From: Desulfurococcaceae archaeon
GTDB taxonomy: Archaea; Thermoproteota; Thermoprotei_A; Sulfolobales; Desulfurococcaceae
Assembly (NCBI GenBank): GCA_023269825.1
Contig: JAGDWI010000002.1
Span: 62,001-126,000 of the forward strand
Length of the DNA stretch: 64,000 nucleotides
Direction of reading: 5' to 3'
In this document: in pieces, positions 1-64,000 of the stretch
How positions within the stretch are numbered: position 1 is the stretch's first letter
Layout of the letters: each line of letters begins with the position of its first letter
Notes under the pieces: model-generated
What the model was told of the DNA's origin: nothing
Seen by the model: only the letters and a program-made list of their open reading frames with translations
The model's database searches: none
Program-made: the position numbers and the translations under genes

Positions 1-542
1 GAGAATCTCTTCACTAGTTCAAGTAATTGTTCAACGTCATAACTAGTGTCTTTTATGCCCATGATACTGGGCACTTCTTTCGTTAAGGCCTCGTAGTCAT
101 CGGGTGTTATGTTGTATCCTTGTCTTCCCTTATTATTGTATATTATAATGGGTATATCTGTTTTCGAGGCTATGTAGCTATAGAATTTAGCTAACCCCTT
201 CTTTGTTGGAGCATGATATATAGGTCCCACAATGCTTACAGCTGGATAACCGAGATCCTTTGCTAATTTAGCGAGTTTTACGATGGATTCTACGTCCACT
301 CCTCCAATGTGTGGAAGCAGCATTGTTTTCGAGGGCGCATACTCTATAGCCTTAGCAAACAACTTCTCTCTACTATGCAAAGGCGTTATTACGCCTTCAC
401 CATATGTACCAGATAAAAATATTCCTGCAATCTCGTTTTCTACTTGGAATTCAAGCATTTCTTTTAAGCACTCAACACATATATCGAAGTTCTCGGTAAA
501 TGGAGTTATTAAAGCCGTTATTACTCCTCTAACCATGAACAT
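1..542 (-). CDS. DapA/NAL-family aldolase, partial (3' end outside window)
   Basis: Reverse-strand reading frame open to the window edge, about 180 codons, so the C-terminal part is missing. The N-terminus reads MVRGVITALITPFTENF and is followed by FLSGTYGEG, the two hallmarks of the dihydrodipicolinate synthase / N-acetylneuraminate lyase / 2-keto-3-deoxygluconate aldolase TIM-barrel family. A YNNKGRQGYN stretch matches the active-site tyrosine region, and GIKDTSYD carries the expected Schiff-base lysine. I chose the ATG at 542 because GGGGTGAT, complementary to the 16S tail, lies just upstream; ATG at 548 or 536 are alternatives. It lies downstream of the TRAP genes in the same direction, so a keto-acid or sugar-acid lyase role is likely; the exact substrate cannot be read from sequence. 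Confidence 0.85.
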   Translation of the reverse strand, partial: MFMVRGVITALITPFTENFDICVECLKEMLEFQVENEIAGIFLSGTYGEGVITPLHSREKLFAKAIEYAPSKTMLLPHIGGVDVESIVKLAKLAKDLGYPAVSIVGPIYHAPTKKGLAKFYSYIASKTDIPIIIYNNKGRQGYNITPDDYEALTKEVPSIMGIKDTSYDVEQLLELVKRF

Positions 543-668
543 TGTCATCACCCCGTTAATAGAATTGAACAGAGTAAAAATAAAGACCTAATAAAACTTA
601 TTATATTAAGTCGTTTCAGTACATGAAAAAAAGATCAGTTTAATTGATTAAACATTGAAACATTTTGT

Positions 669-2012
669 TTATACTAGACGTAGTAATCTTGGCAACCATA
701 ATGATAAATCTGAGACATATACCGCTAGTATGTATAATGCAGCGTATAACACTACAAATGAGATCAATGCTTTTGCCATTCTTTCGATGCTTATTTTTAA
801 CGTATCTGATACCACGAATAATCCTGCCCCTACTGGGGGAGTAACTGTACCTATTAAAATGCCCATTAGAAATAGTGCATTAATATGATATGGGTTTATA
901 CCGAAGGGTGCAAATGCACTTATAACAACAGATCCCCACGCTACTGCTAGCACGATTACATCAAAGAACATTCCGAGAATAAATAGAATTAAAGCTAGAA
1001 CAGTTAAAGATACTTGCGGACTATAACTTGCAGCCACTATTCTGAAGAACTCGAGTAGTGAGTTGTTTATTCCTGTGAGGGACCATGTGAAGTTTAAGAT
1101 GTATGATGTAGAAATTAATAACATAACAACCGCTGTTGATTTAGTTGATTCTATGAATATTTCCCTGATAGCTCCTAGTTTAAGTCTCTTGTACAGTGCA
1201 GCTACTATGAAAGCTAAAACACATCCAAATGCTCCTCCTTCAGTAACTGAAAAAACTCCTAAATAAATACCGCCTAGCACACCTATCGGTACAGCTACTA
1301 ATGGAGTAGCTTTCGCAACTCTTATAAGTATTTCTTTTAACGTGAATTCCTTCTCTACTCCACCGTATCCTTTAATGTAGGATACCAACAGTATTAGAAT
1401 TATTAGTGAAAACGTGATAACAATGCCCAGGGCTGCTCCAACCATGAACATTGTGAATACAGATGTTCCAGTAGCTGTGGCTATAACTATAGCTGGAATA
1501 CTTGGTGGTATGAATGCTCCAAGCGGTGCAGCGGCTGTTATAACAGCCGCTGCAAATTCTCTGGGATATCCGCGTTTCTCCATTTCGGACCCCATTAACC
1601 TTGAGAAGGCAGCTGCGGTTGCAGCTACTGATCCCGTTAATAAGCCGTAAAAAGCACACCCCACAGTTACAACTACGCCTAGACCTCCTTTTACCCTACC
1701 CACGAGTGGCTCAATGGCGTCAACTATTACCTCCGTTAACCCTGTTTTTTCGAAAACCACTCCCATTAACACGAATAAAAAGACGCCAAGAAATGGAAAA
1801 GATGATAGCGGTATCATTATCGCTGAAATAATTATTGAAAGACTTTTACCATACAATATTAGGAAAAGTATACTCGTAATTCCCAAGGCGTATGTTACTG
1901 GTATGCCTAAAAATATGATTAATACGAGTATTAATAAAAACAATATCGCCGCGACCCAGGCCGGTAAAGACGTTATAATAGATGTTAAGGAAGCTAGTAT
2001 AGATAAGATCAA
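669..2012 (-). CDS. dctM: TRAP transporter large permease (DctM)
   Basis: Large membrane subunit of a tripartite ATP-independent periplasmic (TRAP) transporter, which uses an ion gradient to import organic acids or sugar acids delivered by a DctP-type binding protein. The 447-residue product is almost wholly hydrophobic, with the usual dozen or so membrane spans and the family signature AAAPLGAFIPPSIPAIV followed later by GTVTPPVG. The start is a TTG at 2012 placed 6 nt after GGGGTGA and overlapping the dctQ stop codon, so the two permease genes are translationally coupled. The Q-M order downstream of dctP is the standard TRAP layout. Substrate unknown. Confidence 0.93.
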   Translation of the reverse strand: MILSILASLTSIITSLPAWVAAILFLLILVLIIFLGIPVTYALGITSILFLILYGKSLSIIISAIMIPLSSFPFLGVFLFVLMGVVFEKTGLTEVIVDAIEPLVGRVKGGLGVVVTVGCAFYGLLTGSVAATAAAFSRLMGSEMEKRGYPREFAAAVITAAAPLGAFIPPSIPAIVIATATGTSVFTMFMVGAALGIVITFSLIILILLVSYIKGYGGVEKEFTLKEILIRVAKATPLVAVPIGVLGGIYLGVFSVTEGGAFGCVLAFIVAALYKRLKLGAIREIFIESTKSTAVVMLLISTSYILNFTWSLTGINNSLLEFFRIVAASYSPQVSLTVLALILFILGMFFDVIVLAVAWGSVVISAFAPFGINPYHINALFLMGILIGTVTPPVGAGLFVVSDTLKISIERMAKALISFVVLYAALYILAVYVSDLSLWLPRLLRLV

Positions 2013-2503
2013 GCGGTTTCACCCCCTCTTTTAATGTGGATTAAAGATAAGATTTTAATTAAGTACCTTATGATCATAAATGAAAAACCAACTAAAGCCG
2101 CATCGTAAAAATATGTGAGGCTTAATTGCATAACAGCGGTTTTTTGAACAGAGTATAACGATCTATATGATGCTAAAGTATATATTAATCCCCCGAGATA
2201 CAATATAGATATAGTATACAATACTATTACATATTTCCAACCAAGCTTCTCCCGCATTATACTAATGTGCGGATGATCACCTGCTCTCAAAACACTACTA
2301 CTACCAATGAAAGTCAACCAGCAGTAGAGAAGCCACGATAACTCGGTTTCTTCGGGGAAAGAGCCTAGGCGAGCGTATCTAACTACTGCGGCGTAAAAAA
2401 GGCTACCTAAGAGAAGTATGCTTGTCAATATCGATACTAGAACCTCTACGTAGTTAAGAATTCTATCAACTAAGTTAAGCGCTTTAACTAACACAGAGGA
2501 CAT
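2009..2503 (-). CDS. dctQ: TRAP transporter small permease (DctQ)
   Basis: Four-helix small membrane subunit of the TRAP transporter. The 164-residue product has the expected hydrophobic segments and the family tract WLLYCWLTFIGSSSVLRAGDHPHI in its middle (key residues: W-T-F-G-R-HI). The longer frame opens with GTG at 2512, but GGTGAGA sits right there, so the ATG at 2503 fits ribosome binding better. It lies between dctP and dctM and overlaps dctM by 4 bases. It forms the membrane complex with DctM; there is no sign of fusion, which occurs in some TRAP systems. Confidence 0.88.
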   Translation of the reverse strand: MSSVLVKALNLVDRILNYVEVLVSILTSILLLGSLFYAAVVRYARLGSFPEETELSWLLYCWLTFIGSSSVLRAGDHPHISIMREKLGWKYVIVLYTISILYLGGLIYTLASYRSLYSVQKTAVMQLSLTYFYDAALVGFSFMIIRYLIKILSLIHIKRGGETA

Positions 2504-2548
2504 GTCTCTCACCTATCTATAAATAATAAAAAGTAAAAAGAGTAAAAA

Positions 2549-3685
2549 TCATCCAAAGCTTTTCCTGTAATTGTTGAGCCAGTCTAGTGCTCCTTGCGGG
2601 ATCTTGTCGGCGAACTTAGGTATAAGCTCCTTTTGTAATTTATCAAAGATGGGTTTTGTATCAACGCTTATTAACTTAGCGCCTTTGGAGGAAAGGTATT
2701 GAAGTCCCATTACTTGTTCAACGAAGAGCCCCCATGCATTTTTCTCTTGAGCAGTTTCTCTTGCAGTATCTATTATTATTTGTCTAATGTCATCCGGTAA
2801 ACTATCTAATACTTGCTTACTTGCTACTACGAAGTGCCATGCATAAGCCCAGGGTATTAATGCAATATTTGGTGCAACCTCATAGAATCTCATTGCAATA
2901 ATGGCTGCCACCTCGTTCTCCATGGCGTCAATGGTTTTTGTTTGAAGCGCAGTATAGCATTCCGAGTATGCAATTGTGTTTGGATTAGCCCCGAGTACTT
3001 TAGCTGCTTCAATATATGGTGGAGAGTTCATTACTCGCAGTTTTAACCCACTGAAGCTATCAAGTGATGTTATAGGTTTATCGGGTACTGACAGGAAGTA
3101 TCTTGCCCCGCCCACAGTTATACCTAGAACACTCCATCCAAACTGGTTTAAAACGCTGTTAGAGTAATTTAGTAACCAATCAGACTCCGCGAAAGCTTGG
3201 GCTTCTTGGGTACTTCTAAATAAACCTGGGATGCCTAAGAAGTATAATTTGTCCGTGTATGCGGCGAATCGAGTAACCTCGATTGTTGCAATAAATAACT
3301 GACCGGTTCTCATAAGTTCTAAATACTGCGATTGATCTCCTAGTTCGCCACCGGGGTGTAGCACGATCTTAACTCTGCCACCTGTTCTATATTCGACTTT
3401 CTCCTTGAACCTTGAAAAGAAATAGTGATGAGTATCCAGCGGGTTTGGTGCTGTTAAGTAAGCTGCATGTAATTCGTATTGTGGTGTAGGAGTCTGAGTT
3501 AAAGTAGTTGTCACAGTCTGAGTTACCGTGGCTCCACCTGCTCCTACAGTGGAAGTAACTGTCACTGTTTGAGTGGGACCAGCTGTTGACGACCCTGCAA
3601 AATATCCCACTATTCCTGCGATTATAGCAATTATTAACATAGCTACTATGGATAACGCTTTCGTATTTTTACCTGCTTGATTCAT
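2549..3685 (-). CDS. dctP: TRAP transporter substrate-binding protein (DctP)
   Basis: Extracytoplasmic solute receptor of the TRAP system. The first ~30 residues form a membrane anchor (ALSIVAMLIIAIIAGIVGYF), followed by a Thr/Val/Gln-rich linker (residues ~35-68) typical of surface-anchored archaeal binding proteins, then the DctP fold. Family landmarks include the GGELGDQSQYLE segment, the LKLRVMNSPPYIEAAKVLGANP segment and YTALQTKTIDAMENE, the latter two holding the Arg/Asn residues that bind the ligand carboxylate in the family. The ATG at 3685 follows GGTG at 7 nt. First gene of dctPQM; a TATA-like TTTATAT lies at about 3702-3711 and a palindromic operator at 3744-3757. TRAP receptors bind organic or sugar acids; the ligand is not identifiable here. 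Confidence 0.93.
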   Translation of the reverse strand: MNQAGKNTKALSIVAMLIIAIIAGIVGYFAGSSTAGPTQTVTVTSTVGAGGATVTQTVTTTLTQTPTPQYELHAAYLTAPNPLDTHHYFFSRFKEKVEYRTGGRVKIVLHPGGELGDQSQYLELMRTGQLFIATIEVTRFAAYTDKLYFLGIPGLFRSTQEAQAFAESDWLLNYSNSVLNQFGWSVLGITVGGARYFLSVPDKPITSLDSFSGLKLRVMNSPPYIEAAKVLGANPNTIAYSECYTALQTKTIDAMENEVAAIIAMRFYEVAPNIALIPWAYAWHFVVASKQVLDSLPDDIRQIIIDTARETAQEKNAWGLFVEQVMGLQYLSSKGAKLISVDTKPIFDKLQKELIPKFADKIPQGALDWLNNYRKSFG

Positions 3686-3743
3686 ATATATACACCTGTA
3701 TTACCCATATAAAGCGATGCTAGAAGAAGTTAAATAGTTGAAA

Positions 3744-3757
3744 TAAAACTTGTTTTA
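3744..3757. promoter_or_regulatory. Palindromic operator upstream of dctP
   Basis: TAAAACTTGTTTTA, arms TAAAAC/GTTTTA with a 2-nt centre. It lies 58 nt upstream of the dctP start and just upstream of the probable TATA element. The same 14-mer pattern recurs at 4718-4731, 57 nt before the divergent epimerase gene, and at 42867-42880. A binding site for the local HTH_10 regulator is an inference. Confidence 0.6.
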
Positions 3758-3860
3758 ATGAATTTCTAGTTTAATTGAGAATAAATATCCTGCGAAGAAT
3801 ATCGAAGAATACTCTTGTTAAATTATTATTTTAAAGAAGCCAAGTGCATAATGTGTTTTT

Positions 3861-3909
3861 AACTGAAACCCCGTCATTTAAGGCGGGGAGAAAATCAGAG
3901 CTTTCAGTT
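3861..3909. repeat. Nested inverted repeat resembling an IS605 right end
   Basis: Outer arms AACTGAAA (3861-3868) and TTTCAGTT (3902-3909) enclose a hairpin CCCCG...CGGGG (3869-3888) followed by AG. The inner part resembles the hairpin at the right end of the tnpB element at 20631-20656 and its orphan copy near 31905. No transposase gene is present here. Either a decayed transposon end or a terminator-like structure between the regulator gene and the TRAP promoter. Confidence 0.45.
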
Positions 3910-3953
3910 GTAGCAGAGAATTAAAAGAAGATATGTACGAATATCTACTTTAA

Positions 3954-4634
3954 CTAGTCATAGTCTTCAAGTAGCTTCTTTAAGATTTTTTCCACAGTTT
4001 TTCTAATCATCAAGCTAGCAGCTGGTTTTGTAATATTCAATTGCTTAGCTAGTTCATCTAGTTTGATTTTTCTCCTAGATGAAATATATCCATTGTAATA
4101 AGCACTAAATAAGACTTCTTTTTCTCTACTTGTTAACTGCGAGAACATGTAAGCACGTATAGCATCATGCATATATCCCTGTATGCAACGTATAGGCGTG
4201 GTTTTTTCTACTATTATGTTTTTCACCCCGTAAAATGCTTTCAGGTTCTCAACGTATTTATCTAAATCCGGCTCTTCTCCATATACACAGAAAACTCTTT
4301 TTCCATCTCTAACTACGTATGGGATTGATAAAGTTACATTATAGTTTTCGATGAGTTCATAGAATTCGCATCTTTCTTTAATAGCTAGAAAATATGTCTC
4401 AGTAGAGTTTAATAATCTCTCCATTTTAATGAATTTATTCCTCTCGCTTTGGTAACTTACTTTTAATTTTTCGGGTTCAAGAACAGCATTAGTGTATGCA
4501 ACCGCTAAGTATACTGGTTCCCGCCAGTATCTATGTACGAACAAGTAAATGGGGGTCTGGGAATGCTTACTTAACTTTGCGAAGAAACTACGCGACGTCG
4601 AAGTTGTCGTAACCTTTACTGCCGAGATTTTCAA
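3954..4634 (-). CDS. HTH_10 (bacterio-opsin activator-like) transcription regulator
   Basis: A 226-residue protein whose last ~60 residues are a classic Bat-type HTH_10 domain: LTSREKEVLFSAYYNGYI, then KIKLDELAKQLNITKPAASL as the helix-turn-helix. The N-terminal ~150 residues look like a ligand or sensory domain, as in other archaeal HTH_10 proteins. The start is a TTG at 4634 with no strong SD. It is encoded between the TRAP operon and the divergent epimerase/SDR operon, both of which carry the same palindrome upstream, so it is the obvious candidate regulator of both; activation or repression cannot be told from sequence. Confidence 0.85.
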   Translation of the reverse strand: MKISAVKVTTTSTSRSFFAKLSKHSQTPIYLFVHRYWREPVYLAVAYTNAVLEPEKLKVSYQSERNKFIKMERLLNSTETYFLAIKERCEFYELIENYNVTLSIPYVVRDGKRVFCVYGEEPDLDKYVENLKAFYGVKNIIVEKTTPIRCIQGYMHDAIRAYMFSQLTSREKEVLFSAYYNGYISSRRKIKLDELAKQLNITKPAASLMIRKTVEKILKKLLEDYD

Positions 4635-4717
4635 TTAAAACCCTTATTAATCTATAATCACGTGCCTTTATATTCGAATAATTATAGATGCACAATGCTA
4701 CTGTTACTTTACTAAGT

Positions 4718-4731
4718 TAAAACATGTTTTA
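4718..4731. promoter_or_regulatory. Palindromic operator upstream of the epimerase gene
   Basis: TAAAACATGTTTTA, a perfect 14-bp palindrome in the divergent gap between the HTH_10 gene and the epimerase gene, 57 nt before the latter's ATG and upstream of an AT-rich TATA candidate at ~4738-4746. It matches the dctP site in sequence and distance to the start codon. A separate 8-bp inverted repeat, TCTATAAT (4651-4658) / ATTATAGA (4681-4688), lies closer to the regulator's own start and could serve autoregulation. Confidence 0.6.
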
Positions 4732-4788
4732 TTAATCATTTAATAATAATGAACTCTTCATTCTTCAACGTAGATAGAGTGAGTAAGC

Positions 4789-5712
4789 ATGAATGTATTA
4801 GTCACTGGAGGCGGTGGATTTATTGGTAGATTTCTAGTAGAGGGATTAATTGATAAAGGATACAGCGTAGTATCTATCGGTAGAGAGTTATCACCCTTTA
4901 GGGATCATCCGAAGTTAACTTATTATGTAGCCGACGTATCAGATGTTATAGCGATCAACAAGATATTTGAGAGGCATAAACCAGTAGCGGTTATACATTT
5001 AGCGGCTTTACTCGCTGATGCATGTGAAAATGACCCTGTTTTAGCTTTGAGAGTTAACATCGATTCTACTCAGTATTTATTGGAATTATCGATAACGCAT
5101 GGAGTGGAGAAATTTGTATTCGCGAGTTCAGCTGCTGTTTATCATCCGGACACGCCTGAACCAGTTAGAGAGGAAGACGCTGGTAAACCAGTATCATATT
5201 ATGGAATAACTAAGTATACGGGTGAACTAATAGGGTTATGGTATGCTCGTAAAGGATTAATAGATTTTAGAGCTCTGAGGCCGACAGTTGTTTTTGGTCC
5301 TGGAAGATTTAGAGGCCCATCAGCTGAATATTCTAGTTTAATACTCGAGAAGGGATTAAGAAACGAAAAAATCATTGTGAGGAATCCTGAGGATAGAGTA
5401 AACTACATCTATGTTAGAGACACAGTAAATGCTCTAATAGCTCTTCTAGAGGCCGAAAAAGCTCCCTCTAGAGTATATAACGCAGGTGGATTTGTAAGTA
5501 GGGTAATAGATTTCGTGGAGCTAGTTAAAAAATATATTCCAACACTTGATTATGAAGTGCAACCTGCTCCCGCGGTTAGATACCCAGCAATAGTGGATGA
5601 TTCCAGAGCACGTAGAGAGCTTGGATGGTCCCCCAAGTACGTATACGATAAAGCTATAGAAGACTACATTGAAACCTATAGAAAAGGAAGTGCTTTATTT
5701 AGACTAGATTAA
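4789..5712 (+). CDS. NAD-dependent epimerase/dehydratase (extended SDR)
   Basis: A 307-residue extended short-chain dehydrogenase of the UDP-glucose 4-epimerase/sugar dehydratase type. Visible elements: GGGGFIGRFL nucleotide-binding loop at residues ~7-16, the FASSAAVY strand with catalytic Ser, YYGITK (the Tyr-X3-Lys pair), and a C-terminal region ending in LGWSPKY, usual for the family. ATG start after GAGTGAG. It is followed at 16 nt by a classical SDR gene. Because of the linked TRAP transporter and DapA-like aldolase, a role in oxidising or epimerising an imported sugar or sugar acid is more likely than cell-wall nucleotide-sugar synthesis, but that is inference. Confidence 0.88.
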   Translation: MNVLVTGGGGFIGRFLVEGLIDKGYSVVSIGRELSPFRDHPKLTYYVADVSDVIAINKIFERHKPVAVIHLAALLADACENDPVLALRVNIDSTQYLLELSITHGVEKFVFASSAAVYHPDTPEPVREEDAGKPVSYYGITKYTGELIGLWYARKGLIDFRALRPTVVFGPGRFRGPSAEYSSLILEKGLRNEKIIVRNPEDRVNYIYVRDTVNALIALLEAEKAPSRVYNAGGFVSRVIDFVELVKKYIPTLDYEVQPAPAVRYPAIVDDSRARRELGWSPKYVYDKAIEDYIETYRKGSALFRLD

Positions 5713-5728
5713 TGATAAAAGTGATATT

Positions 5729-6538
5729 ATGAGCGTAAATTTAAGTGGAAGAGTAGCAGTGGTGACAGGTGGGGCAAGAGGAATTGGTTTGGAAATATCT
5801 ATTACTTTAGCTAAACATGGTGCACATGTAGCAATCATCGATAAATCGGCAGAGGACTTAGAGAAAGCTCTCGAGGAAGTTGAGAAGCAAGGGGTTAAAG
5901 CTCTTGGTTTAACATCTGATGCTACAAAGAGGGATCAAATCGATAGGGCAATAAGTGAAGTAGTAAAGGAGTTTAATCAGATCGACATATTAGTAAATAA
6001 TGTTGGAGCATATCCTAGAAAACCATTCATAGAAATGACTGAGGAATTTTGGCGTGAAATGATTGATGTGAATTTGACGAGTGCATTCTTGTTTACAAAG
6101 GCGGTTGTACCCATAATGATGAAAAGAATGTATGGTAGAATAATCAATATATCATCAATAACTGGTTTATATCACGGAGTCCCGGGCTTAGTATATTATG
6201 GTGCTGCTAAAGCAGGTTTAGTGGGATTTACTAAGTGCTTAGCAGCAGAGTTAGCGCCATATAAAATAACCGTGAACGCGATTGCTCCTGGTCCAATATT
6301 AACGCCTGGAGTGAGGTCTATATGGAGTCCCGAGGACATTAGAATACAGGAGCTCGTGAATCCACTTAAGAGATTTGGTTTACCGCGAGACGTTGCAAAC
6401 GTTGTTGTGTTCCTTGTTAGTGATTACGCGGAGTTTATAACGGGTCAACTAATAGTCGTAGATGGTGGATTAACATTTGTAAATCCACGGCAAGTAGTTA
6501 AAGAAATACTAGAATTGAAACAGAGAGGAGAACTTTAA
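5729..6538 (+). CDS. Short-chain dehydrogenase/reductase
   Basis: Classical SDR oxidoreductase of 269 residues, using NAD(H) or NADP(H). Seen: TGGARGIG cofactor loop near the N-terminus, NNVGAYP (the NNAG motif), the INISSITG strand with catalytic Ser, and YYGAAKAG with the YxxxK pair, then APGPI. Acidic Asp at the end of beta2 (IIDKSAEDL) favours NAD over NADP. It sits 16 nt downstream of the epimerase gene and is probably cotranscribed. It resembles gluconate/sugar dehydrogenases and 3-oxoacyl-ACP reductases; since archaea of this group lack fatty acid synthesis, a sugar or hydroxy-acid substrate is more likely. Confidence 0.88.
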   Translation: MSVNLSGRVAVVTGGARGIGLEISITLAKHGAHVAIIDKSAEDLEKALEEVEKQGVKALGLTSDATKRDQIDRAISEVVKEFNQIDILVNNVGAYPRKPFIEMTEEFWREMIDVNLTSAFLFTKAVVPIMMKRMYGRIINISSITGLYHGVPGLVYYGAAKAGLVGFTKCLAAELAPYKITVNAIAPGPILTPGVRSIWSPEDIRIQELVNPLKRFGLPRDVANVVVFLVSDYAEFITGQLIVVDGGLTFVNPRQVVKEILELKQRGEL

Positions 6539-6553
6539 TTTTATTAAAACACC

Positions 6554-7858
6554 TTAATCAATCCAGTCTCCGACGGATAATTTCTCGGGGATGTATTTAT
6601 CGGCTAGAAACTTTAAACCCTTACTCGCCATAGCTTCGATTTCTAGTTTGCTTAGAGTATTGAAGAATATGCATATTTCACGAGTCCATTCCGGTGTTGA
6701 GAACCAAGGATAACCTGTTAAACCCTCTTTTTTCTTAACCTTGTTCTTAACTTCTTTATCTTCAATGCAGACTTCTGCTACCTTGTAACCCACTAGCTCA
6801 ACAGCTCTTTCAAGGTCCTTGGTTTTAGCTTTAATAATGAAGTTCGATCTCTCGGATTCATCTAGATACGGGGATTTAGGTTTCAGCTCGCTTACACCTG
6901 GAGTTATTTCCTCGAGTATTTTTCTTGAGTCTTTGTCCTTGACTATTTTCCTGAACACCGAGTCTCCGAAGATGTCCGTCATCATGACACCAATGAATTT
7001 CGCTGAGGGAGTTGCTAAGCGCTCGCTTTCATACGATAAAGTAATGCTACCAGCTTTGAACACGCTGTATATATAGAATCCGTATGGATCACTATCAGCT
7101 AGTATGTAAACAGGTAGTTTGTACTCATCGCTTAGTCTTCTAACGAATCTCCTTGTTGCACGGTCAGGTTGACCAGCACTTGTAACTAGTATTGCCTTAT
7201 ATTTCCTCCAGAAACCATATCTGTGGAGTTGTTGGAAGACAGCGTCTTTCTCAACTACGAGTATGTACTCGGCATCTACATCTACGAACTCTATTAGATC
7301 AGGGGTTGGTTCAATTGCGTAAGCTCCATGCCCCATTTTACTTAAGTCTATTGTATCATCACCGCTTCTAATAACCAGGTTTCCAACAACTTTGCCTTTC
7401 TCCTTGCTCAAGATGAGTAAGTCTTCGCGTAGAACCGAGAGGAAAACTTCTAGGTCTCTTATAACGCTATCGGATTCCCTTTGCTCTTCCCAAGTGTTTT
7501 CATTAATGCGTTTGCCGTCAACAGTTCTGTAGCTTATAGAGTGTTTACCCCTATAGTATAAATCACGTATTGTTGGATACTCATTGTTTCTCAGAGCATC
7601 AAATATTATTGAAGCCATTAGCAGTGTTTGCATGAATTTCTTGGCTTCATTTACATCCGTGAAAGACCGGTGTTGAACCTCTGGCCCTAAAAGCAGCATT
7701 TTTCTCCTTAAATCATAAATAGTATTAGAGAGAGTTCGCTTCGGTATCACTAATACCGGTTTTTCACCTTCATTGATTTGCTCTACAAGGCTCTTCATGG
7801 AACTTTTTATGAGGTCGAGAGCTTTATTTCGAGCAGCTAAATCTGCTTGGGAAGGCAT
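6554..7858 (-). CDS. top6A: DNA topoisomerase VI subunit A
   Basis: Catalytic, DNA-cleaving subunit of the type IIB topoisomerase, homologous to Spo11. The 5Y-CAP domain holds the motif TIRDLYYRGKH with the active-site tyrosine, and the Toprim region shows VVEKDAVFQ and LADSDPYGFYIYSV, carrying the Glu and DxD metal ligands. Length (434 residues) is a little above the usual ~370-390. The frame opens with TTG at 7867 but AGGTTGATC just upstream of the ATG at 7858 makes that the better start. It directly follows top6B in the same operon. TopoVI relaxes supercoils and decatenates chromosomes in archaea. Confidence 0.96.
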   Translation of the reverse strand: MPSQADLAARNKALDLIKSSMKSLVEQINEGEKPVLVIPKRTLSNTIYDLRRKMLLLGPEVQHRSFTDVNEAKKFMQTLLMASIIFDALRNNEYPTIRDLYYRGKHSISYRTVDGKRINENTWEEQRESDSVIRDLEVFLSVLREDLLILSKEKGKVVGNLVIRSGDDTIDLSKMGHGAYAIEPTPDLIEFVDVDAEYILVVEKDAVFQQLHRYGFWRKYKAILVTSAGQPDRATRRFVRRLSDEYKLPVYILADSDPYGFYIYSVFKAGSITLSYESERLATPSAKFIGVMMTDIFGDSVFRKIVKDKDSRKILEEITPGVSELKPKSPYLDESERSNFIIKAKTKDLERAVELVGYKVAEVCIEDKEVKNKVKKKEGLTGYPWFSTPEWTREICIFFNTLSKLEIEAMASKGLKFLADKYIPEKLSVGDWID

Positions 7859-7868
7859 GGTGATCAAC

Positions 7869-9461
7869 CTAGGCCTCGGCTTCGATTGATTTCACGATTC
7901 CATGTAATAAGTCGAATGAAACACCCGTCTTCCTAGCTACGATTGTTGTTAACTTACTGATGATTTCTTTTCTAAGCGCGTTTAAATTGCTTTCATCAGC
8001 TAGAATAACGGCTAAGCTTTTAGCTACCTCTGGTATGTATTTTGCAACTGCTTCAGCTTTACGTTTAGCTTCCTCCTCTCTGATCTTCTTTGAGAGGAAT
8101 TGTTTAAGCCCTCTTGTAACCTCCATGATTCCTAGTTTTATTTCTCTACGTATTTCCGGTATGTCCGCGATGCTTTCTTTTCCAACACCTTTAAACGGTA
8201 TTTTCGTGCTGCATATGTGTACTAGGATTAATAGGGGGGCGGGAAAACTAATCATGTAGTTTTCCCAGTTGATGTCTTCTTTAACAACTTCTGAGATAAC
8301 ATCTGTGGCTTCATCATATAATAAGGGTATTTTATTAGCGTATCTTAGAACAACTGGTTTATCTTCACCTATGGGGGTATTTCCTCCATAAGCTATACCA
8401 ACTTCAACTATGAATGGGTGACCACTATAAGCACCAGGCCTCCTAGATACAGCGTCCACGTACTCGGGGTTGAATGCTCTCTTTAAACCAGCTTTAATGA
8501 TTTCTTCACCTAGAGGTGAAAGTGCGCGAGAAGAAGGAGGCTTATATTTATCGTACGTTTTCATCGCGTTTATTAATGATAAAAGTTCATTATCCGAGAG
8601 CTCGCTTGGTTTCTTGTTTGGATCTATTCCAGCTGTCTGAAGTATTTGTTTAGCGGTAACATCCCCTATGCTCTGAAAGCTCTTTACCAGTAGTTCCTCT
8701 ATTGTTTTAAAATCAGTATTTTTGACGAGACTATTCATGAACTCTAAATCTGTTCCCTGAGGGTGAGGTTTAGTTTCAACTGGTGGTTTAGGCATAATGT
8801 TAACTATTCGTGGATAATACACGATCTCGTTTTCAGGAGTCACCATTACAATGTTAGCGTATGGTAAAACAACAGCTGTTCTATACAAGTATTCGAGAAC
8901 CCTGCTTTTAGCTCTATTCCAGTCTCCTTCAATTGTAACTGAAACAATGGTTCCATGCCAATCCCTTGTTTTTCTCCAACTACCAGCTTCTATAACCACT
9001 GGTTCGTTCTTGTTAACGTCTATTCTTAACTTGAAGTAGTATATTCTCTTATAACCAGATTTACTGGTAATTATCTCCACGGGTCTACCCGTAGTTAATT
9101 GCGCGTAGAGTACAACCATTTTTACTCCTAGACCATACATTCCTCTTGATTGCCTCAGCACGTACTTACTGCTGAATAGTACTTTGCCAAATGCGTTTGG
9201 TACAATATTTGGAGGTATCCCTATTCCATTATCTTCAACTGTTATCTGGTAGAAGTCCTGTGTTTCATCAGCTTTTCTAACCGTGATCTTCACATCTGGT
9301 GGAATACCATGAACATCTGTAGCGTCGAGTGCGTTTTCTACGAGTTCTCTTATTGTTTGGTAAACAGCTCTAACAGGGTTAGCGAAACCAGCTATTTCCC
9401 TGTACTTGTAGAAGAACTCAGCTGGGCTAACAGCTCGGTAAACTTCCCTTAGTTCACTCAT
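7869..9461 (-). CDS. top6B: DNA topoisomerase VI subunit B
   Basis: ATPase subunit of topoisomerase VI, 530 residues, the family's normal size. GHKL ATPase motifs are clear: RELVENALDATD (N-box, with Glu and Asn), DNGIGIPP (Mg/ATP lid region) and SRGMYGLGVKM. The transducer domain follows, with the switch Lys expected in LRYANKIPLLYD. ATG start after GGTGA. It is the first gene of the top6BA pair, with top6A following almost without a gap. Upstream, at 9462-9609, lies the divergent promoter region shared with the pilin module. Confidence 0.96.
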   Translation of the reverse strand: MSELREVYRAVSPAEFFYKYREIAGFANPVRAVYQTIRELVENALDATDVHGIPPDVKITVRKADETQDFYQITVEDNGIGIPPNIVPNAFGKVLFSSKYVLRQSRGMYGLGVKMVVLYAQLTTGRPVEIITSKSGYKRIYYFKLRIDVNKNEPVVIEAGSWRKTRDWHGTIVSVTIEGDWNRAKSRVLEYLYRTAVVLPYANIVMVTPENEIVYYPRIVNIMPKPPVETKPHPQGTDLEFMNSLVKNTDFKTIEELLVKSFQSIGDVTAKQILQTAGIDPNKKPSELSDNELLSLINAMKTYDKYKPPSSRALSPLGEEIIKAGLKRAFNPEYVDAVSRRPGAYSGHPFIVEVGIAYGGNTPIGEDKPVVLRYANKIPLLYDEATDVISEVVKEDINWENYMISFPAPLLILVHICSTKIPFKGVGKESIADIPEIRREIKLGIMEVTRGLKQFLSKKIREEEAKRKAEAVAKYIPEVAKSLAVILADESNLNALRKEIISKLTTIVARKTGVSFDLLHGIVKSIEAEA

Positions 9462-9609
9462 CAGCGTTCACCGTTCCGCATTATTATATCAGTAATTAAA
9501 CCATTAAAAGCTCCAGGAATACTATCGGATAACTCTACCTAGTTCCGCTTTTATACCTTACTCGTTGAGCCATTATTAAAATTTGCTTCTACTTAAGGGG
9601 GAACTACAC

Positions 9610-10014
9610 ATGAAGGGGGTTTCCGGCATAGTTGCAACAGCAATACTCTTAGCACTAACAATAGCTGGAGGAGTATTAATATACACTTACGTAACAAGGT
9701 ACTTGAACACTGTTGCAGATAACGGTAAACTAGTGATCGAAAACGCATACTACCTGAGCTCAACACGCAACCTCACAATAGAGCTCAGAAACGTTGGCAC
9801 AAGAGAAGTATCAATAAACCGAGTAAACGTAGTCACAGAGTCTGGTAAAAGCTACTCATATAATATTACCATTAATCAATCCTCGATCACAGTATTCCCA
9901 GGCGAGTTGAAGAGTGTTGAAATAACATTAAATACTACGGAATTACCGCGGTACGTCATAGTTGTCTATAACAATGTCTCCACGGAGCCTGTGATAGTGA
10001 GAATAATAGGTTAA
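9610..10014 (+). CDS. Archaeal type IV pilin/archaellin-like protein
   Basis: A 134-residue protein with a class III signal sequence: MKGVSGIVATAILLALTIAG, that is, a short charged start with a cleavage site before a continuous hydrophobic helix. The remainder is beta-rich with many Asn/Thr residues, as in pilin head domains. The longer frame from 9583 adds an unlikely N-terminus; the ATG at 9610 is preceded by GGGGG at 8 nt. It lies 12 nt upstream of the secretion ATPase gene, so it is probably a (major or minor) subunit of the filament assembled by the next two proteins. Too short and sequence-diverged to call an archaellin with confidence. Confidence 0.8.
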   Translation: MKGVSGIVATAILLALTIAGGVLIYTYVTRYLNTVADNGKLVIENAYYLSSTRNLTIELRNVGTREVSINRVNVVTESGKSYSYNITINQSSITVFPGELKSVEITLNTTELPRYVIVVYNNVSTEPVIVRIIG

Positions 10015-10026
10015 AGGGTTCAAGCT

Positions 10027-11604
10027 ATGGTAAAAACTTCGCTTAAAAATAAGCTTATTTTTTTAACAAGTTCTCCTATTAAATTAAAATCTATTTTTAC
10101 TAATACTAGATCATCTTTAAATACAGGAGAAATCAAGGATATCGTTAAGAGTTATTTAGAACCATACGTATCTGGGTACAACCTCGAAGACGTAGCTCTC
10201 GAGGAGGTTTTATACGCATATGATCTAAAGGACCTAATCCGCGTAGAGATAGGATCGATTGATAATAGATTACTATATGCTGTGAAAGAACCCGGATCCT
10301 CGGATGAAGAATACGAAGAAGTCTTAGAGGAAGTATTGAAGAACATAATTTCAGGGAAACAAGTAGGTAGAGAAATACAGCTCGACTTGGATAACATATC
10401 GGATGCAAAGACATACTTATACTTCAAAATAATGAGTGGTTTAGGCCCCTTCACACCTCTAGTAATTGATCCATATATTGAGGATATTTATGTAGCTGGT
10501 AAAACAGGTAGAATCTACGTTGTTCACAATAGGTTCTCATGGATTGGTTGGTTGAGAACAAATATAGTAATTCAACCCAGTTTCGTCGATAAACTCGTTG
10601 TATCTCTTTCACGTAGGATAGGTAAACATATATCATTAGTAAATCCACTAGCCGAAGGAACCTATGGGGGGGATTTACGTGTGAGCCTCGTATATGGGGA
10701 AACGGTTTCGCCTCATGGTAGCAGCTTAGTAATTAGGAAACGTAGTGGAGTTACTTGGACTATAACCAAGTTGATAAATGAAGGAACAATATCATCTATA
10801 ATAGCTAGCTATCTATGGCTAGTAATTGAGAGAAAAGGCTGGGTAATCATTGCGGGGCACGTTGGCTCGGGGAAAACAACGCTTCTTCAAGCTCTCCTAA
10901 CACTAATACCATCTTACAGGAAGATCATCACAATAGAAGATACCCCTGAAATCTCGGGTGCAACAGGACTATGGGAACCCCTTGTGGAGAAAACCGAGGT
11001 ATTTACACGTGAATCACAAATAGACTCATATACATTGTTGAAATTCGCTTTGAGGAGAAGACCTGACTACATTGTAATAGGCGAAGTTAGAGGTATTGAA
11101 GCAAAGTTACTTGTGCAAGCTTCAAGACTAGGTCACGGAGTATTGAACACTATACACGCTGATAGCCCAGAATCAGTGTTGAAGAGATTAATGGCACCGC
11201 CTATCTCAATACCGAAAAACTTATTGAACAATATATGGAGTATCGTGATTGTTGGAATCAATTCAACTGGTAAGAGAAGCGTGCTTGCATTATCAGAGAT
11301 AAATGAAAACTCTGAACTCGTTGAAATATGTGATAACACGAATGGAATTTGCGACGTTGAGAAACTAGTTGAGTCAACTAATAGGTTAAGTAAGTATTAT
11401 AGTAGAAGCGATTTATACGGTGAAATAACAAGAAGAGCTTTGTTCCTCGAGAGATTAGTCTCGCAGGGAGTATTCTCGCTCAGCGAAATAGTAGACAAGA
11501 TCACAGAGTACTATACCAGTAGAGAACGAGCCGAAAGAATTGATATAAAAGAAACTCGTCAAATCACTGGTGTTCTCAGTGGAGACAGTAAAGTGCTTAG
11601 ATAA
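10027..11604 (+). CDS. Type II/IV secretion system ATPase (TadA/FlaI-like)
   Basis: Cytoplasmic hexameric assembly ATPase of the type IV pilus/archaellum superfamily, 525 residues. Visible: the Walker A loop GHVGSGKTTLL, an Asp box ITIEDTPEI, a Walker B/Glu region in LRRRPDYIVIGEVRGIEA, and the His box NTIHADSPES. The N-terminal ~150 residues are a variable domain. It follows the pilin by 12 nt and overlaps the next gene by about 35 nt. Its 3' partner is a TadC/FlaJ-type platform; no FlaHGF archaellum genes are seen nearby, which favours an adhesion pilus over an archaellum. Confidence 0.93.
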   Translation: MVKTSLKNKLIFLTSSPIKLKSIFTNTRSSLNTGEIKDIVKSYLEPYVSGYNLEDVALEEVLYAYDLKDLIRVEIGSIDNRLLYAVKEPGSSDEEYEEVLEEVLKNIISGKQVGREIQLDLDNISDAKTYLYFKIMSGLGPFTPLVIDPYIEDIYVAGKTGRIYVVHNRFSWIGWLRTNIVIQPSFVDKLVVSLSRRIGKHISLVNPLAEGTYGGDLRVSLVYGETVSPHGSSLVIRKRSGVTWTITKLINEGTISSIIASYLWLVIERKGWVIIAGHVGSGKTTLLQALLTLIPSYRKIITIEDTPEISGATGLWEPLVEKTEVFTRESQIDSYTLLKFALRRRPDYIVIGEVRGIEAKLLVQASRLGHGVLNTIHADSPESVLKRLMAPPISIPKNLLNNIWSIVIVGINSTGKRSVLALSEINENSELVEICDNTNGICDVEKLVESTNRLSKYYSRSDLYGEITRRALFLERLVSQGVFSLSEIVDKITEYYTSRERAERIDIKETRQITGVLSGDSKVLR

Positions 11605-12829
11605 ATCCTACTTGGATTTCTTAGTATACCTTAATGGAATGGAAATGAATGGGTTTAAAATATATGATTTGTTTAGAGCACTATATGTTAGAGACGTTGA
11701 AATAGATGAGTGTTATAGTTCACTATCTAAGATTTATTTCGTGCTCGAACACATCACGGGGGATCCGCAGTTAGCACTATATAAACTGAGCGAGATCACG
11801 CGAAGTGCTAAGGCATCAACTTTCTTCAGGGGCTACGGTGATATTGTTCTCACTAGTGGAGATACAGCTACATATGTTCATAATACGCTTAAATCAGAGT
11901 TTAATGCACTAAAAGCAAGAGTGGAGGAATTACTGAAAATAATTGAAGTAGTCTACGAGGCAATTCTCGTAGCTGTACTTGGATTATCAATGCTTAGTAT
12001 TATGCCTATGTGGCCTTTTCCGACTTTAATAGGTGTTCTCATATTGGAATTAACGGGTTTAGCCGGTTACTCTATATCGCTAAGTATTATGAGGAAACTG
12101 TATTATCAAGCATTATTACCAATAGTTTTAGTGGACGTCGTCTTCCTACTATCTACGGGTTTTCTACTTCTAAGTAATCCTGTGGGCCCCTTATTACACT
12201 TAGCTCTATTGATAATAATGCATGTTCTAACTAGAAGCATTGTTAATTCCTTGGTAAACCTTGAGAAGGAGTCCTTAAGAGTACTTAGTGAAGTGTATTC
12301 GAGAACTATTCAGGGGGAAACAGTTGATGTAGCGTTGCTTGATTCTCTGACTAACTCGAAGCTAGTAGAGTATAAGTTACTATGGTATAGTATTTTAAAC
12401 GGATTCAACTCTAAGGATACTATTAGGAGAATAAAGCTACCTGTATTAGCTAGTAAGATCTTATATCTGCTCACAGCTTTACTGAATTACAGTAGTTTGA
12501 GTAGTACATATGTGGTTTCAATCTCGCAGTTCGCAGAGGAAATCAATGATTTAAGGAGATTCGTTGAGGAGAAATCTAACTACTATCTACTGTACTCAGT
12601 GATATTAGCAGCGTTAATTGCATCATCATATTACATGGTTACTCAAATGCCAATTATAGGTGAAAACACTTATTTACTGGGGATATACGGGTATTTAGGA
12701 GTAATAATTACGTCGATTCCAGCATGCGTCTTAAAAAATGGTGGTTTTACATCCTCTAAGATATCCATACTACTTGTAATCTTCGCTCTAGCAGTATACT
12801 TAATTATCACGCACGCATTCTTGGTTTGA
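11570..12829 (+). CDS. Type IV pilus platform membrane protein (TadC/FlaJ-like)
   Basis: Polytopic membrane protein of 419 residues. Two clusters of hydrophobic helices (roughly residues 120-220 and 340-419) flank cytoplasmic helical domains, the arrangement of archaeal T2SF/FlaJ platform proteins. It starts within the end of the ATPase gene (GTG at 11570; the ATGs at 11639 or 11645 are alternatives), and this tight overlap supports a shared function. It anchors the ATPase and the growing pilus in the membrane. Sequence similarity to well-known members is weak by eye; the call leans on topology and operon position. Confidence 0.8.
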   Translation: MFSVETVKCLDKSYLDFLVYLNGMEMNGFKIYDLFRALYVRDVEIDECYSSLSKIYFVLEHITGDPQLALYKLSEITRSAKASTFFRGYGDIVLTSGDTATYVHNTLKSEFNALKARVEELLKIIEVVYEAILVAVLGLSMLSIMPMWPFPTLIGVLILELTGLAGYSISLSIMRKLYYQALLPIVLVDVVFLLSTGFLLLSNPVGPLLHLALLIIMHVLTRSIVNSLVNLEKESLRVLSEVYSRTIQGETVDVALLDSLTNSKLVEYKLLWYSILNGFNSKDTIRRIKLPVLASKILYLLTALLNYSSLSSTYVVSISQFAEEINDLRRFVEEKSNYYLLYSVILAALIASSYYMVTQMPIIGENTYLLGIYGYLGVIITSIPACVLKNGGFTSSKISILLVIFALAVYLIITHAFLV

Positions 12830-12831
12830 AT

Positions 12832-12975
12832 ATGATTAGTGAAGGGAATACTGTGAACCATGATCACCGCTACAAACGAATTTTTCAAGGCAAAAATACT
12901 CAGCAACTTTTAGCAAGATCTTTCTTGGTTATTTTAGTCATCGCTTCTCTTTTCAACGTCCTGGATACTATTTAA
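12832..12975 (+). CDS. Possible small single-span membrane protein
   Basis: A 47-codon frame starting 2 nt after the platform gene's stop codon: a charged N-terminus (about 28 residues) then one hydrophobic segment, SFLVILVIASLFNVL, and a stop. The next frame carries on with a hydrophobic stretch (WFSAFPILIAWYLSYEY) to about 13092 without a start codon, so this may be the 5' part of a frameshifted gene rather than a complete small protein. Position suggests a link to the pilus operon. No family recognised. Confidence 0.25.
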   Translation: MISEGNTVNHDHRYKRIFQGKNTQQLLARSFLVILVIASLFNVLDTI

Positions 12976-13063
12976 CTTGGTTTTCAGCGTTCCCCATTCT
13001 GATAGCTTGGTATTTAAGCTATGAATACAGAGTACTTCGCTGCTATCAGTGGAGTTCACCGCA

Positions 13064-13371
13064 TCAACTCTTGGTTCCTGAAGATACGTAAATTATGGGC
13101 ACTATTGCTAGTGCTGCGAGGGAGTCCTCGTTCATATTTTTAAGCAGGTGCATTGCTTTATCAACAACTAGCTTCAAGTTATCAATGTAGAGTAGGAATA
13201 AGTTCTCTTCCTTGATACACGCTATCTTCCAGTATCTTTTCTTATCTACCTCTATTCTCTTAATTCTTTCATTAATTATTTTGGAGATGGATTCACATGC
13301 TTGAATTAATTTAATAGCTTGTCTATTCGCCCGACCTTCTCCTCGCCCCCAGGGGCTCTAACCCTCGCCTT
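13064..13371 (-). pseudogene. 5'-less open frame of unknown function
   Basis: Reverse frame open from 13371 to a stop at 13064 with no ATG, GTG or TTG near its 5' end. The readable part is a charged, helical ~85-residue protein (for example KIINERIKRIEVDKKRYWK, then LLYIDNLKLVVDKAMHLLKN). Its 5' end runs directly into a decayed tnpB-like C-terminus, in another frame, at 13331-13425. I read it as the tail of a gene cut by a mobile element. No family recognised. Confidence 0.35.
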
Positions 13372-13500
13372 CACCCTACACTTAGCTATATTCACGCTCC
13401 CATGGCGGTTCGGGCAGTTAGTGTAGTACTATCTCTTACCCCTATACTTCCAGACATGACCACGCGAAGGGCCTTCAACTTAACCACATACACCACCAAC
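13331..13500 (-). mobile_element. Decayed TnpB C-terminus remnant
   Basis: On the reverse strand an interrupted frame reads HVWKYRGKR, stop, then YYTNCPNRHGSVNIAKCRV and ARVRAPGGEE. The CPN.HG...VN.A pattern followed by RAPGGE resembles the zinc-finger/RuvC-III end of archaeal IS605/IS607-type TnpB proteins. The upstream part is full of stops, and nothing like the rest of the protein remains. The region is more GC-rich than its flanks. The gap 12976-13670 otherwise contains the open frame listed separately and no other recognisable gene. Confidence 0.4.
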
Positions 13501-13670
13501 AAACATACACACAAACACATTTGTAACCTGGATAGTTAAACAGGAAAAATTATTGTTTTTCACTATTCATACTTGCTGAGCTGCTCATATTACTCTGTTT
13601 CATTTATAAGTATAACAGTGAACAAGTATTCGCTTGATCTCAACCTAGTTTCGAACAGTGGAAGAAGCGT

Positions 13671-13847
13671 TTACTTCGTCTTAGGGCCTGCTCTAATCAT
13701 CTTCTTTGGTCTCAGTGTTCCTTTAGATTTGCATCTCCTGCACTTTGTTGCCCCAGGTGGATTCAGTGCTCCGCATTTTCTGCAAACGTATTTATTTAAA
13801 GCTCTTGCTTGCACTATTTTAAGTAATTCCGGGTCATTAATTGGCAT
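13671..13847 (-). CDS. rpl40e: Large ribosomal subunit protein eL40
   Basis: Small zinc-ribbon protein of the 50S subunit, 58 residues. The core [14 protein letters not shown] and [17 protein letters not shown] shows the four-cysteine zinc site and the basic C-terminal tail of archaeal L40e. The frame extends upstream to 13886, but [17 protein letters not shown] is the normal N-terminus, and GGCGGG lies just before the ATG at 13847. It is followed 3' by an intergenic stretch and preceded by a nucleotidyltransferase-like gene in the same orientation. Two AT-rich TATA candidates lie at 13891-13902 and 13911-13920. Confidence 0.95.
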
Positions 13848-13925
13848 TGTCCCGCCTCGTGTCACTGAGCATTGTGTAATTAGCATCGAATTATTATATT
13901 TAATTGGGCTTTTTAAATACTACTT

Positions 13926-14486
13926 CTATAGTGTTTCTAACCCAATTGAGCGTAGTCTATCTTGTATGAGTTCTTTTTCGTCCTCAGGGTACAATGATAA
14001 AGCGTACTCTATTAGTTTAAGGTTTAATCCTTTTTGCTTGAGGTAAGCAACGTATTTCTTTAATTTATCTAGGTCTATGCCCTGCCTCGCCTTGAGTACA
14101 ATGTAATACTCTGGTTTAATTGCCTTAATTCTCGTGCCAGCTAATCTATACTCTACTATGTCTTCGAGTATTTCAAGCGGTATATCTATATCCATGTAGT
14201 TCTCGTATAGTTCAACAACTAAATGCCCCTCGCTCACTGAAATAATGATAGATGGCGTCCCAACCTCGGTTGTAGAGATCTCCCAGTTGTTTTTATCAGC
14301 TAGTTGATTAAAGAAATCTTTCTCTGCTACAGGGCTAGGATTCAGTACGAATAGATCTAGGTCTCCCTCGAGTTCATTGAACCCGAGAGCTAGTTGGATA
14401 CTTGTATCCCCAATAATTACAGCTTGTACACCTTCTTCTTCAAGTGTTTTAATTACTTCAGCTAATTCTTCTATCTTATACTTCAA
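13926..14486 (-). CDS. Nucleotidyltransferase-fold protein, function unknown
   Basis: A 186-residue soluble protein whose first half has the look of a minimal nucleotidyltransferase: VQAVIIGDTSIQLALGF, then GDLDLFVLNP, which would hold the paired acidic residues (DxD). A later GTRIKAIKPEYYIVLKARQG segment is typical of DUF6036-like/MNT-type proteins associated with tRNA or antitoxin functions. TTG start at 14486, 6-7 nt after AAGGTGT. It is upstream of, and collinear with, the rpl40e gene. No partner HEPN toxin gene is visible nearby. Confidence 0.6.
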   Translation of the reverse strand: MKYKIEELAEVIKTLEEEGVQAVIIGDTSIQLALGFNELEGDLDLFVLNPSPVAEKDFFNQLADKNNWEISTTEVGTPSIIISVSEGHLVVELYENYMDIDIPLEILEDIVEYRLAGTRIKAIKPEYYIVLKARQGIDLDKLKKYVAYLKQKGLNLKLIEYALSLYPEDEKELIQDRLRSIGLETL

Positions 14487-14571
14487 TTCATTTACACCTT
14501 TGAACCCATAATACTGTATATTAATTGATAAGTTTATGTATTAAGTTAATGTTATTGAAGAGGTTTAATCT

Positions 14572-15234
14572 GTGAGTAGTAAGATGTTTAATGCTGAAAA
14601 AGCAGCTAAACTCCAAAACTTGTTGTCTCGTAGAGTACTCGAGGAACTAGATCATACTCCGCCACTGGATTTCAACAAGATTAAATATATCGCTGCTTTC
14701 GATTCCTCTTATACTGGAGGTAAGCAGTGTGCTGTCGCAATAGTATATGATCTCGGCTCTAGAATGATTGCCGAGAAAAAACACTGCGCTGTAAGAGTCA
14801 ATGTACCATATATTCCAGGCTTTCTCGCTTTCAGAGAAATACCCGGCTATATGAGGATATATGAGAAGTTAAGCATTAAACCCGATTTAATCCTGATTGA
14901 TGGACATGGATTAGCGCATCCAAGAGCATTTGGAATAGCAACTCACTTTGGATTAGTAGTAGGTAAACCCAGTATCGGCGTAGCTAAACACCACTTATAC
15001 GGAGAAATAATTGAAAACAATCATCGAAGACTCATAAGCGCTCACGGGGTAATCGTAGGTGAAATATTAGAGCACTCAAACTCGGAACTATACGTTAGCA
15101 TAGGTTACAAAGTGAGACTTGAAGACGCTGTAAAACTCATAAAAAACCTCTTAGTAGAAAACAAGAAGCTTCCAATACCACTACAACTAGCAGACGAATA
15201 CTCAAAAATAATTAAAAACAAATATTGCAAGTAG
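14572..15234 (+). CDS. nfi: Endonuclease V
   Basis: DNA repair endonuclease that nicks next to deoxyinosine and other deaminated bases, 220 residues (normal size). Family motifs: AAFDSSYTG with the first catalytic Asp, YIPGFLAFREIPGYM (the conserved PYxPGxLxFRE signature with Tyr wedge and catalytic Glu), ILIDGHGLAHPRAFGIA with the next Asp, and VGKPSIGVAKHHLYG with the Lys. GTG start after AGAGG. It stands alone just upstream of tRNA-Arg. Confidence 0.96.
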   Translation: MSSKMFNAEKAAKLQNLLSRRVLEELDHTPPLDFNKIKYIAAFDSSYTGGKQCAVAIVYDLGSRMIAEKKHCAVRVNVPYIPGFLAFREIPGYMRIYEKLSIKPDLILIDGHGLAHPRAFGIATHFGLVVGKPSIGVAKHHLYGEIIENNHRRLISAHGVIVGEILEHSNSELYVSIGYKVRLEDAVKLIKNLLVENKKLPIPLQLADEYSKIIKNKYCK

Positions 15235-15243
15235 TATGAATAG

Positions 15244-15318
15244 GGGCCCGTCGCCTAGCCAGGATAGGGCGCCGGCCTGCGGAGCCGGAGGACCCGGGTT
15301 CAAGTCCCGGCGGGCCCG
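15244..15318 (+). tRNA. tRNA-Arg (anticodon GCG)
   Basis: Full cloverleaf can be drawn: acceptor GGGCCCG/CGGGCCC with discriminator G at 15318, D arm GCCT...AGGGC, anticodon stem CCGGC/GCCGG with loop CTGCGGA (anticodon GCG), and T arm CCGGG-TTCAAGT-CCCGG. No encoded CCA and no obvious intron. Its T arm and 3' acceptor strand (24 bp) are repeated at 16064-16087, which marks it as an integration site. Confidence 0.96.
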
Positions 15319-15421
15319 CGGTTCCTTTTAAATACTCAGATAAATTCTATAGAGTTGTTTTCCACAGTTCACGCCTCCGTGGGGGAAGTGTAAACTACTA
15401 TGTGTATTCATGCCTGCTGAT

Positions 15422-15454
15422 CCCTGGTATACCAGGGTAACGTATTTATTTAAG
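15422..15454 (+). promoter_or_regulatory. 16-bp palindrome and TATA box of the cassette gene
   Basis: CCCTGGTATACCAGGG (15422-15437) is a perfect 16-bp palindrome. It is followed at 15443-15454 by TATTTATTTAAG, a good archaeal TATA element about 30-40 nt upstream of the ATG at 15485. A dimeric regulator binding on the upstream edge of the promoter is the likely reading. Confidence 0.6.
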
Positions 15455-15484
15455 TTTTTACATGCTCCTAATCGGTGTTCTCCA

Positions 15485-15910
15485 ATGAGGCGTGAGCTAG
15501 CGATTGCCCTGGTTGTATTGATTATTGCGTTGACTCTGGCTTATGCTTACATATCCTGGTGGAGGCCGAGGAAGGTTTCTGGGTGGTTGTTCACCGTGGA
15601 GGTTAATGGTGAGAGGTTTAAGGTGTTGGTGAAGGATCCGGAATTAGCTGATGTTTTCAGGAGCATGTTTAGAGGGGAGAGGGGTGGGATTGTGATCGGC
15701 GAGCTCAGGGCTGGCGACGGGGGTTTCAACAAGCCTTGGAGCTGGCATCTAGACCCTGACACTGTGCACGTTGCCGAAGTAGCAATAGAGTTGTGTGATG
15801 GGACGCCATCATTCGTGGAAGCAGAACTGGACTATTGGCTTAACGTTGTCAAACGCTACTGTCCCTGGAACGGTAAAGTGGTTGGAGAGGAACCCTGGTA
15901 CGAGCAGTGA
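15485..15910 (+). CDS. Secreted BP74 N-terminal-domain-like protein
   Basis: A 141-residue protein with an N-terminal hydrophobic export/anchor segment (LAIALVVLIIALTLAYAYI, residues 5-23) and a soluble domain. The domain pattern, FKVLVKDPELAD, then NKPWSWHLDPDTVHVAEVAI, ELCDGTPSFVEAEL and CPWNGKVV, matches the BP74 N-terminal domain family of secreted bacterial and Dictyostelium proteins (W-S-HLDPD, A-E-CD, VE, CPW). The frame opens at 15410, but GGTGTT just before the ATG at 15485 and the signal segment fix the start there. Codon use is clearly GC-richer than the surrounding genes. It is the only gene in the tRNA-bounded cassette. Molecular function of the family is poorly defined. Confidence 0.72.
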   Translation: MRRELAIALVVLIIALTLAYAYISWWRPRKVSGWLFTVEVNGERFKVLVKDPELADVFRSMFRGERGGIVIGELRAGDGGFNKPWSWHLDPDTVHVAEVAIELCDGTPSFVEAELDYWLNVVKRYCPWNGKVVGEEPWYEQ

Positions 15911-16063
15911 GCCCTATACTTAGGCATACCCATACCTGAGTGATTTATTTGAACCTCTGCTCGACGGCATGCTTAGACCCGAGGAGTAGCCGCATGCTTT
16001 ATAACGTCCTCCACGTATTCAGTGTGAGTGAGATACTTACCCACTAGTAGAGCCCAAAAGATT

Positions 16064-16087
16064 CCGGGTTCAAGTCCCGGCGGGCCC
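16064..16087 (+). repeat. Partial tRNA-Arg 3' end (attachment-site copy)
   Basis: Exact 24-bp copy of 15294-15317, from the first base of the T arm to the last paired acceptor base; sequence differs on both sides. The upstream bases do not form the rest of a tRNA, so this is an att-type repeat, not a second tRNA gene. Confidence 0.85.
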
Positions 16088-16095
16088 ACGATCTC

Positions 16096-16986
16096 TTAAA
16101 CTTTGCTACTTTGTTCTCTGATTAGCATGTTTTCCTGGATCACCTTCTTGAATGTTTCACCTGTAATTATAAGCGGAGAGTTCTTCGGTACTCTCAATGC
16201 TTTAGCGAGTACATCGCATTTAGCTCTGAGTAAATGTAGGGAATTCGTTCTATTAATCTCTAATGAAGCCTCCAAGTTCGCTATACCTTTAGCTATTACA
16301 TAGGAGTCATCGTTATCTATGTAGAATATTGGAGGCATGTTACCAGGAGTTTCAATTATTTCTACGTCTTCATCTATGAGTTCACGTAAGTCCATGAGAT
16401 CATCTTTTAAAACATCAATCTCATAGCTTTCACTGCGTACAATTATTGAGACTCTGTACCCGTTTTTCATTAATGCGTAAGCGAGAAGTAGGTCTACAGC
16501 TGCTTCGCCAGCGTTGTCGAGCACGAGATATATGTGCTTATTTCTCGGCAAAACTACTTCTTCCTCAATGAATGGTTCATGCCATATAGCTTTCTGTAGG
16601 TCTAATGGTTCATATCCAAGTGTACTTGTATCAATAATATTAGCTGCAGCTGAGAACCTCATAGCTATCCTTATATCCCAGCCAACGGCTTCTAATTCTC
16701 CGCGAATAAGTTGAGCAAGCTGTACTCCTACCTGATTTAGTTCTTTCTTCACGTGTTTATATGGGTCTTCTAGATTAGTGATTTGTTTTACTATATTGAA
16801 CGAGTTAGCAAATACATAGCTTCTCCCAGCACTGGTTTGTATGAGGTCAGCTATCTTGATAAGTAACTCGTGGAGAATATCTGTATGCTTCACTTTCACG
16901 AGGTCTTGGGAGCGGCTATATATTAAGCATAATTTGCATAGCTCACTATCTACCCATGCTCTCATCCAGCACCACCATGACTCCAT
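16096..16986 (-). CDS. DUF89 / ARMT1-like metal-dependent phosphatase family protein
   Basis: A 296-residue DUF89 protein. An N-terminal cysteine pair (CKLCL) opens a helical domain; the Rossmann-like core shows YLVLDNAGEAAVDLL with the Asp-Asn metal site, then VIAKGIANLE and LLRAKCDVLAKAL, the other two family signatures. DUF89 enzymes are metal-dependent phosphatases proposed to remove damaged phosphometabolites. ATG at 16986 follows GGTGATC. A second member is encoded at 36451-37341. It shares orientation with the small gene 8 nt upstream. The 3' end abuts the att copy at 16064-16087. Confidence 0.88.
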   Translation of the reverse strand: MESWWCWMRAWVDSELCKLCLIYSRSQDLVKVKHTDILHELLIKIADLIQTSAGRSYVFANSFNIVKQITNLEDPYKHVKKELNQVGVQLAQLIRGELEAVGWDIRIAMRFSAAANIIDTSTLGYEPLDLQKAIWHEPFIEEEVVLPRNKHIYLVLDNAGEAAVDLLLAYALMKNGYRVSIIVRSESYEIDVLKDDLMDLRELIDEDVEIIETPGNMPPIFYIDNDDSYVIAKGIANLEASLEINRTNSLHLLRAKCDVLAKALRVPKNSPLIITGETFKKVIQENMLIREQSSKV

Positions 16987-16993
16987 CGATTGA

Positions 16994-17281
16994 TCACCGC
17001 GTCGCAGGGAATTGTAATAACTGGTTTACAAACTCCGAGGGATGTAAGTCGCAGCAATAGTTGATATTGAGGAGTGCGTATACTTCGGTGTAATGCTTTA
17101 ATAGAACCATGTTTCTAAGCATTGCGTTGAGTAAGCTCCCTGAAGCTTCTCTAACAGTTATTCGAGGATAAAGGGAAATATAGGTGATTCTCTGAATAAC
17201 TCTGAGGAAATCATTAACTACTCTTCTAAATTCGTGAAGCTGTATGTTGAATCCATGCACATAGCTTTTGACAAAGACCAA
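16994..17281 (-). CDS. Hypothetical protein
   Basis: A 95-residue frame ending 8 nt before the DUF89 gene and in the same direction, so probably cotranscribed. The product is basic and helical (for example HEFRRVVNDFLRVIQRI) with a Cys pair in NINYCCDLH. No signal peptide, no recognised domain. Size and position suggest a real gene, perhaps a small partner of the DUF89 enzyme, but similarity evidence is lacking. Confidence 0.5.
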   Translation of the reverse strand: MVFVKSYVHGFNIQLHEFRRVVNDFLRVIQRITYISLYPRITVREASGSLLNAMLRNMVLLKHYTEVYALLNINYCCDLHPSEFVNQLLQFPATR

Positions 17282-17373
17282 CCACCCTACAACTTAAATT
17301 ATTAACATATGATTAGCTTTAAATACATTTACACAGCTCCTCCAGAACGAGTCAGTGGTGAGAGCTCGCGTTT

Positions 17374-17611
17374 CCCCTCTAACGGAAATACAAGTATTCA
17401 CAAATACCATCAAGCACCGTTAGAGGGGTTGCACCTCGATGCGGGTTCACTTGCTTCACCCACACTTCATGGGTGCCTGTCGAGCCCAACGCCACGGGGC
17501 TCCCATCTGAGTCTCTACGTCACCGCAGAGCGGGTCATCCGAGAAACTATAATGAGACGGGGGGGTATTTAAACAATACTCTACGACACTAAGTATTTAC
17601 AAGTATTCACA
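17374..17611. repeat. GC-rich structured element, probable IS605-type remnant
   Basis: Perfect 12-bp inverted repeat CCCCTCTAACGG (17374-17385) / CCGTTAGAGGGG (17417-17428), and a 14-bp direct repeat TACAAGTATTCACA at 17389-17402 and 17598-17611. Between the direct repeats is a GC-rich block rich in short palindromes; read on the minus strand it contains GGGTGAAGC and AGTGAACCC phrases like those around the tnpB element at 19560-20660. It fills most of the 475-bp gap 17282-17756, and I see no gene in it. A decayed transposon end or a structured RNA are both possible. Confidence 0.4.
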
Positions 17612-17756
17612 GATATTTAAACTTATCATCAATCCCATAACAGCCTTTGATTATTTAAAATCACTTCTTAATTTTACCTTGTACTCTTCGCCACGGAAAC
17701 CATTATTAATAATTAATGTTTACTGCTTCCACCAAACTTCTACTACCGTAATATTG

Positions 17757-18920
17757 CTAGGTATCGATTGATACTTTATATATAGTTGCTTTATTGCGTA
17801 TTAATTCGAGGATTACTATAGGCGTTGTCAGCGTGACAATTATTAGAACATGGTATGTTATAGGATCATCTATTGGCAATACCGTGTTCAACGCTATTAT
17901 TGTTAAACCCGCTAAACTGTACACAGAGGATAGAAACCCTGTTGCAGATGCTTCGAAACCACTCGTGTTCCTAGATACAACAGCGTATATACTTGTATCG
18001 TAGAAGGGGTATACTGGGAGAGCCCAGAGAATAATGAATAATAATGGAGGAGCGTATGGAAGTATGAGAAAGAGAATTAGATACGTGAAAATAGCTCCTA
18101 TAAAAGCTACTTCCTCATATCCTTTATCAATGAATTTTCCAATGAGAAATCTAAGAGGAGTACCGAGTAGAACTGGTAATGTCCCATAGAATAACCCATA
18201 GAAAAACCTTGAATTAATACTCGAGTTACTAATATTTATTATCTCTCTGAGTTTGGAGTCCATTATTAAAGCATTTATATTACTCCCAATGGATATCCCA
18301 ATGTAAGATAGTAATATTATAGGTGCTAGTTTAGCTAAATTTACGAAAACGTGTTGAATTCCCCTATTTAAACTAGTAGTAAGCTCTCTATCTTTCCCAG
18401 AGTAACCCATTGTAACCATGAATACAGCAAGTAAGTATAGAGAGGCCGTTATAAGTGCGAAGAACACTTGCCCCAAGTTAATGTACATTGGCCAAGCTAT
18501 CGCTGAACCTATGCCCCATCCTACTCCCATCGCTAAGCCAGCATATGAATACTTTGTGCCGACGCGAGCTCGATCCTCTATTAAGCTGCTTAAAGCAATA
18601 ATTGATACAATGCTGTAGAACAATGAGTAAAACCCTATGAATACTGTTACAAGCATCCAGTCTAATACCGTGAAAATTAATAGTAATGGAATAAAACCTA
18701 GTAAACCCAGTGCCAGGATCTTCTTTCTACCATACACGTCTCCAAGCGCGCCTATTATAAATGAAAGCAGTGATGGAGCATACTCAGCACCAGTTATATA
18801 GAGGATAACCCATGAACCATATAAGTCTACGCCGAATAAAGGTCGCGAAATAGTGTAATACAAACTATAAACGATGTTCAGCATCATTAACCCAGCTATT
18901 AGTTTCACCAATTTCTCCAT
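17757..18920 (-). CDS. Major facilitator superfamily permease
   Basis: A 387-residue protein with about twelve hydrophobic spans. The MFS loop 2-3 signature is visible as GALGDVYGRKKIL (usual GxxxDRxGRR), and a weaker equivalent LIGKFIDKGYEE appears between spans 8 and 9. ATG start next to GTGATC. It stands between two unknown genes and no enzyme is linked, so the substrate cannot be suggested. The intergenic DNA on its 3' side contains the GC-rich repeat element. Confidence 0.88.
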   Translation of the reverse strand: MEKLVKLIAGLMMLNIVYSLYYTISRPLFGVDLYGSWVILYITGAEYAPSLLSFIIGALGDVYGRKKILALGLLGFIPLLLIFTVLDWMLVTVFIGFYSLFYSIVSIIALSSLIEDRARVGTKYSYAGLAMGVGWGIGSAIAWPMYINLGQVFFALITASLYLLAVFMVTMGYSGKDRELTTSLNRGIQHVFVNLAKLAPIILLSYIGISIGSNINALIMDSKLREIINISNSSINSRFFYGLFYGTLPVLLGTPLRFLIGKFIDKGYEEVAFIGAIFTYLILFLILPYAPPLLFIILWALPVYPFYDTSIYAVVSRNTSGFEASATGFLSSVYSLAGLTIIALNTVLPIDDPITYHVLIIVTLTTPIVILELIRNKATIYKVSIDT

Positions 18921-18983
18921 CGATCACGGTCACCAGTACTACTTTGAACACATCTAGTTTCCTTGCATAGTGTTAAAGCACCC

Positions 18984-19421
18984 TTATTTCTTTTCGCGAA
19001 TGCTTAATTGTTTATGTAGGAAACGAGATTTCTTAACAATATCTGCAGGTATTTCGATTACTGCTCCCTCATGTTCCACGAAGTGCCTTCTACTGATATC
19101 AAATTTCATTATTTTGAAGACTTCTTCAAGCATCCAGTGCAATTGAGTACAGTGCATGCTTCCATCAACTGTTAAAACAGCTACTTCGCGGAATTTACAT
19201 CTCGCTAATACACCGGCTAGTTTAAATCCAAGCATGTTAACGTGCTCAGCTTCGGGACACGCAGTTAAAACCGCGTATCCTTTTAACTTGAGATCCTCCA
19301 CAACTTGTGGTTTCTCAACCTCAAGACATCTACTCACGACAGCTAATTTCTCAGCATCTCGAAAAATAGTTGATTTAGCGTTGACATCCATTAATCTAGG
19401 TAACTTATACAGAGTCACCAC
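18984..19421 (-). CDS. Conserved-looking hypothetical protein
   Basis: A 145-residue soluble protein with a Rossmann-like alternation of strands and helices: YAVLTACPEAEHVNMLGFKLAG, then FREVAVLTVDGSMHCTQLHW. The cysteines in the TACPEAEH and SMHCTQLH segments, each beside acidic or histidine residues, look like a metal or cluster site and are the most protein-like feature. The start is one of two adjacent GTG codons at 19421/19418 after AAAGGG. Family not recognised. Its promoter region ends where the tnpB element begins. Confidence 0.6.
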   Translation of the reverse strand: MVTLYKLPRLMDVNAKSTIFRDAEKLAVVSRCLEVEKPQVVEDLKLKGYAVLTACPEAEHVNMLGFKLAGVLARCKFREVAVLTVDGSMHCTQLHWMLEEVFKIMKFDISRRHFVEHEGAVIEIPADIVKKSRFLHKQLSIREKK

Positions 19422-19540
19422 CCTTTGACATGTAGACTAAGCGGGGAAATATTGATTACAACTGAAAGCCTAGATGCAACTTTGAGCTAGATAGGCAGAA
19501 GCTGGCATCAATAAACATATACCTAAAACACTCCAAGATG

Positions 19541-19661
19541 CGGGGGTTTCCCCACAGCAATGACCCAGAGGAAACAATGAAGGGGGAGCTGTTGGTCGGG
19601 GTCACCCCGAGCGGGTGGAGCCCTGTGACATGGATCCCGATGAAAAGGGGTCCCGAGGGCA
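19541..19661 (+). other. Structured leader / left end of the tnpB element
   Basis: GC-rich 120-nt stretch directly upstream of tnpB, starting with a GGGG-TTT-CCCC hairpin (19543-19553) and containing further short stems (for example GGGGTCACCCC). One frame is open across it but joins no known domain. It is the likely left end of the IS605-type element, with subterminal hairpins; the 5' limit is not fixed because no clear boundary or duplicate is available. Confidence 0.4.
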
Positions 19662-20578
19662 GTGAAGCCAAGAGTAGAGGACTTAATATCAAGCAACATC
19701 AAGCCCAATGAAACCCGAACCCCCAAGATATTCAGGGAATTATTGAGCCTCATGTATAGGTATAAGGAGGCATTAAACCACGCTATTAAAGTAGTGATTG
19801 AGGACGAGGCATTAACACTTGGTAAAGCACATAGACTACTCTATAATATCCTCAAGGAGAAGTATTAATCTACCGCCTAAAATTGCTCAGGACTGCTACC
19901 GCGAGGCAATAGCCATTGCCAAGTCGTGGCTCAACAACCCTAATAGAGGCAACATACCTAGAGCCAAGACTCTGAGGATCTGCCTAACGCACAAGTATAG
20001 TTATAGAATTAACGGTAACTACGTGGAGTTGCTTGGAGGCTCATACCTAAACCACAGAAATACCCTCCAAGAGGGGGTCTTAGCGGTGGATGTTAATGAG
20101 AAGCACATTGTTATTGGTAATTCCATGCTTGAATATAGGTTTAAACCCCTATTGAGAAGGCACTAGACGCATAATTGAGGACTGGGTTAAGAAGACATCA
20201 CGTGAGATCGTGGCGTTGGCGAAGCAGCATCAATACGCAGTCGCTAGGGAGGATTTAACGGGATTGGTGGAGAGTTTGAGGAAGCTCCCCCGGGAGCACA
20301 AGGTCTCCCTACTAATACTCAGCTACAGGAGGATTTCTCAGTGGATTGACTGGCAGTGCGGGAAATACGGAGCCCCAGTTGTAGCAGTAGACCCTATGGA
20401 TACATCCACGAAGTGTACAAGGTGTAGTAGTAAGATGAGGGAGAATGGTTATAGAGTGTTCAAGTGCCCTAGGTGCGGTTTCGAAGCCGATAGAGACACA
20501 GTAGCAGTATTAAACATCGAGAAAAGAGCCATAGACCAGATGGGGGGATCTCTGACCACCCCGACTGCCCCGCAGATG

Positions 20579-20658
20579 ACAGATGTAAACCCGAATAGAT
20601 GCAGGGAACCAGTGAACCCCCTAAAGGGAACCCTCGCCCTTCAGGGCGGGGAGGAGGT
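20579..20658 (+). mobile_element. Right end of the tnpB element (omega-RNA scaffold region)
   Basis: Sequence from the end of the tnpB frame through hairpin CGCCCT-TC-AGGGCG (20635-20648) to GGGGAGGAGGT. In IS605-family elements this end overlaps the 3' part of tnpB and is transcribed as the guide (omega) RNA scaffold, with the guide lying just outside the element. The same sequence, without tnpB, recurs at 31846-31926. RNA activity here is inference. Confidence 0.6.
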
Positions 20659-20684
20659 CAGAAGAATTATGTCAGAAGAATTAT
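20657..20684. repeat. 14-bp perfect tandem duplication
   Basis: GTCAGAAGAATTAT occurs twice in a row (20657-20670 and 20671-20684), exactly at the junction of the transposon right end and the EamA gene. The stop codon of the EamA gene falls in the duplicated unit. Confidence 0.85.
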
Positions 20685-21086
20685 TAATGCAGTAAAAACT
20701 AGTAGTGTAGCAACTAGTTTCTTGAGAGTTAATTCTTCCCCTAGGATTAAAATGGATAATAAAAGTACAAATAATACGCTTGTTCTATCAATTAGTGCAA
20801 CCTTGCTTGCTTCACCTCTCTGTAATGCTATAAAGTAAAAAATCCATGAGGCGCCACCTGCAAGCCCGCTCATTACTATAAATAAATACTCTAATCGAGT
20901 GAGTTTGAAGAGATCACTGAATCCCCTGTAGGAGTATAGAACTATGAACGCTAGTAGAGTCATAACAATGGATCGAAGCGCTGTAGCTGTCAGTGAATCA
21001 ACATTCTGCAACCCTATTTTTGCGAAAACCGTAGCTAAAGCAGCTGCAACTGCGCTTAGTAAAGCGTAAATAATCCAGTCACTCAT
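20667..21086 (-). CDS. EamA-domain (DMT superfamily) membrane protein, single domain
   Basis: A 139-residue membrane protein with about four to five hydrophobic spans, starting WIIYALLSAVAAALATVFAK and including GGASWIFYFIALQRGEASKV, the familiar EamA signature. Most EamA transporters have two such domains (~290 residues); single-domain forms of about 140 residues are known and act as dimers. ATG start after GGTGACA. The C-terminus (LIILLT) is encoded by a 14-bp sequence duplicated next to the tnpB element, so the original protein may have ended slightly differently. Substrate unknown. Confidence 0.85.
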   Translation of the reverse strand: MSDWIIYALLSAVAAALATVFAKIGLQNVDSLTATALRSIVMTLLAFIVLYSYRGFSDLFKLTRLEYLFIVMSGLAGGASWIFYFIALQRGEASKVALIDRTSVLFVLLLSILILGEELTLKKLVATLLVFTALIILLT

Positions 21087-21204
21087 TGAGATGTCACCTT
21101 TGAAATATAAACCGATAACAAATTAAATATAAGTATATTTAGTGGAATTATAGGAGATCTCGAAACTTATTTAAGGGTTTCTCCGTTTAAAAACTATTCC
21201 ATGG

Positions 21205-22359
21205 ATGCATTTGATAAGAGGAGTGAGGCTATGGGTTTTTAGCTACAGTGAAGAGCAACTAGAGAAACTAAAAGTAGATAAACAAATGCTACGTGAAATC
21301 ATTAAAGAACTCAAAAAATGGAGAGCTCACGCAACAATACTGCTAAGTCTATATGTACCACCAGGTAGACCTATTAGTGATGTCTTAGCATTGCTAAGAG
21401 AAGAAATGTCGGTTGCGGAAAACATCAAATTAAAGAAAACACGTAATGCTGTTACATGGGCGTTGAGTGTTGCATACGATAGGTTGAATAAAATACCTAA
21501 AATACCAGATAACGGCTTAGTCTTATTTGCTGGAATGAACCCTGATACCGGTGAAACAACGGTCGTAATGCTTGTTCCACCTGAGAGTGTACCAGTGTTT
21601 TTCTATAGGACAGATAAGTATTTCCACACCGAGTTCTTAGAGGAAATGATTACTGAGAGTAATATCGCGGGTTTAATAATCATTGAAAGAGACGCTGCAA
21701 CTATAGGGATACTTAAAGGTAATAGATTAGAAGTATTGGAAGAACTCGAGGCATATATTCCAGGTAAACACCATAAAGGAGGTCAAAGCCAGAGAAGATT
21801 CGATAGAATAATAGAGGAAATGGTTGAAGATTTCTACAAAAAAGTAGGTGAACACGCGAATAACATATTTCTACCTCTATACGAGCAGAAAAAATTAAAA
21901 ACAATAATTATAGGGGGTCCTGGTTACGCTAAACAAGACTTCATACAGGGAAACTACCTAGATTATAGACTTAAGCAAATAGTTGCATCTGAGTTAATAG
22001 ACGTATCTTACCAAGGTGAAGTAGGGTTAAGAGAATTAATAACTAAAGCCGGGGATTTACTTAAAGAGTACGAGTACGCTGATTCCATGAAGCAACTCGA
22101 GGAATTCAAGTATCATTTAGCTAAAGATGATGGATTAGTAGTTTATGGTGATGAAGAAGTAAAATTAGCACTCGAGCAAGGTCTACTAAAAACCCTCCTA
22201 ATTGGAGAGACAAGAGAAGATGTAAATCAATGGTTAGAAGCAGCTTCACATAAAGGAGTGAAAGTGGTTGTAGTGAGTAATGATCTCCCAGAAGCAGATT
22301 GGTTTAATAAAACCTTTAATGGTATAGCCGGTATTTTGAAGTTCAGAGTAGAATACTAA
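21205..22359 (+). CDS. prf1: Peptide chain release factor aRF1
   Basis: Archaeal/eukaryotic-type class I release factor recognising all stop codons, 384 residues. The N domain carries the decoding loop as AENIKLKKTR, the crenarchaeal version of NIKS, and the M domain has KGGQSQRRFDR with the GGQ motif that triggers peptidyl-tRNA hydrolysis. The C domain (after residue ~230) with GPGYAKQDF completes the fold. The 5' end is uncertain: TTTAAAAA at 21186-21193 looks like the TATA box, so ATG 21205 would be leaderless or nearly so, and GTG 21223 is an alternative. Monocistronic. Confidence 0.95.
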   Translation: MHLIRGVRLWVFSYSEEQLEKLKVDKQMLREIIKELKKWRAHATILLSLYVPPGRPISDVLALLREEMSVAENIKLKKTRNAVTWALSVAYDRLNKIPKIPDNGLVLFAGMNPDTGETTVVMLVPPESVPVFFYRTDKYFHTEFLEEMITESNIAGLIIIERDAATIGILKGNRLEVLEELEAYIPGKHHKGGQSQRRFDRIIEEMVEDFYKKVGEHANNIFLPLYEQKKLKTIIIGGPGYAKQDFIQGNYLDYRLKQIVASELIDVSYQGEVGLRELITKAGDLLKEYEYADSMKQLEEFKYHLAKDDGLVVYGDEEVKLALEQGLLKTLLIGETREDVNQWLEAASHKGVKVVVVSNDLPEADWFNKTFNGIAGILKFRVEY

Positions 22360-22484
22360 AAACTGATATTTCTCCTCCTCTTAAAAGCAAGCTCTTAGTT
22401 ATAAAACGAGTTTAATTATTTATCATGAGTAATTTTCACTGAACTCTCCTAAAATTAAGCTTGAAATTTCATTGGTGACTAGAA

Positions 22485-23696
22485 TTGCACGGTGTTGAAT
22501 CAGTTATTGGAGCATACTTGGCTATAATGCTAATTATTAGCGTAATGCTTGGTTTTTACGCACTGTTTAATAACTCAAGTGCTAACATAAATGATCAGCT
22601 GAACAACAGTATGGAGAAAATGCTTTATTTAAATAATCCTCCGGTGTTATCACTAAGTTACATTAATGAAAGTTTCATTAAACTAACCATATATCCTTAT
22701 ATTCCACTATACGTTAAAGAAATCTTAGTTAAAGACATCAATGGAACTATACTTGAGTACAAACCCCTCAATATATCTATCATGAATAGCTTCAACGTAG
22801 AGATCTCCAGGCCTAGGAGACCCGCAATCCTCGTGATAGTGTCGAGGAACGGGATAGTATACTACTATGCACCAAGATCAGATCCTAATTTAGCATCCGC
22901 CCCTGAGGAAATAAGAAGTAAAATTTACATAGATGATGAACTAATAAATTACCTTTCCTCAGGCAACTCGAACAATGAAGGTAGCGGTAATTCAGGTGTG
23001 GGCAATGTATTGGTTTTACACAGTGTAGGCTACAAGATCACTGTTGGAAGAGTCCCCGGCGACAAATTCAATGACGTGTTTTCACGTGGCCCGGTTCCAT
23101 GTCTACCTTACTTCCCCGATGTATACTCATGTAATATTAATGCTTACACTTTGCAGTCTCCATACTACTATGTAACTTTTCTAACGTATAATTATTCCGC
23201 GAGTAATTGGCAAGTTTCGAGTGATGGAACACTGTACTTAAATCTTTACGGTCTCTCCTCGCTCATTAGTTCGGGTTACCCATTCTTCCAAGTTTTAAAA
23301 TTCGCGAGGATTAAATCAGAGAATCCCGTGCAAATTTACTTTAATTACAGCGCGTTTTTCACTATGATGTATGGTAGTGACCCTGGTAATACATGGGTGA
23401 ACGTTGTTCTATACGTTCTACCACCATATTTTGAACTAGAAAATGCTATATTCCTGGCTCCTCCAACTATTTCAGGGCGCTCGGCTACTGGTTGGCTTTA
23501 CAGAGCTCTACTGGTTCAATTCCCACCCTATAGTTTACCGCGTGATTCCTCCAAAGCAACCTATGGACCAGTAACAGGTAACTTAACTCTAACGGTAAAT
23601 CCACTAGATTACGGTTACAGCGAGGTTTTAGTGGCTGTGGGATTCGAGATAATTACTACTGGGGGAAGATTATATGCTAATATATGTGTTCAATGA
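22485..23696 (+). CDS. Large secreted pilin-like protein
   Basis: A 403-residue protein beginning (TTG at 22485 after GGTGACTAGAA) with HGVESVIGAYLAIMLIISVMLGFY, which has the short N-terminus and uninterrupted hydrophobic helix of type IV pilin-like class III signals. The rest is a large Asn/Ser/Tyr-rich extracellular domain with a Gly/Ser/Asn linker near residues 160-175. No catalytic domain recognised. Its size suggests a surface adhesin or minor pilin that could be handled by the pilus machinery encoded at 10027-12829, although the genes are 10 kb apart. Ends with a 7-bp overlap into the convergent hydrogenase operon. Confidence 0.6.
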   Translation: MHGVESVIGAYLAIMLIISVMLGFYALFNNSSANINDQLNNSMEKMLYLNNPPVLSLSYINESFIKLTIYPYIPLYVKEILVKDINGTILEYKPLNISIMNSFNVEISRPRRPAILVIVSRNGIVYYYAPRSDPNLASAPEEIRSKIYIDDELINYLSSGNSNNEGSGNSGVGNVLVLHSVGYKITVGRVPGDKFNDVFSRGPVPCLPYFPDVYSCNINAYTLQSPYYYVTFLTYNYSASNWQVSSDGTLYLNLYGLSSLISSGYPFFQVLKFARIKSENPVQIYFNYSAFFTMMYGSDPGNTWVNVVLYVLPPYFELENAIFLAPPTISGRSATGWLYRALLVQFPPYSLPRDSSKATYGPVTGNLTLTVNPLDYGYSEVLVAVGFEIITTGGRLYANICVQ

Positions 23697-24673
23697 TATA
23701 TTACTAATGCAAAAATGGAGGAAAGCAGTGCAGGTATCAACCCATACTTGAATATTTGCGTTAATGCTTGTTCTATTCTATAACGACCCATTATGTTTTT
23801 AACTGTCACCACTGCGAGTAATAGTATAGTGTACTTTATTATTAAAACGATAGCTCCATTAACAGAGAAATGCCTAAATGGAGCTGGTCCACCCAGTAGC
23901 ACATATACGCCTACTATGAGCGCTATCGTGAGATCTAGATCATGTAGTAGTCTCGCAAGAGCTAAGATTGGCCCAGAGAACTCTGTTTCAAATCCTGCTA
24001 TGATTTCTTGCTCAGCTTCAGGTATATTGAATGGAGGAAACATTGCTTTAACTTGTACACTTATAATGTATGCTAGTGTTGAAAGCAACATTATTACTAG
24101 CGTTGATGCTTGTAACCATAGATTTGGAACATAAATATACGTGTTACTTATGCTCATGAAGGGTGTTTTACCACGTGTAGCTAGATATACTGGGACCACT
24201 AGACTAGCGAAATACGCTGGTTCAGCGATTGTTAGCACTGATAACAACCTTGAAACACCTATATTAGTGTATGGGTTAGGAGTGGTGAGAGCAGCTATAA
24301 TTAGCATGAATATGGGCATAATGCTTGTCATGTAGAAGAATACTAATATGTCGAATTCCCCTGCAACATTATATGGACTCAGAGGTAATAATATAGTGGA
24401 TGAAATAATGAACGCTATTCCAAGTATTAGGGAAAACTCAGCAGCTCGGATCATACTGTACTTTGTTTTAACTATCTCTTTGACTCTAAGTAGTTTCAGG
24501 AAGTCAAATAGTGGCTGCAGTAAACCAAATGGTCCAACGTAACTCGGCCCCATTCTCCTCTGGTATCTAGCGCTCAGTTTTCTAACTAAGTACTGAGTTA
24601 AAAAAGCTAGTGACACCATGAATAGTAGTCCCGGGAAGATTGTAATGCTGAATATTAATGTTGAAATCTCCAT
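23690..24673 (-). CDS. mbhM: Membrane-bound hydrogenase subunit MbhM (NuoH-like)
   Basis: Membrane subunit of the energy-converting hydrogenase, homologous to complex I NuoH; it links the peripheral catalytic arm to the ion-pumping membrane arm. The 327-residue product has about eight spans, with the family signatures RRMGPSYVGPFGLLQPLFDFLKLL near the N-terminus (key residues R-GP-GP-G-LQP) and FPPFNIPEAEQEIIAGFETE in the middle with its acidic run. ATG after GGGTGAT. It is the last gene of the 13-gene operon and abuts the convergent pilin-like gene. Confidence 0.93.
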   Translation of the reverse strand: MEISTLIFSITIFPGLLFMVSLAFLTQYLVRKLSARYQRRMGPSYVGPFGLLQPLFDFLKLLRVKEIVKTKYSMIRAAEFSLILGIAFIISSTILLPLSPYNVAGEFDILVFFYMTSIMPIFMLIIAALTTPNPYTNIGVSRLLSVLTIAEPAYFASLVVPVYLATRGKTPFMSISNTYIYVPNLWLQASTLVIMLLSTLAYIISVQVKAMFPPFNIPEAEQEIIAGFETEFSGPILALARLLHDLDLTIALIVGVYVLLGGPAPFRHFSVNGAIVLIIKYTILLLAVVTVKNIMGRYRIEQALTQIFKYGLIPALLSSIFALVIYH

Positions 24674-24680
24674 GGCTAAA

Positions 24681-25037
24681 TCACCCTATGAGTGAAGTTA
24701 ATATGAATGCTATGATGGCGATAATCAGTAGTAATGAGAACCAGGAAGACAGGAATTTATACCAATCATGTAAACTACCCGTGTGAACTCTTTCAACTAG
24801 AACCTTATATAATGACTTAGCGAACTTCTTAATGAAACCCCAGTATAGGGACGCTATGCTGGGTGTAATCGATGATACAACGCTTTCAGGTTCCCCGGAT
24901 AAATAAACTGAGGTGTTCCTGATTCTTCTGGATCTAAGAGCGTAGTATATTGTTATGAGGAGAAGTACAATGAACCCGGTTACTAGAGTAGTAACATAGA
25001 CTACTTCGTAAGGGCTTAATATCACTGTGTTCTTCAT
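24681..25037 (-). CDS. mbhI: Membrane-bound hydrogenase subunit MbhI-like
   Basis: A small membrane protein (118 residues) with one span near the N-terminus and one at the C-terminus, joined by a charged loop. Its place between the MrpD-like antiporter subunit and the NuoH-like subunit corresponds to MbhI of Pyrococcus Mbh, where it bridges the two modules. The frame can be read from 25058, but GGGTGTTACTCC before the ATG at 25037 and the ATGA overlap with the upstream stop favour the shorter form. Sequence similarity is hard to judge by eye, so the call rests mainly on position and topology. Confidence 0.7.
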   Translation of the reverse strand: MKNTVILSPYEVVYVTTLVTGFIVLLLITIYYALRSRRIRNTSVYLSGEPESVVSSITPSIASLYWGFIKKFAKSLYKVLVERVHTGSLHDWYKFLSSWFSLLLIIAIIAFILTSLIG

Positions 25038-26635
25038 GGAGTAACACCCATAAACCATTTTAACTCCACGGGTATGAGATTCCAGGCCCTAGAAATATAC
25101 TCAATCACACCGTTCATAGTAATAATGGCTCGGCTAGCTTCATCGTAAACAGGCCACAGGTACTGGAATAATGCTCCTAGTACTAGTAGAGATAGAGCCA
25201 TAGCGAAGAGAACGGGCTCTATCCAAGTTTTTTGAACTCGTTGACTAGGTTCTTTACCAGTTGCAAACACTATTGCGGAAATGGCTTTTAAGTAACCTGG
25301 GATCGATAAAGCGGATATTATTATTATCAATATTGCACCAATAATAAAACCTGAATCCAAATATCCAAGTGCTATGAGTAACTTGGAGTAGAATCCTATG
25401 AACGGTATAAATCCAGCTAAATTGAGGAATCCCAGTATCATGGAGACCGATGTTAATGGGTAATATCTGCCAATTCCCCTCATTTCATCTAGATCTCTTG
25501 ATCCAGCGGCATCTATTAACACACCACTGGACATGAAGAGTAAGGCTTTAGCTATTCCATGCGCAATTAAGTGAACAATACTGCCCATTACTGCTAGTTT
25601 AATGGCTTCTTCGTTTCCACTGAGGAAGCCTGCGGATAAACCCATGTAGGCTATACCGATATGGCAAATAGTGCTATATGCTAGCAGTCTCTTAATATCT
25701 CTTTGAGCCATCATCATTAAAGCACCCAGGATTCCACTTAGTGATCCAAGCGTGAAAATCGCGGAGAGAACTATTTCACGGTATTCCGCGATAGCGCTAT
25801 TGGGTCCGAAGATCGTGTAGAGGAAACGAGCAGTTGCGTATACTCCAACGTTGACAACTAACCCTGAGAGAGCTGCTGATACGGGAGTAGGAGCCTCTGG
25901 ATGAGCGTCGGGTAACCAGAAGTGATTAGGTACTAGTGCTGATTTATAAGTAAACACCCATAAAGCTAAAGCCACTGAGAATACGCTAATGTATTTTAAC
26001 GCTGCCGAGACCTTGGCTCCCGATATTCTAGTGAATATGGATAATACAGCCATATTCACTGAACCGTATCCTGCGTATAGTAATACTACTGCGGTGAAGT
26101 AAAATGTTGTGGCAACAGCACCTATTAAGGCATACTTAGCAGCCGCTTCCACTGCTTCTGCGCGGTCTCTGTGATATGCTACTAATCCATACGCTGTTAT
26201 GCTGAGTACTTCAAGCATCACGAATAAGTTAAATGCATCGCCAGTGTATAAACAACCAAGAATACCTGTTTCAAGACCGATTAATAGTACATAGTACCAC
26301 GAAGGATCATCTATGTGATGGCTATACCATAACGAGTAAACAACTATTGTGAACATTATCCAAGCTGTGAAGAAACCGATGAGGGCATTAAGCTGATCCA
26401 CTTCATAAACTATGCCGAAATGCGGTGGCCACCCACCATAAGTATACACCATCGGCCCCTCTGTATACACCTTGAATAAAACAATCGTAGTTGATATAAC
26501 TGCGAACATTGAGCCTATTAATGCTATAATGCCCGGTAAACGCGTTGACTTAAATAACTTAGTGAAAGGAATAATGAATGCGTGAATGATTAAAACCGGT
26601 GTAAGCAGGCCCAACATCTGTAAAGCTAACTCCAT
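25034..26635 (-). CDS. mbhH: Antiporter-like subunit MbhH (MrpD/NuoN-type)
   Basis: Large proton/sodium-translocating subunit, 533 residues and about 14 spans, homologous to MrpD and NuoL/M/N. Seen: EVLSITAYGLVAYHRD with the key Glu of TM5, KYALIGAVATTFYF with its Lys, NHFWLPDAHPEAPTPVSA (family HxxHPEAP signature) and IVHLIAHGIAKALLF with His/Lys. Only one MrpD-type subunit is present in the operon, which is a mark of Mbh rather than the sulfane-reductase complex Mbs, which has two. ATG 26635 after GAGGTTGAG; a TTG at 26650 is the open-frame limit. Confidence 0.92.
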   Translation of the reverse strand: MELALQMLGLLTPVLIIHAFIIPFTKLFKSTRLPGIIALIGSMFAVISTTIVLFKVYTEGPMVYTYGGWPPHFGIVYEVDQLNALIGFFTAWIMFTIVVYSLWYSHHIDDPSWYYVLLIGLETGILGCLYTGDAFNLFVMLEVLSITAYGLVAYHRDRAEAVEAAAKYALIGAVATTFYFTAVVLLYAGYGSVNMAVLSIFTRISGAKVSAALKYISVFSVALALWVFTYKSALVPNHFWLPDAHPEAPTPVSAALSGLVVNVGVYATARFLYTIFGPNSAIAEYREIVLSAIFTLGSLSGILGALMMMAQRDIKRLLAYSTICHIGIAYMGLSAGFLSGNEEAIKLAVMGSIVHLIAHGIAKALLFMSSGVLIDAAGSRDLDEMRGIGRYYPLTSVSMILGFLNLAGFIPFIGFYSKLLIALGYLDSGFIIGAILIIIISALSIPGYLKAISAIVFATGKEPSQRVQKTWIEPVLFAMALSLLVLGALFQYLWPVYDEASRAIITMNGVIEYISRAWNLIPVELKWFMGVTP

Positions 26636-26646
26636 ATTTCTCAACC

Positions 26647-27153
26647 TCAATCAAATATCTTCTTTGAATATTCCTCGAATACTTTCGAGATGAATTCTCT
26701 TGCTTTTTCAGGCTCTAGGGTTTTAGCATCTATCCAGTGAATATAAAAAACTCTTTCGTTTTCATCTATTTCAACTACGACTGTACCAGGTGTATTAGTA
26801 ATACTGCATGCGATACATGTTTTAGCGTAATCTGTTTCAGCATAATATGGTACTTTCACAATAGCGGGGTTGACTGGTACTCGTGGATGAAGTATTCTCT
26901 TTATCACATCGACGTGGGCTAGAGTCTCATCAATAATGAAGTACCTAATAGCGTATCTCACTAAGATATACCATCTGCGTGGATCAATTACTTTTAACGC
27001 ATTGCTTAACGCTATGTTGGAGAACAATACGCCGGTAACCACGGCTACTATGAAACCTGTCATTAGATCGTAGATACTTACGCTTCCGGTGAAAACTATG
27101 TAAACAATGAATGTTAAGCATGCGACTATGAAAGCATTTAGTGCTCTACTCAT
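26647..27153 (-). CDS. mbhA: Mrp-like subunit MbhA (MnhE)
   Basis: Homologue of the MrpE/MnhE antiporter subunit, 168 residues: two or three N-terminal spans then a cytoplasmic domain. The characteristic segment RYAIRYFIIDETLAHVDVIKRIL followed by VNPAIVKVP and the NTPGTVVVEID strand (key residues TPGT) are present. ATG at 27153 after GGGGTGAG, 4 nt downstream of the MrpC-like gene. It belongs to the ion-translocating arm. Confidence 0.9.
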   Translation of the reverse strand: MSRALNAFIVACLTFIVYIVFTGSVSIYDLMTGFIVAVVTGVLFSNIALSNALKVIDPRRWYILVRYAIRYFIIDETLAHVDVIKRILHPRVPVNPAIVKVPYYAETDYAKTCIACSITNTPGTVVVEIDENERVFYIHWIDAKTLEPEKAREFISKVFEEYSKKIFD

Positions 27154-27157
27154 GTTC

Positions 27158-27565
27158 TCACCCCTTCAACTTCCTTATTTCTCTCATATCAAGCGTTTTG
27201 TAGTGCGCGTATAGAATATAACCTAGGAAAACAAGAAACAATGTAACGGCTAAACCTATTACTACCGCGGTTAAAACAAGGGCCTGAGGTAATGGATCAA
27301 CTGCTCGCTCAGCGAACTCGATAATGGACTCAGTCGTAGGTGGAACTGTTAAAATAGGAGGCCTTGGGTTTAATTCATTCACCCATCTCCTGTACCCAAT
27401 GTAAACCGTGAAAGTGTTCAAGGTATCAGATAATATGGTTAAAGCGATCACTTTTTTAGTGTAGTGAGGTTTAAAGAATATACCGTAAATAGTTAATACG
27501 ACGTTAACTAAGAGAGAAGAGAGCAAAATAAGCATTAGATAAGTGTTAATGAAATCCAATGTCAT
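27158..27565 (-). CDS. mbhG: Mrp-like subunit MbhG (MnhC/NuoK-type)
   Basis: Small three-span membrane protein homologous to MrpC and NuoK, 135 residues. It contains the SDTLNTFTVYIGYR region and the DPLPQALVLTAVVIGLAVT segment typical of MrpC. The open frame can be read upstream to 27661 inside the previous gene, but the ATG at 27565 follows GAGGGGTGA at proper spacing and starts a normal N-terminus (MTLDFINTYLML), so I use it. Confidence 0.9.
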   Translation of the reverse strand: MTLDFINTYLMLILLSSLLVNVVLTIYGIFFKPHYTKKVIALTILSDTLNTFTVYIGYRRWVNELNPRPPILTVPPTTESIIEFAERAVDPLPQALVLTAVVIGLAVTLFLVFLGYILYAHYKTLDMREIRKLKG

Positions 27566-27570
27566 CTCAT

Positions 27571-28353
27571 TCACCCCTCTTTCTTCACCAGCATTAAAAC
27601 TATGAATGCCATTGTGAACCCAGAAGCAACAGCCAGCATCTCGAATAAGTTGAAGAACCATAGCGTTCCACTGATCAGCACTCCGTTTAACTTGTCTGGG
27701 AGACCTAAAGGTGCATCAAATTTAGGCATGTTCTGGAAAACATACGTTGTTCTTCCAGCAGTTAAACCTATAATGAACGCTGAAATCGTTGTTAAACCTA
27801 TGCCAATTAAACCAAGGCTTCTCAGCAAGAGCATTTTTTCCGTAGTAACTCTTTTAGTGAGAAGGTAGAGAACCGAGAATACGATGATAATTATCATAGG
27901 TGCAACAGCTATCGTTGCACCTCCTTGGAATCCGCCTCCTGGAGTTAAGTGACCATGTAATCCTATAGATGCACCTACCGCGATGATCATTGGTGAGGTG
28001 ATCTTCGTAACTGTTTTAACTATTACTGATAAACCTTCATTGCCTTTATTGAACTCTGGAGTAGCCTCAACGTATAGTTTACGTGCAAGTGCTAGTGCAG
28101 CTATTAAAGCCAAGTAGAACACAGCTGTTTCAAATAAGGTATCAAGGCCTCTGTAGTCCCACACTATTGCTGTCACTGCCTCAGGTGAGTTAACAGTATA
28201 GAACGGTAACTGCGGATTATACGTAGTAACCAAGTAGAACACAGCGAGGTTCCTGATTTCACTAGTAGGTGTTAAATACATATATGCAAAAGTAAGTAGT
28301 AACGCTATTGATAATATAAGAGTAACTAATAAAACTAGTTCAACTAGCTTCAT
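27571..28353 (-). CDS. Fused MbhE-MbhF subunit (MrpA C-terminal plus MrpB)
   Basis: A 260-residue membrane protein combining two units that are separate in Pyrococcus Mbh. Residues ~1-95 contain AVTAIVWDYRGLDTLFETAV, the MbhE/MrpA C-terminal signature; the rest is MrpB-like with GASIGLHGHLTPGGGFQGG. Both parts are in one uninterrupted frame. ATG 28353 follows GAGGTGGGAG; GTG 28365 is the frame limit. It follows mbhD with a short overlap and is part of the ion-pumping arm. Confidence 0.88.
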   Translation of the reverse strand: MKLVELVLLVTLILSIALLLTFAYMYLTPTSEIRNLAVFYLVTTYNPQLPFYTVNSPEAVTAIVWDYRGLDTLFETAVFYLALIAALALARKLYVEATPEFNKGNEGLSVIVKTVTKITSPMIIAVGASIGLHGHLTPGGGFQGGATIAVAPMIIIIVFSVLYLLTKRVTTEKMLLLRSLGLIGIGLTTISAFIIGLTAGRTTYVFQNMPKFDAPLGLPDKLNGVLISGTLWFFNLFEMLAVASGFTMAFIVLMLVKKEG

Positions 28354-28610
28354 TCCTTCTCCCACCTCTCGGTTTTACTAATTAAAATCAGTAACACTCC
28401 TGGAATCAACCCAACAGCAACTGGTAGGTAAACTAAGACTATGTCTGGAGCCATTAAGAAGTAGTATAATAAAGCGTAGAAGCTACTTTGAACAGCACTA
28501 TATATAACTGCCTTAACTAAGTCCCTCTCCTGAATAGCCATGTAAACGGCTATCGTAGACAATACCCCGATAACCGCCATGATCAAGTATACTATTGTTT
28601 CGGAGATCAT
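28350..28610 (-). CDS. mbhD: Membrane-bound hydrogenase subunit MbhD
   Basis: An 86-residue, three-span membrane protein with the pattern DLVKAVIYSAVQSSFYALLY followed by APDIVLVYLPVAVGLIPGVL, matching MbhD and the corresponding piece of MrpA. The open frame begins with ATG 28625, but GGGTGAAGTAT precedes the ATG at 28610, giving MISETIVYLIM. It overlaps the neighbouring genes on both sides, in line with the coupled operon. Confidence 0.88.
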   Translation of the reverse strand: MISETIVYLIMAVIGVLSTIAVYMAIQERDLVKAVIYSAVQSSFYALLYYFLMAPDIVLVYLPVAVGLIPGVLLILISKTERWEKE

Positions 28611-28615
28611 ATACT

Positions 28616-28990
28616 TCACCCACATAGATCCTTATCTAATAAGTCAGCTATGCATGGTTGAACTCTAGCTATTTTAGCTTTGTGAACACCTCTTGCAATA
28701 GCGTGTGATCCAGCTGGTGCGAGAATTAAAATTATAATGGCAGCGACTAAGCTCGCACCAGCTATAAACCAGCGGTAAGTGCCTAGTTCACTCAACGTAA
28801 TAGATAGTAGTGAAGCACCTGTTAATGGGTATACGCAACCCCATATTGTTCCAATTGTTGCAGCGTGAAGTCTTAAGTAGAAGTTTTTAAATCTATGGAA
28901 CCCAATAGCTGAGATTAAACTAGCAAAACCACCGAGAACAATTAACCCTAGACCAATGATTCTTAGTGCTAGTTCAATGACATCAAGCAC
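28616..28990 (-). CDS. mbhC: Mrp-like subunit MbhC (MnhG)
   Basis: Homologue of MrpG, 124 residues with three spans. RIIGLGLIVLGGFASLISAIGFHRFKNFYLRLHAAT (key residues G-R-F-R-HA-T) is the MnhG signature, followed by GCVYPLTGASLLSI. GTG start overlapping the mbhB stop codon region. The C-terminal tail contains three cysteines in IARVQPCIADLLDKDLCG, unusual but of unclear meaning. Confidence 0.9.
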   Translation of the reverse strand: MLDVIELALRIIGLGLIVLGGFASLISAIGFHRFKNFYLRLHAATIGTIWGCVYPLTGASLLSITLSELGTYRWFIAGASLVAAIIILILAPAGSHAIARGVHKAKIARVQPCIADLLDKDLCG

Positions 28991-29252
28991 CTAGATCACC
29001 TTTCTCCAAGTACTTAGCAACGTATACGTCGAGAGCATATATCCATAGTGCGAGCGGTATAGCAACAACAGTTAAAATTGGTTCCTTGAAAAATATGGAG
29101 AATAATATCATAAGGACTACTGACGCATAAGTAATAGTATCTATCGCTAAAACCTGGTCTCCCAGAGTTGGTCCTTTAAGTGCTATTACAGTTAACAGAA
29201 CTATTGAAATAGTGTACAATATTGAAACAGCTAGTAAAAGCTCCCAGATCAC
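28983..29252 (-). CDS. mbhB: Mrp-like subunit MbhB (MnhF)
   Basis: Three-span membrane protein homologous to MrpF, 89 residues. The KGPTLGDQVLAIDTITYASVV region is the family signature, with the buried Asp in LAIDT thought to take part in ion transfer. GTG start overlapping the end of the ferredoxin-like subunit gene; the two are translationally coupled. Confidence 0.9.
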   Translation of the reverse strand: MIWELLLAVSILYTISIVLLTVIALKGPTLGDQVLAIDTITYASVVLMILFSIFFKEPILTVVAIPLALWIYALDVYVAKYLEKGDLGA

Positions 29253-29650
29253 TGTGACTTTACCTCTTTGAGTGTTTTAAGTGATAAATCCTCAGACGTG
29301 TACCTTGTGGGACCAGCAATATCATATTTACTGGTTACAATATAAGCGTTTACAGGGCATACTTTGACGCATCTATAACAGTAAACGCATTTACCATAGT
29401 TTATCAATGGATACAATCTACGTGGATTTATTTTAGGAACCGCGTACTCCTGTGGAATAGGAGTCATTTTAATAGCGTCTGCAGGGCACTCTATTGAGCA
29501 CAGTGAGCAACCAGTACATTTAGATAAATCAGCGTACTGTATTCCGCGAAAATCAGGTTCTATAGTTGTTTTCTCGCGTGGATACTGAATAGTTGCAGGT
29601 TTGCTGACGAGGTTTCTAAGCACGGTTTCAAGTAGCTTAGGGCGCTTCAT
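29249..29650 (-). CDS. mbhN: Hydrogenase ferredoxin-type subunit MbhN (NuoI-like)
   Basis: Electron-transfer subunit with two [4Fe-4S] clusters, 133 residues. Motifs CTGCSLCSIECPADAI and CVYCYRCVKVCPVNAY are each complete CxxCxxCxxxCP cassettes. It passes electrons from reduced ferredoxin toward the catalytic MbhJL pair. ATG at 29650 after GGTGG, overlapping the stop of the large-subunit gene. Placed here directly after mbhL, whereas in Pyrococcus mbhN ends the operon. Confidence 0.93.
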   Translation of the reverse strand: MKRPKLLETVLRNLVSKPATIQYPREKTTIEPDFRGIQYADLSKCTGCSLCSIECPADAIKMTPIPQEYAVPKINPRRLYPLINYGKCVYCYRCVKVCPVNAYIVTSKYDIAGPTRYTSEDLSLKTLKEVKSQ

Positions 29651-30849
29651 CTTTTTCCACCAGATGATAATTGTTTAAATGGAATACGCTCTCTCGTCCC
29701 CTTCTCTAAATCGATTACGGTCACTCTCTCCATGCAGGAAATACAAGGATCTAAGGATGTCAATATAACTGGTACATCTGCTAATGAGTACCCAACATAC
29801 ATAAACGCAGAGTTCACTATGTTGTTGAAACTAGGAGTTCTTATTTTAACGCGATACGGGTTTTGGCTTTTACCATCACTCATAACGTAATATGTTAACT
29901 CACCTCTCTGCGCTTCCACTCTGGTAAACGCTTCTCCAGGTGGAAACTTCCGAGGAAGTCTTCTCTCGTCTGGAACAGGGTTACCATCTAATGGTAAATT
30001 ACTCAATATGTAAAGACCCATTTCTATGGATTCCATTACTTCGCTCCATCTAACCATCATTCTAGCCCATGAATCACCCTCGTTTCTAGTGACTACGTTG
30101 AATGGTATCTCATCGTATGCATCATACTTATCGCTTGCTCTACTATCGATTCTAACTCCTGAGGCTCTAGCAGGTGGGCCAACGAAGCTGTGACTCGTTG
30201 CATCTCTATAGTTTATTTTACCTACATCAATAAGTCTCTTCAAGATTGTTTCATCCTCCTCGAAGACCTTTACGTAGTACTCGACTCTAGGTTTAAGTTT
30301 TAAAAGGATCTCCTTGATCTTCTCTTTTTTAACATCATCGATATCTCTGCGAACGCCGCCAACTATCATGAAGTCTGCTGATACTCTGTTACCTGTGAGT
30401 ATTTCCTTAGCTTTCATTACTTTCTCTCTATCCAGCATTATCTGCATGAACAGTGTTTCGAACCCAACTATTTCAGCCATAACTGCGTTGATTAACATAT
30501 GGCTGTGAATTCTTTCAAGTTCCATGGAGAGAACACGGAGGAACTTAGCTCTTCTATTTGGTGTAACATCAAGTATTTGTTCAAGTGCTCTCACATAGCA
30601 ATTCGCGTGCACAGCGTTGCATATACCGCATACTCTGCTAACTATAAATATGTCTCGGTAAAACGTGTTTTTTTCGCATAGTTTTTCGATACCCCGATGA
30701 TTGTAACCCGTGTTAACGTCGACTCTTACTACTTCTTCACCATCTGCGTATACTTTAAGCATTACTGGTTCATGTAGAGCAGGGTGTTGTGGACCTATTG
30801 GAACCTCTGTTGTAACTACCGGTATTTCAACGATCTTCGTTACACTCAT
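29647..30849 (-). CDS. mbhL: Hydrogenase large subunit MbhL (NuoD-like, NiFe site)
   Basis: Catalytic [NiFe] subunit of a group 4 hydrogenase, 400 residues. Both nickel-binding pairs are intact: SRVCGICNAVH in the N-terminal third and SLDPCISCMER near the C-terminus; GPQHPALHEP and the NTGYNHRGIEK segment are typical of group 4/NuoD. Complex I NuoD lacks these cysteines, so this protein can hold NiFe. The C-terminal tail after the second pair (about 24 residues) would be the piece removed by a maturation protease if one acts. ATG 30849 follows GGTG at 6 nt; the frame opens at 30861. HypF is encoded just upstream of the operon. Confidence 0.93.
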   Translation of the reverse strand: MSVTKIVEIPVVTTEVPIGPQHPALHEPVMLKVYADGEEVVRVDVNTGYNHRGIEKLCEKNTFYRDIFIVSRVCGICNAVHANCYVRALEQILDVTPNRRAKFLRVLSMELERIHSHMLINAVMAEIVGFETLFMQIMLDREKVMKAKEILTGNRVSADFMIVGGVRRDIDDVKKEKIKEILLKLKPRVEYYVKVFEEDETILKRLIDVGKINYRDATSHSFVGPPARASGVRIDSRASDKYDAYDEIPFNVVTRNEGDSWARMMVRWSEVMESIEMGLYILSNLPLDGNPVPDERRLPRKFPPGEAFTRVEAQRGELTYYVMSDGKSQNPYRVKIRTPSFNNIVNSAFMYVGYSLADVPVILTSLDPCISCMERVTVIDLEKGTRERIPFKQLSSGGKR

Positions 30850-30850
30850 G

Positions 30851-31300
30851 TCATACACCACTATCTTTCCTTAATGGATAAACATTCTTCTCAGCGAGCT
30901 CAGTTGGGGTAAAGAAACCCCTTTTAAGGAACGGGTTTCCTCGGAAAAGTACGCCGAGTAAATCATATGTCTCGCATTCCCCGGCTAATGCGCCTGGGAC
31001 AATGTCAATGATGCTCTCCACTACCGGGTTTTCTCTCGGTAGATAAGTTCTTATAACTATTGTTTCTTCCTCGGGTAAAAGTACAATGTAGTAGTCTAAG
31101 CTAACCTTATTCTCATCTTTTAAATCTGTACCTGTAATAGTGGATAAGTAGAATCCCTCGTATCCAGTTTTCTCGACTAGGGATTCGAATATCTTTCTAA
31201 CATCTTCAGGTTTCACAATGAATAATTTTCTATTAGGCTTCAACACGCCTTTCTCTAAGGCAAAACCTTCCACTAGTCTAAGTTTCTCAGTCGCATCCAT
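30851..31300 (-). CDS. mbhK: Hydrogenase subunit MbhK (NuoC-like)
   Basis: Hydrophilic 149-residue subunit homologous to complex I NuoC. The conserved end, AGECETYDLLGVLFRGNPFLKRGFF, corresponds to the NuoC signature (ERE-YD--G--F-GHP-LRR) though with GNP in place of GHP. It overlaps mbhJ by 14 nt. Together with MbhJ, L and N it forms the peripheral arm. Confidence 0.9.
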   Translation of the reverse strand: MDATEKLRLVEGFALEKGVLKPNRKLFIVKPEDVRKIFESLVEKTGYEGFYLSTITGTDLKDENKVSLDYYIVLLPEEETIVIRTYLPRENPVVESIIDIVPGALAGECETYDLLGVLFRGNPFLKRGFFTPTELAEKNVYPLRKDSGV

Positions 31301-31754
31301 AACTCTCTACCTCTCCCTTCTTAATAGCTTCCAGTAGTTTCACAACTCCATCTAAAATAGCCTCGGGTCTTGGAGGGCAACCGGGGATGTAAGCTGAAAC
31401 TGGGACAACTCTGTCGACGCCTCCCACGACACTATATGATTTCGAGAAAACTCCGCCATCTATAGCGCATGCTCCAACTGCTAGTACAAACTTGGGGCAT
31501 GGCATTTGGTCATATAGTCTTTTAAGTCTATCAGCAGCTTTCTTCGTGACAGCACCAGTAACTACGAGTATGTCACCGTGCCTTATACTGGGTGAAAGTT
31601 TAACTCCAAATCTCTCAGGATCATAGAGTGGGGTTAGAGCTGCTAAGACCTCTATATCGCACCCATTACAAGCTCCTGTATTAAAGTGAACTAACCACGG
31701 ACTATACTTTACAAGTCTATAATCAACCTTTTTTGTCTGTGGTTTCTGAGACAT
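31287..31754 (-). CDS. mbhJ: Hydrogenase small subunit MbhJ (NuoB-like)
   Basis: Small electron-transfer subunit with the proximal [4Fe-4S] cluster, 155 residues. Cluster ligands appear in NTGACNGCDIEVLAAL, AVGACAIDGGVF and PGCPPRPEAIL, the NuoB/MbhJ pattern. The frame begins with GTG at 31763, but the ATG at 31754 gives a better SD spacing to GGAG. First gene of the operon; TTTTAAAA at 31793-31800 is a likely TATA box. Confidence 0.93.
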   Translation of the reverse strand: MSQKPQTKKVDYRLVKYSPWLVHFNTGACNGCDIEVLAALTPLYDPERFGVKLSPSIRHGDILVVTGAVTKKAADRLKRLYDQMPCPKFVLAVGACAIDGGVFSKSYSVVGGVDRVVPVSAYIPGCPPRPEAILDGVVKLLEAIKKGEVESYGCD

Positions 31755-31792
31755 TGTAAGCACTCTCCAAAACCCCTGCTATACCTTGAGGC

Positions 31793-31800
31793 TTTTAAAA
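31793..31800 (-). promoter_or_regulatory. TATA box of the hydrogenase operon
   Basis: TTTTAAAA about 39-46 nt upstream of the mbhJ ATG, allowing a leader of roughly 15 nt that contains the SD. A second AT-rich candidate, TTATATATA, lies further upstream near 31824-31832. Confidence 0.5.
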
Positions 31801-31845
31801 CCTTATCTTACACATACTTATACGTATATATAAAACTAGATGTTT

Positions 31846-31926
31846 ACAGATGCAACCCGGAATAGATGCGGGGAACCCAGTGAACACTCCCCAAGGAACC
31901 CCTACCCTTTAGGGCGGGTTGGAGGT
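31846..31926 (+). mobile_element. Orphan IS605-type right end / omega-RNA-like sequence
   Basis: From ACAGATG to GGAGGTTT this stretch aligns by eye along its length with 20579-20658, the right end of the tnpB element: both contain GAATAGATGC, GGGAACC, AGTGAAC and an AGGGCGGG hairpin end (here CCCT-TT-AGGG, 31905-31914). No tnpB coding sequence precedes it. It overlaps the end of hypF on the other strand and supplies the hypF stop codon. Could be a deletion remnant or a stand-alone guide-RNA scaffold. Confidence 0.65.
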
Positions 31927-34245
31927 TTGATACTTCAATGATGCTGCAATTATTTGCCCAAATGCTAATCCACCATCGCCTGGAGGCATCCTTCTAGGTA
32001 AGTGAAATATCAGCTGATCCTCTGAGAGCTTGTCGCGTAGACCACGGTAAATGAACTCGTTAACAGCAGCACCACCAGAGACCACGACGTGATCTACTCG
32101 TAGACCTTTAATTGATTTTAAGATTAATTCACCAAACCAATAACCGAGACTATATAAGAATCCTCTTGCAATAGAGTTAACACTGTACTTGTCTCTATTC
32201 TCGATTATCCAGTCGATAACGCCATCATAATTTAGTTTGATAACTCCATCATTATTGATTATCTTATGATTATCCAACAGTAGATCATCGCCGTTAAAAG
32301 CAATCGACTCCAACCAAATAGCTGGTTCTCCATCATATGTTCTCTCTATAGTTGGATTCAATATTGCTGCGACTAAATCTATTAATCTACCAGTACTGGA
32401 AGCTGGTGTGTATTTACCGCTTCTTGCTAATAGGAACGCTGTTTTACACTCCAAGGACTTCACTTTATCAATATTAGTTAATTTCGTTATTTCATCGAAT
32501 TCGAACCCGCGCATCGAGTAGTAAGAGAAGAGTAAACGTATAGGTTTATATGTATCTCTATCGCTTGTTAGTGGTAACGGATTAATTGAACCTATTCTCT
32601 TATAACCATAGGAATCAGTGTTAAATAAGAGTATTTCACCTCCCCAGATTGTTTTATCTGGCCCCCAGCCTAATCCATCTATGGCTAAACCTACTATAGT
32701 ACCACTAAGTTCATTATCAACAGCGGTACCTAATACGTGTGCATAATGGTGTTGTACTTCAATCCATGGAAGAGACTTGGTTTCCGCGTACTTTACTCCT
32801 AGAGATCTAGAGTACATTTGGGGATGCAAGTCAACTACTACTATGGGTTTACTTGATTTACCCAAGTGGTAATTATCAACTAAGAACTCAATGTACTTTA
32901 TTAGTTCTCTTTGTGCTTGAATGGATTCAAGGTCTCCAATGTACTGTGTTAAAGCTATTTTATCCTCGAAGCCCACTCCCCCCGTATTTGAGAGGTCTCC
33001 CCCAAAAGCTATGAACTCTCCTCCAAGATCTCTGTTCACCGTAATCCACGAGGGAGCATAACCCCTGCTTCTACGTAGGAAAAGGTAGGAGTAACCCGTC
33101 TTCCTTAATACACTATCATCTACTCGGTTAACGATCTCCCTGTCGTGAACTAGAAAGTAATCCGCGATTTTAGATAACTTGTTCTTAGCACACTCTTCAT
33201 CTATACACATTGGTTCACCGTGAATATTACCGCTCGTCATGATGAGAAACTTGTCCCTGGTACTCATTAAGAGAAGATAGTGTAAAGCAGTATATGCAAT
33301 AAATACTCCTTCATGCACTAAACCAGGTGAAACATATTTTGAAACAGGGCTCTCTGGTTTTTTAGGTAAGAGTAATATTGGAGCTTGAGGAGAGTTCAGC
33401 AAGTCTTCATCTCCGGGATCCATGTACACTAGTTTCCTTAATACATCTGTGTTAAGACCCATTATGGCGAAAGGTTTCCGTGGACGTTTCTTTCTTCTCC
33501 TAAGCTCTAATACCACGTCGTCATTTGACGCTAAAGCAGCAATATGATACCCTCCTATTCCTTTTACTCCTAGAATATATCCCTCCTCCACTAGTTTCGC
33601 AGCTTCTCTAATTGGATCCTCGCACGCGATTTCTTTGAAGTCTTTATCTAAGAGTAAAAGTCTAGGGCCATCCCTTGGACAACTGATGCCTTGGGCATGA
33701 TGTCTTCTAATGTTCTCTGGATCGCCGTACTCGTGTTTACACTCATCGCATAGAATATACTTAGCCATAGCGGTATTTTCTCTATCATATGGAGTTTTAT
33801 ACATCATGGAGAACCGTGGCCCACACCATGCACATGAATTGAACGCGTATTGAAACCTCCTGTTTTCCGGATCTAAGACTTCTGCTAAACAATCTTTACA
33901 TATTGCGAAATCTGGCGGTATATTAGACCTTGTTAACACTGTTTCAGCGCTTTTCTCAATGTTGAACCCATTGAAATCCCCTGGTTCTTCTTTTGAAGCG
34001 AAAACTCGATCTAGGATTGCCACGGGGGGTTTATCTACGAATAATGAGTACAAGAACTCGTAAATTTTCTCCTCGCTGCCCTCAATCCATAATTCTACCT
34101 CGCTTCCTCCAATGTTCTTAACGTATCCTTTTAACCCGTGTTTAAGCGCTAGACGAGATATGAAGGGTCTAAATCCAACGCCCTGAACTAACCCTGTTAC
34201 AATTATTCTTAAAGCAGTAATAGGTTCTCTTTCAACAACACTCAA
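31909..34245 (-). CDS. hypF: Carbamoyltransferase HypF
   Basis: Hydrogenase maturation protein making the cyanide ligands of the NiFe site from carbamoyl phosphate, 778 residues (normal size). Domains in order: acylphosphatase (GLVQGVGFRPFISR, residues ~15-30), two zinc fingers (CKDCLAEVLDPENRR and CDECKHEYGDP with companion CxxC pairs), a YrdC-like domain (KRPRKPFAIMGL) and a Kae1-like domain (HHYAHVLG, VSGGAAVNEF). TTG start after GGTGA at 6 nt. The last five residues (TSNPP) and the stop lie in the orphan IS605-type end. Location beside an Mbh operon supports that complex being a true hydrogenase. Confidence 0.96.
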   Translation of the reverse strand: MSVVEREPITALRIIVTGLVQGVGFRPFISRLALKHGLKGYVKNIGGSEVELWIEGSEEKIYEFLYSLFVDKPPVAILDRVFASKEEPGDFNGFNIEKSAETVLTRSNIPPDFAICKDCLAEVLDPENRRFQYAFNSCAWCGPRFSMMYKTPYDRENTAMAKYILCDECKHEYGDPENIRRHHAQGISCPRDGPRLLLLDKDFKEIACEDPIREAAKLVEEGYILGVKGIGGYHIAALASNDDVVLELRRRKKRPRKPFAIMGLNTDVLRKLVYMDPGDEDLLNSPQAPILLLPKKPESPVSKYVSPGLVHEGVFIAYTALHYLLLMSTRDKFLIMTSGNIHGEPMCIDEECAKNKLSKIADYFLVHDREIVNRVDDSVLRKTGYSYLFLRRSRGYAPSWITVNRDLGGEFIAFGGDLSNTGGVGFEDKIALTQYIGDLESIQAQRELIKYIEFLVDNYHLGKSSKPIVVVDLHPQMYSRSLGVKYAETKSLPWIEVQHHYAHVLGTAVDNELSGTIVGLAIDGLGWGPDKTIWGGEILLFNTDSYGYKRIGSINPLPLTSDRDTYKPIRLLFSYYSMRGFEFDEITKLTNIDKVKSLECKTAFLLARSGKYTPASSTGRLIDLVAAILNPTIERTYDGEPAIWLESIAFNGDDLLLDNHKIINNDGVIKLNYDGVIDWIIENRDKYSVNSIARGFLYSLGYWFGELILKSIKGLRVDHVVVSGGAAVNEFIYRGLRDKLSEDQLIFHLPRRMPPGDGGLAFGQIIAASLKYQTSNPP

Positions 34246-34295
34246 CCATATTCACCGGTTTATTATCCTATAACAATGTTATTGATTAAGTCCTT

Positions 34296-34988
34296 TTACT
34301 TCTTAACTCTAGGGTATCGTGCTCCGTCCCCGATAACCCAGTATTCTCCATCACTCCTCTTCTCCAGTTTAAATATTGGTACTTCTTTCTTAACTCTCTC
34401 AAGTATCTCTTTGATAGCTTTTATGGCGGAATCCCTGTTAACAGATGTTACAGCTATTATGACTGTAATGTCTCCAGGTTTCAATTCACCAATATAGTGC
34501 CAAACAACTACAGATCTTAAGTCATAATTATCGGCTTCTTCGCGAGCTATTTTCTCTAATTGCTTGATAGCAGCATCCTTTATAGCGTCATATTCTAACT
34601 CATAAACTTCACTATCCCCGATTTTACCTTTAACGAAACCAATGAAAATAGCGAGTGCACCGGATTCATGGTCTCTGTGTGTAAGTTCATTAATCAATGC
34701 ATTAAAATCAACTCTATCTTTTTCGCTGAGTATCTTTACATCAACTAATCTTCCTCCACCTGAAAAAGGTGGAGTTAAATATACTGTGGAATCTCCATCT
34801 ATGACTTGATCTTTACCGATCACCTTATCGTTTGAAATAACAATGATTTCTAGGTCTCTTGGAACACCGTATTTTTCTCGAATAAGCTCTAATAGCTCTT
34901 TAACCGTGACTGGTTTCTCAACTTCTAGTTCAACATGTTCTCCAATAATGTCGCGTAGTATTGAAAAAGACTTAACAACTATTTTCAC
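34296..34988 (-). CDS. MoaD-MoaE fusion (molybdopterin synthase)
   Basis: Both molybdopterin synthase subunits in one 230-residue chain. Residues 1-79 are a ubiquitin-like MoaD (starting MKIVVKSFSILRDIIGE) that reaches the diglycine as PPFSGGG at residues 74-79; residues ~81-230 are MoaE, with HRDHESGALAIFIGFVKG, EYDAIKDAA, and PIFKLEKRSDGEYWV (the Lys-rich active site). MoaD normally needs a free C-terminal Gly-Gly for thiocarboxylation, so cleavage after the glycines is expected, as known for Mycobacterium MoaX. GTG start overlapping the moaC stop (GTGA). The product cofactor would serve the tungsten aldehyde oxidoreductase at 61154. Confidence 0.92.
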   Translation of the reverse strand: MKIVVKSFSILRDIIGEHVELEVEKPVTVKELLELIREKYGVPRDLEIIVISNDKVIGKDQVIDGDSTVYLTPPFSGGGRLVDVKILSEKDRVDFNALINELTHRDHESGALAIFIGFVKGKIGDSEVYELEYDAIKDAAIKQLEKIAREEADNYDLRSVVVWHYIGELKPGDITVIIAVTSVNRDSAIKAIKEILERVKKEVPIFKLEKRSDGEYWVIGDGARYPRVKK

Positions 34989-35434
34989 AGTGCTTCACTT
35001 TGTTTAGTTTTCTGTACAATTTTTACTTCAACTATTTTAGTGTAAGGATATTGACCTTTCTCGTCTTTTTCATACTTTTTAACCATGTCCCATATGTTGA
35101 GTAATGCTACAGTAGCACCCGTTAAAGCCTCCATCTCGACTCCTGTTTGAGCAGTGGTCTTCACGGTTACGTATACTCTGATGCCTTCATCTAATACCTC
35201 GTATTTGACATCAACGTTTGTTATTGGAATATTGTGTGTTAGTGGAAGAAGTATTGGAGTGTTTTTAACCGCGTTTATTGCAGCTACACTTGAAACAGTT
35301 AAAACATCTCCTTTTTCAACGAGTTTATTTTTCACGAGTTCAACTGTTTCCTTCTTCAATTTTATAAATCCTGTTGCAGTTGCCTCCCTGTAAATTGATG
35401 GTTTACTTGTAATATCCACCATTTTAACCGTCAA
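34985..35434 (-). CDS. moaC: Cyclic pyranopterin monophosphate synthase MoaC
   Basis: Second step of molybdopterin/tungstopterin synthesis, 149 residues. Family sequence is plain: MVDITSKPSIYREATATGF, PLTHNIPITNV (with the catalytic His region) and GVEMEALTGATVALLNIWDM with the conserved Glu-Met-Glu-Ala and downstream Asp-Met. TTG at 35434 lies 7 nt after GGGGGTG, so I use it, although the ATG at 35422 begins the family's usual N-terminus. It follows moaA by 4 nt. Confidence 0.95.
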   Translation of the reverse strand: MTVKMVDITSKPSIYREATATGFIKLKKETVELVKNKLVEKGDVLTVSSVAAINAVKNTPILLPLTHNIPITNVDVKYEVLDEGIRVYVTVKTTAQTGVEMEALTGATVALLNIWDMVKKYEKDEKGQYPYTKIVEVKIVQKTKQSEAL

Positions 35435-35438
35435 CGTG

Positions 35439-36377
35439 TTACACCCCCTTTGGTGTGAAGTATGGTTTTCTAAGCATTGTTACTTCCCTAAATGCTTTTA
35501 TGAGTTTTTCTTCGCTGCGGTTTTTAACTGCGTCAATGATGCTTACACGTGGTTCTTCAACGTATAAGCAGGGTTTAAGGTAACCATCAGGCGTTAAGCG
35601 TATTCTCGAGCACTTACTACAGAACAAGTAGTTTCCGTAACCCATGACTACTTCGATTTTTATTCCACTGTTTAACACGTATACTGGTCTATGTTGTAAC
35701 TCTCTATAATATTTATGAGTACTTCGCTCTTCTAAGTACTTCGTGATAGGAGTTATTTGCACGTGCTCATCTTTATAAACACTTGATGGTACACCAAGTG
35801 GAATTAACTCTATGACGTTGACGTTTAATCCCTTTGACTCCGCGAACTCTATTATTTTCTTGAATTCATCGAGATTAGATCTCATCACTAAGTAGTTTAA
35901 CTTGATTTTTAACCCATATTTAAGAGCTTCATCTATTCCAAGCTTTACTCTGCTTAGTAGTCTTGAACCACCAGTTATATACTTATATGTTTCCTCATTG
36001 AGAGAATGTAAACTAACATTTAATCGATCTAACCCGGCTTCCGCGAGGGATTTCGCCTTCTCTAGCAGTAGTGAACCATTTGTAACAAGGGATACTTCTA
36101 CAGCGTGTGGTTTAATGCTTTTAACTATGTCTGAAATATCTTCTCTTATTAATGGTTCTCCCCCTGTTAGCTTATAGTACTTGATCCCAAGTTTACTCGC
36201 TATTCTAGCGATGAACTCATAGTCGCTTGCATCGAACACGTCAACTGGGGTATAGAATACTCCCTCGCTGTGACAGAAAATACACTTATAATTACACTTA
36301 GATGTAACGAGTACTCGGAGACTATCGATTACTCTACCATAAGGATCTATAAGCACGCTGTTCAGCATTCCCCCCAT
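35439..36377 (-). CDS. moaA: GTP 3',8-cyclase MoaA
   Basis: Radical SAM enzyme for the first step of pterin cofactor synthesis, 312 residues. The N-terminal SAM cluster motif is VTSKCNYKCIFCHSEG (CxxxCxxC); KLTGGEPLIRED is the SAM-binding GGE; the second cluster ligands are in NYLFCSKCSRIRLTPDGYLKPCLY. The typical C-terminal Gly-Gly tail is replaced by FTPKGV, so the end deviates slightly from the bacterial form. First gene of moaA-moaC-moaDE. Confidence 0.95.
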   Translation of the reverse strand: MGGMLNSVLIDPYGRVIDSLRVLVTSKCNYKCIFCHSEGVFYTPVDVFDASDYEFIARIASKLGIKYYKLTGGEPLIREDISDIVKSIKPHAVEVSLVTNGSLLLEKAKSLAEAGLDRLNVSLHSLNEETYKYITGGSRLLSRVKLGIDEALKYGLKIKLNYLVMRSNLDEFKKIIEFAESKGLNVNVIELIPLGVPSSVYKDEHVQITPITKYLEERSTHKYYRELQHRPVYVLNSGIKIEVVMGYGNYLFCSKCSRIRLTPDGYLKPCLYVEEPRVSIIDAVKNRSEEKLIKAFREVTMLRKPYFTPKGV

Positions 36378-36395
36378 CTCATATTAAGTCATAAT

Positions 36396-36410
36396 TATAA
36401 CAGGGTTATA
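36396..36410. promoter_or_regulatory. Palindrome between moaA and the DUF89 gene
   Basis: TATAACAGGGTTATA, perfect 6-bp arms with a 3-nt centre, in the 73-nt divergent gap. It is 19 nt before the moaA start and 41 nt before the DUF89 start, so it probably overlaps the moaA core promoter. Operator function is inference. Confidence 0.4.
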
Positions 36411-36450
36411 TTAAGATTAATGAAAACAAGTGTTGCTTAGGTGTGATTTA

Positions 36451-37341
36451 ATGAAACCCGATATTCAGTGCTTACGATGCATTATGTCAACAAGGCTCAG
36501 GGAGATAGAGCAAGTAAGTCTCGAGAGAAATGAGAAATTAACGTTGTCAAAGGAGATCGCGGCTAAGATTATTGAGCAATTCAACTGGAATATCGAGTTA
36601 ACGGATTTTGCTTCAGAGGTTTTTAAATACCTTGTATCACGTGCACCCGAAGTCGCGGAGTACTATAGAAACGTTAAGCGAACCTTGAATAAACGCGCTC
36701 TAGAAAACATTGAATTACATGAGAGATACATAGTGCAGTTAAACAGTTACGCTAAATTCATGTACCTCGTTAAGTTATCAGCAATCGGTAACTTATTAGA
36801 TTACGGTGTTGCAGACCATAAGCCACTTGATGAAACCATAACGCCAACAATAGTTGAGAAATACGATGTAGCAGTTGATGACTCATATGAACTATATAAA
36901 AAACTTATAAGTGGAGGCGTTAAAATCACATGGTTATTTGATAATGCTGGTGAAGCACCATACGATCTACTCTTGATTAATGAAATACGCAAAATGGGAA
37001 ACACTGTTTATGGATTAGTTAAAGATGAACCTGGATTCCAAAACGATATTTCAATCGAAGATGCGGAGTACCTTAATCTGAGTTTCTACTTAGATGAACT
37101 TAAAACATATGGTTGTAATTGTTCAACAATACACTTAAATCACATAAGTAATGAAGCTAGATCAATATTAGAAAAATCAAATATGATAATAGCGAAAGGC
37201 ATGAGCCACTTCGAATACCTGTCTGAAGTTAATTTAGGTAAACCAGTATTCTTTATTCTCATACCGAAATGTGAACCCGTCGCACGTAAAATACGTGAAG
37301 ATTCAAGGGGAAAAATAGTCGTATTATTCAAGCAGCGATAA
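36451..37341 (+). CDS. DUF89 family protein (second copy)
   Basis: A 296-residue paralogue of the protein at 16096-16986. It opens with the cysteine pair MKPDIQCLRCIM; the core shows TWLFDNAGEAPYDLLL with the Asp-Asn metal site, MIIAKGMSHFEYLSE, and a final LIPKCEPVARKI. Compared with the other copy it keeps the Lys-Gly and the C-terminal KC motif. The frame extends to GTG 36430, but GGTGTGAT precedes ATG 36451. Located divergently from moaA. A role in clearing damaged phosphometabolites is known for the family; the substrate here is unknown. Confidence 0.88.
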   Translation: MKPDIQCLRCIMSTRLREIEQVSLERNEKLTLSKEIAAKIIEQFNWNIELTDFASEVFKYLVSRAPEVAEYYRNVKRTLNKRALENIELHERYIVQLNSYAKFMYLVKLSAIGNLLDYGVADHKPLDETITPTIVEKYDVAVDDSYELYKKLISGGVKITWLFDNAGEAPYDLLLINEIRKMGNTVYGLVKDEPGFQNDISIEDAEYLNLSFYLDELKTYGCNCSTIHLNHISNEARSILEKSNMIIAKGMSHFEYLSEVNLGKPVFFILIPKCEPVARKIREDSRGKIVVLFKQR

Positions 37342-37351
37342 TGGGATTAAA

Positions 37352-37720
37352 GTGCTTGTACTCGAGAAGAAGAGAAATAAAATAGAGTTTAAAGCCCCCG
37401 AGGCTAAGGACATATGTGCAGCAGTTTATGCTCTCACAATGCTTATTCCTCCAGGTTTCGTGACAAGTTATAGTAGTATAGCTAAAACTCTGGGAGTGCA
37501 TCCACGTAGAGTAGCTTTATGCTTGAAGAATAACAGTGAGCTGATAATTGTTCCTTGTCATAGAGTAGTATATGGCACGAGGAAAATAGGAGGCTATAGT
37601 AAACTCGGCAAATCCTTCAAGAAGAAGCTCCTCTTGCTCGAGGGAGTGGTCTTCGAGGACGAGGACACAGTGTCACGAAGTAACTTCATCGACTTAGAGA
37701 ACCTCCTGGGCAAAAATTAG
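37352..37720 (+). CDS. ogt: Methylated-DNA--protein-cysteine methyltransferase
   Basis: Suicide DNA repair protein removing alkyl groups from O6 of guanine, 122 residues: only the C-terminal DNA-binding/active-site domain, as in several archaea. Seen: IPPGFVTSYSSIAKTLGVHPRRV (helix-turn-helix with the Arg finger), the acceptor site IVPCHRVV, and GGYSKLGKSFKKKLLLLEG. GTG start 10 nt after the DUF89 gene. Its 3' end overlaps the convergent regulator gene by 35 nt. Confidence 0.93.
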   Translation: MLVLEKKRNKIEFKAPEAKDICAAVYALTMLIPPGFVTSYSSIAKTLGVHPRRVALCLKNNSELIIVPCHRVVYGTRKIGGYSKLGKSFKKKLLLLEGVVFEDEDTVSRSNFIDLENLLGKN

Positions 37721-38072
37721 TAATCGCCATTTCCTCTCCTAGAGCGTTGAGAATCGATCTCAATACTTTATCATTCCTCACGATCTTCTCGCAGATTACG
37801 CATGGATGGAAAAGAGCTCCTCTATAAATCTCAAGGACATATAAATCTAGAATGCTTTTTAATTCAGGGCATTTATCAACTAGGTTCATACATTTTGATC
37901 TCCGTCTACCTGTGACGATATAGTTTACAGCTGGTTGAGCCATATCGAGTAATCTAGCCACTCTTAACTGTGGAACCCCGTAATCCTTGACTAAAACGCA
38001 TGCAATATATGCTTTTATTGCTGGTAGGATTTTCTTAGTGTATATTTCGCAATATGATCTCGTTGAAATCAC
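37686..38072 (-). CDS. Predicted HTH transcription regulator
   Basis: A 128-residue protein with a helix-turn-helix in VKDYGVPQLRVARLLDMAQPAVNYIVTGRRRS, key residues L-VARLL-AQPAVNY. The C-terminal half contains scattered cysteines (HPCVICEKIVR, TNFCPGG) that could bind metal or a cluster. This resembles a small archaeal family of predicted regulators with similar HTH and cysteine tail. The open frame reaches 38123 but its first 17 residues look non-native; GTG 38072 is my choice, without strong SD support. Convergent 35-nt overlap with ogt. Confidence 0.65.
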   Translation of the reverse strand: MISTRSYCEIYTKKILPAIKAYIACVLVKDYGVPQLRVARLLDMAQPAVNYIVTGRRRSKCMNLVDKCPELKSILDLYVLEIYRGALFHPCVICEKIVRNDKVLRSILNALGEEMAITNFCPGGSLSR

Positions 38073-38159
38073 CCATAATAACGATGTTATAGTTACCAAT
38101 ATAATCGATATTAGGTTTAGCAACTTAAATATTATACTTAGTTACTGAAGGTGTTAATT

Positions 38160-38660
38160 GTGAGTAAAGAAGATCTCTGCTTTAAGATAATAGTTGTAAG
38201 TGATAGAGTACTTGAAGGTCTAGATGTAGATATAAGCGGCGATACAGCGTTAAAAATCTTGAAGGATAAAGGATTAAACATATGCGGTAAACTAACAATT
38301 GGAAACTCCTATAGAGATATAATAAGAGTAATAAGAGAATCCAAGGAAAGAGTACTACTATTCATAGGTGGAACAGGCCCGAGCCCCAGAGATATAACCG
38401 TTGATGTCGTGGAAAACATTGCTTGGAGATGCTTACCTGGATTCGGGGAATTATTTAGGTTTAATTCATACCAGCAAATCGGTGTTCGCGCAATTTTATC
38501 ACGATCAACTCTCTGCATAACACACGATGGAAAAATAACAGTAGTATTGCCTGGATCTCCTAGCGCTGTATCCATTGGCTTAGAGATTTTATCTCAAGTA
38601 GTAAACCACCTAGTTGAGGAGGTTGATAGATATGAGGCACCCCATAGATCGTGTAGATAA
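38160..38660 (+). CDS. moaB: Molybdopterin adenylyltransferase (MoaB/MogA family)
   Basis: Activates molybdopterin by adenylylation before metal insertion, 166 residues. The motifs LFIGGTGPSPRDITVDVV (MogA/MoaB GGTG-xPRD) and VLPGSPSAVSIGLE (PGxPxAV) are complete. The frame can be read from GTG 38151; AAGGTG just upstream places the start at GTG 38160. Overlaps the HAD gene by about 29 nt. Adds to moaA, moaC and moaDE, so most of the tungstopterin pathway is in this window, though moeA and GTP-linked steps are not. Confidence 0.93.
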   Translation: MSKEDLCFKIIVVSDRVLEGLDVDISGDTALKILKDKGLNICGKLTIGNSYRDIIRVIRESKERVLLFIGGTGPSPRDITVDVVENIAWRCLPGFGELFRFNSYQQIGVRAILSRSTLCITHDGKITVVLPGSPSAVSIGLEILSQVVNHLVEEVDRYEAPHRSCR

Positions 38661-39378
38661 ATCAATAAATAAACAGTGCATTATAGGTTTCGATATTTGG
38701 GGAACATTACTAGATTTAAATAAAGTTCTTGAAACAATAGCGTACACTATTGCTGAAAAATTAAACCTAGATAGAGCATTAACCGTAAAACGTGTCTTTG
38801 AAGTTCATGATGAAGCAAAGAAGATCAGGAGATTTAAACCAGATATTTCTCCCAGTGAAGTCTTCGAAGTATCGAGGAGACTTCTTGCAGACTCGTTTAA
38901 TATGAAGTTAAAGGAAATAGAAGACGTTATTGAAACAGCGTTTAAGGGAGCAAGCAAGGACATAGTATACGGGGACACAATACCAGCTCTCATTAAGCTA
39001 AGTAACATGGGTATATCCATGGGGACAGTTGGTAATGTGCTATTTTGGCCTAGCACTTATACAAGAATACTTCTAAGGGAACTTGGATTAATGAATTACT
39101 TTGAAGTAACAGTTTTCTCAGATGAAGTAGGCTTAATTAAACCGGATCGCAGAATATATCTAAAATTCGCTGAGTTGATGGGTTCAGAACCCAGTGATCT
39201 AATATATGTTGGCGACAATGTAGTTGAAGATGTTGGAGGAGCTCTTTCAGCTGGTGGGTTCGGTGTTTTAATATCTCGTAAGACCAGTAGAAAACTAATT
39301 GTTCCAGAACTAAAGGTAGCACTGATCACAGACTTAAACGACCTGGTTGAAGTATACAATGTTTTTTGTAAGCAATAA
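38632..39378 (+). CDS. HAD superfamily hydrolase
   Basis: A 248-residue haloacid dehalogenase-like hydrolase. Motif I is GFDIWGTLLDL: the nucleophile Asp is kept, but the usual general acid at +2 is Trp. Motif II is SMGTVGN; motif III Lys lies in EVGLIKPDRRIY; motif IV is VGDNVVEDVGGA. The +2 replacement resembles haloacid dehalogenases (Asp-x-Tyr) more than phosphatases, so a non-phosphatase or altered activity is possible. ATG at 38632 follows GGAGGTTGAT. It overlaps the end of moaB and is probably cotranscribed with it. Confidence 0.88.
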   Translation: MRHPIDRVDKSINKQCIIGFDIWGTLLDLNKVLETIAYTIAEKLNLDRALTVKRVFEVHDEAKKIRRFKPDISPSEVFEVSRRLLADSFNMKLKEIEDVIETAFKGASKDIVYGDTIPALIKLSNMGISMGTVGNVLFWPSTYTRILLRELGLMNYFEVTVFSDEVGLIKPDRRIYLKFAELMGSEPSDLIYVGDNVVEDVGGALSAGGFGVLISRKTSRKLIVPELKVALITDLNDLVEVYNVFCKQ

Positions 39379-39424
39379 AAATTTAACGCGAGGAATAAGT
39401 TGCTTTGATTCAACTATTAGTGTT

Positions 39425-39478
39425 TCAGCTAGGCCCGTCAATTCATCCCTTCCTGGTCATCCCTTCCAAGCTTCATCC
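39425..39478 (-). ncRNA. Weak candidate C/D-box-like RNA or short repeat
   Basis: On the minus strand, three GGATGA boxes (39473-39478, 39457-39462, 39443-39448), spaced 16 and 14 nt, are followed by CTGA (39425-39428), 54 nt in all. GGATGA deviates from the C-box RTGATGA at one place and there is no CTGA-like D' box, so this may be only a short repeat in the 111-nt convergent gap between the HAD gene and pheT. Confidence 0.2.
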
Positions 39479-39489
39479 TCGGTGAATTA

Positions 39490-41160
39490 TTAGTGCATAC
39501 AAAGACTTATAATTTTGTTTAGGTAGAGCTCAGCTACCACTACGGGATCTTTAATTTCAAGTTTATAGAGAATTCTAGGATCTATTTCTCCAACGAAACC
39601 TAATTCGTCATTGCATCCTTTAATTACAGCTGTTCTTTCTGGCAGAAACCCTGGAATCGTTGTTCTCTCAAATGAGGGATCAACGTTGAATTCGCGTAGT
39701 AGTGTCTTAACATACGCTAATCCATCTGTTATTGTTGCTTTTTCATGTGATATAGCGATCCCAAGTCTTCTCTCAATACGGGCTTTAGTTTCTTCTTTGG
39801 GATCAGGTAAAACTACGTCTCCTATTTCAAACACCATTATCTTAGCGTGTTTACCCGTGTTCTCCTTAACGACTTCAATCAATTGTGGTGTAAGCCATAT
39901 TCTTAACCCCTCGAATCTCTCGGATCTAGGGTTCTCAACTAAGAACATTTCTTGTCGAGTTCCAAGTAGCTCTTGTTGAGTACTTCTACTACTCATCATG
40001 TAGTTAGCTACTTCCTGGAAACCCAATCCCACCAATAGGTCTCTTAATTTACGCGAGAAGTATTCTATTGGATGCATTTTTCCAGGAGTATTTGTTGGTG
40101 GAAGGGAGAGAGCCTCCGAGCCGAGGACATCATACCCGTAAGCTATCGCAACGTCTTCAACTACATCAACCCATGTTCTTACATCTATTCTATAGATGGG
40201 TGGTTTAACGATCAACATGTCATCGCTTGCTTTAACAACTTCATAGTAAAAGTAGTTTAAGAACTCGATGAGGTGTTTCAACTCTAGGTTAGTGCCCAGT
40301 AGATTATTTACATTCCTTAAAGTCACCGTTATCTCGGGGGAATCTATGCGTGGAGCTTCCGCGATTGATCCATCCTCGTAGTATACTTTAATTTTCTCGA
40401 TTAATCCTGACGAGGATCGCTCAACAATACTTGTAGCCATAATGGTTACAGCGTTAATTACATCATCGAGGCTTGTCCCCGTTGCGTCTATTAGAGCGTT
40501 TCTCGTGAAAGGTGTTACTTTAAAGTCATCACTATTAATTATCGGCACTAAACTCAGTATTTTTCCACTAGAATCCCGTAGAACCGGGTATTTAGGCATT
40601 TCCTTAATTATGTACCCATACATTAAACCCTTCTCCGTTTTCTCGAGGATTTCTCTTAGATTCATTTGCTTGCTCTCATTCAGTGGATGCATTAAAGTAG
40701 TATCGGGGTCAGCTAAATCATAAAATATTGGTGGTTTAATGTAGTCGAGATCATATACTCCAATGCTTATTTTTCTTCGTCCACGCCCATATGTTTGAGT
40801 GATTTTTTCCTGTAGCTGCATGATCTGAGATACTGCTTCATCTGTCAATACAAGATCCCTTACAACGGCGAGAGCAACGTAAGGTCTATCAGGAATGTTT
40901 CGTGCATATCCCTTGATCTCGGAGTCTTCAACTCTGTATCCTCTCCAGCTAAGTCTAAGCCAGGGTTTCAAAGCACGTGAAACTCCTTCAGCGCTAAAAA
41001 GATCTGGCCTATCGCTGTTAGCTTCATATATAATGGAGTCTTCCTCGATTGCTTCTATTTCGCACTTCAGCCTCGTGAACAACTCGTAGATATCATTTAC
41101 CGTGATTTCTCTTCCAAGTAGTGAATAAAGATCGCTTTTACTTATCTTAACTACCGGCGT
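39490..41160 (-). CDS. pheT: Phenylalanyl-tRNA synthetase beta subunit
   Basis: Archaeal-type beta subunit, about 556 residues. B3/B4 editing-domain sequence (EANSDRPDLFSAEGVSRALK), B5 domain (SPEITVTLRNVNNLLG) and the catalytic-like core (FQEVANYMMSSRS, VENPRSERFEGLRIWLTPQL) are recognisable. The first ATG in frame is 41082, but the frame continues upstream with PVVKISKSDLYSLLGREITV, the usual archaeal PheT N-terminus. The codon before it is ACG at 41158-41160, placed 6 nt after GGGGTGA (41167-41173). No ATG, GTG or TTG lies in frame between this point and the upstream stop, so a non-AUG start at ACG is the best reading. Confidence 0.93.
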   Translation of the reverse strand, partial: TPVVKISKSDLYSLLGREITVNDIYELFTRLKCEIEAIEEDSIIYEANSDRPDLFSAEGVSRALKPWLRLSWRGYRVEDSEIKGYARNIPDRPYVALAVVRDLVLTDEAVSQIMQLQEKITQTYGRGRRKISIGVYDLDYIKPPIFYDLADPDTTLMHPLNESKQMNLREILEKTEKGLMYGYIIKEMPKYPVLRDSSGKILSLVPIINSDDFKVTPFTRNALIDATGTSLDDVINAVTIMATSIVERSSSGLIEKIKVYYEDGSIAEAPRIDSPEITVTLRNVNNLLGTNLELKHLIEFLNYFYYEVVKASDDMLIVKPPIYRIDVRTWVDVVEDVAIAYGYDVLGSEALSLPPTNTPGKMHPIEYFSRKLRDLLVGLGFQEVANYMMSSRSTQQELLGTRQEMFLVENPRSERFEGLRIWLTPQLIEVVKENTGKHAKIMVFEIGDVVLPDPKEETKARIERRLGIAISHEKATITDGLAYVKTLLREFNVDPSFERTTIPGFLPERTAVIKGCNDELGFVGEIDPRILYKLEIKDPVVVAELYLNKIISLCMH

Positions 41161-41166
41161 TTTATT

Positions 41167-42786
41167 TCACCCCAGTTTCTCGCTAATAGTACTCCAAGCT
41201 TCCGATATCACTTGTTTTTCCTCATTCGTCCAGTGTAATAGATTTTCTAGTTGAAACATTTCAAAGTAGTCTTTCACACCATATATGTGAGCGAGAGGTG
41301 CATATACAGTGATGAATGTATGAGCACCTTTTATATTTCTGAGTTTATTGTATTTTTCTAGTCCAAGTATACTATATAAGTATCGTGATGAAACAGGCGT
41401 TAAACGCGGATCATACTCTATCTTTACCTGTGATTCAAGCAACTTACTTAGTCCAGATGCATCAATACCTGTTTTAATTGACTCCATGTGGTACCATGCT
41501 TTAACGTAGTCTAAGAATAGTTTCTCCAATTCATCTCTCCTATAATCTATTGATACTAAATACCCTGCTAGTGATGCAGCGATCGACGTGCTTATGATCT
41601 GTGTTTGAGAAATAGTATCAACATCATCCATATCGGTATGATAGTACTTACTTGGCCACTCATTAAGCATGGCGCTGTCAAGCCCCCATAAGATAGTTAC
41701 GTCGTGATCGCTTCCCGCGGTATACGGCGACAGCGAGTACCTCGAAGCAGGCAACTTAAATCCGCCGAATGAACTCGCTTCATCAAATACGAGTTTTACT
41801 CCTAGGTATACGTATGATGATACCATGGATTTCATGAATAATGGTGAATTAACTATGTTCAATGTAGAATTAGTGATCCACTGTTTAGAGCCAACCATGT
41901 CTAGATTTATTACTGCTTTAGGAACCCATGGTAAAACCTTATCCGCGAATATTGTACCAGAGTACTCTGGTACAAAGAGATGAGCATGGGGGATTTTTTT
42001 AGGGGAGTTATCAACTAACTCGGATACAACAATATTGGATATAACGCCACTAGCATTATCATGTGCACCCGGCTTAGGGTGACATATATGACTAACGTAG
42101 AGTACTCCGGGATCATCGCCTTTGTACGCTAATAACCCATACATTGGCTTAGTAGAAAAACTCGATTCTACTTTCCAGCAGACTTCAACTCTTTGGCCTC
42201 TCGAAATCCTTGATAATAGCTTTAAAGCGGTATTGTATGGTATATTTACAACACTCGTGTTCTTAACGTCGTTTACTCCTATGAATAAACCAGTATAAGG
42301 TACTGCTTCGGGGTAACGTTTACTATCATATAGAATAATTAATCGAGCCTGGATTTCCCGGTAAGCAACAAATGCGGGGGCCTCCACTATTACTGCTTCG
42401 CCTGCACAGTTAGATAAGTCCTTGCATACTTTTACCTCACTGCATCCCTCACCAGGTGGGGAGTGAGCGGCGATTAATGTCGGATGATCTAAGTAGTTGA
42501 ATCTCAACTTGGATTCATTACCTATACTGAATTCAACGTACCCGTTTACAGCGTTCCACGAGGCAGGGGTTTCCATGAATCCTTTCACACTACTACTGGG
42601 TACTTCAAATATTCTTGTTTCGAAGCCGTTTTCTCTAAGAATATCTGCGACTTCGTACACGGCTTTCTCGAGCCCGATGGAGCCCTGGATCCTATTATAT
42701 AGAGTTATCTTCCTCAGTAGATCTCTAACTTTACCTTGTAATGGAACACTCTTATAAACATCGATTAGTTGATGTAGCTCAGCCAA
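41167..42786 (-). CDS. DUF4910 aminopeptidase-like protein (M28-type metallopeptidase fold)
   Basis: A 539-residue soluble protein with a DUF4910/M28-like zinc peptidase core: VSHICHPKPGAHDNASGVIS holds metal-binding His and Asp, VPEYSGTIF the Glu, LDMVG the next Asp, and YHTDMDDVD the final His, in the order expected of M28/clan MH aminopeptidases. The C-terminal ~120 residues form an extra helical domain. TTG 42786 follows AAGGGTGTTG; GTG 42795 is the frame limit. It is directly upstream of pheT and shares a divergent promoter region, with an operator-like palindrome, with the glucan phosphorylase gene. Likely degrades peptides in the cytoplasm. Confidence 0.82.
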   Translation of the reverse strand: MAELHQLIDVYKSVPLQGKVRDLLRKITLYNRIQGSIGLEKAVYEVADILRENGFETRIFEVPSSSVKGFMETPASWNAVNGYVEFSIGNESKLRFNYLDHPTLIAAHSPPGEGCSEVKVCKDLSNCAGEAVIVEAPAFVAYREIQARLIILYDSKRYPEAVPYTGLFIGVNDVKNTSVVNIPYNTALKLLSRISRGQRVEVCWKVESSFSTKPMYGLLAYKGDDPGVLYVSHICHPKPGAHDNASGVISNIVVSELVDNSPKKIPHAHLFVPEYSGTIFADKVLPWVPKAVINLDMVGSKQWITNSTLNIVNSPLFMKSMVSSYVYLGVKLVFDEASSFGGFKLPASRYSLSPYTAGSDHDVTILWGLDSAMLNEWPSKYYHTDMDDVDTISQTQIISTSIAASLAGYLVSIDYRRDELEKLFLDYVKAWYHMESIKTGIDASGLSKLLESQVKIEYDPRLTPVSSRYLYSILGLEKYNKLRNIKGAHTFITVYAPLAHIYGVKDYFEMFQLENLLHWTNEEKQVISEAWSTISEKLG

Positions 42787-42866
42787 AAACAACACCCTTT
42801 AACTATTAATCAAGTTAATTTTTATAGTTATATACGCGTGTAACTTAAGACACAAGTAGGTTTCAT

Positions 42867-42880
42867 TAAAACACGTTTTA
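42867..42880. promoter_or_regulatory. Third TAAAACNNGTTTTA palindrome
   Basis: TAAAACACGTTTTA in the divergent gap between the DUF4910 and phosphorylase genes; the outer bases extend it to TTAAAAC..GTTTTAA. It matches the sites at 3744 and 4718 except for the 2-nt centre. Confidence 0.5.
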
Positions 42881-42889
42881 AGGTTCCCT

Positions 42890-42910
42890 TGATGCAATTT
42901 ACCTGCATCA
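42890..42910. repeat. Hairpin upstream of the phosphorylase gene
   Basis: TGATGC (42890-42895) and GCATCA (42905-42910), a perfect 6-bp stem with a 9-nt loop, 76 nt before the phosphorylase start. No T-run follows, so it is not a terminator; a regulatory or protein-binding role is possible. The rest of the 42787-42985 gap shows only AT-rich promoter-like DNA. Confidence 0.3.
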
Positions 42911-42985
42911 CTTGACATGAATGCATTAAATCATAGTATTTAATCTCTGTTTCAATCTAGATAGAACGCGGTTTTGGTGATTGCA

Positions 42986-44524
42986 TTGGTTATTGTAAGC
43001 ATTACACCGGAGATTGCGCTTGAAAAATCACGTACATATGCAGGAGGGTTGGGAGTCCTAGAAGGAGACAAGTTCTACGCGGCAGGCGATATGGGATTAG
43101 ACTACGTTGTTCTAAGTTTATTTTACACTCAGGGTTATGCTAGGGTTCGTGTAAAAGATGATCAAGTATCATTTGAAGCCGAAGAACACGCCTCAGAGTT
43201 CTATGATAACTTAAAACCAAGCCGGGAACTCATGGTTCAGTTGAAAAACTCAACTGTATACGTGAGACCATGGATATATTCTTATAAAACAGCTAAAGCA
43301 GTCTTATTTGAAGCTACATGTCCAGAGTGGGCTCGTAAATTAACGAGCAGAGTATATATCGAGGAAACAGATGAAGACAAGTACTTGAAATACATACTCC
43401 TAGCTAAAGCAAGCGCTGAGTATATAGCTAGAAACATTGGTTTAGAGAAAGTGTCAGTAATAGATTTAGAGGAATCTTACACTGCATTAATACTATATGT
43501 ACTCAACACAGCTGAAGCTAAGTCAAGGATAATCCTCCATACTCCTGGTCCCTGGGGGCACCCCGTTTACCCAAGTGACTTCATTGAGAGAGAACTAGGA
43601 GTCAGAGTCTCAAGCAGCGTTATAAACATCACGAGTGAAGCCGTTAAAAAACTCAAGGAAGTGATAGTTGTGTCACGTAAGCAGAGTGATATAATACCGA
43701 AGATTTTCCCCGAGGCTGTGGGTAAAGTAAAAGCAATAACTAATGGAATATACTTGGAGAGATGGATGGATCCATTATTGTTTACCATGTGGAAAAAAGG
43801 AGTGATGGATCTAGATACACTAAAAAATGTTAGACAAAAATCCAAGAAAGAGTTGGAAGCAGTACTTAGAAGCTATAAGGATGATATACGTATTGAAAAC
43901 AAAGCAGTGATTACATGGTCGAGAAGGCTATCCAGATATAAGAGACCATACTTTATAGCGAGATTTATTGAGGAAAACCCTGATTTAAACGTAGTATATA
44001 TATTGGCGGGTAAACCTCATCCAAGAGATCCCGATGGAGTTAACTACCTTAAGTGGTTTAGGGAATTGAGTCTCAAGGTAAAAAACGCCATATATATACC
44101 TGACTATGATCTAGATGTAGCTAAATTACTGGTTAAAAGTTCAGATCTATGGTTATTTACACCATTTAGTGGTTGGGAAGCCTGTGGAACAAGCTATATG
44201 AAGGCATTAGTTAACGGTGTACCTGTTCTATCGAGTCGTGATGGAGGAGTTTTAGAAATCATTGAAGAAGGAGTAAATGGCTGGTTGTTCGGTTCCGATA
44301 TCCGAGATTTTGTTGATATATACAAAGACGCTAGAGCAAGAGAGATAGATGAAAGAGAATACAGGGAATTCTCCGAAAAAATGAAGACAATAACCAACAT
44401 CTACTACAACGATGCAGAAAAATACTGGGAAACAGCTCTAAATGCGTGGAAATTGACGCCACAAAGAGTAGATATAAAGAATGTTCTAAAGGAATATTAC
44501 TTCCCTAAATCTACACTAAATTAA
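42986..44524 (+). CDS. Alpha-glucan phosphorylase (GT35 family)
   Basis: Phosphorolytic enzyme releasing glucose 1-phosphate from glycogen or maltodextrins, about 512 residues, the short archaeal form. Near the C-terminus, GWEACGTSYMKALVNGVPVLSSRDGG matches the phosphorylase EASGTSNMKF-NG---IGT-DG region, with the pyridoxal-phosphate lysine in the SYMK segment. VITWSRRLSRYKRP is the Arg/Lys phosphate-binding strand, and YAGGLGVLEGD the N-terminal signature. TTG 42986 follows GGTGAT; the frame opens at 42974. Divergent from the DUF4910 gene. Feeds glycolysis along with pgk, which is convergent downstream. Confidence 0.88.
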   Translation: MVIVSITPEIALEKSRTYAGGLGVLEGDKFYAAGDMGLDYVVLSLFYTQGYARVRVKDDQVSFEAEEHASEFYDNLKPSRELMVQLKNSTVYVRPWIYSYKTAKAVLFEATCPEWARKLTSRVYIEETDEDKYLKYILLAKASAEYIARNIGLEKVSVIDLEESYTALILYVLNTAEAKSRIILHTPGPWGHPVYPSDFIERELGVRVSSSVINITSEAVKKLKEVIVVSRKQSDIIPKIFPEAVGKVKAITNGIYLERWMDPLLFTMWKKGVMDLDTLKNVRQKSKKELEAVLRSYKDDIRIENKAVITWSRRLSRYKRPYFIARFIEENPDLNVVYILAGKPHPRDPDGVNYLKWFRELSLKVKNAIYIPDYDLDVAKLLVKSSDLWLFTPFSGWEACGTSYMKALVNGVPVLSSRDGGVLEIIEEGVNGWLFGSDIRDFVDIYKDARAREIDEREYREFSEKMKTITNIYYNDAEKYWETALNAWKLTPQRVDIKNVLKEYYFPKSTLN

Positions 44525-44607
44525 GTCTTCGCTTTTCACCAATGCTCACCACTGCATCATAGCGAAATAGGAATCGAAAAACTTGTTATTAACTATAATA
44601 TGTATTT

Positions 44608-45837
44608 CTACCATCCAAGAAACATCTTCGCGGATAACTCCAGTGCTCTAAACGCTGGGAGCTCTTCGCCGCTTAGGAACAATAGTACAGAGTTCCCGCC
44701 TGACGATACGTGTATTTTTCCATTGCCTTGGTTCTGTTTAAACATTTCTCCTAAATGTCCTCCTGCAACGAGAACGAACCCGCTGGATTTAATTGCTGCA
44801 TCCATTAGTTTCAAGGTTCCAGCCCTGAACTCCTCTAACTCGATTACTCCCGCAGGGCCTCTCATAACAACTGTTCTCGCATCTTTGATTAACTCGCTGT
44901 AAATCTCAGCTGTATGTTCTCCAATATCCATTGCAACACCTTTGATTTGCCCTATGTACTCGTTTTCGACTTTATCCCCGATCTTGGTTTTTAAGTCCAC
45001 GGGAGTCTCTATTGGTGCACCGCGTAGTAGCAAGCTTTTGGCTATCGTTATATACTGGGTTAAATTACTTTCTTCAAGTAAGTTGTAGTTTTCAAAACCT
45101 ATGTTCACTCCTTTTGCAGCTAAGAAGAATAAACCCAGTAATCCACACGTTAATATTCGATCTGCGAGTTTATTTTTAACGAGGTTATCTATAATTCTCA
45201 AGTGATCTACTACTTTTCTACCTCCAAGTACATATACTCTGGGTGGTTCTGGTTCAGATATAATTCTGCGCAACGCATTTACTTCTTTTTCAAACAACGG
45301 TCCAATGGCACTGGGAAGTAACAGCGGTAATCCAACTATGCTTGGATGACTTCTGTGAGCTGTAGCAAATGCGTCGTTAACATATACATCTACTACGGAA
45401 GCCAGTCTTTTCGCTAGAATGCTTGAGGACTGTTTCTCGGGCGGAGCCTCAATTATCTCTTCAGATATTAATCTTAAATTATCAAGTAAAAGCACTTCTC
45501 CCGGCTTAAGGTTCTTTATACTGTTTAATGCAACAGGACCCATAACATCGTTTACGAACTTAATATCAAGTCCTGTATATTTTTGGAGTAGTTCATGGTG
45601 TTTCTCCAACGTCACGAAATCCGGTGAGCCTGGTCTACTCTGGTGTGAACCCAGTATTAATGCAGGTGAGTATTCTTCCATTATTTTCTTTATGTAGTAC
45701 GAATGTATCTTGATTCTCCTATCCTCTAAAATTATGGATTTGTCTGGGTCTACTGGTACATTAATATCTATTCTCATGAAGACCTTTTTTCCACGAATAT
45801 CAAGGTCCTTCAATGTTGGGAATCTGGGTAGATACAT
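44608..45837 (-). CDS. pgk: Phosphoglycerate kinase
   Basis: Glycolytic/gluconeogenic enzyme of about 409 residues. KKVFMRIDINVPVDP is the substrate-binding N-terminus; LGSHQSRPGSP, NDAFATAHRSHPS (substrate Arg and His) and VLVAGGHLGEMF (nucleotide-binding, usual GGGD replaced by GGHL) are visible. The archaeal enzyme often varies at the last motif. ATG 45837 or 45846 could both start; the former is better spaced from GGGATGAG. Stands alone on the minus strand, convergent with the phosphorylase gene. Confidence 0.93.
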   Translation of the reverse strand: MYLPRFPTLKDLDIRGKKVFMRIDINVPVDPDKSIILEDRRIKIHSYYIKKIMEEYSPALILGSHQSRPGSPDFVTLEKHHELLQKYTGLDIKFVNDVMGPVALNSIKNLKPGEVLLLDNLRLISEEIIEAPPEKQSSSILAKRLASVVDVYVNDAFATAHRSHPSIVGLPLLLPSAIGPLFEKEVNALRRIISEPEPPRVYVLGGRKVVDHLRIIDNLVKNKLADRILTCGLLGLFFLAAKGVNIGFENYNLLEESNLTQYITIAKSLLLRGAPIETPVDLKTKIGDKVENEYIGQIKGVAMDIGEHTAEIYSELIKDARTVVMRGPAGVIELEEFRAGTLKLMDAAIKSSGFVLVAGGHLGEMFKQNQGNGKIHVSSGGNSVLLFLSGEELPAFRALELSAKMFLGW

Positions 45838-46097
45838 AGTGTTCATCTCATCCCTATTTGTGCTATTGGATTTCCATTTATAAGTCTTAATGGATTGGTT
45901 TATTTCATTATTTTAATAGACGTCAACATGTTGTCTATGCGTGTTTTTTATTTGATTAATGTAAAAATTAGCAATAAGGGTTATTTAAATAGTTAAATAA
46001 AAATTTAAATTAATACTAGTTGCCGAATATTAGTGTATGATACAAGTCGTTGATTATCCAACTCTGTTTCAATAGAAAAGATTAAAGTAAATGAATC

Positions 46098-46114
46098 AAA
46101 AACAAAATTGTTTT
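46098..46114 (-). terminator. Terminator-like hairpin after cren7
   Basis: On the minus strand AAAACAA-TT-TTGTTTT is followed by a T-run (TTTTT), about 15 nt after the cren7 stop. The remaining part of the gap 45847-46097 is very AT-rich with no recognisable gene. Confidence 0.4.
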
Positions 46115-46129
46115 ATGTAATTGAGTAAC

Positions 46130-46315
46130 TTATCCGCAAACAGGGTAGTCATCGGGTACTTTGACTCTGAAGTATCTACCTGTCTCCGGATCTTGGAATA
46201 AACCGATCTTAACGCCTTTTCTACCTGCTGGTGCTAATTGCCATACTTTAATGGGAACAAGCTCTAGATCTTTACCACTAGGTGTTTTTACTTTAACTTT
46301 CTGAGTACAAGGCAT
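46130..46315 (-). CDS. cren7: Chromatin protein Cren7
   Basis: Crenarchaeal DNA-bending chromatin protein, 61 residues, an SH3-like barrel binding the minor groove. The sequence [20 protein letters not shown] and [20 protein letters not shown] with [11 protein letters not shown] is a clear Cren7 with its basic and aromatic DNA-contact residues. ATG 46315 follows GGTGA; the frame extends to 46336. Odd point: a cysteine near each terminus (Cys3 and Cys60), which could form a disulfide clamp. Promoter TATA at 46351-46360. Confidence 0.95.
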
Positions 46316-46350
46316 TGTTAATTCACCATTTAACATATAATGCTGTTATG

Positions 46351-46360
46351 GTTTTAAATA
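46351..46360 (-). promoter_or_regulatory. TATA box of cren7
   Basis: TATTTAAAAC on the minus strand, 36-45 nt upstream of the cren7 ATG, which would place the start of transcription about 10 nt before the ATG, just long enough for the GGTGA SD. Confidence 0.5.
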
Positions 46361-46379
46361 CTTTATGTATGACGCTATT

Positions 46380-46519
46380 TTAGATTCACTAATAATTTTT
46401 CAAAATGTATTTAGTAATTGGAAAGTTTTATGTTCCTTATCAGCTACCCCAGGGTTGACTTCACCTATCGAGAGGCATGACTCTCATCATCTATATAGGA
46501 TTTTTGTTAGTGAATCTAA
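46380..46519. repeat. 13-bp perfect inverted repeat around the sRNA candidate
   Basis: TTAGATTCACTAA at 46380-46392 and its exact complement TTAGTGAATCTAA at 46507-46519, 114 nt apart, bracket the C/D-box candidate at 46440-46490. The arms could pair in a transcript or be the ends of a small inserted element. Confidence 0.75.
46440..46490 (-). ncRNA. Probable C/D-box small RNA (2'-O-methylation guide)
   Basis: On the minus strand: perfect C box ATGATGA (46490-46484), 12-nt spacer ending at a D'-like CTCGA, short linker, C'-like GTGAAGT, a 14-nt spacer, and perfect D box CTGA (46443-46440). Total length 51 nt, exactly the archaeal size, with the usual 12-nt first guide. The second guide (CCCTGGGGTAG) can pair, with one G-U, with the conserved CTACCCCGGGG stretch of 23S rRNA near the peptidyl transferase centre, recalled from general knowledge. 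Lies between cdvC and cren7 with no credible protein gene. Confidence 0.6.
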
Positions 46520-46598
46520 TAAGCTAGAGAAAGATTGTTTAAGCCTTGTTAAAAACTAGGAATAAAATAAACTATGTGGAGGTAACCTCGGAGTAGTT

Positions 46599-47765
46599 TT
46601 ACTCTTCTTCACTGTTAGTTCCATACTGCTTATTCCACTCTTTATACACATCCAGAAGCCTCTGATCAATACTTGGTTTATGTTTCTTTATTACTTCAAC
46701 GAAATCCTCTGTCCTTATTTTTCTATCTACTGGTTTGAGATTTCTTTCATTAATTTCTTCAACTATATTATTCTGTACTTCTTTCACTATTGACACTATG
46801 TCGGATGAACTATAACCTTCCGTTAGATCCGCTAATTTATCGTAATCTAATTGTTCAAGCTGAAAAGTGTTCGCTAGTTTACTCGTATAGTGTATAAATA
46901 ATTGTTTACGTACTTCCTTTGTGGGTGATGGAACATATATTCTACGTTCGAATCTTCTTATGAACCCTATGTCTAGATTCCATGGTTTATTAGTTGCCCC
47001 AATCACGAATAAAGGTATCTTAGCGTGCTCTTTACTAGTTAATCCATCCATTTCTATTAGGAACTGGTTTCTAGCTCTTTTCTCTCCACCTATTTCAACA
47101 CTGTATTGTTGGAATAATGCATCTACTTCATCGATGAATATAATTGTTGGTTGCCCCTTCATAGCGTACTCTCTCGCGATATTGAATAAAGCTTTCACGT
47201 TTTTCTCGGTATCACCCAGCCATTTACTCATGATATTTGCGGGGCTAACATTTAGTAATATTGCCTCTATCTCATTCGCTAAAGCTAGTGTTATCTCTGT
47301 TTTACCGCAACCAGGTGGACCGAATAATAATATGCCTCTAGGCCAACCTAAGGGATAAAGTGTAGGGTCTTTTACTGGATATATTACAGATCGCTTCAGA
47401 GCCCTCTTAACACCCTCTAAGTCCACTAGGTCGTTAAAGGTCTTTTTATCTCTTTGATCGGGTTTCAATACCTCGAAAATAGATGCATCAATCTGATTAC
47501 TCGCTGAAGTACCTGATGAGAGATCTGAACGCGGTTTCTCTGTTAAGATTTTCTCTAAAGTTACTATTCTATTCCTATACTTAGCGATGAGTTCTTTATA
47601 AAAATCTGCTAGAGGAGTATCTGGGTATAAGACAAGGTATTTCGATAAGAAATCAACGGCGATCTTATAGTACTTTATAGCGTTTTCATAATCACCTGCT
47701 TTATCAGCTGCAATAGCTTTTTGAGCGTATTCAACGCCTTGGTCAGCTAAGTGATACATGCTCAC
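46599..47765 (-). CDS. cdvC: Cell division protein CdvC (Vps4-like AAA+ ATPase)
   Basis: ATPase that disassembles ESCRT-III polymers in archaeal cytokinesis, 388 residues. N-terminal MIT domain (residues ~1-75: ADQGVEYAQKAIAADKAGDYENAIKYYKIAVDF pattern), linker, then the AAA+ module with GILLFGPPGCGKTEIT (Walker A), IIFIDEVDAL (Walker B), and GFIRRFERRIYVPSP (arginine finger). GTG 47765 follows GGGGGTG at 5 nt. Encoded just after cdvB. The acidic C-terminus and Vps4-type helix are typical. Confidence 0.95.
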   Translation of the reverse strand: MSMYHLADQGVEYAQKAIAADKAGDYENAIKYYKIAVDFLSKYLVLYPDTPLADFYKELIAKYRNRIVTLEKILTEKPRSDLSSGTSASNQIDASIFEVLKPDQRDKKTFNDLVDLEGVKRALKRSVIYPVKDPTLYPLGWPRGILLFGPPGCGKTEITLALANEIEAILLNVSPANIMSKWLGDTEKNVKALFNIAREYAMKGQPTIIFIDEVDALFQQYSVEIGGEKRARNQFLIEMDGLTSKEHAKIPLFVIGATNKPWNLDIGFIRRFERRIYVPSPTKEVRKQLFIHYTSKLANTFQLEQLDYDKLADLTEGYSSSDIVSIVKEVQNNIVEEINERNLKPVDRKIRTEDFVEVIKKHKPSIDQRLLDVYKEWNKQYGTNSEEE

Positions 47766-47803
47766 TGAAACACCCCCTTTAATCCTATACATTATGGTTT
47801 ACT

Positions 47804-48802
47804 CTATTTCCTTCTGATCTTAATGAGATTCTTTGACTCCAAGGAGTTCAAAGCTTCTAAAATTACACTTCTGGATACCCCGTACCTGGTTTCAAAGAGC
47901 CTTAAATCCAAAATGCCTCCAGAGATCTTCAGCTCGTTTAAAATCCATTGTTCAACAACGTGAAGAGGAACATTCGACACCAGGGTCCGCGTAGTTGGAT
48001 CCACGTTGATGCTTAGTGGCGTAGAAACCTGTTCCTTAACTGGTTCCTCGGCCTTTGCCGAGAAGGATTCAGTTCTAATTGGTTGCGAGTAACTTTGTCT
48101 ACCTGGGGTTAAGTTTACTTCGCTACTCGACGTAGTCTTAGTCTTTGAAGTTAAAGTACTAGTACTATGCGTTGTTTGAGCATGTTCAAGTTCTTGACTA
48201 CTTGTCTTAACTGATTCTACTTTTTTCTCGATGAAGAGAGGTTGTTGAGTTGTCTTAATTGGTTCCTGTGGTAAAGTTGTATCACTTGCTTTACTGAGCA
48301 CTCTGCTATTTAAACTGGGATTGTAGCCCGGTATGTAGGATGATGATAGAGTCATAATGCTTGCAACTTTTTGCTCAAGGGATTTAATGTGGTTAATTAA
48401 CTGTGGGTTTATTTTCTCAATTACTGGTTCAACAGCTCTTAGTTCCTCTATTATTTCGGGTAATACCTTTAATGGTTCCTCAACATAGAACAGCGTTTCA
48501 AGCCTGTATTTAACTCTAGCTAGGTCATATATAGTCTTGTTTATTATAGAAATATAACCATGTATGTTCTTTATTTCATCATCAAGTATTTTAGCCATTT
48601 CATTATCATCGCCTTGAAGTTTCAGCTTCTTTTGGTGTTCTTCAACAGCTGTTTCAAGGTTTTTCTTAGAGAACTCGAGGCTCCTAAGCATTCTGTCAAG
48701 TATGCTCGCTGATTGTATTATTTCGCGTTTAAGTGGATCTTTAGATTTGAATATTGATGTGAATTTGCTGAAAATACTGCCCGTTGATACAGTTGTAGGC
48801 AT
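47804..48802 (-). CDS. cdvB: Cell division protein CdvB (ESCRT-III/Snf7 homologue)
   Basis: Filament-forming ESCRT-III protein, 332 residues. Residues ~20-150 are the basic helical Snf7-like core (KSKDPLKREIIQSASILDRM, then a coiled-coil region). A long Ser/Thr/Gln-rich linker (~170-255) follows, with probable MIM-type contact sites for the CdvC MIT domain, then a winged-helix-like C-terminus (VVEQWILNELKISGGILDLR) of the kind that binds CdvA. ATG at 48802; TATA CCTTTAAAAG at 48851-48860. cdvC follows; cdvA, normally adjacent, is not here. Confidence 0.92.
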   Translation of the reverse strand: MPTTVSTGSIFSKFTSIFKSKDPLKREIIQSASILDRMLRSLEFSKKNLETAVEEHQKKLKLQGDDNEMAKILDDEIKNIHGYISIINKTIYDLARVKYRLETLFYVEEPLKVLPEIIEELRAVEPVIEKINPQLINHIKSLEQKVASIMTLSSSYIPGYNPSLNSRVLSKASDTTLPQEPIKTTQQPLFIEKKVESVKTSSQELEHAQTTHSTSTLTSKTKTTSSSEVNLTPGRQSYSQPIRTESFSAKAEEPVKEQVSTPLSINVDPTTRTLVSNVPLHVVEQWILNELKISGGILDLRLFETRYGVSRSVILEALNSLESKNLIKIRRK

Positions 48803-48850
48803 AATGCCCCCTCTACCACCGTTCCGACAAATTTATTCCAATGGTAAATG

Positions 48851-48860
48851 CTTTTAAAGG
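48851..48860 (-). promoter_or_regulatory. TATA box of the cdvBC operon
   Basis: CCTTTAAAAG on the minus strand, 49-58 nt upstream of the cdvB ATG. Confidence 0.5.
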
Positions 48861-48962
48861 AGGGTCATAGTAATACCATGTATTACAATAGAATCAATTA
48901 TCTCAACGATAGTGTATTTTAGTTTTTTCACCGTTATTTACTCAAGCAAGTAGGTGTAGTAA

Positions 48963-50150
48963 TTGTTAAAGGGTATTAGAGTACTTGATCTTACTCACAC
49001 CTTGGCGGGCCCTATTGCAACCATGATTCTCGCCGACTTAGGAGCAGATGTCATTAAGGTTGAAGCACCTCATGGAGATGAAACGAGAACATGGGCTCCA
49101 TTCATTAAGGGTGAAAGCGCGTACTACATGTCAATCAATAGAGGTAAGAGGAGCATTGTGTTAAACTTGAAAACGGAAAAAGGGAGAGAGATACTTTACA
49201 AGCTTGCTGCAACATCACACATGGTTTTCGAGAACTTTAAACCTGGAATACCCGAGAAACTAGGAGTCGACTATGAAAGCTTGATCAAAGTTAACTCGGG
49301 TATAATATATGTGAGTATTAAGGGCTTTAAGCAGGGAAGCATTTATGAGCAGAAAACAGCTTACGACATCATTATACAAGCAATGTCTGGTTTGATGCTA
49401 ACAACTGGTAGAGAAGGAGATCCACCTGTAAGAGTCAGTTTTGCGTTATTTGACGTTATAACAGGGTTAATGGCTACTACGTATGCATTAGCGGCTCTTT
49501 ACTCTGGAGTTAAACCCGTTAAAATGGAGATACCAATGTACGATACTGCTATTTTCTCGATGTGTTATCTACCAGTAATGTATTTGCTAACCAATTTGAA
49601 ACCTAAAAGAATGGGCCACGCTCACCCCTCCATGGCACCCTACCAAGCGTTTCAAGATATCAGTAATAAGTGGTTTATTGTCGCTGCAGCTAACGATAGG
49701 TTATGGAGGTCCCTTTGCGAAGCATTGGGGAAACCAGAACTCGTAGATGATCCAAGATTTCGAACTAATGCTGATAGAGTAGCGAATAGAGAAGAACTCG
49801 TTTCTATTCTACAAGAACTATTTAGTAAGAACACCAGGGATCACTGGATCAGAGTTCTAGAAGAACACGGTGTACCAGCTTCACCTGTATATGATATAGA
49901 TGAGGTGTTCAAAGATCCATATGTGAACTCCGAGAAAATAGTTTTGTATCAAGATCACCCTAAGCTAGGTAAAATACCTTTACTGAGTGAACCAGTATTA
50001 GTTAACAAAGTAAGATATAATAGCGAGAGGCATCCACCGCTACTGGGAGAACACACAGTCGAGATCTTGAGGGAACTAGGATATATGGAAGACGAGATAA
50101 CTAAGTTAAAAAATGAAGGAATAATATATTACCCCGAGGAAAAAACATGA
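48963..50150 (+). CDS. CoA-transferase family III (CaiB/BaiF)
   Basis: CoA-transferase that moves CoA between carboxylic acids, 395 residues (typical length). Signatures: GIRVLDLTHTLAGPIATMILADLGADVIKVE at the N-terminus (key G-AGP---LADLGADVIK-E), RGKRSIVLNLK, and SFALFDVITG with the probable catalytic Asp; RMGHAHPSMAPYQAF follows. TTG 48963 after GGTG. The stop overlaps the start of the gamma-glutamyltransferase gene (ATGA), so the two proteins are made in step. Substrate pair unknown. Confidence 0.92.
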   Translation: MLKGIRVLDLTHTLAGPIATMILADLGADVIKVEAPHGDETRTWAPFIKGESAYYMSINRGKRSIVLNLKTEKGREILYKLAATSHMVFENFKPGIPEKLGVDYESLIKVNSGIIYVSIKGFKQGSIYEQKTAYDIIIQAMSGLMLTTGREGDPPVRVSFALFDVITGLMATTYALAALYSGVKPVKMEIPMYDTAIFSMCYLPVMYLLTNLKPKRMGHAHPSMAPYQAFQDISNKWFIVAAANDRLWRSLCEALGKPELVDDPRFRTNADRVANREELVSILQELFSKNTRDHWIRVLEEHGVPASPVYDIDEVFKDPYVNSEKIVLYQDHPKLGKIPLLSEPVLVNKVRYNSERHPPLLGEHTVEILRELGYMEDEITKLKNEGIIYYPEEKT

Positions 50151-51646
50151 TTGGAAAAATATCTATAGGATGTAAAGGTGTAGTATCTGATCATCAGTTA
50201 GCTACTCAAGTGGGAGTAGAAATCTTGAAAAACGGTGGAAACGCATTCGACGCAGCTATAGCGGTTAGCGCTGTTTTATCCGTTGTTCAACCACACATGG
50301 GTGGACCTGGAGGCGACGCGTTTATACTGGGTTTCATTGGGGATGATGTAGTAGCATATGCTTCTTCAGGTAGATCTCCAGGTGGATTCAACGCTGAGGA
50401 ATACTTAAAGACGAAACCAACGCGTGGTCCATTAACAGTAACTGTTCCCGGATTAGTGTACTTGTGGGGTCAAATTCACGATGAATACGCTACCATGTCT
50501 TTGGAGAACTTGTTGAAACCAGCAATTAAACTAGCTTATGAAGGTTTCCACGTAGGTTCTTCTCTTTCAGAAGCTAGTAAATCATCAGAGAGAGAACTTG
50601 AACAATATAGGTGGGCTAAATACTTTAAAGGACTTAAATTAGGAGAAGTATATAGAAACAAAGAGATGGCTAGAACACTTAGAATGATAGCATCAAAAGG
50701 ATACGAGGAGTTTTATTACGGCGAGTTAGCTGAAAATATTGTTAGAGAACTACAAGATCAAGGAGTCAATATTGGATTAGATGACTTAATGGAGCATGAA
50801 GGTGGAAAAGTAACACCATTAAAATTAGAAATAGATAACCTAGCATTATACGAGCTTCCACCAAACACGCAGGGAATTTCAACACTTCAATTAATAAGTG
50901 CTATATATGAGTTAGACTTCAACAAAGAAACATTTGAAAACCCTAATAGAATAGCCAAGTGGAGCAAACCAGTTAAAGATGTTTATTTATTTAGAGATCT
51001 ATTTCTAGGAGACCCTGATTACATGAAAATAGATCCTCAAGCCTATGTTAAATATTCATCACTTAGCGTATTACCACCGGAGAACAACTATGAGAGCAGT
51101 AAATCCGGTGGAGATACAACGTTTTTCATTGTTTCAGATGGTGAGGCAATAGTAGGGTTTATTCAAAGTTTATACCTAAGCTTTGGATCAGGGTTAGTGG
51201 CGAGCGGGTTCCCCGTACAAAACAGAGCAATCGGATTCGCTAAAAGTGAAGGCCTTCCTAATAGCCCAGCTCCCAGGAAACTACCATTACACACTTTATC
51301 TATTCTAGGCGTTGATGCCGGTGACGCAAAATACATTATTGGTTGCGTTGGGGGAGATATGAGACCTCAGCTTCACTTAAGAGTATTCGAGAACATTTTC
51401 ACATACAATATGAGGATTGATAAAGCTGTTGCTGCCCCGAGATTCATTTACACAAAGCCCTACGATGGACAAGAACTCGTTATTGAACAACCGTTAATGC
51501 AACCAGGTAACTTAAGCGAATATATCCACGTAAACGTTGTTGGTTATGGTGAATTAAGAGGCCACGTGCACGTTGGGTTACTTAAAGGTGGAACATTGTT
51601 CTTATCGTGTGATCCACGGAGCGAGGGAATACCGCTATCGTTTTAA
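50147..51646 (+). CDS. Gamma-glutamyltranspeptidase family protein (Ntn hydrolase)
   Basis: A 499-residue GGT/cephalosporin acylase-type N-terminal nucleophile hydrolase. DHQLATQVGVEILKNGGNAFDAAIA and MGGPGGDAFILGF are clear family features. The self-cleavage site is GGDTTFFIVSDGEA, where the Thr becomes the nucleophile of the small subunit. There is no signal peptide, so it would work in the cytoplasm, unlike bacterial GGT. Overlap with the CoA-transferase gene suggests a joint pathway, perhaps amide hydrolysis linked to acyl-CoA exchange; glutathione is not expected in this group. Confidence 0.88.
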   Translation: MIGKISIGCKGVVSDHQLATQVGVEILKNGGNAFDAAIAVSAVLSVVQPHMGGPGGDAFILGFIGDDVVAYASSGRSPGGFNAEEYLKTKPTRGPLTVTVPGLVYLWGQIHDEYATMSLENLLKPAIKLAYEGFHVGSSLSEASKSSERELEQYRWAKYFKGLKLGEVYRNKEMARTLRMIASKGYEEFYYGELAENIVRELQDQGVNIGLDDLMEHEGGKVTPLKLEIDNLALYELPPNTQGISTLQLISAIYELDFNKETFENPNRIAKWSKPVKDVYLFRDLFLGDPDYMKIDPQAYVKYSSLSVLPPENNYESSKSGGDTTFFIVSDGEAIVGFIQSLYLSFGSGLVASGFPVQNRAIGFAKSEGLPNSPAPRKLPLHTLSILGVDAGDAKYIIGCVGGDMRPQLHLRVFENIFTYNMRIDKAVAAPRFIYTKPYDGQELVIEQPLMQPGNLSEYIHVNVVGYGELRGHVHVGLLKGGTLFLSCDPRSEGIPLSF

Positions 51647-51656
51647 GGAATTAGTT

Positions 51657-51785
51657 ATGGGCAATGAAACTCTATATATTTTACTTCTTTTCTCATATCC
51701 TTTAATCATAGCGTTACTATCTCTCACTCTACTCATTAGGAAACGCAGGAAGATTAAATCAACTAAGTTCACTGGTACAATGTGA
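51657..51785 (+). CDS. Small single-span membrane protein
   Basis: A 42-residue frame 10 nt downstream of the GGT-like gene: MGNETLYILLLFSYPLIIA, continuing hydrophobic to about residue 25, then a strongly basic tail (IRKRRKIKSTK). AAGGA lies 8 nt before the ATG. One membrane helix with a basic cytoplasmic tail. Probably cotranscribed with the two upstream genes. No family recognised; end abuts the convergent radical SAM gene. Confidence 0.5.
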   Translation: MGNETLYILLLFSYPLIIALLSLTLLIRKRRKIKSTKFTGTM

Positions 51786-51791
51786 GCAGAG

Positions 51792-52781
51792 TTATCTGAG
51801 ATTTCCTACGAAGAATACTTCACCAGCCCAAGTGGTTTTTGTGATGTATTTTTTTGTGACTAGGTTATCTAGCGCTATTAACCCTATTTCACTGAATATG
51901 GATCGTATTTCACTGTATTTTAGCGGTATTCTCAGAGTGTAATTGTATAGTATGTTAGAGGGTTCTTTCCACGGAATATTTTGAGGTGGGTTAAATTTTT
52001 CCACGCGGGTTTTGAATCCCTCGTTCTCCAAATAATCTACTATTCTTGCAACATGGCTCTCTGGCGTAGGTTTTAGATATTGATTTACAGTTGGTCTATC
52101 AATTGGTTTAACTATAATGCTTTTTGATCGCATGTGTTTTAAAACAATGACTACTTCTTCTAAATCGTGTAGTTCCGGGTATAAATGCTCGTGTAACTTG
52201 AATGCATGTAGCTCGATGTTTAATTTACCATAATTATTTTCGAATACTCGTCTTATAGCACCCGCATAGTGAGTTAAACTTGTTTCCTGCGGCCAACCTA
52301 GCATATACTTGTCGACACTATACCATAAAAACGGTGTAATAAACCCGTCAACTTGTTCTACTACTGATTTCATTATAGTGCACTTAGAGTTTTCCTGGGA
52401 ACAGGATTCTACTAGTGGAATTAGGCTACTGTGAACATATATTTTAACCTGCAACCCGTGCTCGATTAGAAGAGCACGTAGAGCAATTAAAAGTTCGTAT
52501 ATGTTGCCAAGTAAGAGTGGATCACCGTAACCCCATAGAAGAAACCCATCGATTTTGGTTTCAAAGGGTAAATGTTTCTTAATGCTATTCATGATATTCA
52601 TTATCGGAGCATCAAGATCAACTTTCTTTGTTTCTCTCGGTTCAAGGTTAGTTATTAATGGACACGTAGCGCAGTGTAATGGGCACTTTTTAGGAGGTAA
52701 CAAGGGGTCTATGAGAAAGAGGTTTCCGTGAACGCTACTTGGGTAAATACCATAGAAGAAATCTACTTTCAGCTCACTCAT
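51792..52781 (-). CDS. Radical SAM-like protein of unknown function
   Basis: A 329-residue protein with CPLHCATCPL near residue 33, a CxxxCxxC cluster motif of radical SAM enzymes, then FLLWGYGDPLLLGN in the place of the GGE/SAM-binding strand, and a TIM-barrel-like repeat of strands afterwards. It lacks a clear second cluster. ATG at 52781 after AGGGTGAA, 1 nt downstream of the m5C methyltransferase gene and in one operon with pheS. The context suggests RNA modification, though the target is unknown. Confidence 0.72.
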   Translation of the reverse strand: MSELKVDFFYGIYPSSVHGNLFLIDPLLPPKKCPLHCATCPLITNLEPRETKKVDLDAPIMNIMNSIKKHLPFETKIDGFLLWGYGDPLLLGNIYELLIALRALLIEHGLQVKIYVHSSLIPLVESCSQENSKCTIMKSVVEQVDGFITPFLWYSVDKYMLGWPQETSLTHYAGAIRRVFENNYGKLNIELHAFKLHEHLYPELHDLEEVVIVLKHMRSKSIIVKPIDRPTVNQYLKPTPESHVARIVDYLENEGFKTRVEKFNPPQNIPWKEPSNILYNYTLRIPLKYSEIRSIFSEIGLIALDNLVTKKYITKTTWAGEVFFVGNLR

Positions 52782-54008
52782 TTATTTCACCCTTAAAATC
52801 GCTATGAAAAATCCTTGTCCATTGACTTCGTGTGGTTGAATTCGGTAAACTCTACTTGTTGATTTATAACCGGAGTATCCTTTACTCACGCCTGGTAATT
52901 GTATACTTGTCTCCAATGTAACCTTATTTTCATGTTTTTCTAAAATATGATCTATTACTTCTTCTCCCTCACTTGGATGAATACTGCATGTCATGAAGTA
53001 AATTAACTTACCCTGCGTTAAACTGTTTTCCAAGATATTTCTCTGCGTTAAACTGAGTTTTCTCAGAGATCTCTTCGATAAATGCAACTTAATAGCGGGA
53101 TCACTGTAGATGGCTCCACTATTACTACAAGGTGCGTCTATTACTATGGTTGCATTATTGGTGTTATAGTGGTTTTTAGCTGAGTCGGCATTTATAACTA
53201 TAACATTATATGGTTTTCCAACATAGTATTCGATGATTTTAAGGAGAGTTCTCAAGCGTTTTTCACTTATATCCACCGATATTATTCTACTTAGTTTATT
53301 CAATGAGTAGATCTGCAGTAATTTTACACCGGGAGCACTGCAAGCATCGACGAGGTCTCCTTGATCTACGTTTATCAGCATCGTTGAAATATAAGAACTT
53401 ATATCTTGTGGAATAACGAGCCCCTTCTTCACGCACTCGTTGCCTCCTACTTTTATGAAGGGATCGCTGACTAGTAAAAGCTCGTTGAATTCTGGGTGTG
53501 GTTTCACTTTAACCCCAGTTTTTTCCAAGCACTCCAAGGCTTCTTCTTTCGAGGTTTTCAAGGAGTTAACGCGCAGCCATCTTTTCTTCTCGTTAAGCGA
53601 CTTCAAAGCGAGTTCAAGGGATTCAGGTGATGTTTTACCGTAGAGTTCTCTTATAAACCATGATGGGTAACCGTACAATATCGATATTCTGAGGATAGGT
53701 GAGAGAGTAGAGGCAGCCTCCTTGACTTCGTCTAGTATCAAATCGAAGTTAAACCCCCTTGTGTAAAGATACTCGATCACACCATTTACTCGTGGGGAGA
53801 ACCCATGATAACTTGCGAGGAATTTCACGCTATGATAATACGTTAACAGTTTATAGAGTAACCTGTAGAGAACAGCTGATTCACGTGGACTAACATTGTA
53901 TTTTCTAACTAGTTGACTAAACTCGGCGTCGAAACCTGTCTTATTCTTCGTGATTCTATTCAATAGGATAGTTGCGTAAAACCGCGCTTTCTGAGGGTTA
54001 ATTGACAA
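52782..54008 (-). CDS. RNA m5C methyltransferase (NSUN/RsmB family)
   Basis: SAM-dependent RNA cytosine-5 methyltransferase, about 408 residues. An N-terminal NusB-like helical domain precedes the Rossmann core: VDACSAPGVKLLQI (motif I), IDAPCSNSGAIYSDP (motif IV with Pro-Cys) and YFMTCSIHPSEGEEV (motif VI with the catalytic Cys). The frame starts at TTG 54038 inside pheS; TTG 54008 after AAGGTTA is better supported. Situated between pheS and the radical SAM gene. Confidence 0.9.
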   Translation of the reverse strand: MSINPQKARFYATILLNRITKNKTGFDAEFSQLVRKYNVSPRESAVLYRLLYKLLTYYHSVKFLASYHGFSPRVNGVIEYLYTRGFNFDLILDEVKEAASTLSPILRISILYGYPSWFIRELYGKTSPESLELALKSLNEKKRWLRVNSLKTSKEEALECLEKTGVKVKPHPEFNELLLVSDPFIKVGGNECVKKGLVIPQDISSYISTMLINVDQGDLVDACSAPGVKLLQIYSLNKLSRIISVDISEKRLRTLLKIIEYYVGKPYNVIVINADSAKNHYNTNNATIVIDAPCSNSGAIYSDPAIKLHLSKRSLRKLSLTQRNILENSLTQGKLIYFMTCSIHPSEGEEVIDHILEKHENKVTLETSIQLPGVSKGYSGYKSTSRVYRIQPHEVNGQGFFIAILRVK

Positions 54009-54018
54009 TTTAGTAACC

Positions 54019-55566
54019 TTAAAGCGGTATTGGTACAACTTTCAAGTTTTGGCCGGTTGTTTTACGAGTAAAATATGGGAGCCCCGTGTATTTAATGTTT
54101 TGAAGAGTATTGAGATCCCTCGTGAACAGTAACCTTATGTCATCAACGCCGAGAACAGTCATAGCTAACCTGTCTACGCCGATACCCCATGCAACAGCAT
54201 TGTATCCCCCGGCTCCAAGGATCTTCATTACCTCGGGCCTAAAAACACCACCCGGGAACACCTCGATCCACCCTAGTTTCGGGTGTTTAACGTATCCCTC
54301 CACGCTAGGCTCAGTGAATGGGAAGTAACCTGGTTTAAACCATATTTCCTTAATACCGAGAGCTGCTGCTAGTTCCTTGAAGAAGTATAATAAGTGTTTG
54401 AAGTTCACGTTTTTACCAACGATAACTCCATCTAACTGATAGAACTCCATACTATGCTTTGCGTCAAGGTTTTCTGGTCTAAAGTTTCTATCAATAGTGA
54501 AGACTCTGTATTCACCTGGCCCACGCTCGTATATGGCTCGCGCGGTTACAGCCGTGGTTTGGCTTCTTAACACTAACCGCATTGCTCTTTCAGGGCTCCA
54601 CTTATATTTCCAACCAGCTTCATGTATACTTCTCGCGCGTTCAACTATGTCATGTGGTGGCGTTGCTTTTAAGTCATTTTTAACGAAGAAAGTGTCATGT
54701 ATTTCTCTAGCAGGGTGATCTTGGGCTTGAAATAGAGCGTCGAAATTCCATAACTCTGCTTCAACGTGCGGTCCCTTTACTTCCTCGAAACCCATGCTAA
54801 TCATTATTTCTCTGAGTTCATCTATAAACTGCATGTAAGGATGCTTCTTTGAGAGAGGTGGTGAAGGAGGCTCGATCGCTAAATCGAATTCCTTAATCAA
54901 GTAGCGATCTAATTCAAGAGCATACTCTGGTTTAACCACTGTTACTAAAACTCTTTCTTTAATGAGGTTCCGGCTCCATGAATCCAGTAGTTTCTCCGTT
55001 GGTTTAACCATGATTATTGTTCTCTCGCGTCGCTCTATTAATTTCCTTCTCTTTAATAAGTTTATGGTTTCCTCGTCCAGTATTTCACCTTGTTGTAAAG
55101 CACGTAGTTTTTCTCTAATGAGATCAGGTGATCTTAGTGCATCTGTGCACTTGTCCGGATTAATTGAAGCAATGATCTTTCTCTCTATGATTAAACATTT
55201 ATTCTTAACTAGGTACTGTATACCTATTTGAGCTTCTTCCCGTGAGATACCAGTTTCTTCTTCAATATACTTAATTAGTTCATCAATGCTTCTTTGCGTG
55301 AAATCCTTTAGAACCCTGTACACTACTTCCTCTGGGAAACCATTCCTCAAATACTTCTCCGCTATCCCCGTGAGAACATAGTAAGGTGAACTCTTTTTTT
55401 CTACTTTGATTAAGCTCTTTGACTCTAGCTCGGATATATCTCTCATCAAGTCCTCGGGTTTAACGCCTAGGGATTCAGCTATGTTATTCAATGAAGCATC
55501 CTTTTTCACTATGATTTGTTCGATGATTTTCCATTGCCTTGGCGTTACGTAAACATACGCTTCCAC
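54019..55566 (-). CDS. pheS: Phenylalanyl-tRNA synthetase alpha subunit
   Basis: Catalytic alpha subunit, 515 residues, archaeal/eukaryotic type with N-terminal winged-helix repeats (residues ~1-200). Class II motifs: LRSQTTAVTARAIYERGPGEYR (motif 2 region) and GGYNAVAWGIGVDRLAMTVLG (motif 3 with the Arg). PHVEAELWNFDALFQAQDHPAR is the family's motif 1 neighbourhood. GTG start at 55566 after GGTG. Encoded 13 kb from pheT, so the subunits are made from separate operons. Confidence 0.96.
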   Translation of the reverse strand: MEAYVYVTPRQWKIIEQIIVKKDASLNNIAESLGVKPEDLMRDISELESKSLIKVEKKSSPYYVLTGIAEKYLRNGFPEEVVYRVLKDFTQRSIDELIKYIEEETGISREEAQIGIQYLVKNKCLIIERKIIASINPDKCTDALRSPDLIREKLRALQQGEILDEETINLLKRRKLIERRERTIIMVKPTEKLLDSWSRNLIKERVLVTVVKPEYALELDRYLIKEFDLAIEPPSPPLSKKHPYMQFIDELREIMISMGFEEVKGPHVEAELWNFDALFQAQDHPAREIHDTFFVKNDLKATPPHDIVERARSIHEAGWKYKWSPERAMRLVLRSQTTAVTARAIYERGPGEYRVFTIDRNFRPENLDAKHSMEFYQLDGVIVGKNVNFKHLLYFFKELAAALGIKEIWFKPGYFPFTEPSVEGYVKHPKLGWIEVFPGGVFRPEVMKILGAGGYNAVAWGIGVDRLAMTVLGVDDIRLLFTRDLNTLQNIKYTGLPYFTRKTTGQNLKVVPIPL

Positions 55567-55624
55567 GGAAACACCTACTAAAGATTACTTAATTACTTAT
55601 ATTTTATTATTTAAAAACCGATGT

Positions 55625-56443
55625 TTATTCTGTTCCTACAGATTTATTGTTTTTAAACGAGGTAACATAGTAGCTTAGAACGAGTTTTCTCGTATACTCG
55701 CTTCTCGGATTACTCAGTATTTGGTCAATTGGCCCTTCTTCACTTATTGAGCCATTTCGTAGTATGAATGCTCTATCAGCTAAGTATTGTGCGACAGCTA
55801 AATCATGTGTAACTGTTATCATTGTTGTTTTAAGTTTACTGTAAATATCGTTGAGTAAGTTGATTATCTGTGCTTGAATGGAGACATCTAGAGCGGAAGT
55901 GGGTTCATCGAGTATGAGGATCTCGGGTTCCGCTACTAAAGCACGCACAATAAGGACTCTTTGCCTCATTCCACCGCTTAACTCGTCGGGCGTCGAGTTG
56001 AGTACTTCTTGCGGTAAACCAACGAACTTCACTGCCTCCCTGACGCGTTGCTCAATTATTTCATCTTTTAATCCTAGTGCTTCTAATGGTTCGGATATAG
56101 CGTGTTTAACCGTTAGTAATGGGTTTAGAGCACTGTATGGATCTTGGGGGACATAACCAATTTTTCTAATTATCTTTACGCGCTCTCTCCACGGTAATTT
56201 ATATATTTGCTTACCGTAGACATATACTTCACCTTTGATAGGCTTCAATAATCCCATTATTACTTTTAGAAGAGTCGATTTACCGGATCCGCTTTCACCT
56301 ATAATTGCAACTCTCTCTCCTTTGGATACAGTTAAGTTAATGTCCTTTAAAACGACTTGGTATCGTTTAAGAATGGATTTAAATCCAGTAACCGTCTTAT
56401 ATCCCGCGGTTACGTCTTGTAGTTTTATAACTTCATTATTCAA
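55625..56443 (-). CDS. dppF: Oligopeptide ABC transporter ATPase (DppF-type)
   Basis: Second ATPase of a Dpp/Opp peptide importer, 272 residues. IGESGSGKSTLLK (Walker A), PDELSGGMRQRVLI (ABC signature), EILILDEPTSALD (Walker B) and TVTHDLAVA (H-loop) are complete. TTG 56443 follows AGAGGTGT and starts immediately after the dppD stop; the open frame reaches 56473. Last gene of the operon. Followed by about 58 nt before pheS, where no gene is seen. Confidence 0.93.
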   Translation of the reverse strand: MNNEVIKLQDVTAGYKTVTGFKSILKRYQVVLKDINLTVSKGERVAIIGESGSGKSTLLKVIMGLLKPIKGEVYVYGKQIYKLPWRERVKIIRKIGYVPQDPYSALNPLLTVKHAISEPLEALGLKDEIIEQRVREAVKFVGLPQEVLNSTPDELSGGMRQRVLIVRALVAEPEILILDEPTSALDVSIQAQIINLLNDIYSKLKTTMITVTHDLAVAQYLADRAFILRNGSISEEGPIDQILSNPRSEYTRKLVLSYYVTSFKNNKSVGTE

Positions 56444-56445
56444 TT

Positions 56446-57408
56446 CTATGACACCTCTCTGAATCTCCAGCATCTTACGAGATGAGGTTCATCTTCCACA
56501 GGAATTAATGGTGGTTCTACACTGCACTGTTCGATTCTAAATGGGCATCTATCTCTGAAAGAACACCATGTAAAATCCTCTACCAGGCTTGGCGGCTCTC
56601 CAGGCAATGGGTTTAAAGATTTCTTTGAACCAAGCAACGGTACGCTGTCAAGCAGCATTCTTGTGTAAGGGTGACGGGGTTTACTAATAATAGATGATGT
56701 TAAACCGGTTTCGATCACTTTACCAGCATACATTACGGCTATTCTATCACAGATTTTGCTAGCTGAAGCTAAGTCGTGGGTGACGAGTAGCAATGTTACT
56801 TTGAATTCTTTGACTAGCTTACTTAGGAGGTTTAATATCTGGGCTCTCAGGTTAGCGTCTATCGAAGACGTGGGTTCATCCGCTACAATTATTTTAACCT
56901 CGCTGGCTAATGCTATAGCGATTAATACTCTTTGCTGCATTCCACCACTCAGTTTATGCGGATATTTTTCAAGTACATCTTTTCCTAGTCCCACTTTCGA
57001 GAGGTATTCCTGAGCGATCTTTATTGAATCGCTTTTGCTTAATCCCTTTACATCTCTTAGAATATAGTAAAAGTGATCACCTATAGTTAGAAACGGGTTT
57101 AAACTCGTGCCTGGATTTTGTGGAATCAAGCTGACTACTTTGCCTCTTATTCCGTTATAGTTTCTCTCCGACTCATTGATTACTAGCTGGTTGAATATGT
57201 ATAGTTTTCCCATGGTTAAAGCGTGAGGTGGAAGTACGCCAGCGATAGCGCTTGCTAGTGTTGATTTACCGCAACCGCTCTCTCCAACTATGCAGAATGA
57301 TTCACCTTCTTCTACGGATAGATCGACTCCTCTAGTAGCCCACGTAATTTGCTCTTCTTCATCCATGTAACCTATTTTCAAGTTCTTGGCTTGTATAGCT
57401 AAAACCAC
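56446..57408 (-). CDS. dppD: Oligopeptide ABC transporter ATPase (DppD-type)
   Basis: First ATPase of the peptide importer, about 320 residues. VGESGCGKSTLASA (Walker A), PHKLSGGMQQRVLIA (signature), VADEPTSSIDAN (Walker B) and VTHDLASASK (H-loop). The C-terminal oligopeptide-transporter extension ends with cysteines in FRDRCPFRIEQCSVEPP, which in this family bind an Fe-S cluster, though here the motif has fewer cysteines than usual (three to four with VRCWRF). GTG 57408 after GGTGG; overlaps dppC. Confidence 0.93.
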   Translation of the reverse strand: MVLAIQAKNLKIGYMDEEEQITWATRGVDLSVEEGESFCIVGESGCGKSTLASAIAGVLPPHALTMGKLYIFNQLVINESERNYNGIRGKVVSLIPQNPGTSLNPFLTIGDHFYYILRDVKGLSKSDSIKIAQEYLSKVGLGKDVLEKYPHKLSGGMQQRVLIAIALASEVKIIVADEPTSSIDANLRAQILNLLSKLVKEFKVTLLLVTHDLASASKICDRIAVMYAGKVIETGLTSSIISKPRHPYTRMLLDSVPLLGSKKSLNPLPGEPPSLVEDFTWCSFRDRCPFRIEQCSVEPPLIPVEDEPHLVRCWRFREVS

Positions 57409-58298
57409 AGTTTCCACCTTCTACGTAACCTTGGATCAAGATCTTCTCTCAGCGGATCAGCAATCAAGCTAAAGCCAAGCGTAGTCATGAATATGAATAA
57501 ACCAGGGAAAACAACGAGCCATGGAGAAAATAAGAAGGCTTCTATGCCCCGCTCCGTTATTGCTTCATATAAGATTACACCCCACTCTGGGGATCCTGGT
57601 GGAAGCCCTAACCCCATGAAATTTATTGCAGATGCTTCAAGTAAAGCGCTCCCTAGGTCTGATATAGCTTGTACTGTTAATGCTTGGAAAATGTTTCTAA
57701 TTACGTGGCGCGGAATAATCTTGAGTGCACTTAGCCCAGATAATTTCGCTAGAGTAACGTATTCTAGTTCAACAATGCTTTTAGCGTACACGTATGCTAT
57801 TCTAGAGTACCAAGCCCACCAAGCAATTACAAGCGATATGATAACGACGTGCAAGCCTTGACCTATTGTGAGCCTGAGAAATAATGCGATAACTATTGAG
57901 GGAACAGCCATAAATAGTTCCGTGAAATAGTTTAAGGTTACCTCAATTAATCCCTTGAAGTAAGCTGCGCAAACACCTATGATCATACCGACGAGGAGAC
58001 TTATGAGAATAACGCTTACAGCTTGAATAACAGCTGTTCTCGTCCCAGTTAATACTCTTGAGAATAAATCTCTACCTAATGCATCTGTACCGAAGGGGAA
58101 CTGAGTGGATGGAGGCAAGAGCTTTCTCTCGCTTGCATTAGCTGGAACGTATCCATAACCTTCGCTTGGATACGGGGCTATGAGGGGAGCTATTATAGAG
58201 AGAATTACTATAATTGTGGTTAACGCGACGCCTATCTTAAACCTTGTTCTCCTAAGGTTTCTACGCATTATTCTTGAATAGAGTGAGGGCAGAGTCAT
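57399..58298 (-). CDS. dppC: Oligopeptide ABC transporter permease (DppC-type)
   Basis: Second membrane permease, 299 residues, with an N-terminal span and the BPD_transp_1 domain. FPFGTDALGRDLFSRVLTG is the DppC/OppC signature, and VTLAKLSGLSALKIIPRHVI the EAA loop contacting the ATPase; GLGLPPGSPEWG follows. ATG start. It follows dppB at 2 nt. Confidence 0.95.
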   Translation of the reverse strand: MTLPSLYSRIMRRNLRRTRFKIGVALTTIIVILSIIAPLIAPYPSEGYGYVPANASERKLLPPSTQFPFGTDALGRDLFSRVLTGTRTAVIQAVSVILISLLVGMIIGVCAAYFKGLIEVTLNYFTELFMAVPSIVIALFLRLTIGQGLHVVIISLVIAWWAWYSRIAYVYAKSIVELEYVTLAKLSGLSALKIIPRHVIRNIFQALTVQAISDLGSALLEASAINFMGLGLPPGSPEWGVILYEAITERGIEAFLFSPWLVVFPGLFIFMTTLGFSLIADPLREDLDPRLRRRWKLWF

Positions 58299-58300
58299 AG

Positions 58301-59332
58301 CTATAACCTAATTCTTGGATCTATAGTTGCTTGAACAATGTCGACTAATGTGTTCACAATAATGTAGAATGCTGTGAGGTAAACCGCGAGTGCTAGTGTG
58401 ACGCGGAAATCAGCTTTATGAAGAGAATCCAGCAGAATACTCCCTAACCCTTCTCTACCGAAAACAACTGTTTCCACAACCATTGCGTCTACGAGACTAT
58501 AAACAAACGATAACCCGGATATTTGAATTACCGGTGGAATTATTGATCTCAACACGAATTGCCTAATAATTGTTTCTCTCTTGATACCCCACGCAACAGC
58601 TGCACGTACATAGTCTTCCAGTAATGCTTCCGCGATGAGTGTACGAGTTACTCTCGCTAAGACTCCGATAGGATACACGGATATAGCTAGAGCAGGAGGT
58701 ATTATCCTTACTAGTGCATCTATGAACACAGGTATGTTACCCTGTATCAGCGAGTCCAGTAGGTAGAAACCAGTAATCGGGGTAAACCCGGTGCTTAACA
58801 CTAGTTTACTTGAAACTCTTCCATAGGGAAGAAACCCGGTAAAAGTGTTCGAAGCAAGGAGTATAAGGGATCCCAGCCAAAAAGTAGGAGTACTCGCGAG
58901 AACTATGCTCAGTGATTGAATAAAACTATCTATTCTACTGCCGCGTTTAATTGCTGAGTACAATCCAAGCCAGACACCTAGAGGAATCGAGAAGAGATAA
59001 GTAAATAGTATTAATTCAAGTGTTGCAGTGAAACCCGAAATAACCACCTGTGATACTGGGATTTTATACGCTATACTTAACCCGAGGTTACCGGTTAGAA
59101 AGTTGTAAATGAAATTAGCTATTTGCACATATAATGGTTTATCTAGGCCTAGCTCTACTCGAGCTAATTCTATGGCTTTAACTGCTCCGGGACCACGAGG
59201 GTTACCCGCCCACTTAACAGCTGGATCACCTGGGGTAAGCATTAACAGTAAGTAGGAGAAAACAATGACTCCAAGAATTACAAGTATGGAAAGCATTGTT
59301 CTTTTAAAAATATAATTTAAACTTACAGGCAA
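58301..59332 (-). CDS. dppB: Oligopeptide ABC transporter permease (DppB-type)
   Basis: First membrane permease, 343 residues and about six spans. LLMLTPGDPAVKWAGNPRGPG and LGLDKPLYVQ are typical of DppB/OppB; YVRAAVAWGIKRETIIRQFV is the EAA loop. TTG start 2 nt after the dppA stop. Confidence 0.95.
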   Translation of the reverse strand: MPVSLNYIFKRTMLSILVILGVIVFSYLLLMLTPGDPAVKWAGNPRGPGAVKAIELARVELGLDKPLYVQIANFIYNFLTGNLGLSIAYKIPVSQVVISGFTATLELILFTYLFSIPLGVWLGLYSAIKRGSRIDSFIQSLSIVLASTPTFWLGSLILLASNTFTGFLPYGRVSSKLVLSTGFTPITGFYLLDSLIQGNIPVFIDALVRIIPPALAISVYPIGVLARVTRTLIAEALLEDYVRAAVAWGIKRETIIRQFVLRSIIPPVIQISGLSFVYSLVDAMVVETVVFGREGLGSILLDSLHKADFRVTLALAVYLTAFYIIVNTLVDIVQATIDPRIRL

Positions 59333-59334
59333 TT

Positions 59335-60975
59335 CTATGACCTTACCTCAACTAGCTCAAATCTTATTACAAACATGTATAACGGGTTGAGTGCTTCCTC
59401 AGGTAAATTGATCCTACCAGAGTATATGAACGGTCTAATTTCATCCCATAATCCCACTGCTGGAACATCCTCATATACTAGTTGCTGAGCTTGCACGTAG
59501 AGTTCAATTGCTTTGGTGTAGTTTTCTCCTTCGAGGATCCACGCTGAATCTATTAAATCATCAAATAAATTGTTTTCGTACCCGGCGAAATTCCATTCCT
59601 TTGATTCACTGTGTAACATTGTATATAGGTAGTCGTACGGTGAAGGAATAGTGGGCCACCAGTCGGCTATCACTAAGTGCGGTGTTTCATCAGGGTTCCT
59701 CCAGATCTCTTTGGCGATATCTTTAAGTCTCGCCCAGTCCTGGGGGTCTAGTTCAACGTTTACTCCAAGTTCCATCATCATGGATTTAAAGATCTCAGCG
59801 AATTTCCTTGTTTCCTCGTAATCTACTTGGTATAGTAGTGTAATAGTGACAGGCGATTTTACTCCTGCAATACTCAAGTACTCTCTTGCTTTCGCTAAGT
59901 TATATTGATAAACTAAGTTATCCACGTGGCCTGGGAAACCATGCGGTAGAACGCCGCTAGCTACTTTACCGTATCCTAATAAAGCGTCGCGAATAATTCT
60001 CGACATATCTAATGCATGCACTATGGCTAATCTAAACTCTCTTATGTTTGTCGGGTATCTCTTAGTATTGAAGAATAACACGAAATTATGGTACGTCGAC
60101 AAGTTAATTGATTTAAATCCTTTCTCAAGCAGTGTTTTAATGTTCTCGCGGGGAACACTGGAAGCTATGTCTATTTCACCGGATAATAATCCATTGTACT
60201 GAGCAATAGGCTCAGTTACTATCTTAATAATAACCACGTCGGGGGCATTAGGGTTGCTTACTTCTCTCCAACCCCACCAATCACTATTTTTCTCTAATTT
60301 AACTTCTCTCACTGGATCATAGTAGACTAGTTTATAGGGGCCGGTACCTACAGCGTTACCGTTGTTAAACCAGTCTTCTAATTCTCTATCCATGTAGCTT
60401 GATACACCAGCTTTTTCAAGCACGCTTGGTGAGAAAATGTAGGCAGCGTATGAACCAGAAGCCAATAGATCTAGTCTCTGCGGGTAACTCAGCTTGAATT
60501 TAACAGTGTACTCGTCAACTATTTCTATTTCCTCAACAGCGTCCCAAATATAACCCATTCCTCTACCTGTTTCCCTATATATGTCTCGTGCTCTTTCAAC
60601 GCTTACTTTGACGGCCGTGGAGTTAAATGGAGTGCCATCATGGAACTTAACTCCTTTCCGTAAGTAGAATACCCACTCTTTTCCATCACTGCTACTAGTC
60701 CAGTTAACTGCTAAACGAGGTTTCACTTCACTTGTTTTATAATCGTAGTATGTTAGTGTCTCGTAAATTGAACCCAATACCACTAAACCTGTGTCGTCTT
60801 CAACGCTGGGGTCTATTCCAGTTATCTTGTCATTATATGCGTATACTACTACTTTCTGTTCAATGCTAGGAGCTTGAGGTTTAGTGTAAACATATAAGAA
60901 TACTATGGATACCACTAAAGCAGCAATCAAGACTACTCCTATGTAATATGTTTTCTTACTCACTTCTTCTCCCAT
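59335..60975 (-). CDS. dppA: Peptide/sugar-oligomer ABC transporter substrate-binding protein (DppA-type)
   Basis: Family 5 solute-binding protein, about 546 residues. An N-terminal membrane anchor (YYIGVVLIAALVVSIVFLYV) is followed by the SBP_bac_5 domain, with WVFYLRKGVKFHDGTPFNS as the signature and ADWWPTIPSPYDYLY near the C-terminus. In archaea such Dpp-like receptors may bind oligosaccharides as well as peptides. ATG 60975 lies about 30 nt from a TATA element (GGTTTAAAAATCC, near 61003-61014), consistent with a short leader. First gene of dppABCDF. Confidence 0.92.
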   Translation of the reverse strand: MGEEVSKKTYYIGVVLIAALVVSIVFLYVYTKPQAPSIEQKVVVYAYNDKITGIDPSVEDDTGLVVLGSIYETLTYYDYKTSEVKPRLAVNWTSSSDGKEWVFYLRKGVKFHDGTPFNSTAVKVSVERARDIYRETGRGMGYIWDAVEEIEIVDEYTVKFKLSYPQRLDLLASGSYAAYIFSPSVLEKAGVSSYMDRELEDWFNNGNAVGTGPYKLVYYDPVREVKLEKNSDWWGWREVSNPNAPDVVIIKIVTEPIAQYNGLLSGEIDIASSVPRENIKTLLEKGFKSINLSTYHNFVLFFNTKRYPTNIREFRLAIVHALDMSRIIRDALLGYGKVASGVLPHGFPGHVDNLVYQYNLAKAREYLSIAGVKSPVTITLLYQVDYEETRKFAEIFKSMMMELGVNVELDPQDWARLKDIAKEIWRNPDETPHLVIADWWPTIPSPYDYLYTMLHSESKEWNFAGYENNLFDDLIDSAWILEGENYTKAIELYVQAQQLVYEDVPAVGLWDEIRPFIYSGRINLPEEALNPLYMFVIRFELVEVRS

Positions 60976-61002
60976 CTTTTTCAATGTGCTTTATATTAGT
61001 AG

Positions 61003-61030
61003 GATTTTTAAACCTTATAACACGGTGTTA
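61003..61030 (-). promoter_or_regulatory. dppA promoter with flanking palindrome
   Basis: TTTAAAAAT (minus strand, ~61003-61012) is a likely TATA box. Immediately upstream is TAACAC-G-GTGTTA (61018-61030), a perfect inverted repeat with a 1-nt centre, abutting the BRE position. A regulator bound there would affect dppA initiation. Confidence 0.5.
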
Positions 61031-61109
61031 GCCCCTTTTTCTCTCGTGAAAATTATTTAAATAGCTAAATTAATTTTGACTAGATCAAATGATAAGTATC
61101 TATCACACA

Positions 61110-61117
61110 TTTAAAAA
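61110..61117 (+). promoter_or_regulatory. TATA box of the aldehyde oxidoreductase gene
   Basis: TTTAAAAA, 37-44 nt upstream of the TTG start. Transcription would begin near 61135-61140, leaving room for the GGGGGGT SD at ~61142-61148. Confidence 0.5.
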
Positions 61118-61153
61118 CTTAGCTCAATATACTATAAACATGGGGGGTTCTGT

Positions 61154-63115
61154 TTGCAACGTTCAAAGAATACCTATAGAGTAATATTCATTGATGCAAC
61201 TAAAAGAACATATTGGATTGAGGAATTCCCAATCAGTGAGATAACTGGACCAATAGACCTAGGAGTAAAACTACACTTAGAACGCTATGAATCGTGGAGG
61301 AAACCTGCTTATCACCCTGATAATGCGTTAATCATTGGTGCAGGAGTATTTGCAGGCACAAAGCTATATGGTTCTCACAGGTTTATCGCGGTTTTCAAGA
61401 GCCCTATGACTAACGGATTACATGCAGCAGCAATGGGTGGTGCAGCCTACCAGTTTAACGTAAACGCTGATGCAATAGTATTAGTAGGAAAGAGCAGTAA
61501 ACCCTTAATTGTTAAAATATTCGACAACGGTGACGGGAAACCCGTTGTAGAGTTCTATGAGTTGGAGTTAGATAAATTGCTAAGTATATGGAGAGATTAT
61601 AAGGGTCTAAAAGGAGTTTACGCTCTCCAAGAGTACTTAACGGATACATTCAGAGACTTCTACGAGAAGTATCCGAGTCGCAGCATATTAGTAGGGCCCG
61701 GCTCACTGTACACTAATACTGGTGCACTCGCATCTCTAACATTGATTAAAGGCAAGATAGACTATGGTAGTGAGGACTTCGCAGCTAGAGCAGGCGGCGG
61801 TAGTGTATTATTGAAAGCACATGGAGTAGTCGCAGTAATTTACGGAGGTCTATATGATCGATCCAAAGATCAACCAGCGGATCTCACGGATATCACAGCG
61901 TTGAACAAACTGTACACTGAGTTGATGGGTAAACCTTACACACAGGTTGTTATTGAAGCAGGTGTAAAGTACAGGTACGATCCCAAGGTGAAAAGCGGTG
62001 GAACATTCGGTGGAAACTACCCGCATCTCGGTGTTACAACTCCAATGTTGCATTGGAACATGATATACTACAGCAAAGACGTAAGGCAAAAATTACACGA
62101 GTTAATAATGAAGTACATGTGGGAACCATTCAATAAAGAAACCATTGAAACAAAGAGCTGGAAGACTTGTGGTGAACCATGTCCACTAGTCTGTAAGAAA
62201 GTGAGGAAAAGTAGGTACAAGAGCGACTACGAACCATACAATGGCTTAGGGCCATTTATTGGAATATTTGATGTACATGAAATCGAGAAAGTTGTTGAAC
62301 TAGCGGACGCGTATGGAATAGATGCAATTGAGCTAGGATACATTATAGGACTAGTATTCGAGGCAGTGTACCGGGGATTATTGAAACCAGAAGAAGTAGG
62401 TTTACTCGGTAAACCAGAGTTAGACCCCGGTAAAGCAAGCCCCGAGACATCTGCGTGGAATGCTAAACTAGCTGTTGAATTAGTTGAGAAATTAGCCTTT
62501 GGTTTAAACCCTGTTCTAAGAATAATAGGTGAGCGCGGAGTACGCGATGGTGCGAAAATACTTGACTTACTCTACGCTGATAGGTTAGCTAGTGTAGGCA
62601 TAAAATTCAGTGATTTACCTGTCTACGCAGTGTTTGGCGAAAAAGGACACATATCTCCAAACTATTATTGGACACCTGGTTTAGTAGCTCCATTATATGT
62701 ACTGGGTAAGTATTGGACAGTTTATACTGGCGTCTTCATGGAACCAGAGGAGTTCGCTGCGAAGTCGCTTGAGAGAGCAGTCTACGAGTTGCTAGTTGAG
62801 AACGCGGGATACTGTAGATTCCATAGAGGGTGGGCGGAGAAAACGCTACCAATACTACTCGAAAAATATTATGGAGTTAAAGAACCACTTAAGAAAGCGC
62901 GAGAAACATATAAACAGGTAGCGAAATACCAGAAACTCGCTGGTTCTCAACCGCAACCATGGGATTCCAAGAGAATCATAGAATTTATGGCTAAAGCAGC
63001 TGAGGAGTATGGAAACACCAAGTGGGCTGAGTTATTTAAGAAAGACATGTATAGTGCAGCTGAAGAGTGGTGGAGTAGATTCTATAGGAAAGTAGAAGAA
63101 TTATTAGCACAGTAA
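61154..63115 (+). CDS. Tungsten aldehyde:ferredoxin oxidoreductase family enzyme
   Basis: Oxidises aldehydes to acids with ferredoxin as acceptor; contains tungsten bis-pterin and one [4Fe-4S]. 653 residues, typical of the AOR/WOR family. Cluster ligands: Cys339, Cys343, Cys347 in CGEPCPLVCKK, and Cys554 in NAGYCRFHRGW. The N-terminal pterin-binding fold shows IGAGVFAGTKLYGSHR and AAAMGGAAYQFN. TTG at 61154 after GGGGGGT. Divergent from a peptide importer, pointing to oxidation of aldehydes from amino acid breakdown; its exact subclass (AOR, FOR, GOR, WOR4/5) cannot be settled by eye. The cofactor genes moaA, moaC, moaDE and moaB are in this window. Confidence 0.92.
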   Translation: MQRSKNTYRVIFIDATKRTYWIEEFPISEITGPIDLGVKLHLERYESWRKPAYHPDNALIIGAGVFAGTKLYGSHRFIAVFKSPMTNGLHAAAMGGAAYQFNVNADAIVLVGKSSKPLIVKIFDNGDGKPVVEFYELELDKLLSIWRDYKGLKGVYALQEYLTDTFRDFYEKYPSRSILVGPGSLYTNTGALASLTLIKGKIDYGSEDFAARAGGGSVLLKAHGVVAVIYGGLYDRSKDQPADLTDITALNKLYTELMGKPYTQVVIEAGVKYRYDPKVKSGGTFGGNYPHLGVTTPMLHWNMIYYSKDVRQKLHELIMKYMWEPFNKETIETKSWKTCGEPCPLVCKKVRKSRYKSDYEPYNGLGPFIGIFDVHEIEKVVELADAYGIDAIELGYIIGLVFEAVYRGLLKPEEVGLLGKPELDPGKASPETSAWNAKLAVELVEKLAFGLNPVLRIIGERGVRDGAKILDLLYADRLASVGIKFSDLPVYAVFGEKGHISPNYYWTPGLVAPLYVLGKYWTVYTGVFMEPEEFAAKSLERAVYELLVENAGYCRFHRGWAEKTLPILLEKYYGVKEPLKKARETYKQVAKYQKLAGSQPQPWDSKRIIEFMAKAAEEYGNTKWAELFKKDMYSAAEEWWSRFYRKVEELLAQ

Positions 63116-63126
63116 ATCCGTAATTC

Positions 63127-63133
63127 TTTTTTT
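63127..63133 (+). terminator. Oligo-T terminator after the oxidoreductase gene
   Basis: A run of seven T residues 12 nt after the stop codon, the usual archaeal intrinsic termination signal. Confidence 0.5.
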
Positions 63134-63207
63134 AACACTCATTACTATTTTTATAAAATACTTCACCATATATCTCTCCTAGCAGTATTCCGGGTTGAAG
63201 TGTAAAA

Positions 63208-64000
63208 ATGAGTGAATTAGTTAACTGCATACTAGATGCTTTACCGGAGATACTCGTTAAAATCATGAAGATAGATAAGGAGTTAGTTAAGTCGCTTATT
63301 GAATCCGGTAAACTAAGAGTTGCTCCCACACCAGATCCAAGGCTCGGTGATTACGGAGTTTCATTACACTTTTTACTGAAAGGCATTGAGCGGGATAAAT
63401 GGGTGGAATTAGGTAACGAGTTATCGAGAGAACTGTATGCTGCTACTAGAGATAAATGCTGGGTTGAAAGAGTAGATTTCGTTAATGGTTACTTGAACTT
63501 TACATTAAACTACTTCAACATGCTTGGCAAACTCGTCGATCTACTCGTAAAAGGCGAAGTAAGCAAGGAGTTGATGAACGTGGGTAGAGGAATTAAAGTC
63601 ATAGTTGAACACACGAGCGCTAACCCTGTTCATCCATTGCATATTGGCAGTGGGAGAAACAGCGTGATCGGTGATACTTATGCTAGATTACTGAGGAAAC
63701 TGGGATTTAGCGTTGAAACCAGATTCTATGTAAATGATCTTGGCAGGCAAGTAGCAATACTTGCATATGGCGTTAAAATAGTTGAGTCAAAGAGTATATC
63801 GCGACCCGAGGGAATAAAACCTGATCACTGGTACGGTGTTATATATGCTTTAACCAATATTCTCATTGAATTAAGTAGGTTAAGGGAGGAAATTAAAGGG
63901 AAACTAAGTGAACTAGTTGATCTATGTGAAAAAACATGTAACAATATTCTATCAGAGGAAGCAACTGGAAATATTCCAAGAGATATTGCTTTCACAATAT
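63208..64000 (+). CDS. argS: Arginyl-tRNA synthetase, partial (3' end outside window)
   Basis: Forward frame open to the window edge, 264 codons. The N-terminal Add-1-like domain is followed by IVEHTSANPVHPLHIGSGRN, the class I signature of ArgS (HIGH present as HIGS), and TRFYVNDLGRQV, typical of the family. ATG at 63208; the upstream SD is weak. The C-terminal KMSK loop and anticodon-binding domain are beyond the window. Confidence 0.94.
   Translation, partial: MSELVNCILDALPEILVKIMKIDKELVKSLIESGKLRVAPTPDPRLGDYGVSLHFLLKGIERDKWVELGNELSRELYAATRDKCWVERVDFVNGYLNFTLNYFNMLGKLVDLLVKGEVSKELMNVGRGIKVIVEHTSANPVHPLHIGSGRNSVIGDTYARLLRKLGFSVETRFYVNDLGRQVAILAYGVKIVESKSISRPEGIKPDHWYGVIYALTNILIELSRLREEIKGKLSELVDLCEKTCNNILSEEATGNIPRDIAFTI

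Follow-up and report, generated by a model that had tools for sequence, protein, structure and literature searches.

A tRNA-Arg-bounded cassette with a BP74 gene in a Desulfurococcaceae archaeon, a probable relic of an integrase-bearing element

Behind the tRNA-Arg(GCG) gene of a heat-loving Desulfurococcaceae archaeon lies a stretch of 770 bases that ends with a copy of the 3′ part of this tRNA. BP74 is the single gene between the two copies. This raises the question of how one gene came to be enclosed between a tRNA and its partial copy, and whether the enclosed DNA is what remains of a larger element or can still move. We analyzed the locus in a window of 64,000 nucleotides (the whole stretch of DNA under study), in the rest of the genome, and in related genomes. 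The features found are shown in Table 1.

Table 1. Features of the tRNA-Arg(GCG) locus (window positions)
Feature	Position	Strand	Evidence
Endonuclease V, conserved left neighbour of tRNA-Arg(GCG)	14572..15234	+	Pfam Endonuclease_5 E 1.1e-51; synteny
tRNA-Arg(GCG), intact, rebuilt target gene	15244..15318	+	Rfam tRNA 58.5 bits; ARAGORN gives 15244-15319
Left att repeat copy (attL), 24 bp, T arm and 3′ acceptor strand	15294..15317	+	Exact repeat
Leader of the lost integrase gene	15318..15409	+	Alignment to the tRNA-Ser integrase leader; genome-wide copies
Truncated SSV-family (PF16795) integrase, first ~10 codons, MPADPWYTRV	15410..15439	+	Peptide matches to L131 and G006
TATA-like box TATTTATTTAAG, probable BP74 promoter	15443..15454	+	Read from the sequence
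BP74_N-domain protein, 141 aa, N-terminal membrane helix	15485..15910	+	PF23621 E 2.9e-29; model pLDDT 94.6
Right end of the cassette, relative-less	15911..16063	+	No significant match in 41 genomes
Right att repeat copy (attR), 24 bp	16064..16087	+	Exact repeat

Borders of the cassette and turnover at the tRNA-Arg(GCG) site

The original prediction described an exact 24-bp copy of the T arm and acceptor end of the tRNA, flanking GC-richer DNA with one gene. Both parts were confirmed. The direct repeat CCGGGTTCAAGTCCCGGCGGGCCC had zero mismatches between its two copies, and shuffles of the window gave 0 matches to it even with three mismatches allowed; the far border of the cassette thus carries a direct repeat of the tRNA 3′ end, as integrative elements do. 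Genome-wide, the 24-mer occurred exactly three times, as attL, as attR, and in tRNA-Arg(CCG). Directly after the 24-mer the tRNA locus reads GCG and the copy ACG; the repeat may thus have spanned about 27 bp at first, with one base changed later. The interior had 48.4% GC against 39.4% for the window, a value reached by 0.8% of segments of the same size. A matching base composition, which would have spoken against inserted DNA, was therefore not seen. We also looked for a right end shared with other genomes, but the last part of the interior had no significant match among the 41 genomes, nor to any known element. The cassette is present in a single copy, since no second one was found in the genome.

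The left side of tRNA-Arg(GCG), with endonuclease V and its neighbours, is conserved in several relatives, and the right flank is different in every relative examined. No clean empty site was found among them, as each has its own right flank. Integrase fragments lie behind this tRNA in G001 and G016, the bare leader of an integrase gene in G002, and a whole integrase in G042. The 3′ side of tRNA-Arg(GCG) is a turnover hotspot. No relative has BP74 at this place; its presence there in all of them would have counted against the original prediction. In the sister species G005, a 36-nt piece of the tRNA-Arg 3′ end occurs about 5.6 kb behind tRNA-Arg(GCG) (L084 3472-3508), possibly the trace of a larger old insertion at the same site.

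The gene to the right of attR (16096-16986, − strand) encodes an ARMT1-like phosphatase, and the genus holds no close relative of it. The best match (58%) was in G051, from another family of the order, in a region without the further right neighbours seen in the window. A weak ARMT1-like match common to most of the genus corresponds to a second gene, at 36631-37323 of the window. The right flank beyond attR may itself be a separate acquisition.

A truncated integrase gene and its family

A search for SSV-type integrases elsewhere in the genome, proposed with the original prediction, revealed a complete PF16795 integrase of 427 aa that starts about 100 nt behind tRNA-Ser(TGA); no other complete one was found in this genome, which is 96.6% complete. 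Over its leader and first codons, this integrase gene can be aligned to the sequence that follows the tRNA-Arg of the window. The aligned blocks are, in order, the TTTAAATAC box, the dyad GTTCACGCCTCCGTGG...GTGTRAAC, ACTACTATGTG, the ATG, and codons encoding P..PWY. Against the tRNA-Ser leader the local score was 96, while 1000 dinucleotide shuffles gave a mean of 19.6 (sd 2.2) and a maximum of 29.

The window leader contains a TATA-like TTTAAATA at 15327-15334 and an imperfect dyad at 15367-15395. In the alignment it lacks about 12 nt, including GGGTGAAATC, a likely ribosome-binding stretch. The peptide that follows, MPADPWYTRV, has counterparts in MPTNPWYNKV from L131 and in STPWYTRV from the integrase at tRNA-Arg(TCG) in G006, and the integrase homology ends near 15440. 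An integrase remnant, consisting of the leader and about 10 codons, is thus present between the att borders. This modifies two earlier claims. The cassette had been described as having no integrase; the body of the gene is indeed gone, but some 10 of its codons persist. BP74 had also been credited with its own palindromic operator and TATA box. The palindrome is real, but neither it nor the TATA box beside the tRNA is that of BP74: both lie in the remnant leader of the integrase gene.

The dyad is kept in 11 leader copies, and 93% of the cells pair. A conserved RNA hairpin was considered and rejected as an established feature, as no covariation beyond that of shuffles was detected over the 11 copies, so the dyad may equally be a protein site. 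It may serve as a regulatory site or as a hairpin of the integrase leader.

The same leader occurs at other tRNA genes of this genome, in several stages of decay. Behind tRNA-Gly(TCC) the similarity to the integrase stops after about 43 codons; behind tRNA-Gly(CCC) the integrase is cut early and an inverted piece follows; behind tRNA-Gly(GCC) it has a stop and a frameshift. A faint copy of the leader lies behind tRNA-Arg(CCG). The sister species have it behind tRNA-Arg, tRNA-Gly, and tRNA-Ser: in G004 it follows tRNA-Arg(TCG), with 89% identity over 87 nt, and in G006 it follows tRNA-Gly and tRNA-Ser. A whole integrase follows tRNA-Arg(TCG) in G006, and its STPWYTRVDV aligned to ADPWYTRVTY of the window. 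The points at which leader-bearing integrases are cut differ among G004, G006, and the three tRNA-Gly loci of this genome.

The integrated element at tRNA-Ser(TGA) occupies L146 1300-16322, on contig C1 of the same genome, and no right border was located up to the contig end. Its genes encode the PF16795 integrase, a PriX/primase-like protein, a large protein of 661 aa, and membrane and Thr-rich proteins. Elements of this type look like autonomous plasmid- or virus-like elements, because this one carries a PriX/primase protein; a search of viral contigs for its integrase gave no match. By eye, TnpB-like open frames were seen within or close to this element (L146 229-1011 and 6458-7753) and near the hotspot of the window (19819-20166).

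Origin of BP74 and history of the cassette

The BP74_N domain was found in 7 of the 229 genomes of the class: four in genus g27, two in genus g1 (this genome and G003), and one in genus g6 (G024). Six of the seven genomes of the same genus lack it. The BP74 gene, with 51.9% GC and 60% GC3, groups with that of G024, which belongs to another genus (support 100/98), and no bootstrap tree joined it with same-genus G003. The dS between the two BP74 genes was 0.66, and eight other best-hit gene pairs between the same genomes were saturated. These pairs replaced GuaA, which was an ambiguous yardstick of divergence (own 52% to G024, same-genus G003 71%). Given its rarity, a closest copy in another genus at this dS, and a same-genus copy that is not its sister, the sequence history of BP74 is incongruent with that of its host and indicates arrival by horizontal transfer. 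In G024, the gene stands among ordinary genes, and its end overlaps a kinase gene that by eye resembles thiD. BP74 was also considered as cargo of elements elsewhere, and this was discarded: there were no relatives in viral contigs or phages, and none beside tRNAs or integrases in other archaea.

Because the leader and the N-terminal remnant of an integrase are preserved, we regard it as very probable that the cassette is what a deletion left of an integrase-bearing element inserted at tRNA-Arg(GCG). We infer the following order of events. An integrative element with an SSV-family (PF16795) tyrosine integrase would have entered the T arm and acceptor end of tRNA-Arg(GCG) by site-specific recombination, with its integrase gene placed just after the rebuilt tRNA, the arrangement of pNOB8-type (type II) elements. 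A BP74 gene from a foreign source would have been part of this element or been picked up by it. Later, a deletion would have removed the integrase from about codon 11 on, together with most of the element, and left attL, the integrase leader with about 10 codons, BP74, about 150 bp, and attR. The cassette itself would now be immobile. That BP74 was cargo of the same element would follow from its position between the att copies, which is the sole ground for it; a search for an intact element with BP74 found none.

The main rival to BP74 as cargo is a later arrival: an unrelated recombination event would have placed the gene in an integrase remnant that had decayed before, and BP74 would never have belonged to the element. 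The relatives of BP74 elsewhere do lie amid ordinary chromosomal genes, apart from integrases, and integrase remnants without BP74 are common in the genus. Its neat placement between both att copies, with no transposase ends seen around it, makes a later insertion rather unlikely.

The original prediction left a choice between a relic of a larger element and a minimal element mobilised in trans. For the relic there is strong support, from the integrase leader and remnant and from the related elements at other tRNAs; nothing found spoke positively for trans-mobilisation, and we consider it quite improbable that SSV-family integrases of other elements still move the cassette. In favour of such movement, the cassette retains its two att copies and most of the leader, the genome has an intact PF16795 integrase, and a review reports that elements whose integrase is split were excised by related integrases entering the cell (PMC8371274). 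But the movement would need a tRNA-Arg-specific integrase, and the sole complete one belongs to tRNA-Ser, the 3′ end of which is unlike the Arg core, so the cassette was classified as a relic. The single copy in the genome also argues against movement, as does the lack of a tRNA beside BP74 in any other archaeal genome found. About as improbable, in our judgment, is a functional one-gene passenger, shuttled among tRNA-Arg sites by integrases of resident elements that recognise the att cores and the leader; if it were true, a surface BP74 protein would be spreading among hot-spring archaea. That the 24-bp copy arose by chance, or by duplication of a piece of the tRNA gene on the spot, is hardly credible: T-arm sequence is common to tRNA 3′ ends genome-wide, but the copy is in direct orientation with limits at the T-arm and acceptor boundaries, and the repeats bound foreign DNA that starts with an integrase remnant and holds a gene missing from most of the genus.

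The relic resembles pNOB8-type (type II) elements, in which the integrase gene adjoins the rebuilt tRNA without overlap and a partial copy of the tRNA 3′ end lies at the far end (PMC3293823, PMC8371274): the integrase remnant is directly behind the tRNA and on the same strand, and the far border carries the partial copy. The intact layout is seen in the integrases of the tRNA-Ser element, G006, and G042. The differences are that the gene in the cassette is cut to about 10 codons, and that the family here is PF16795, with a KxxR-like motif by eye. PF16795 is the domain of the suicidal SSV/pTN3/pT26-2 group (PMC8371274), and SSV1 likewise targets a tRNA-Arg 3′ end (PMC3293823). These two likenesses to the SSV type (type I, suicidal) are offset by a repeat of 24 bp, not 44, and by an integrase that is not split by the att site. 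The remnant ATG lies about 90 nt behind the tRNA, related integrases are whole behind theirs, and the int(C) piece that an SSV-type layout would need was searched for in the cassette and not found, at attR or elsewhere.

The cassette illustrates clearly an event of a known kind and does not define a new kind of element. It records the shrinkage of a tRNA-inserted archaeal element to one retained foreign gene with both borders preserved, in a genome where members of one integrase family stand at several stages of decay behind Ser, Gly, and Arg tRNAs. The locus further documents that BP74, an obscure domain, was transferred horizontally between genera of archaea.

The BP74 protein

The domain search bore out the predicted BP74 N-terminal domain: the Pfam BP74_N profile gave 101.6 bits (cut-off 27), with positions 7-112 of 114 covered. 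The family had been placed mainly in bacteria and Dictyostelium; the assignment to it was right, but the domain occurs in archaea as well. An alternative frame, open from ATG 15410 through into BP74, would give 166 aa. Since this ATG has no ribosome-binding stretch, the start at 15485 appears the better choice.

Twelve residues are invariant in an alignment of 17 sequences (F45, G77, G80, N82, W87, H88, E102, C104, D105, P108, C126, and W128). The match is full-length, and W87, H88, E102, C104, D105, C126, and W128 are as in bacterial members; the protein differs from other BP74_N proteins in being archaeal, in its single N-terminal membrane helix, and in its place inside a tRNA-bounded relic. 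In the AlphaFold2 model (mean pLDDT 94.6), residues 2-25 form an N-terminal helix, and the domain after it is mixed but mainly beta. A PDB sequence search gave no match, and Foldseek against the PDB gave none with E below 1, so the modelled fold is possibly one not previously described. With a confident model and no relative among solved structures, BP74 is a reasonable target for structure work.

A role in defence or as a phage protein was discarded, as there was no PADLOC or PHROGs match, and a search of the accessible literature for BP74 yielded nothing relevant. Our guess, of low confidence, is that the domain binds or inhibits something at the cell surface and is stabilised by a disulfide. 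BP74 probably remains expressed, with a promoter of its own, as a membrane-anchored protein that faces outward. The dN/dS against its closest relative was about 0.19 (0.12/0.66), which suggests that BP74 is under purifying selection.

Follow-up and report, generated by a model that had tools for sequence, protein, structure and literature searches.

The phenylalanine--tRNA ligase beta subunit gene (pheT) of this Desulfurococcaceae archaeon is, to judge from its sequence setting, most probably translated from an ACG codon at 41160-41158 by near-cognate initiation led by a Shine-Dalgarno (SD) sequence, and it seems to be one case of a wider use of such starts in the family. The window analysed here is a stretch of 64,000 nucleotides of contig JAGDWI010000002.1, to which all coordinates refer. 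The archaeon's own genome is called G000, and G007 (JAUQPA010000006.1) and G003 (DADP01000014.1, UBA285) are relatives known from metagenome assemblies separate from it. The features around the pheT start are the following.

39490 to 41160, minus strand: pheT, phenylalanine--tRNA ligase beta subunit (TIGR00471), 556 codons from the ACG plus the stop
41158 to 41160, minus strand: ACG, inferred pheT start codon, with ACG in the same column in G007 and G003
41167 to 41173, minus strand: GGGGTGA, SD-like stretch 6 nt before the ACG, its TGA being the stop of the upstream gene
41080 to 41082, minus strand: TTG, codon 27 of pheT, the first standard start after the ACG and a rival start
41167 to 42795, minus strand: upstream gene, M28-type peptidase/DUF4910-like (PF04389, E 1.2e-6), in the same frame as pheT
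54019 to 55566, minus strand: pheS-like gene (named by eye) with a GTG start, lying apart from pheT

The minus strand from 41173 to 41158 is GGGGTGAAATAAAACG, with the C of the ACG at 41159, and the surrounding codons are GAG AAA CTG GGG TGA AAT AAA ACG CCG GTA GTT AAG ATA. A first-pass annotation of this DNA had placed GGGGTGA exactly 6 nt ahead of the ACG, with a stop just upstream and no ATG, GTG or TTG before it, and our reading of the strand bears this out: AAT and AAA are the sole codons between the in-frame TGA (41169-41167) and the ACG, and that TGA doubles as the stop of the upstream gene. The annotation had also put the next start 26 codons further on, which is correct as to position, but the codon there is a TTG and not the ATG it had named. 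The ACG is thus one base from AUG in the column where relatives have their start, with an SD-like GGTGA at the normal spacing of 6 nt, and in G000 and G007, though not in G003, no standard in-frame start precedes the conserved N-terminus. From established knowledge, GGTGA would be expected to pair with the 16S rRNA tail.

PheT is an essential tRNA-charging enzyme, and its gene is single copy in G000. The protein read from the ACG scores 395.3 bits over residues 2-550 against the archaeal PheT profile TIGR00471 (cut-off 282.65; E 3.9e-118), with residue 2 falling on profile position 2, and a domain search finds the Pfam B5 and CLM domains. The solved archaeal-type PheRS beta chain 2cxi likewise aligns from residue 2 of this reading, and other PheRS beta chains match too.

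The first-pass annotation proposed checking the codon in close relatives, and this comparison supports its view, also drawn from sequence, that pheT appears to start at ACG. We searched 61 genomes (G000 and 60 others), found pheT in 60 and read the start region at 30 loci, where the start column holds ATG in 13, TTG in 11, GTG in three and ACG in three, the last being G000, G007 and G003, which make up three of the eight genomes of the genus. In G007, the nearest species among those searched (75-76% identity), the sequence is TGA ATT AAA ACG with the same architecture; its next standard start after the ACG is a GTG at codon 78, so a downstream start would cost the N-terminal domain. G003 reads AAG GTG ACA TAT ACG and has an in-frame GTG inside the SD, three codons upstream of the ACG, so that G003 alone would not need the ACG. 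In the PheT tree G000 and G007 are sisters (100/99), while G003 groups with G004 (ATG) and G006 (GTG) (100/99), which implies that the ACG arose or persisted more than once; it would be either older, with reversions, or of two origins.

The codons following the ACG carry a coding signal, although a patchy one. Among the 27 non-ACG genomes, residue class is conserved to at least 85% at fourteen positions of codons 2-26; of these G000 and G007 each keep 13 and G003 keeps all 14. The retention of these positions, together with an ACG conserved in the same column, amounts to more than chance. First- and second-position changes avoid the conserved codons between G000 and G007 (3/28 versus 10/22, Fisher p 0.007) and G007 and G003 (8/28 versus 16/22, p 0.002); between G000 and G003 the figures are 8/28 versus 11/22 (p 0.10). 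On the other side, pN and pS are nearly equal over codons 2-26 (0.29 and 0.30 for G000-G007, 0.47 and 0.52 for G000-G003), and G000-G007 identity is 48% in the N-terminal stretch versus 83% in residues 27-150, so that constraint here must be patchy. The same drop in similarity over this stretch is seen in most of the pairs that have standard starts. We read the PheT N-terminus of the ACG species as genuine but loosely constrained.

Several other explanations of the ACG can be weighed against this background. That translation begins at the TTG, giving a PheT 26 residues shorter, is very unlikely: no standard start comes before the TTG in the frame, and the faster evolution of codons 2-26 than of the rest would favour it, but G007 has no standard start at that place, the TIGR00471 match of the ACG reading runs from its residue 2, positions conserved in the family are retained ahead of the TTG, and no SD-like stretch is seen by eye before it. 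There is similarly little likelihood that ribosomes start at the GTG within the SD and slip by +1 past the stop to enter the pheT frame (the contexts are GTG AAA TAA in G000 and GTG AAT TAA in G007, and in G003 the GTG is already in frame). Such a GTG is present in all three ACG species and the aRF1 gene of the family does contain a +1 site consisting of a start codon and then a stop; against this, no separate SD is seen by eye for the GTG, AAA T and AAT T would be poorly suited to slippage, and endA, adk and the G003 homologue of another window gene (37686-38063) show by eye the same 6-nt spacing without a stop there.

ACG is the one near-cognate codon that C-to-U editing of the mRNA could mend to AUG before translation, as in chloroplasts, yet the family's other near-cognate starts include CTG, ATA and ATC, which could not be mended in this way, and we give editing very little likelihood. 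A sequencing or assembly error for ATG might be suspected in G000, a draft genome of 3 contigs, but is extremely unlikely given the same ACG in two other species, in the separate assemblies named above, which also makes it improbable that resequencing would give ATG. Finally, readthrough of the TGA, with pheT fused to the upstream peptidase, would suit the single frame shared by the two genes in G000 and G007; next to no probability attaches to it, as the upstream ORF of G003 ends with TAA, in a different frame from pheT, 13 nt before the ACG.

Under the preferred reading, initiation led by the SD at the ACG itself, GGGGTGA would position the small subunit with the ACG in the P site at the 6-nt spacing, and the GGTGA would hold it there long enough for the initiator tRNA (CAU) to be accepted. 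The ordinary initiator tRNA would then read ACG as methionine through a middle-base mismatch. Residue 2 being proline, the methionine would be removed, and mature PheT would begin PVVKI either way. Archaeal SD-led complexes are described as staying near the start and scanning locally, with aIF1 destabilising wrong pairings, and, as a point against the preferred reading, in a Sulfolobus solfataricus system aIF1 is reported to disfavour non-canonical starts, according to extracts of the source (PMC6237735). Initiation at ACG, methionine as the first residue, reinitiation and any regulatory role are what we infer from the arrangement of the sequence.

We suspected an altered initiator tRNA when an uninterrupted anticodon-arm motif was absent in exactly G000, G003 and G007. 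This candidate was rejected: introns break the motif in G000, where they interrupt the CAT anticodon, and in G007, and the anticodon is CAT; G005, which has an ATG start, has introns too, and its one motif match is not a tRNA; and in G003 undetermined bases (N) break up the copy. In every copy read the anticodon is CAT and the body is intact. No initiator tRNA with a CGU anticodon was found among them, the G000 copy keeping CAT.

The SD overlaps the stop of the peptidase gene, so terminating ribosomes may restart at once and so aid a weak codon. As in a reinitiation pair, the peptidase gene has its stop on the same strand within a few nt of the pheT start, and the gap from that stop to the ACG is 6 nt in G000 and G007 and 13 nt in G003; in Haloferax, reinitiation drops steeply with distance, according to the part of the study at hand (PMC10666635). 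Coupling as the cause of the ACG is weakened by the finding that in all eight genomes of the genus, whatever the pheT start codon, the end of an ORF of 494-498 codons lies 2-13 nt before the gene. Since the coupled layout is common to congeners with standard starts, coupling would be a helper at most. Some of the other near-cognate candidates described below are not close behind another gene.

To place pheT in its context, ORFs were compared one by one with their homologues in stretches of five genomes: G000 (462,615 bases including the window, 266 ORFs tested), G007 (252), G005 (234), G026 (261) and G034 (283), 1,296 ORFs in total, with a further 86 in five single loci of G001, G002, G003, G004 and G006. 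G026 and G034, presumably Desulfurococcus, belong to another genus of the family and are single-contig genomes, so the apparent near-cognate starts there are not a draft artefact. The comparison flagged 22 ORFs in G000, 27 in G007, 18 in G005, 25 in G026, 28 in G034 and 20 in the five single loci, and 24 of all flagged ORFs have an SD-spaced near-cognate codon. We retained 16 of the 24, a selection made by judgement by eye with a spacing rule that had partly been seen before it was applied; 12 of these lie in the five sampled genomes (12/1,296). The idea that a near-cognate start is peculiar to pheT was rejected after this test. The retained cases, and a second candidate in the window, are the following.

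pheT, near-cognate start: G000, G007
endA (name from family search), ACG, GGTGA plus 6 nt: G000 and G026, two genera
adk (name from family search), ACG: G007
Homologue of the window gene 37686-38063, which has no family match, ACG: G003
NuoC-like gene, CTG: G005
Aconitase-X swivel gene, CTG: G026, G034
moaA, ATA/ATC: G003, G004, among the weakest cases
FAD-binding subunit, ATA/ATC: G026, G034
Flavoprotein, near-cognate start: G005, among the weakest cases
HAD, near-cognate start: G006
CLP1-like, near-cognate start: G026
38061 to 38063, minus strand: second ACG start candidate of the window, 5 nt after GGGTGA, for the unnamed gene 37686-38063

The SD of this unnamed gene in the window contains an in-frame GTG, 3 codons ahead of the ACG, and the G003 homologue reads GGTGA GTAAAA ACG with no standard start in frame. 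Among the flagged ORFs, window ORF 29249-29650 (minus strand) was dropped since AAG stands just ahead of its ATG, as were cases of AGG (G005 L175, G006 L093 1219, G026 L211 and G034 L234) and of AAG (G026 L221 and G034 L244), and G007 L199, where an ACG stands just ahead of an ATG. A further CTG candidate, G007 L203, is without an SD. No plausible start is present in two of the ORFs flagged in G000, L166 6312 (resembling PRPP synthetase by eye) and L166 9912, which may be frame errors.

A count anchored on the SD and free of homology gives a similar picture. It was restricted to frames open for 80 codons with an upstream stop and no upstream standard start. At 6 nt after GGTGA (n=159) the codon is ATG in 26 frames, TTG in 30, GTG in 20, ACG in 5 and CTG in 3, and at spacings of 12-21 (n=588) ACG occurs 5 times and CTG twice. 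ACG and CTG together thus make up 8/159 at 6 nt versus 7/588 at 12-21 (Fisher p 0.006), the 8 including orthologues and so not being independent. In the same samples standard starts are commonest at SD spacings of 4-7. About 1% of the homology-tested ORFs in the five family genomes therefore seem, on sequence, to start at ACG, CTG, ATA or ATC, mostly 6 nt past a GGTGA-type SD. The near-cognate starts seem to be long-lived (the endA ACG is found in two genera, the pheT ACG in three species), which suggests that the SD leads over the codon. We lean towards the broader view that the family uses ACG, CUG, AUA and AUC as regular starts in about 1% of genes, essential ones included, given a GGTGA-type SD 6 nt upstream; that in archaea the SD weighs more than the codon in the choice of start; and that standard gene finders miss or truncate such genes.

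Near-cognate pheT starts may also occur elsewhere in the phylum. We scanned 398 genomes with a degenerate pattern (SD, any NYG codon, PheT N-terminus), which matched in 94; an alignment search found pheT in 384 of the 398, with places for the better part of the matches listed. At pheT the pattern picks out ACG in G000 and G003 and CTG in G084, G098 and G243, and the three CTG sites, read whole, have no standard start upstream to the stop. The G084 and G098 start is AGAGGTGATTTAAACTG, the TAA stop of pheS lying one base ahead of the CTG. Twenty pheT regions were read, chosen for a match not starting at residue 1 and hence not giving a rate. In L105, a Bathyarchaeota MAG, pheS TGA is followed by GAAT ACG, and no standard start lies between the ACG and the stop upstream of it; four other loci of its family have TTG at the pheT start, so the ACG may be a base error in that single genome. 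Non-standard near-cognates are 7 of 58 codons (about 0.12), and four independent pheT cases would all be near-cognate by chance about 2 times in 10,000.

Searches of the open-licence literature yielded no description of an archaeal gene starting at ACG, and the extract available from a review of archaeal initiation names AUG, GUG and UUG and no ACG (PMC7531240). In E. coli near-cognate codons are of low efficiency (Hecht 2017, as cited in the available part of PMC10666635). The pheT start resembles bacterial near-cognate starts (AUU, CUG and others) in being one base from AUG, SD-led and read by an ordinary initiator tRNA, but would belong to an archaeon whose initiation is of the e/aIF1 and e/aIF2 type; the gene encodes an essential synthetase, and the codon is kept across species. 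One of the two nearest archaeal parallels found is HVO_1510 of Haloferax, where a conserved N-terminus lies upstream of any ATG, GTG or TTG, upstream peptides were found, and a CTG start or an out-of-frame ATG with slippage was proposed; it differs in being a CTG in a haloarchaeal leucine-pathway paralogue, with no SD-spacing argument in the extract of the source (PMC8305020). The other comes from Ribo-seq in Methanosarcina mazei, which likewise points to archaeal near-cognate initiation, with CTG starts in 5% of unannotated sORFs; those are short unannotated ORFs, not conserved long genes, and the excerpted main text has no ACG (PMC11456600). Termination-reinitiation pairs of Haloferax and E. 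coli also have a start few nt from the upstream stop, but mostly overlap by 1-4 nt, while pheT has a gap of 6 nt and a non-standard start (portion seen of PMC10666635). In chloroplasts ACG also opens conserved genes, although according to the excerpt these starts require C-to-U editing to AUG (PMC9845219), which could not mend the family's other near-cognates. A conserved ACG start in an essential gene would offer a clean test of how aIF1, aIF2 and the SD set archaeal start-codon strictness, a question common to archaea and eukaryotes. Such genes would carry incorrectly annotated N-termini, and gene calling limited to ATG, GTG and TTG may make intact genes look broken or truncated.

The aRF1 genes of the family gave a separate observation, the window copy being as follows.

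21205 to 22359: aRF1 gene (TIGR03676, 435.8 bits)

At all 30 aRF1 loci read, from G000 and the family, an ATG or GTG is followed by one codon and YTT TAG, and then by a SYSEE-like reading in the +1 frame (27 of the 30 by pattern; L253, L264 and L271 by their strings). At 12 of the 30 loci the TGA of ATGA shuts the +1 frame immediately upstream. In G000 that frame also continues upstream without a stop as far as an ATG at 21205, and the site would therefore not be recognised from the window alone. On sequence evidence, a +1 frameshift site resembling that of prfB is present in the aRF1 genes of the family. No report of an archaeal aRF1 frameshift site was found in the open-licence literature, and in a large frameshift screen, according to the portion available, some prfB sites less than 50 nt from the start escaped (PMC3711429). 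The aRF1 site, CUU/UUU UAG C, is built on the same principle as that of bacterial prfB (CUU UGA C); in the version with CUU it is identical to the Mimivirus eRF1 site CUU UAG C given in the extract of PMC3521657.

A candidate for a second ACG start, besides that inferred for pheT, lies in an unnamed gene of the window (37686-38063) that has homologues in the congeners G007 and G003.

Window 38061-38063, minus strand: candidate ACG start of the unnamed gene.

The G007 counterpart reads GGTGATATCG ACG; that of G003, which has no standard start (ATG, GTG or TTG), reads GGTGAGTAAAA ACG. Two further ORFs, one in G005 (L178) and one in G007 (L208), are acetyltransferase-like, as named by eye. Both run for 51-52 codons without a standard start, and in both ATG AGT TGA immediately precedes the conserved frame; this arrangement may reflect stop-codon readthrough, initiation at a near-cognate codon or an ORF that overlaps the gene preceding it.

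The release factor gene aRF1 contains a site resembling a +1 frameshift.

Window 21231-21243, plus strand: ATG GGT TTT TAG C in aRF1, after which the conserved protein resumes in the +1 frame.

The layout [AG]TG-codon-YTT-TAG is common to all 30 family aRF1 loci (L250-L279), and in 12 of these the +1 frame is shut by a TGA immediately upstream. This looks like a putative autoregulatory +1 frameshift, of the type found in bacterial prfB, in an archaeal release factor.

The initiator tRNA gene of the window's own genome is in several pieces.

G000:C2, about 857829-857484, minus strand: initiator tRNA gene (L069/L080).

Two introns are situated around the anticodon arm, and the T-loop is broken by about 180 bases or more, the flanks of this break (GGGGGATGCCCGC / GCGGGCATCCCCC) being perfectly complementary. 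A TATA-like sequence precedes the 3' piece, and the G005 initiator tRNA has a short intron at the matching T-loop position. The break could be either a long intron or the mark of a freshly split tRNA.

The reading frames of two genes are cut by stops.

L166 of G000, 6312-7158, plus strand: PRPP-synthetase-like ORF (by eye).
G016:C1:257994-259658 (L011), near-complete genome: pheT with an internal TAG.

In the former a stop truncates the N-terminus relative to G007, which may represent a frame error, an intron or a broken gene; in the latter the TAG ends reading after residue 174.
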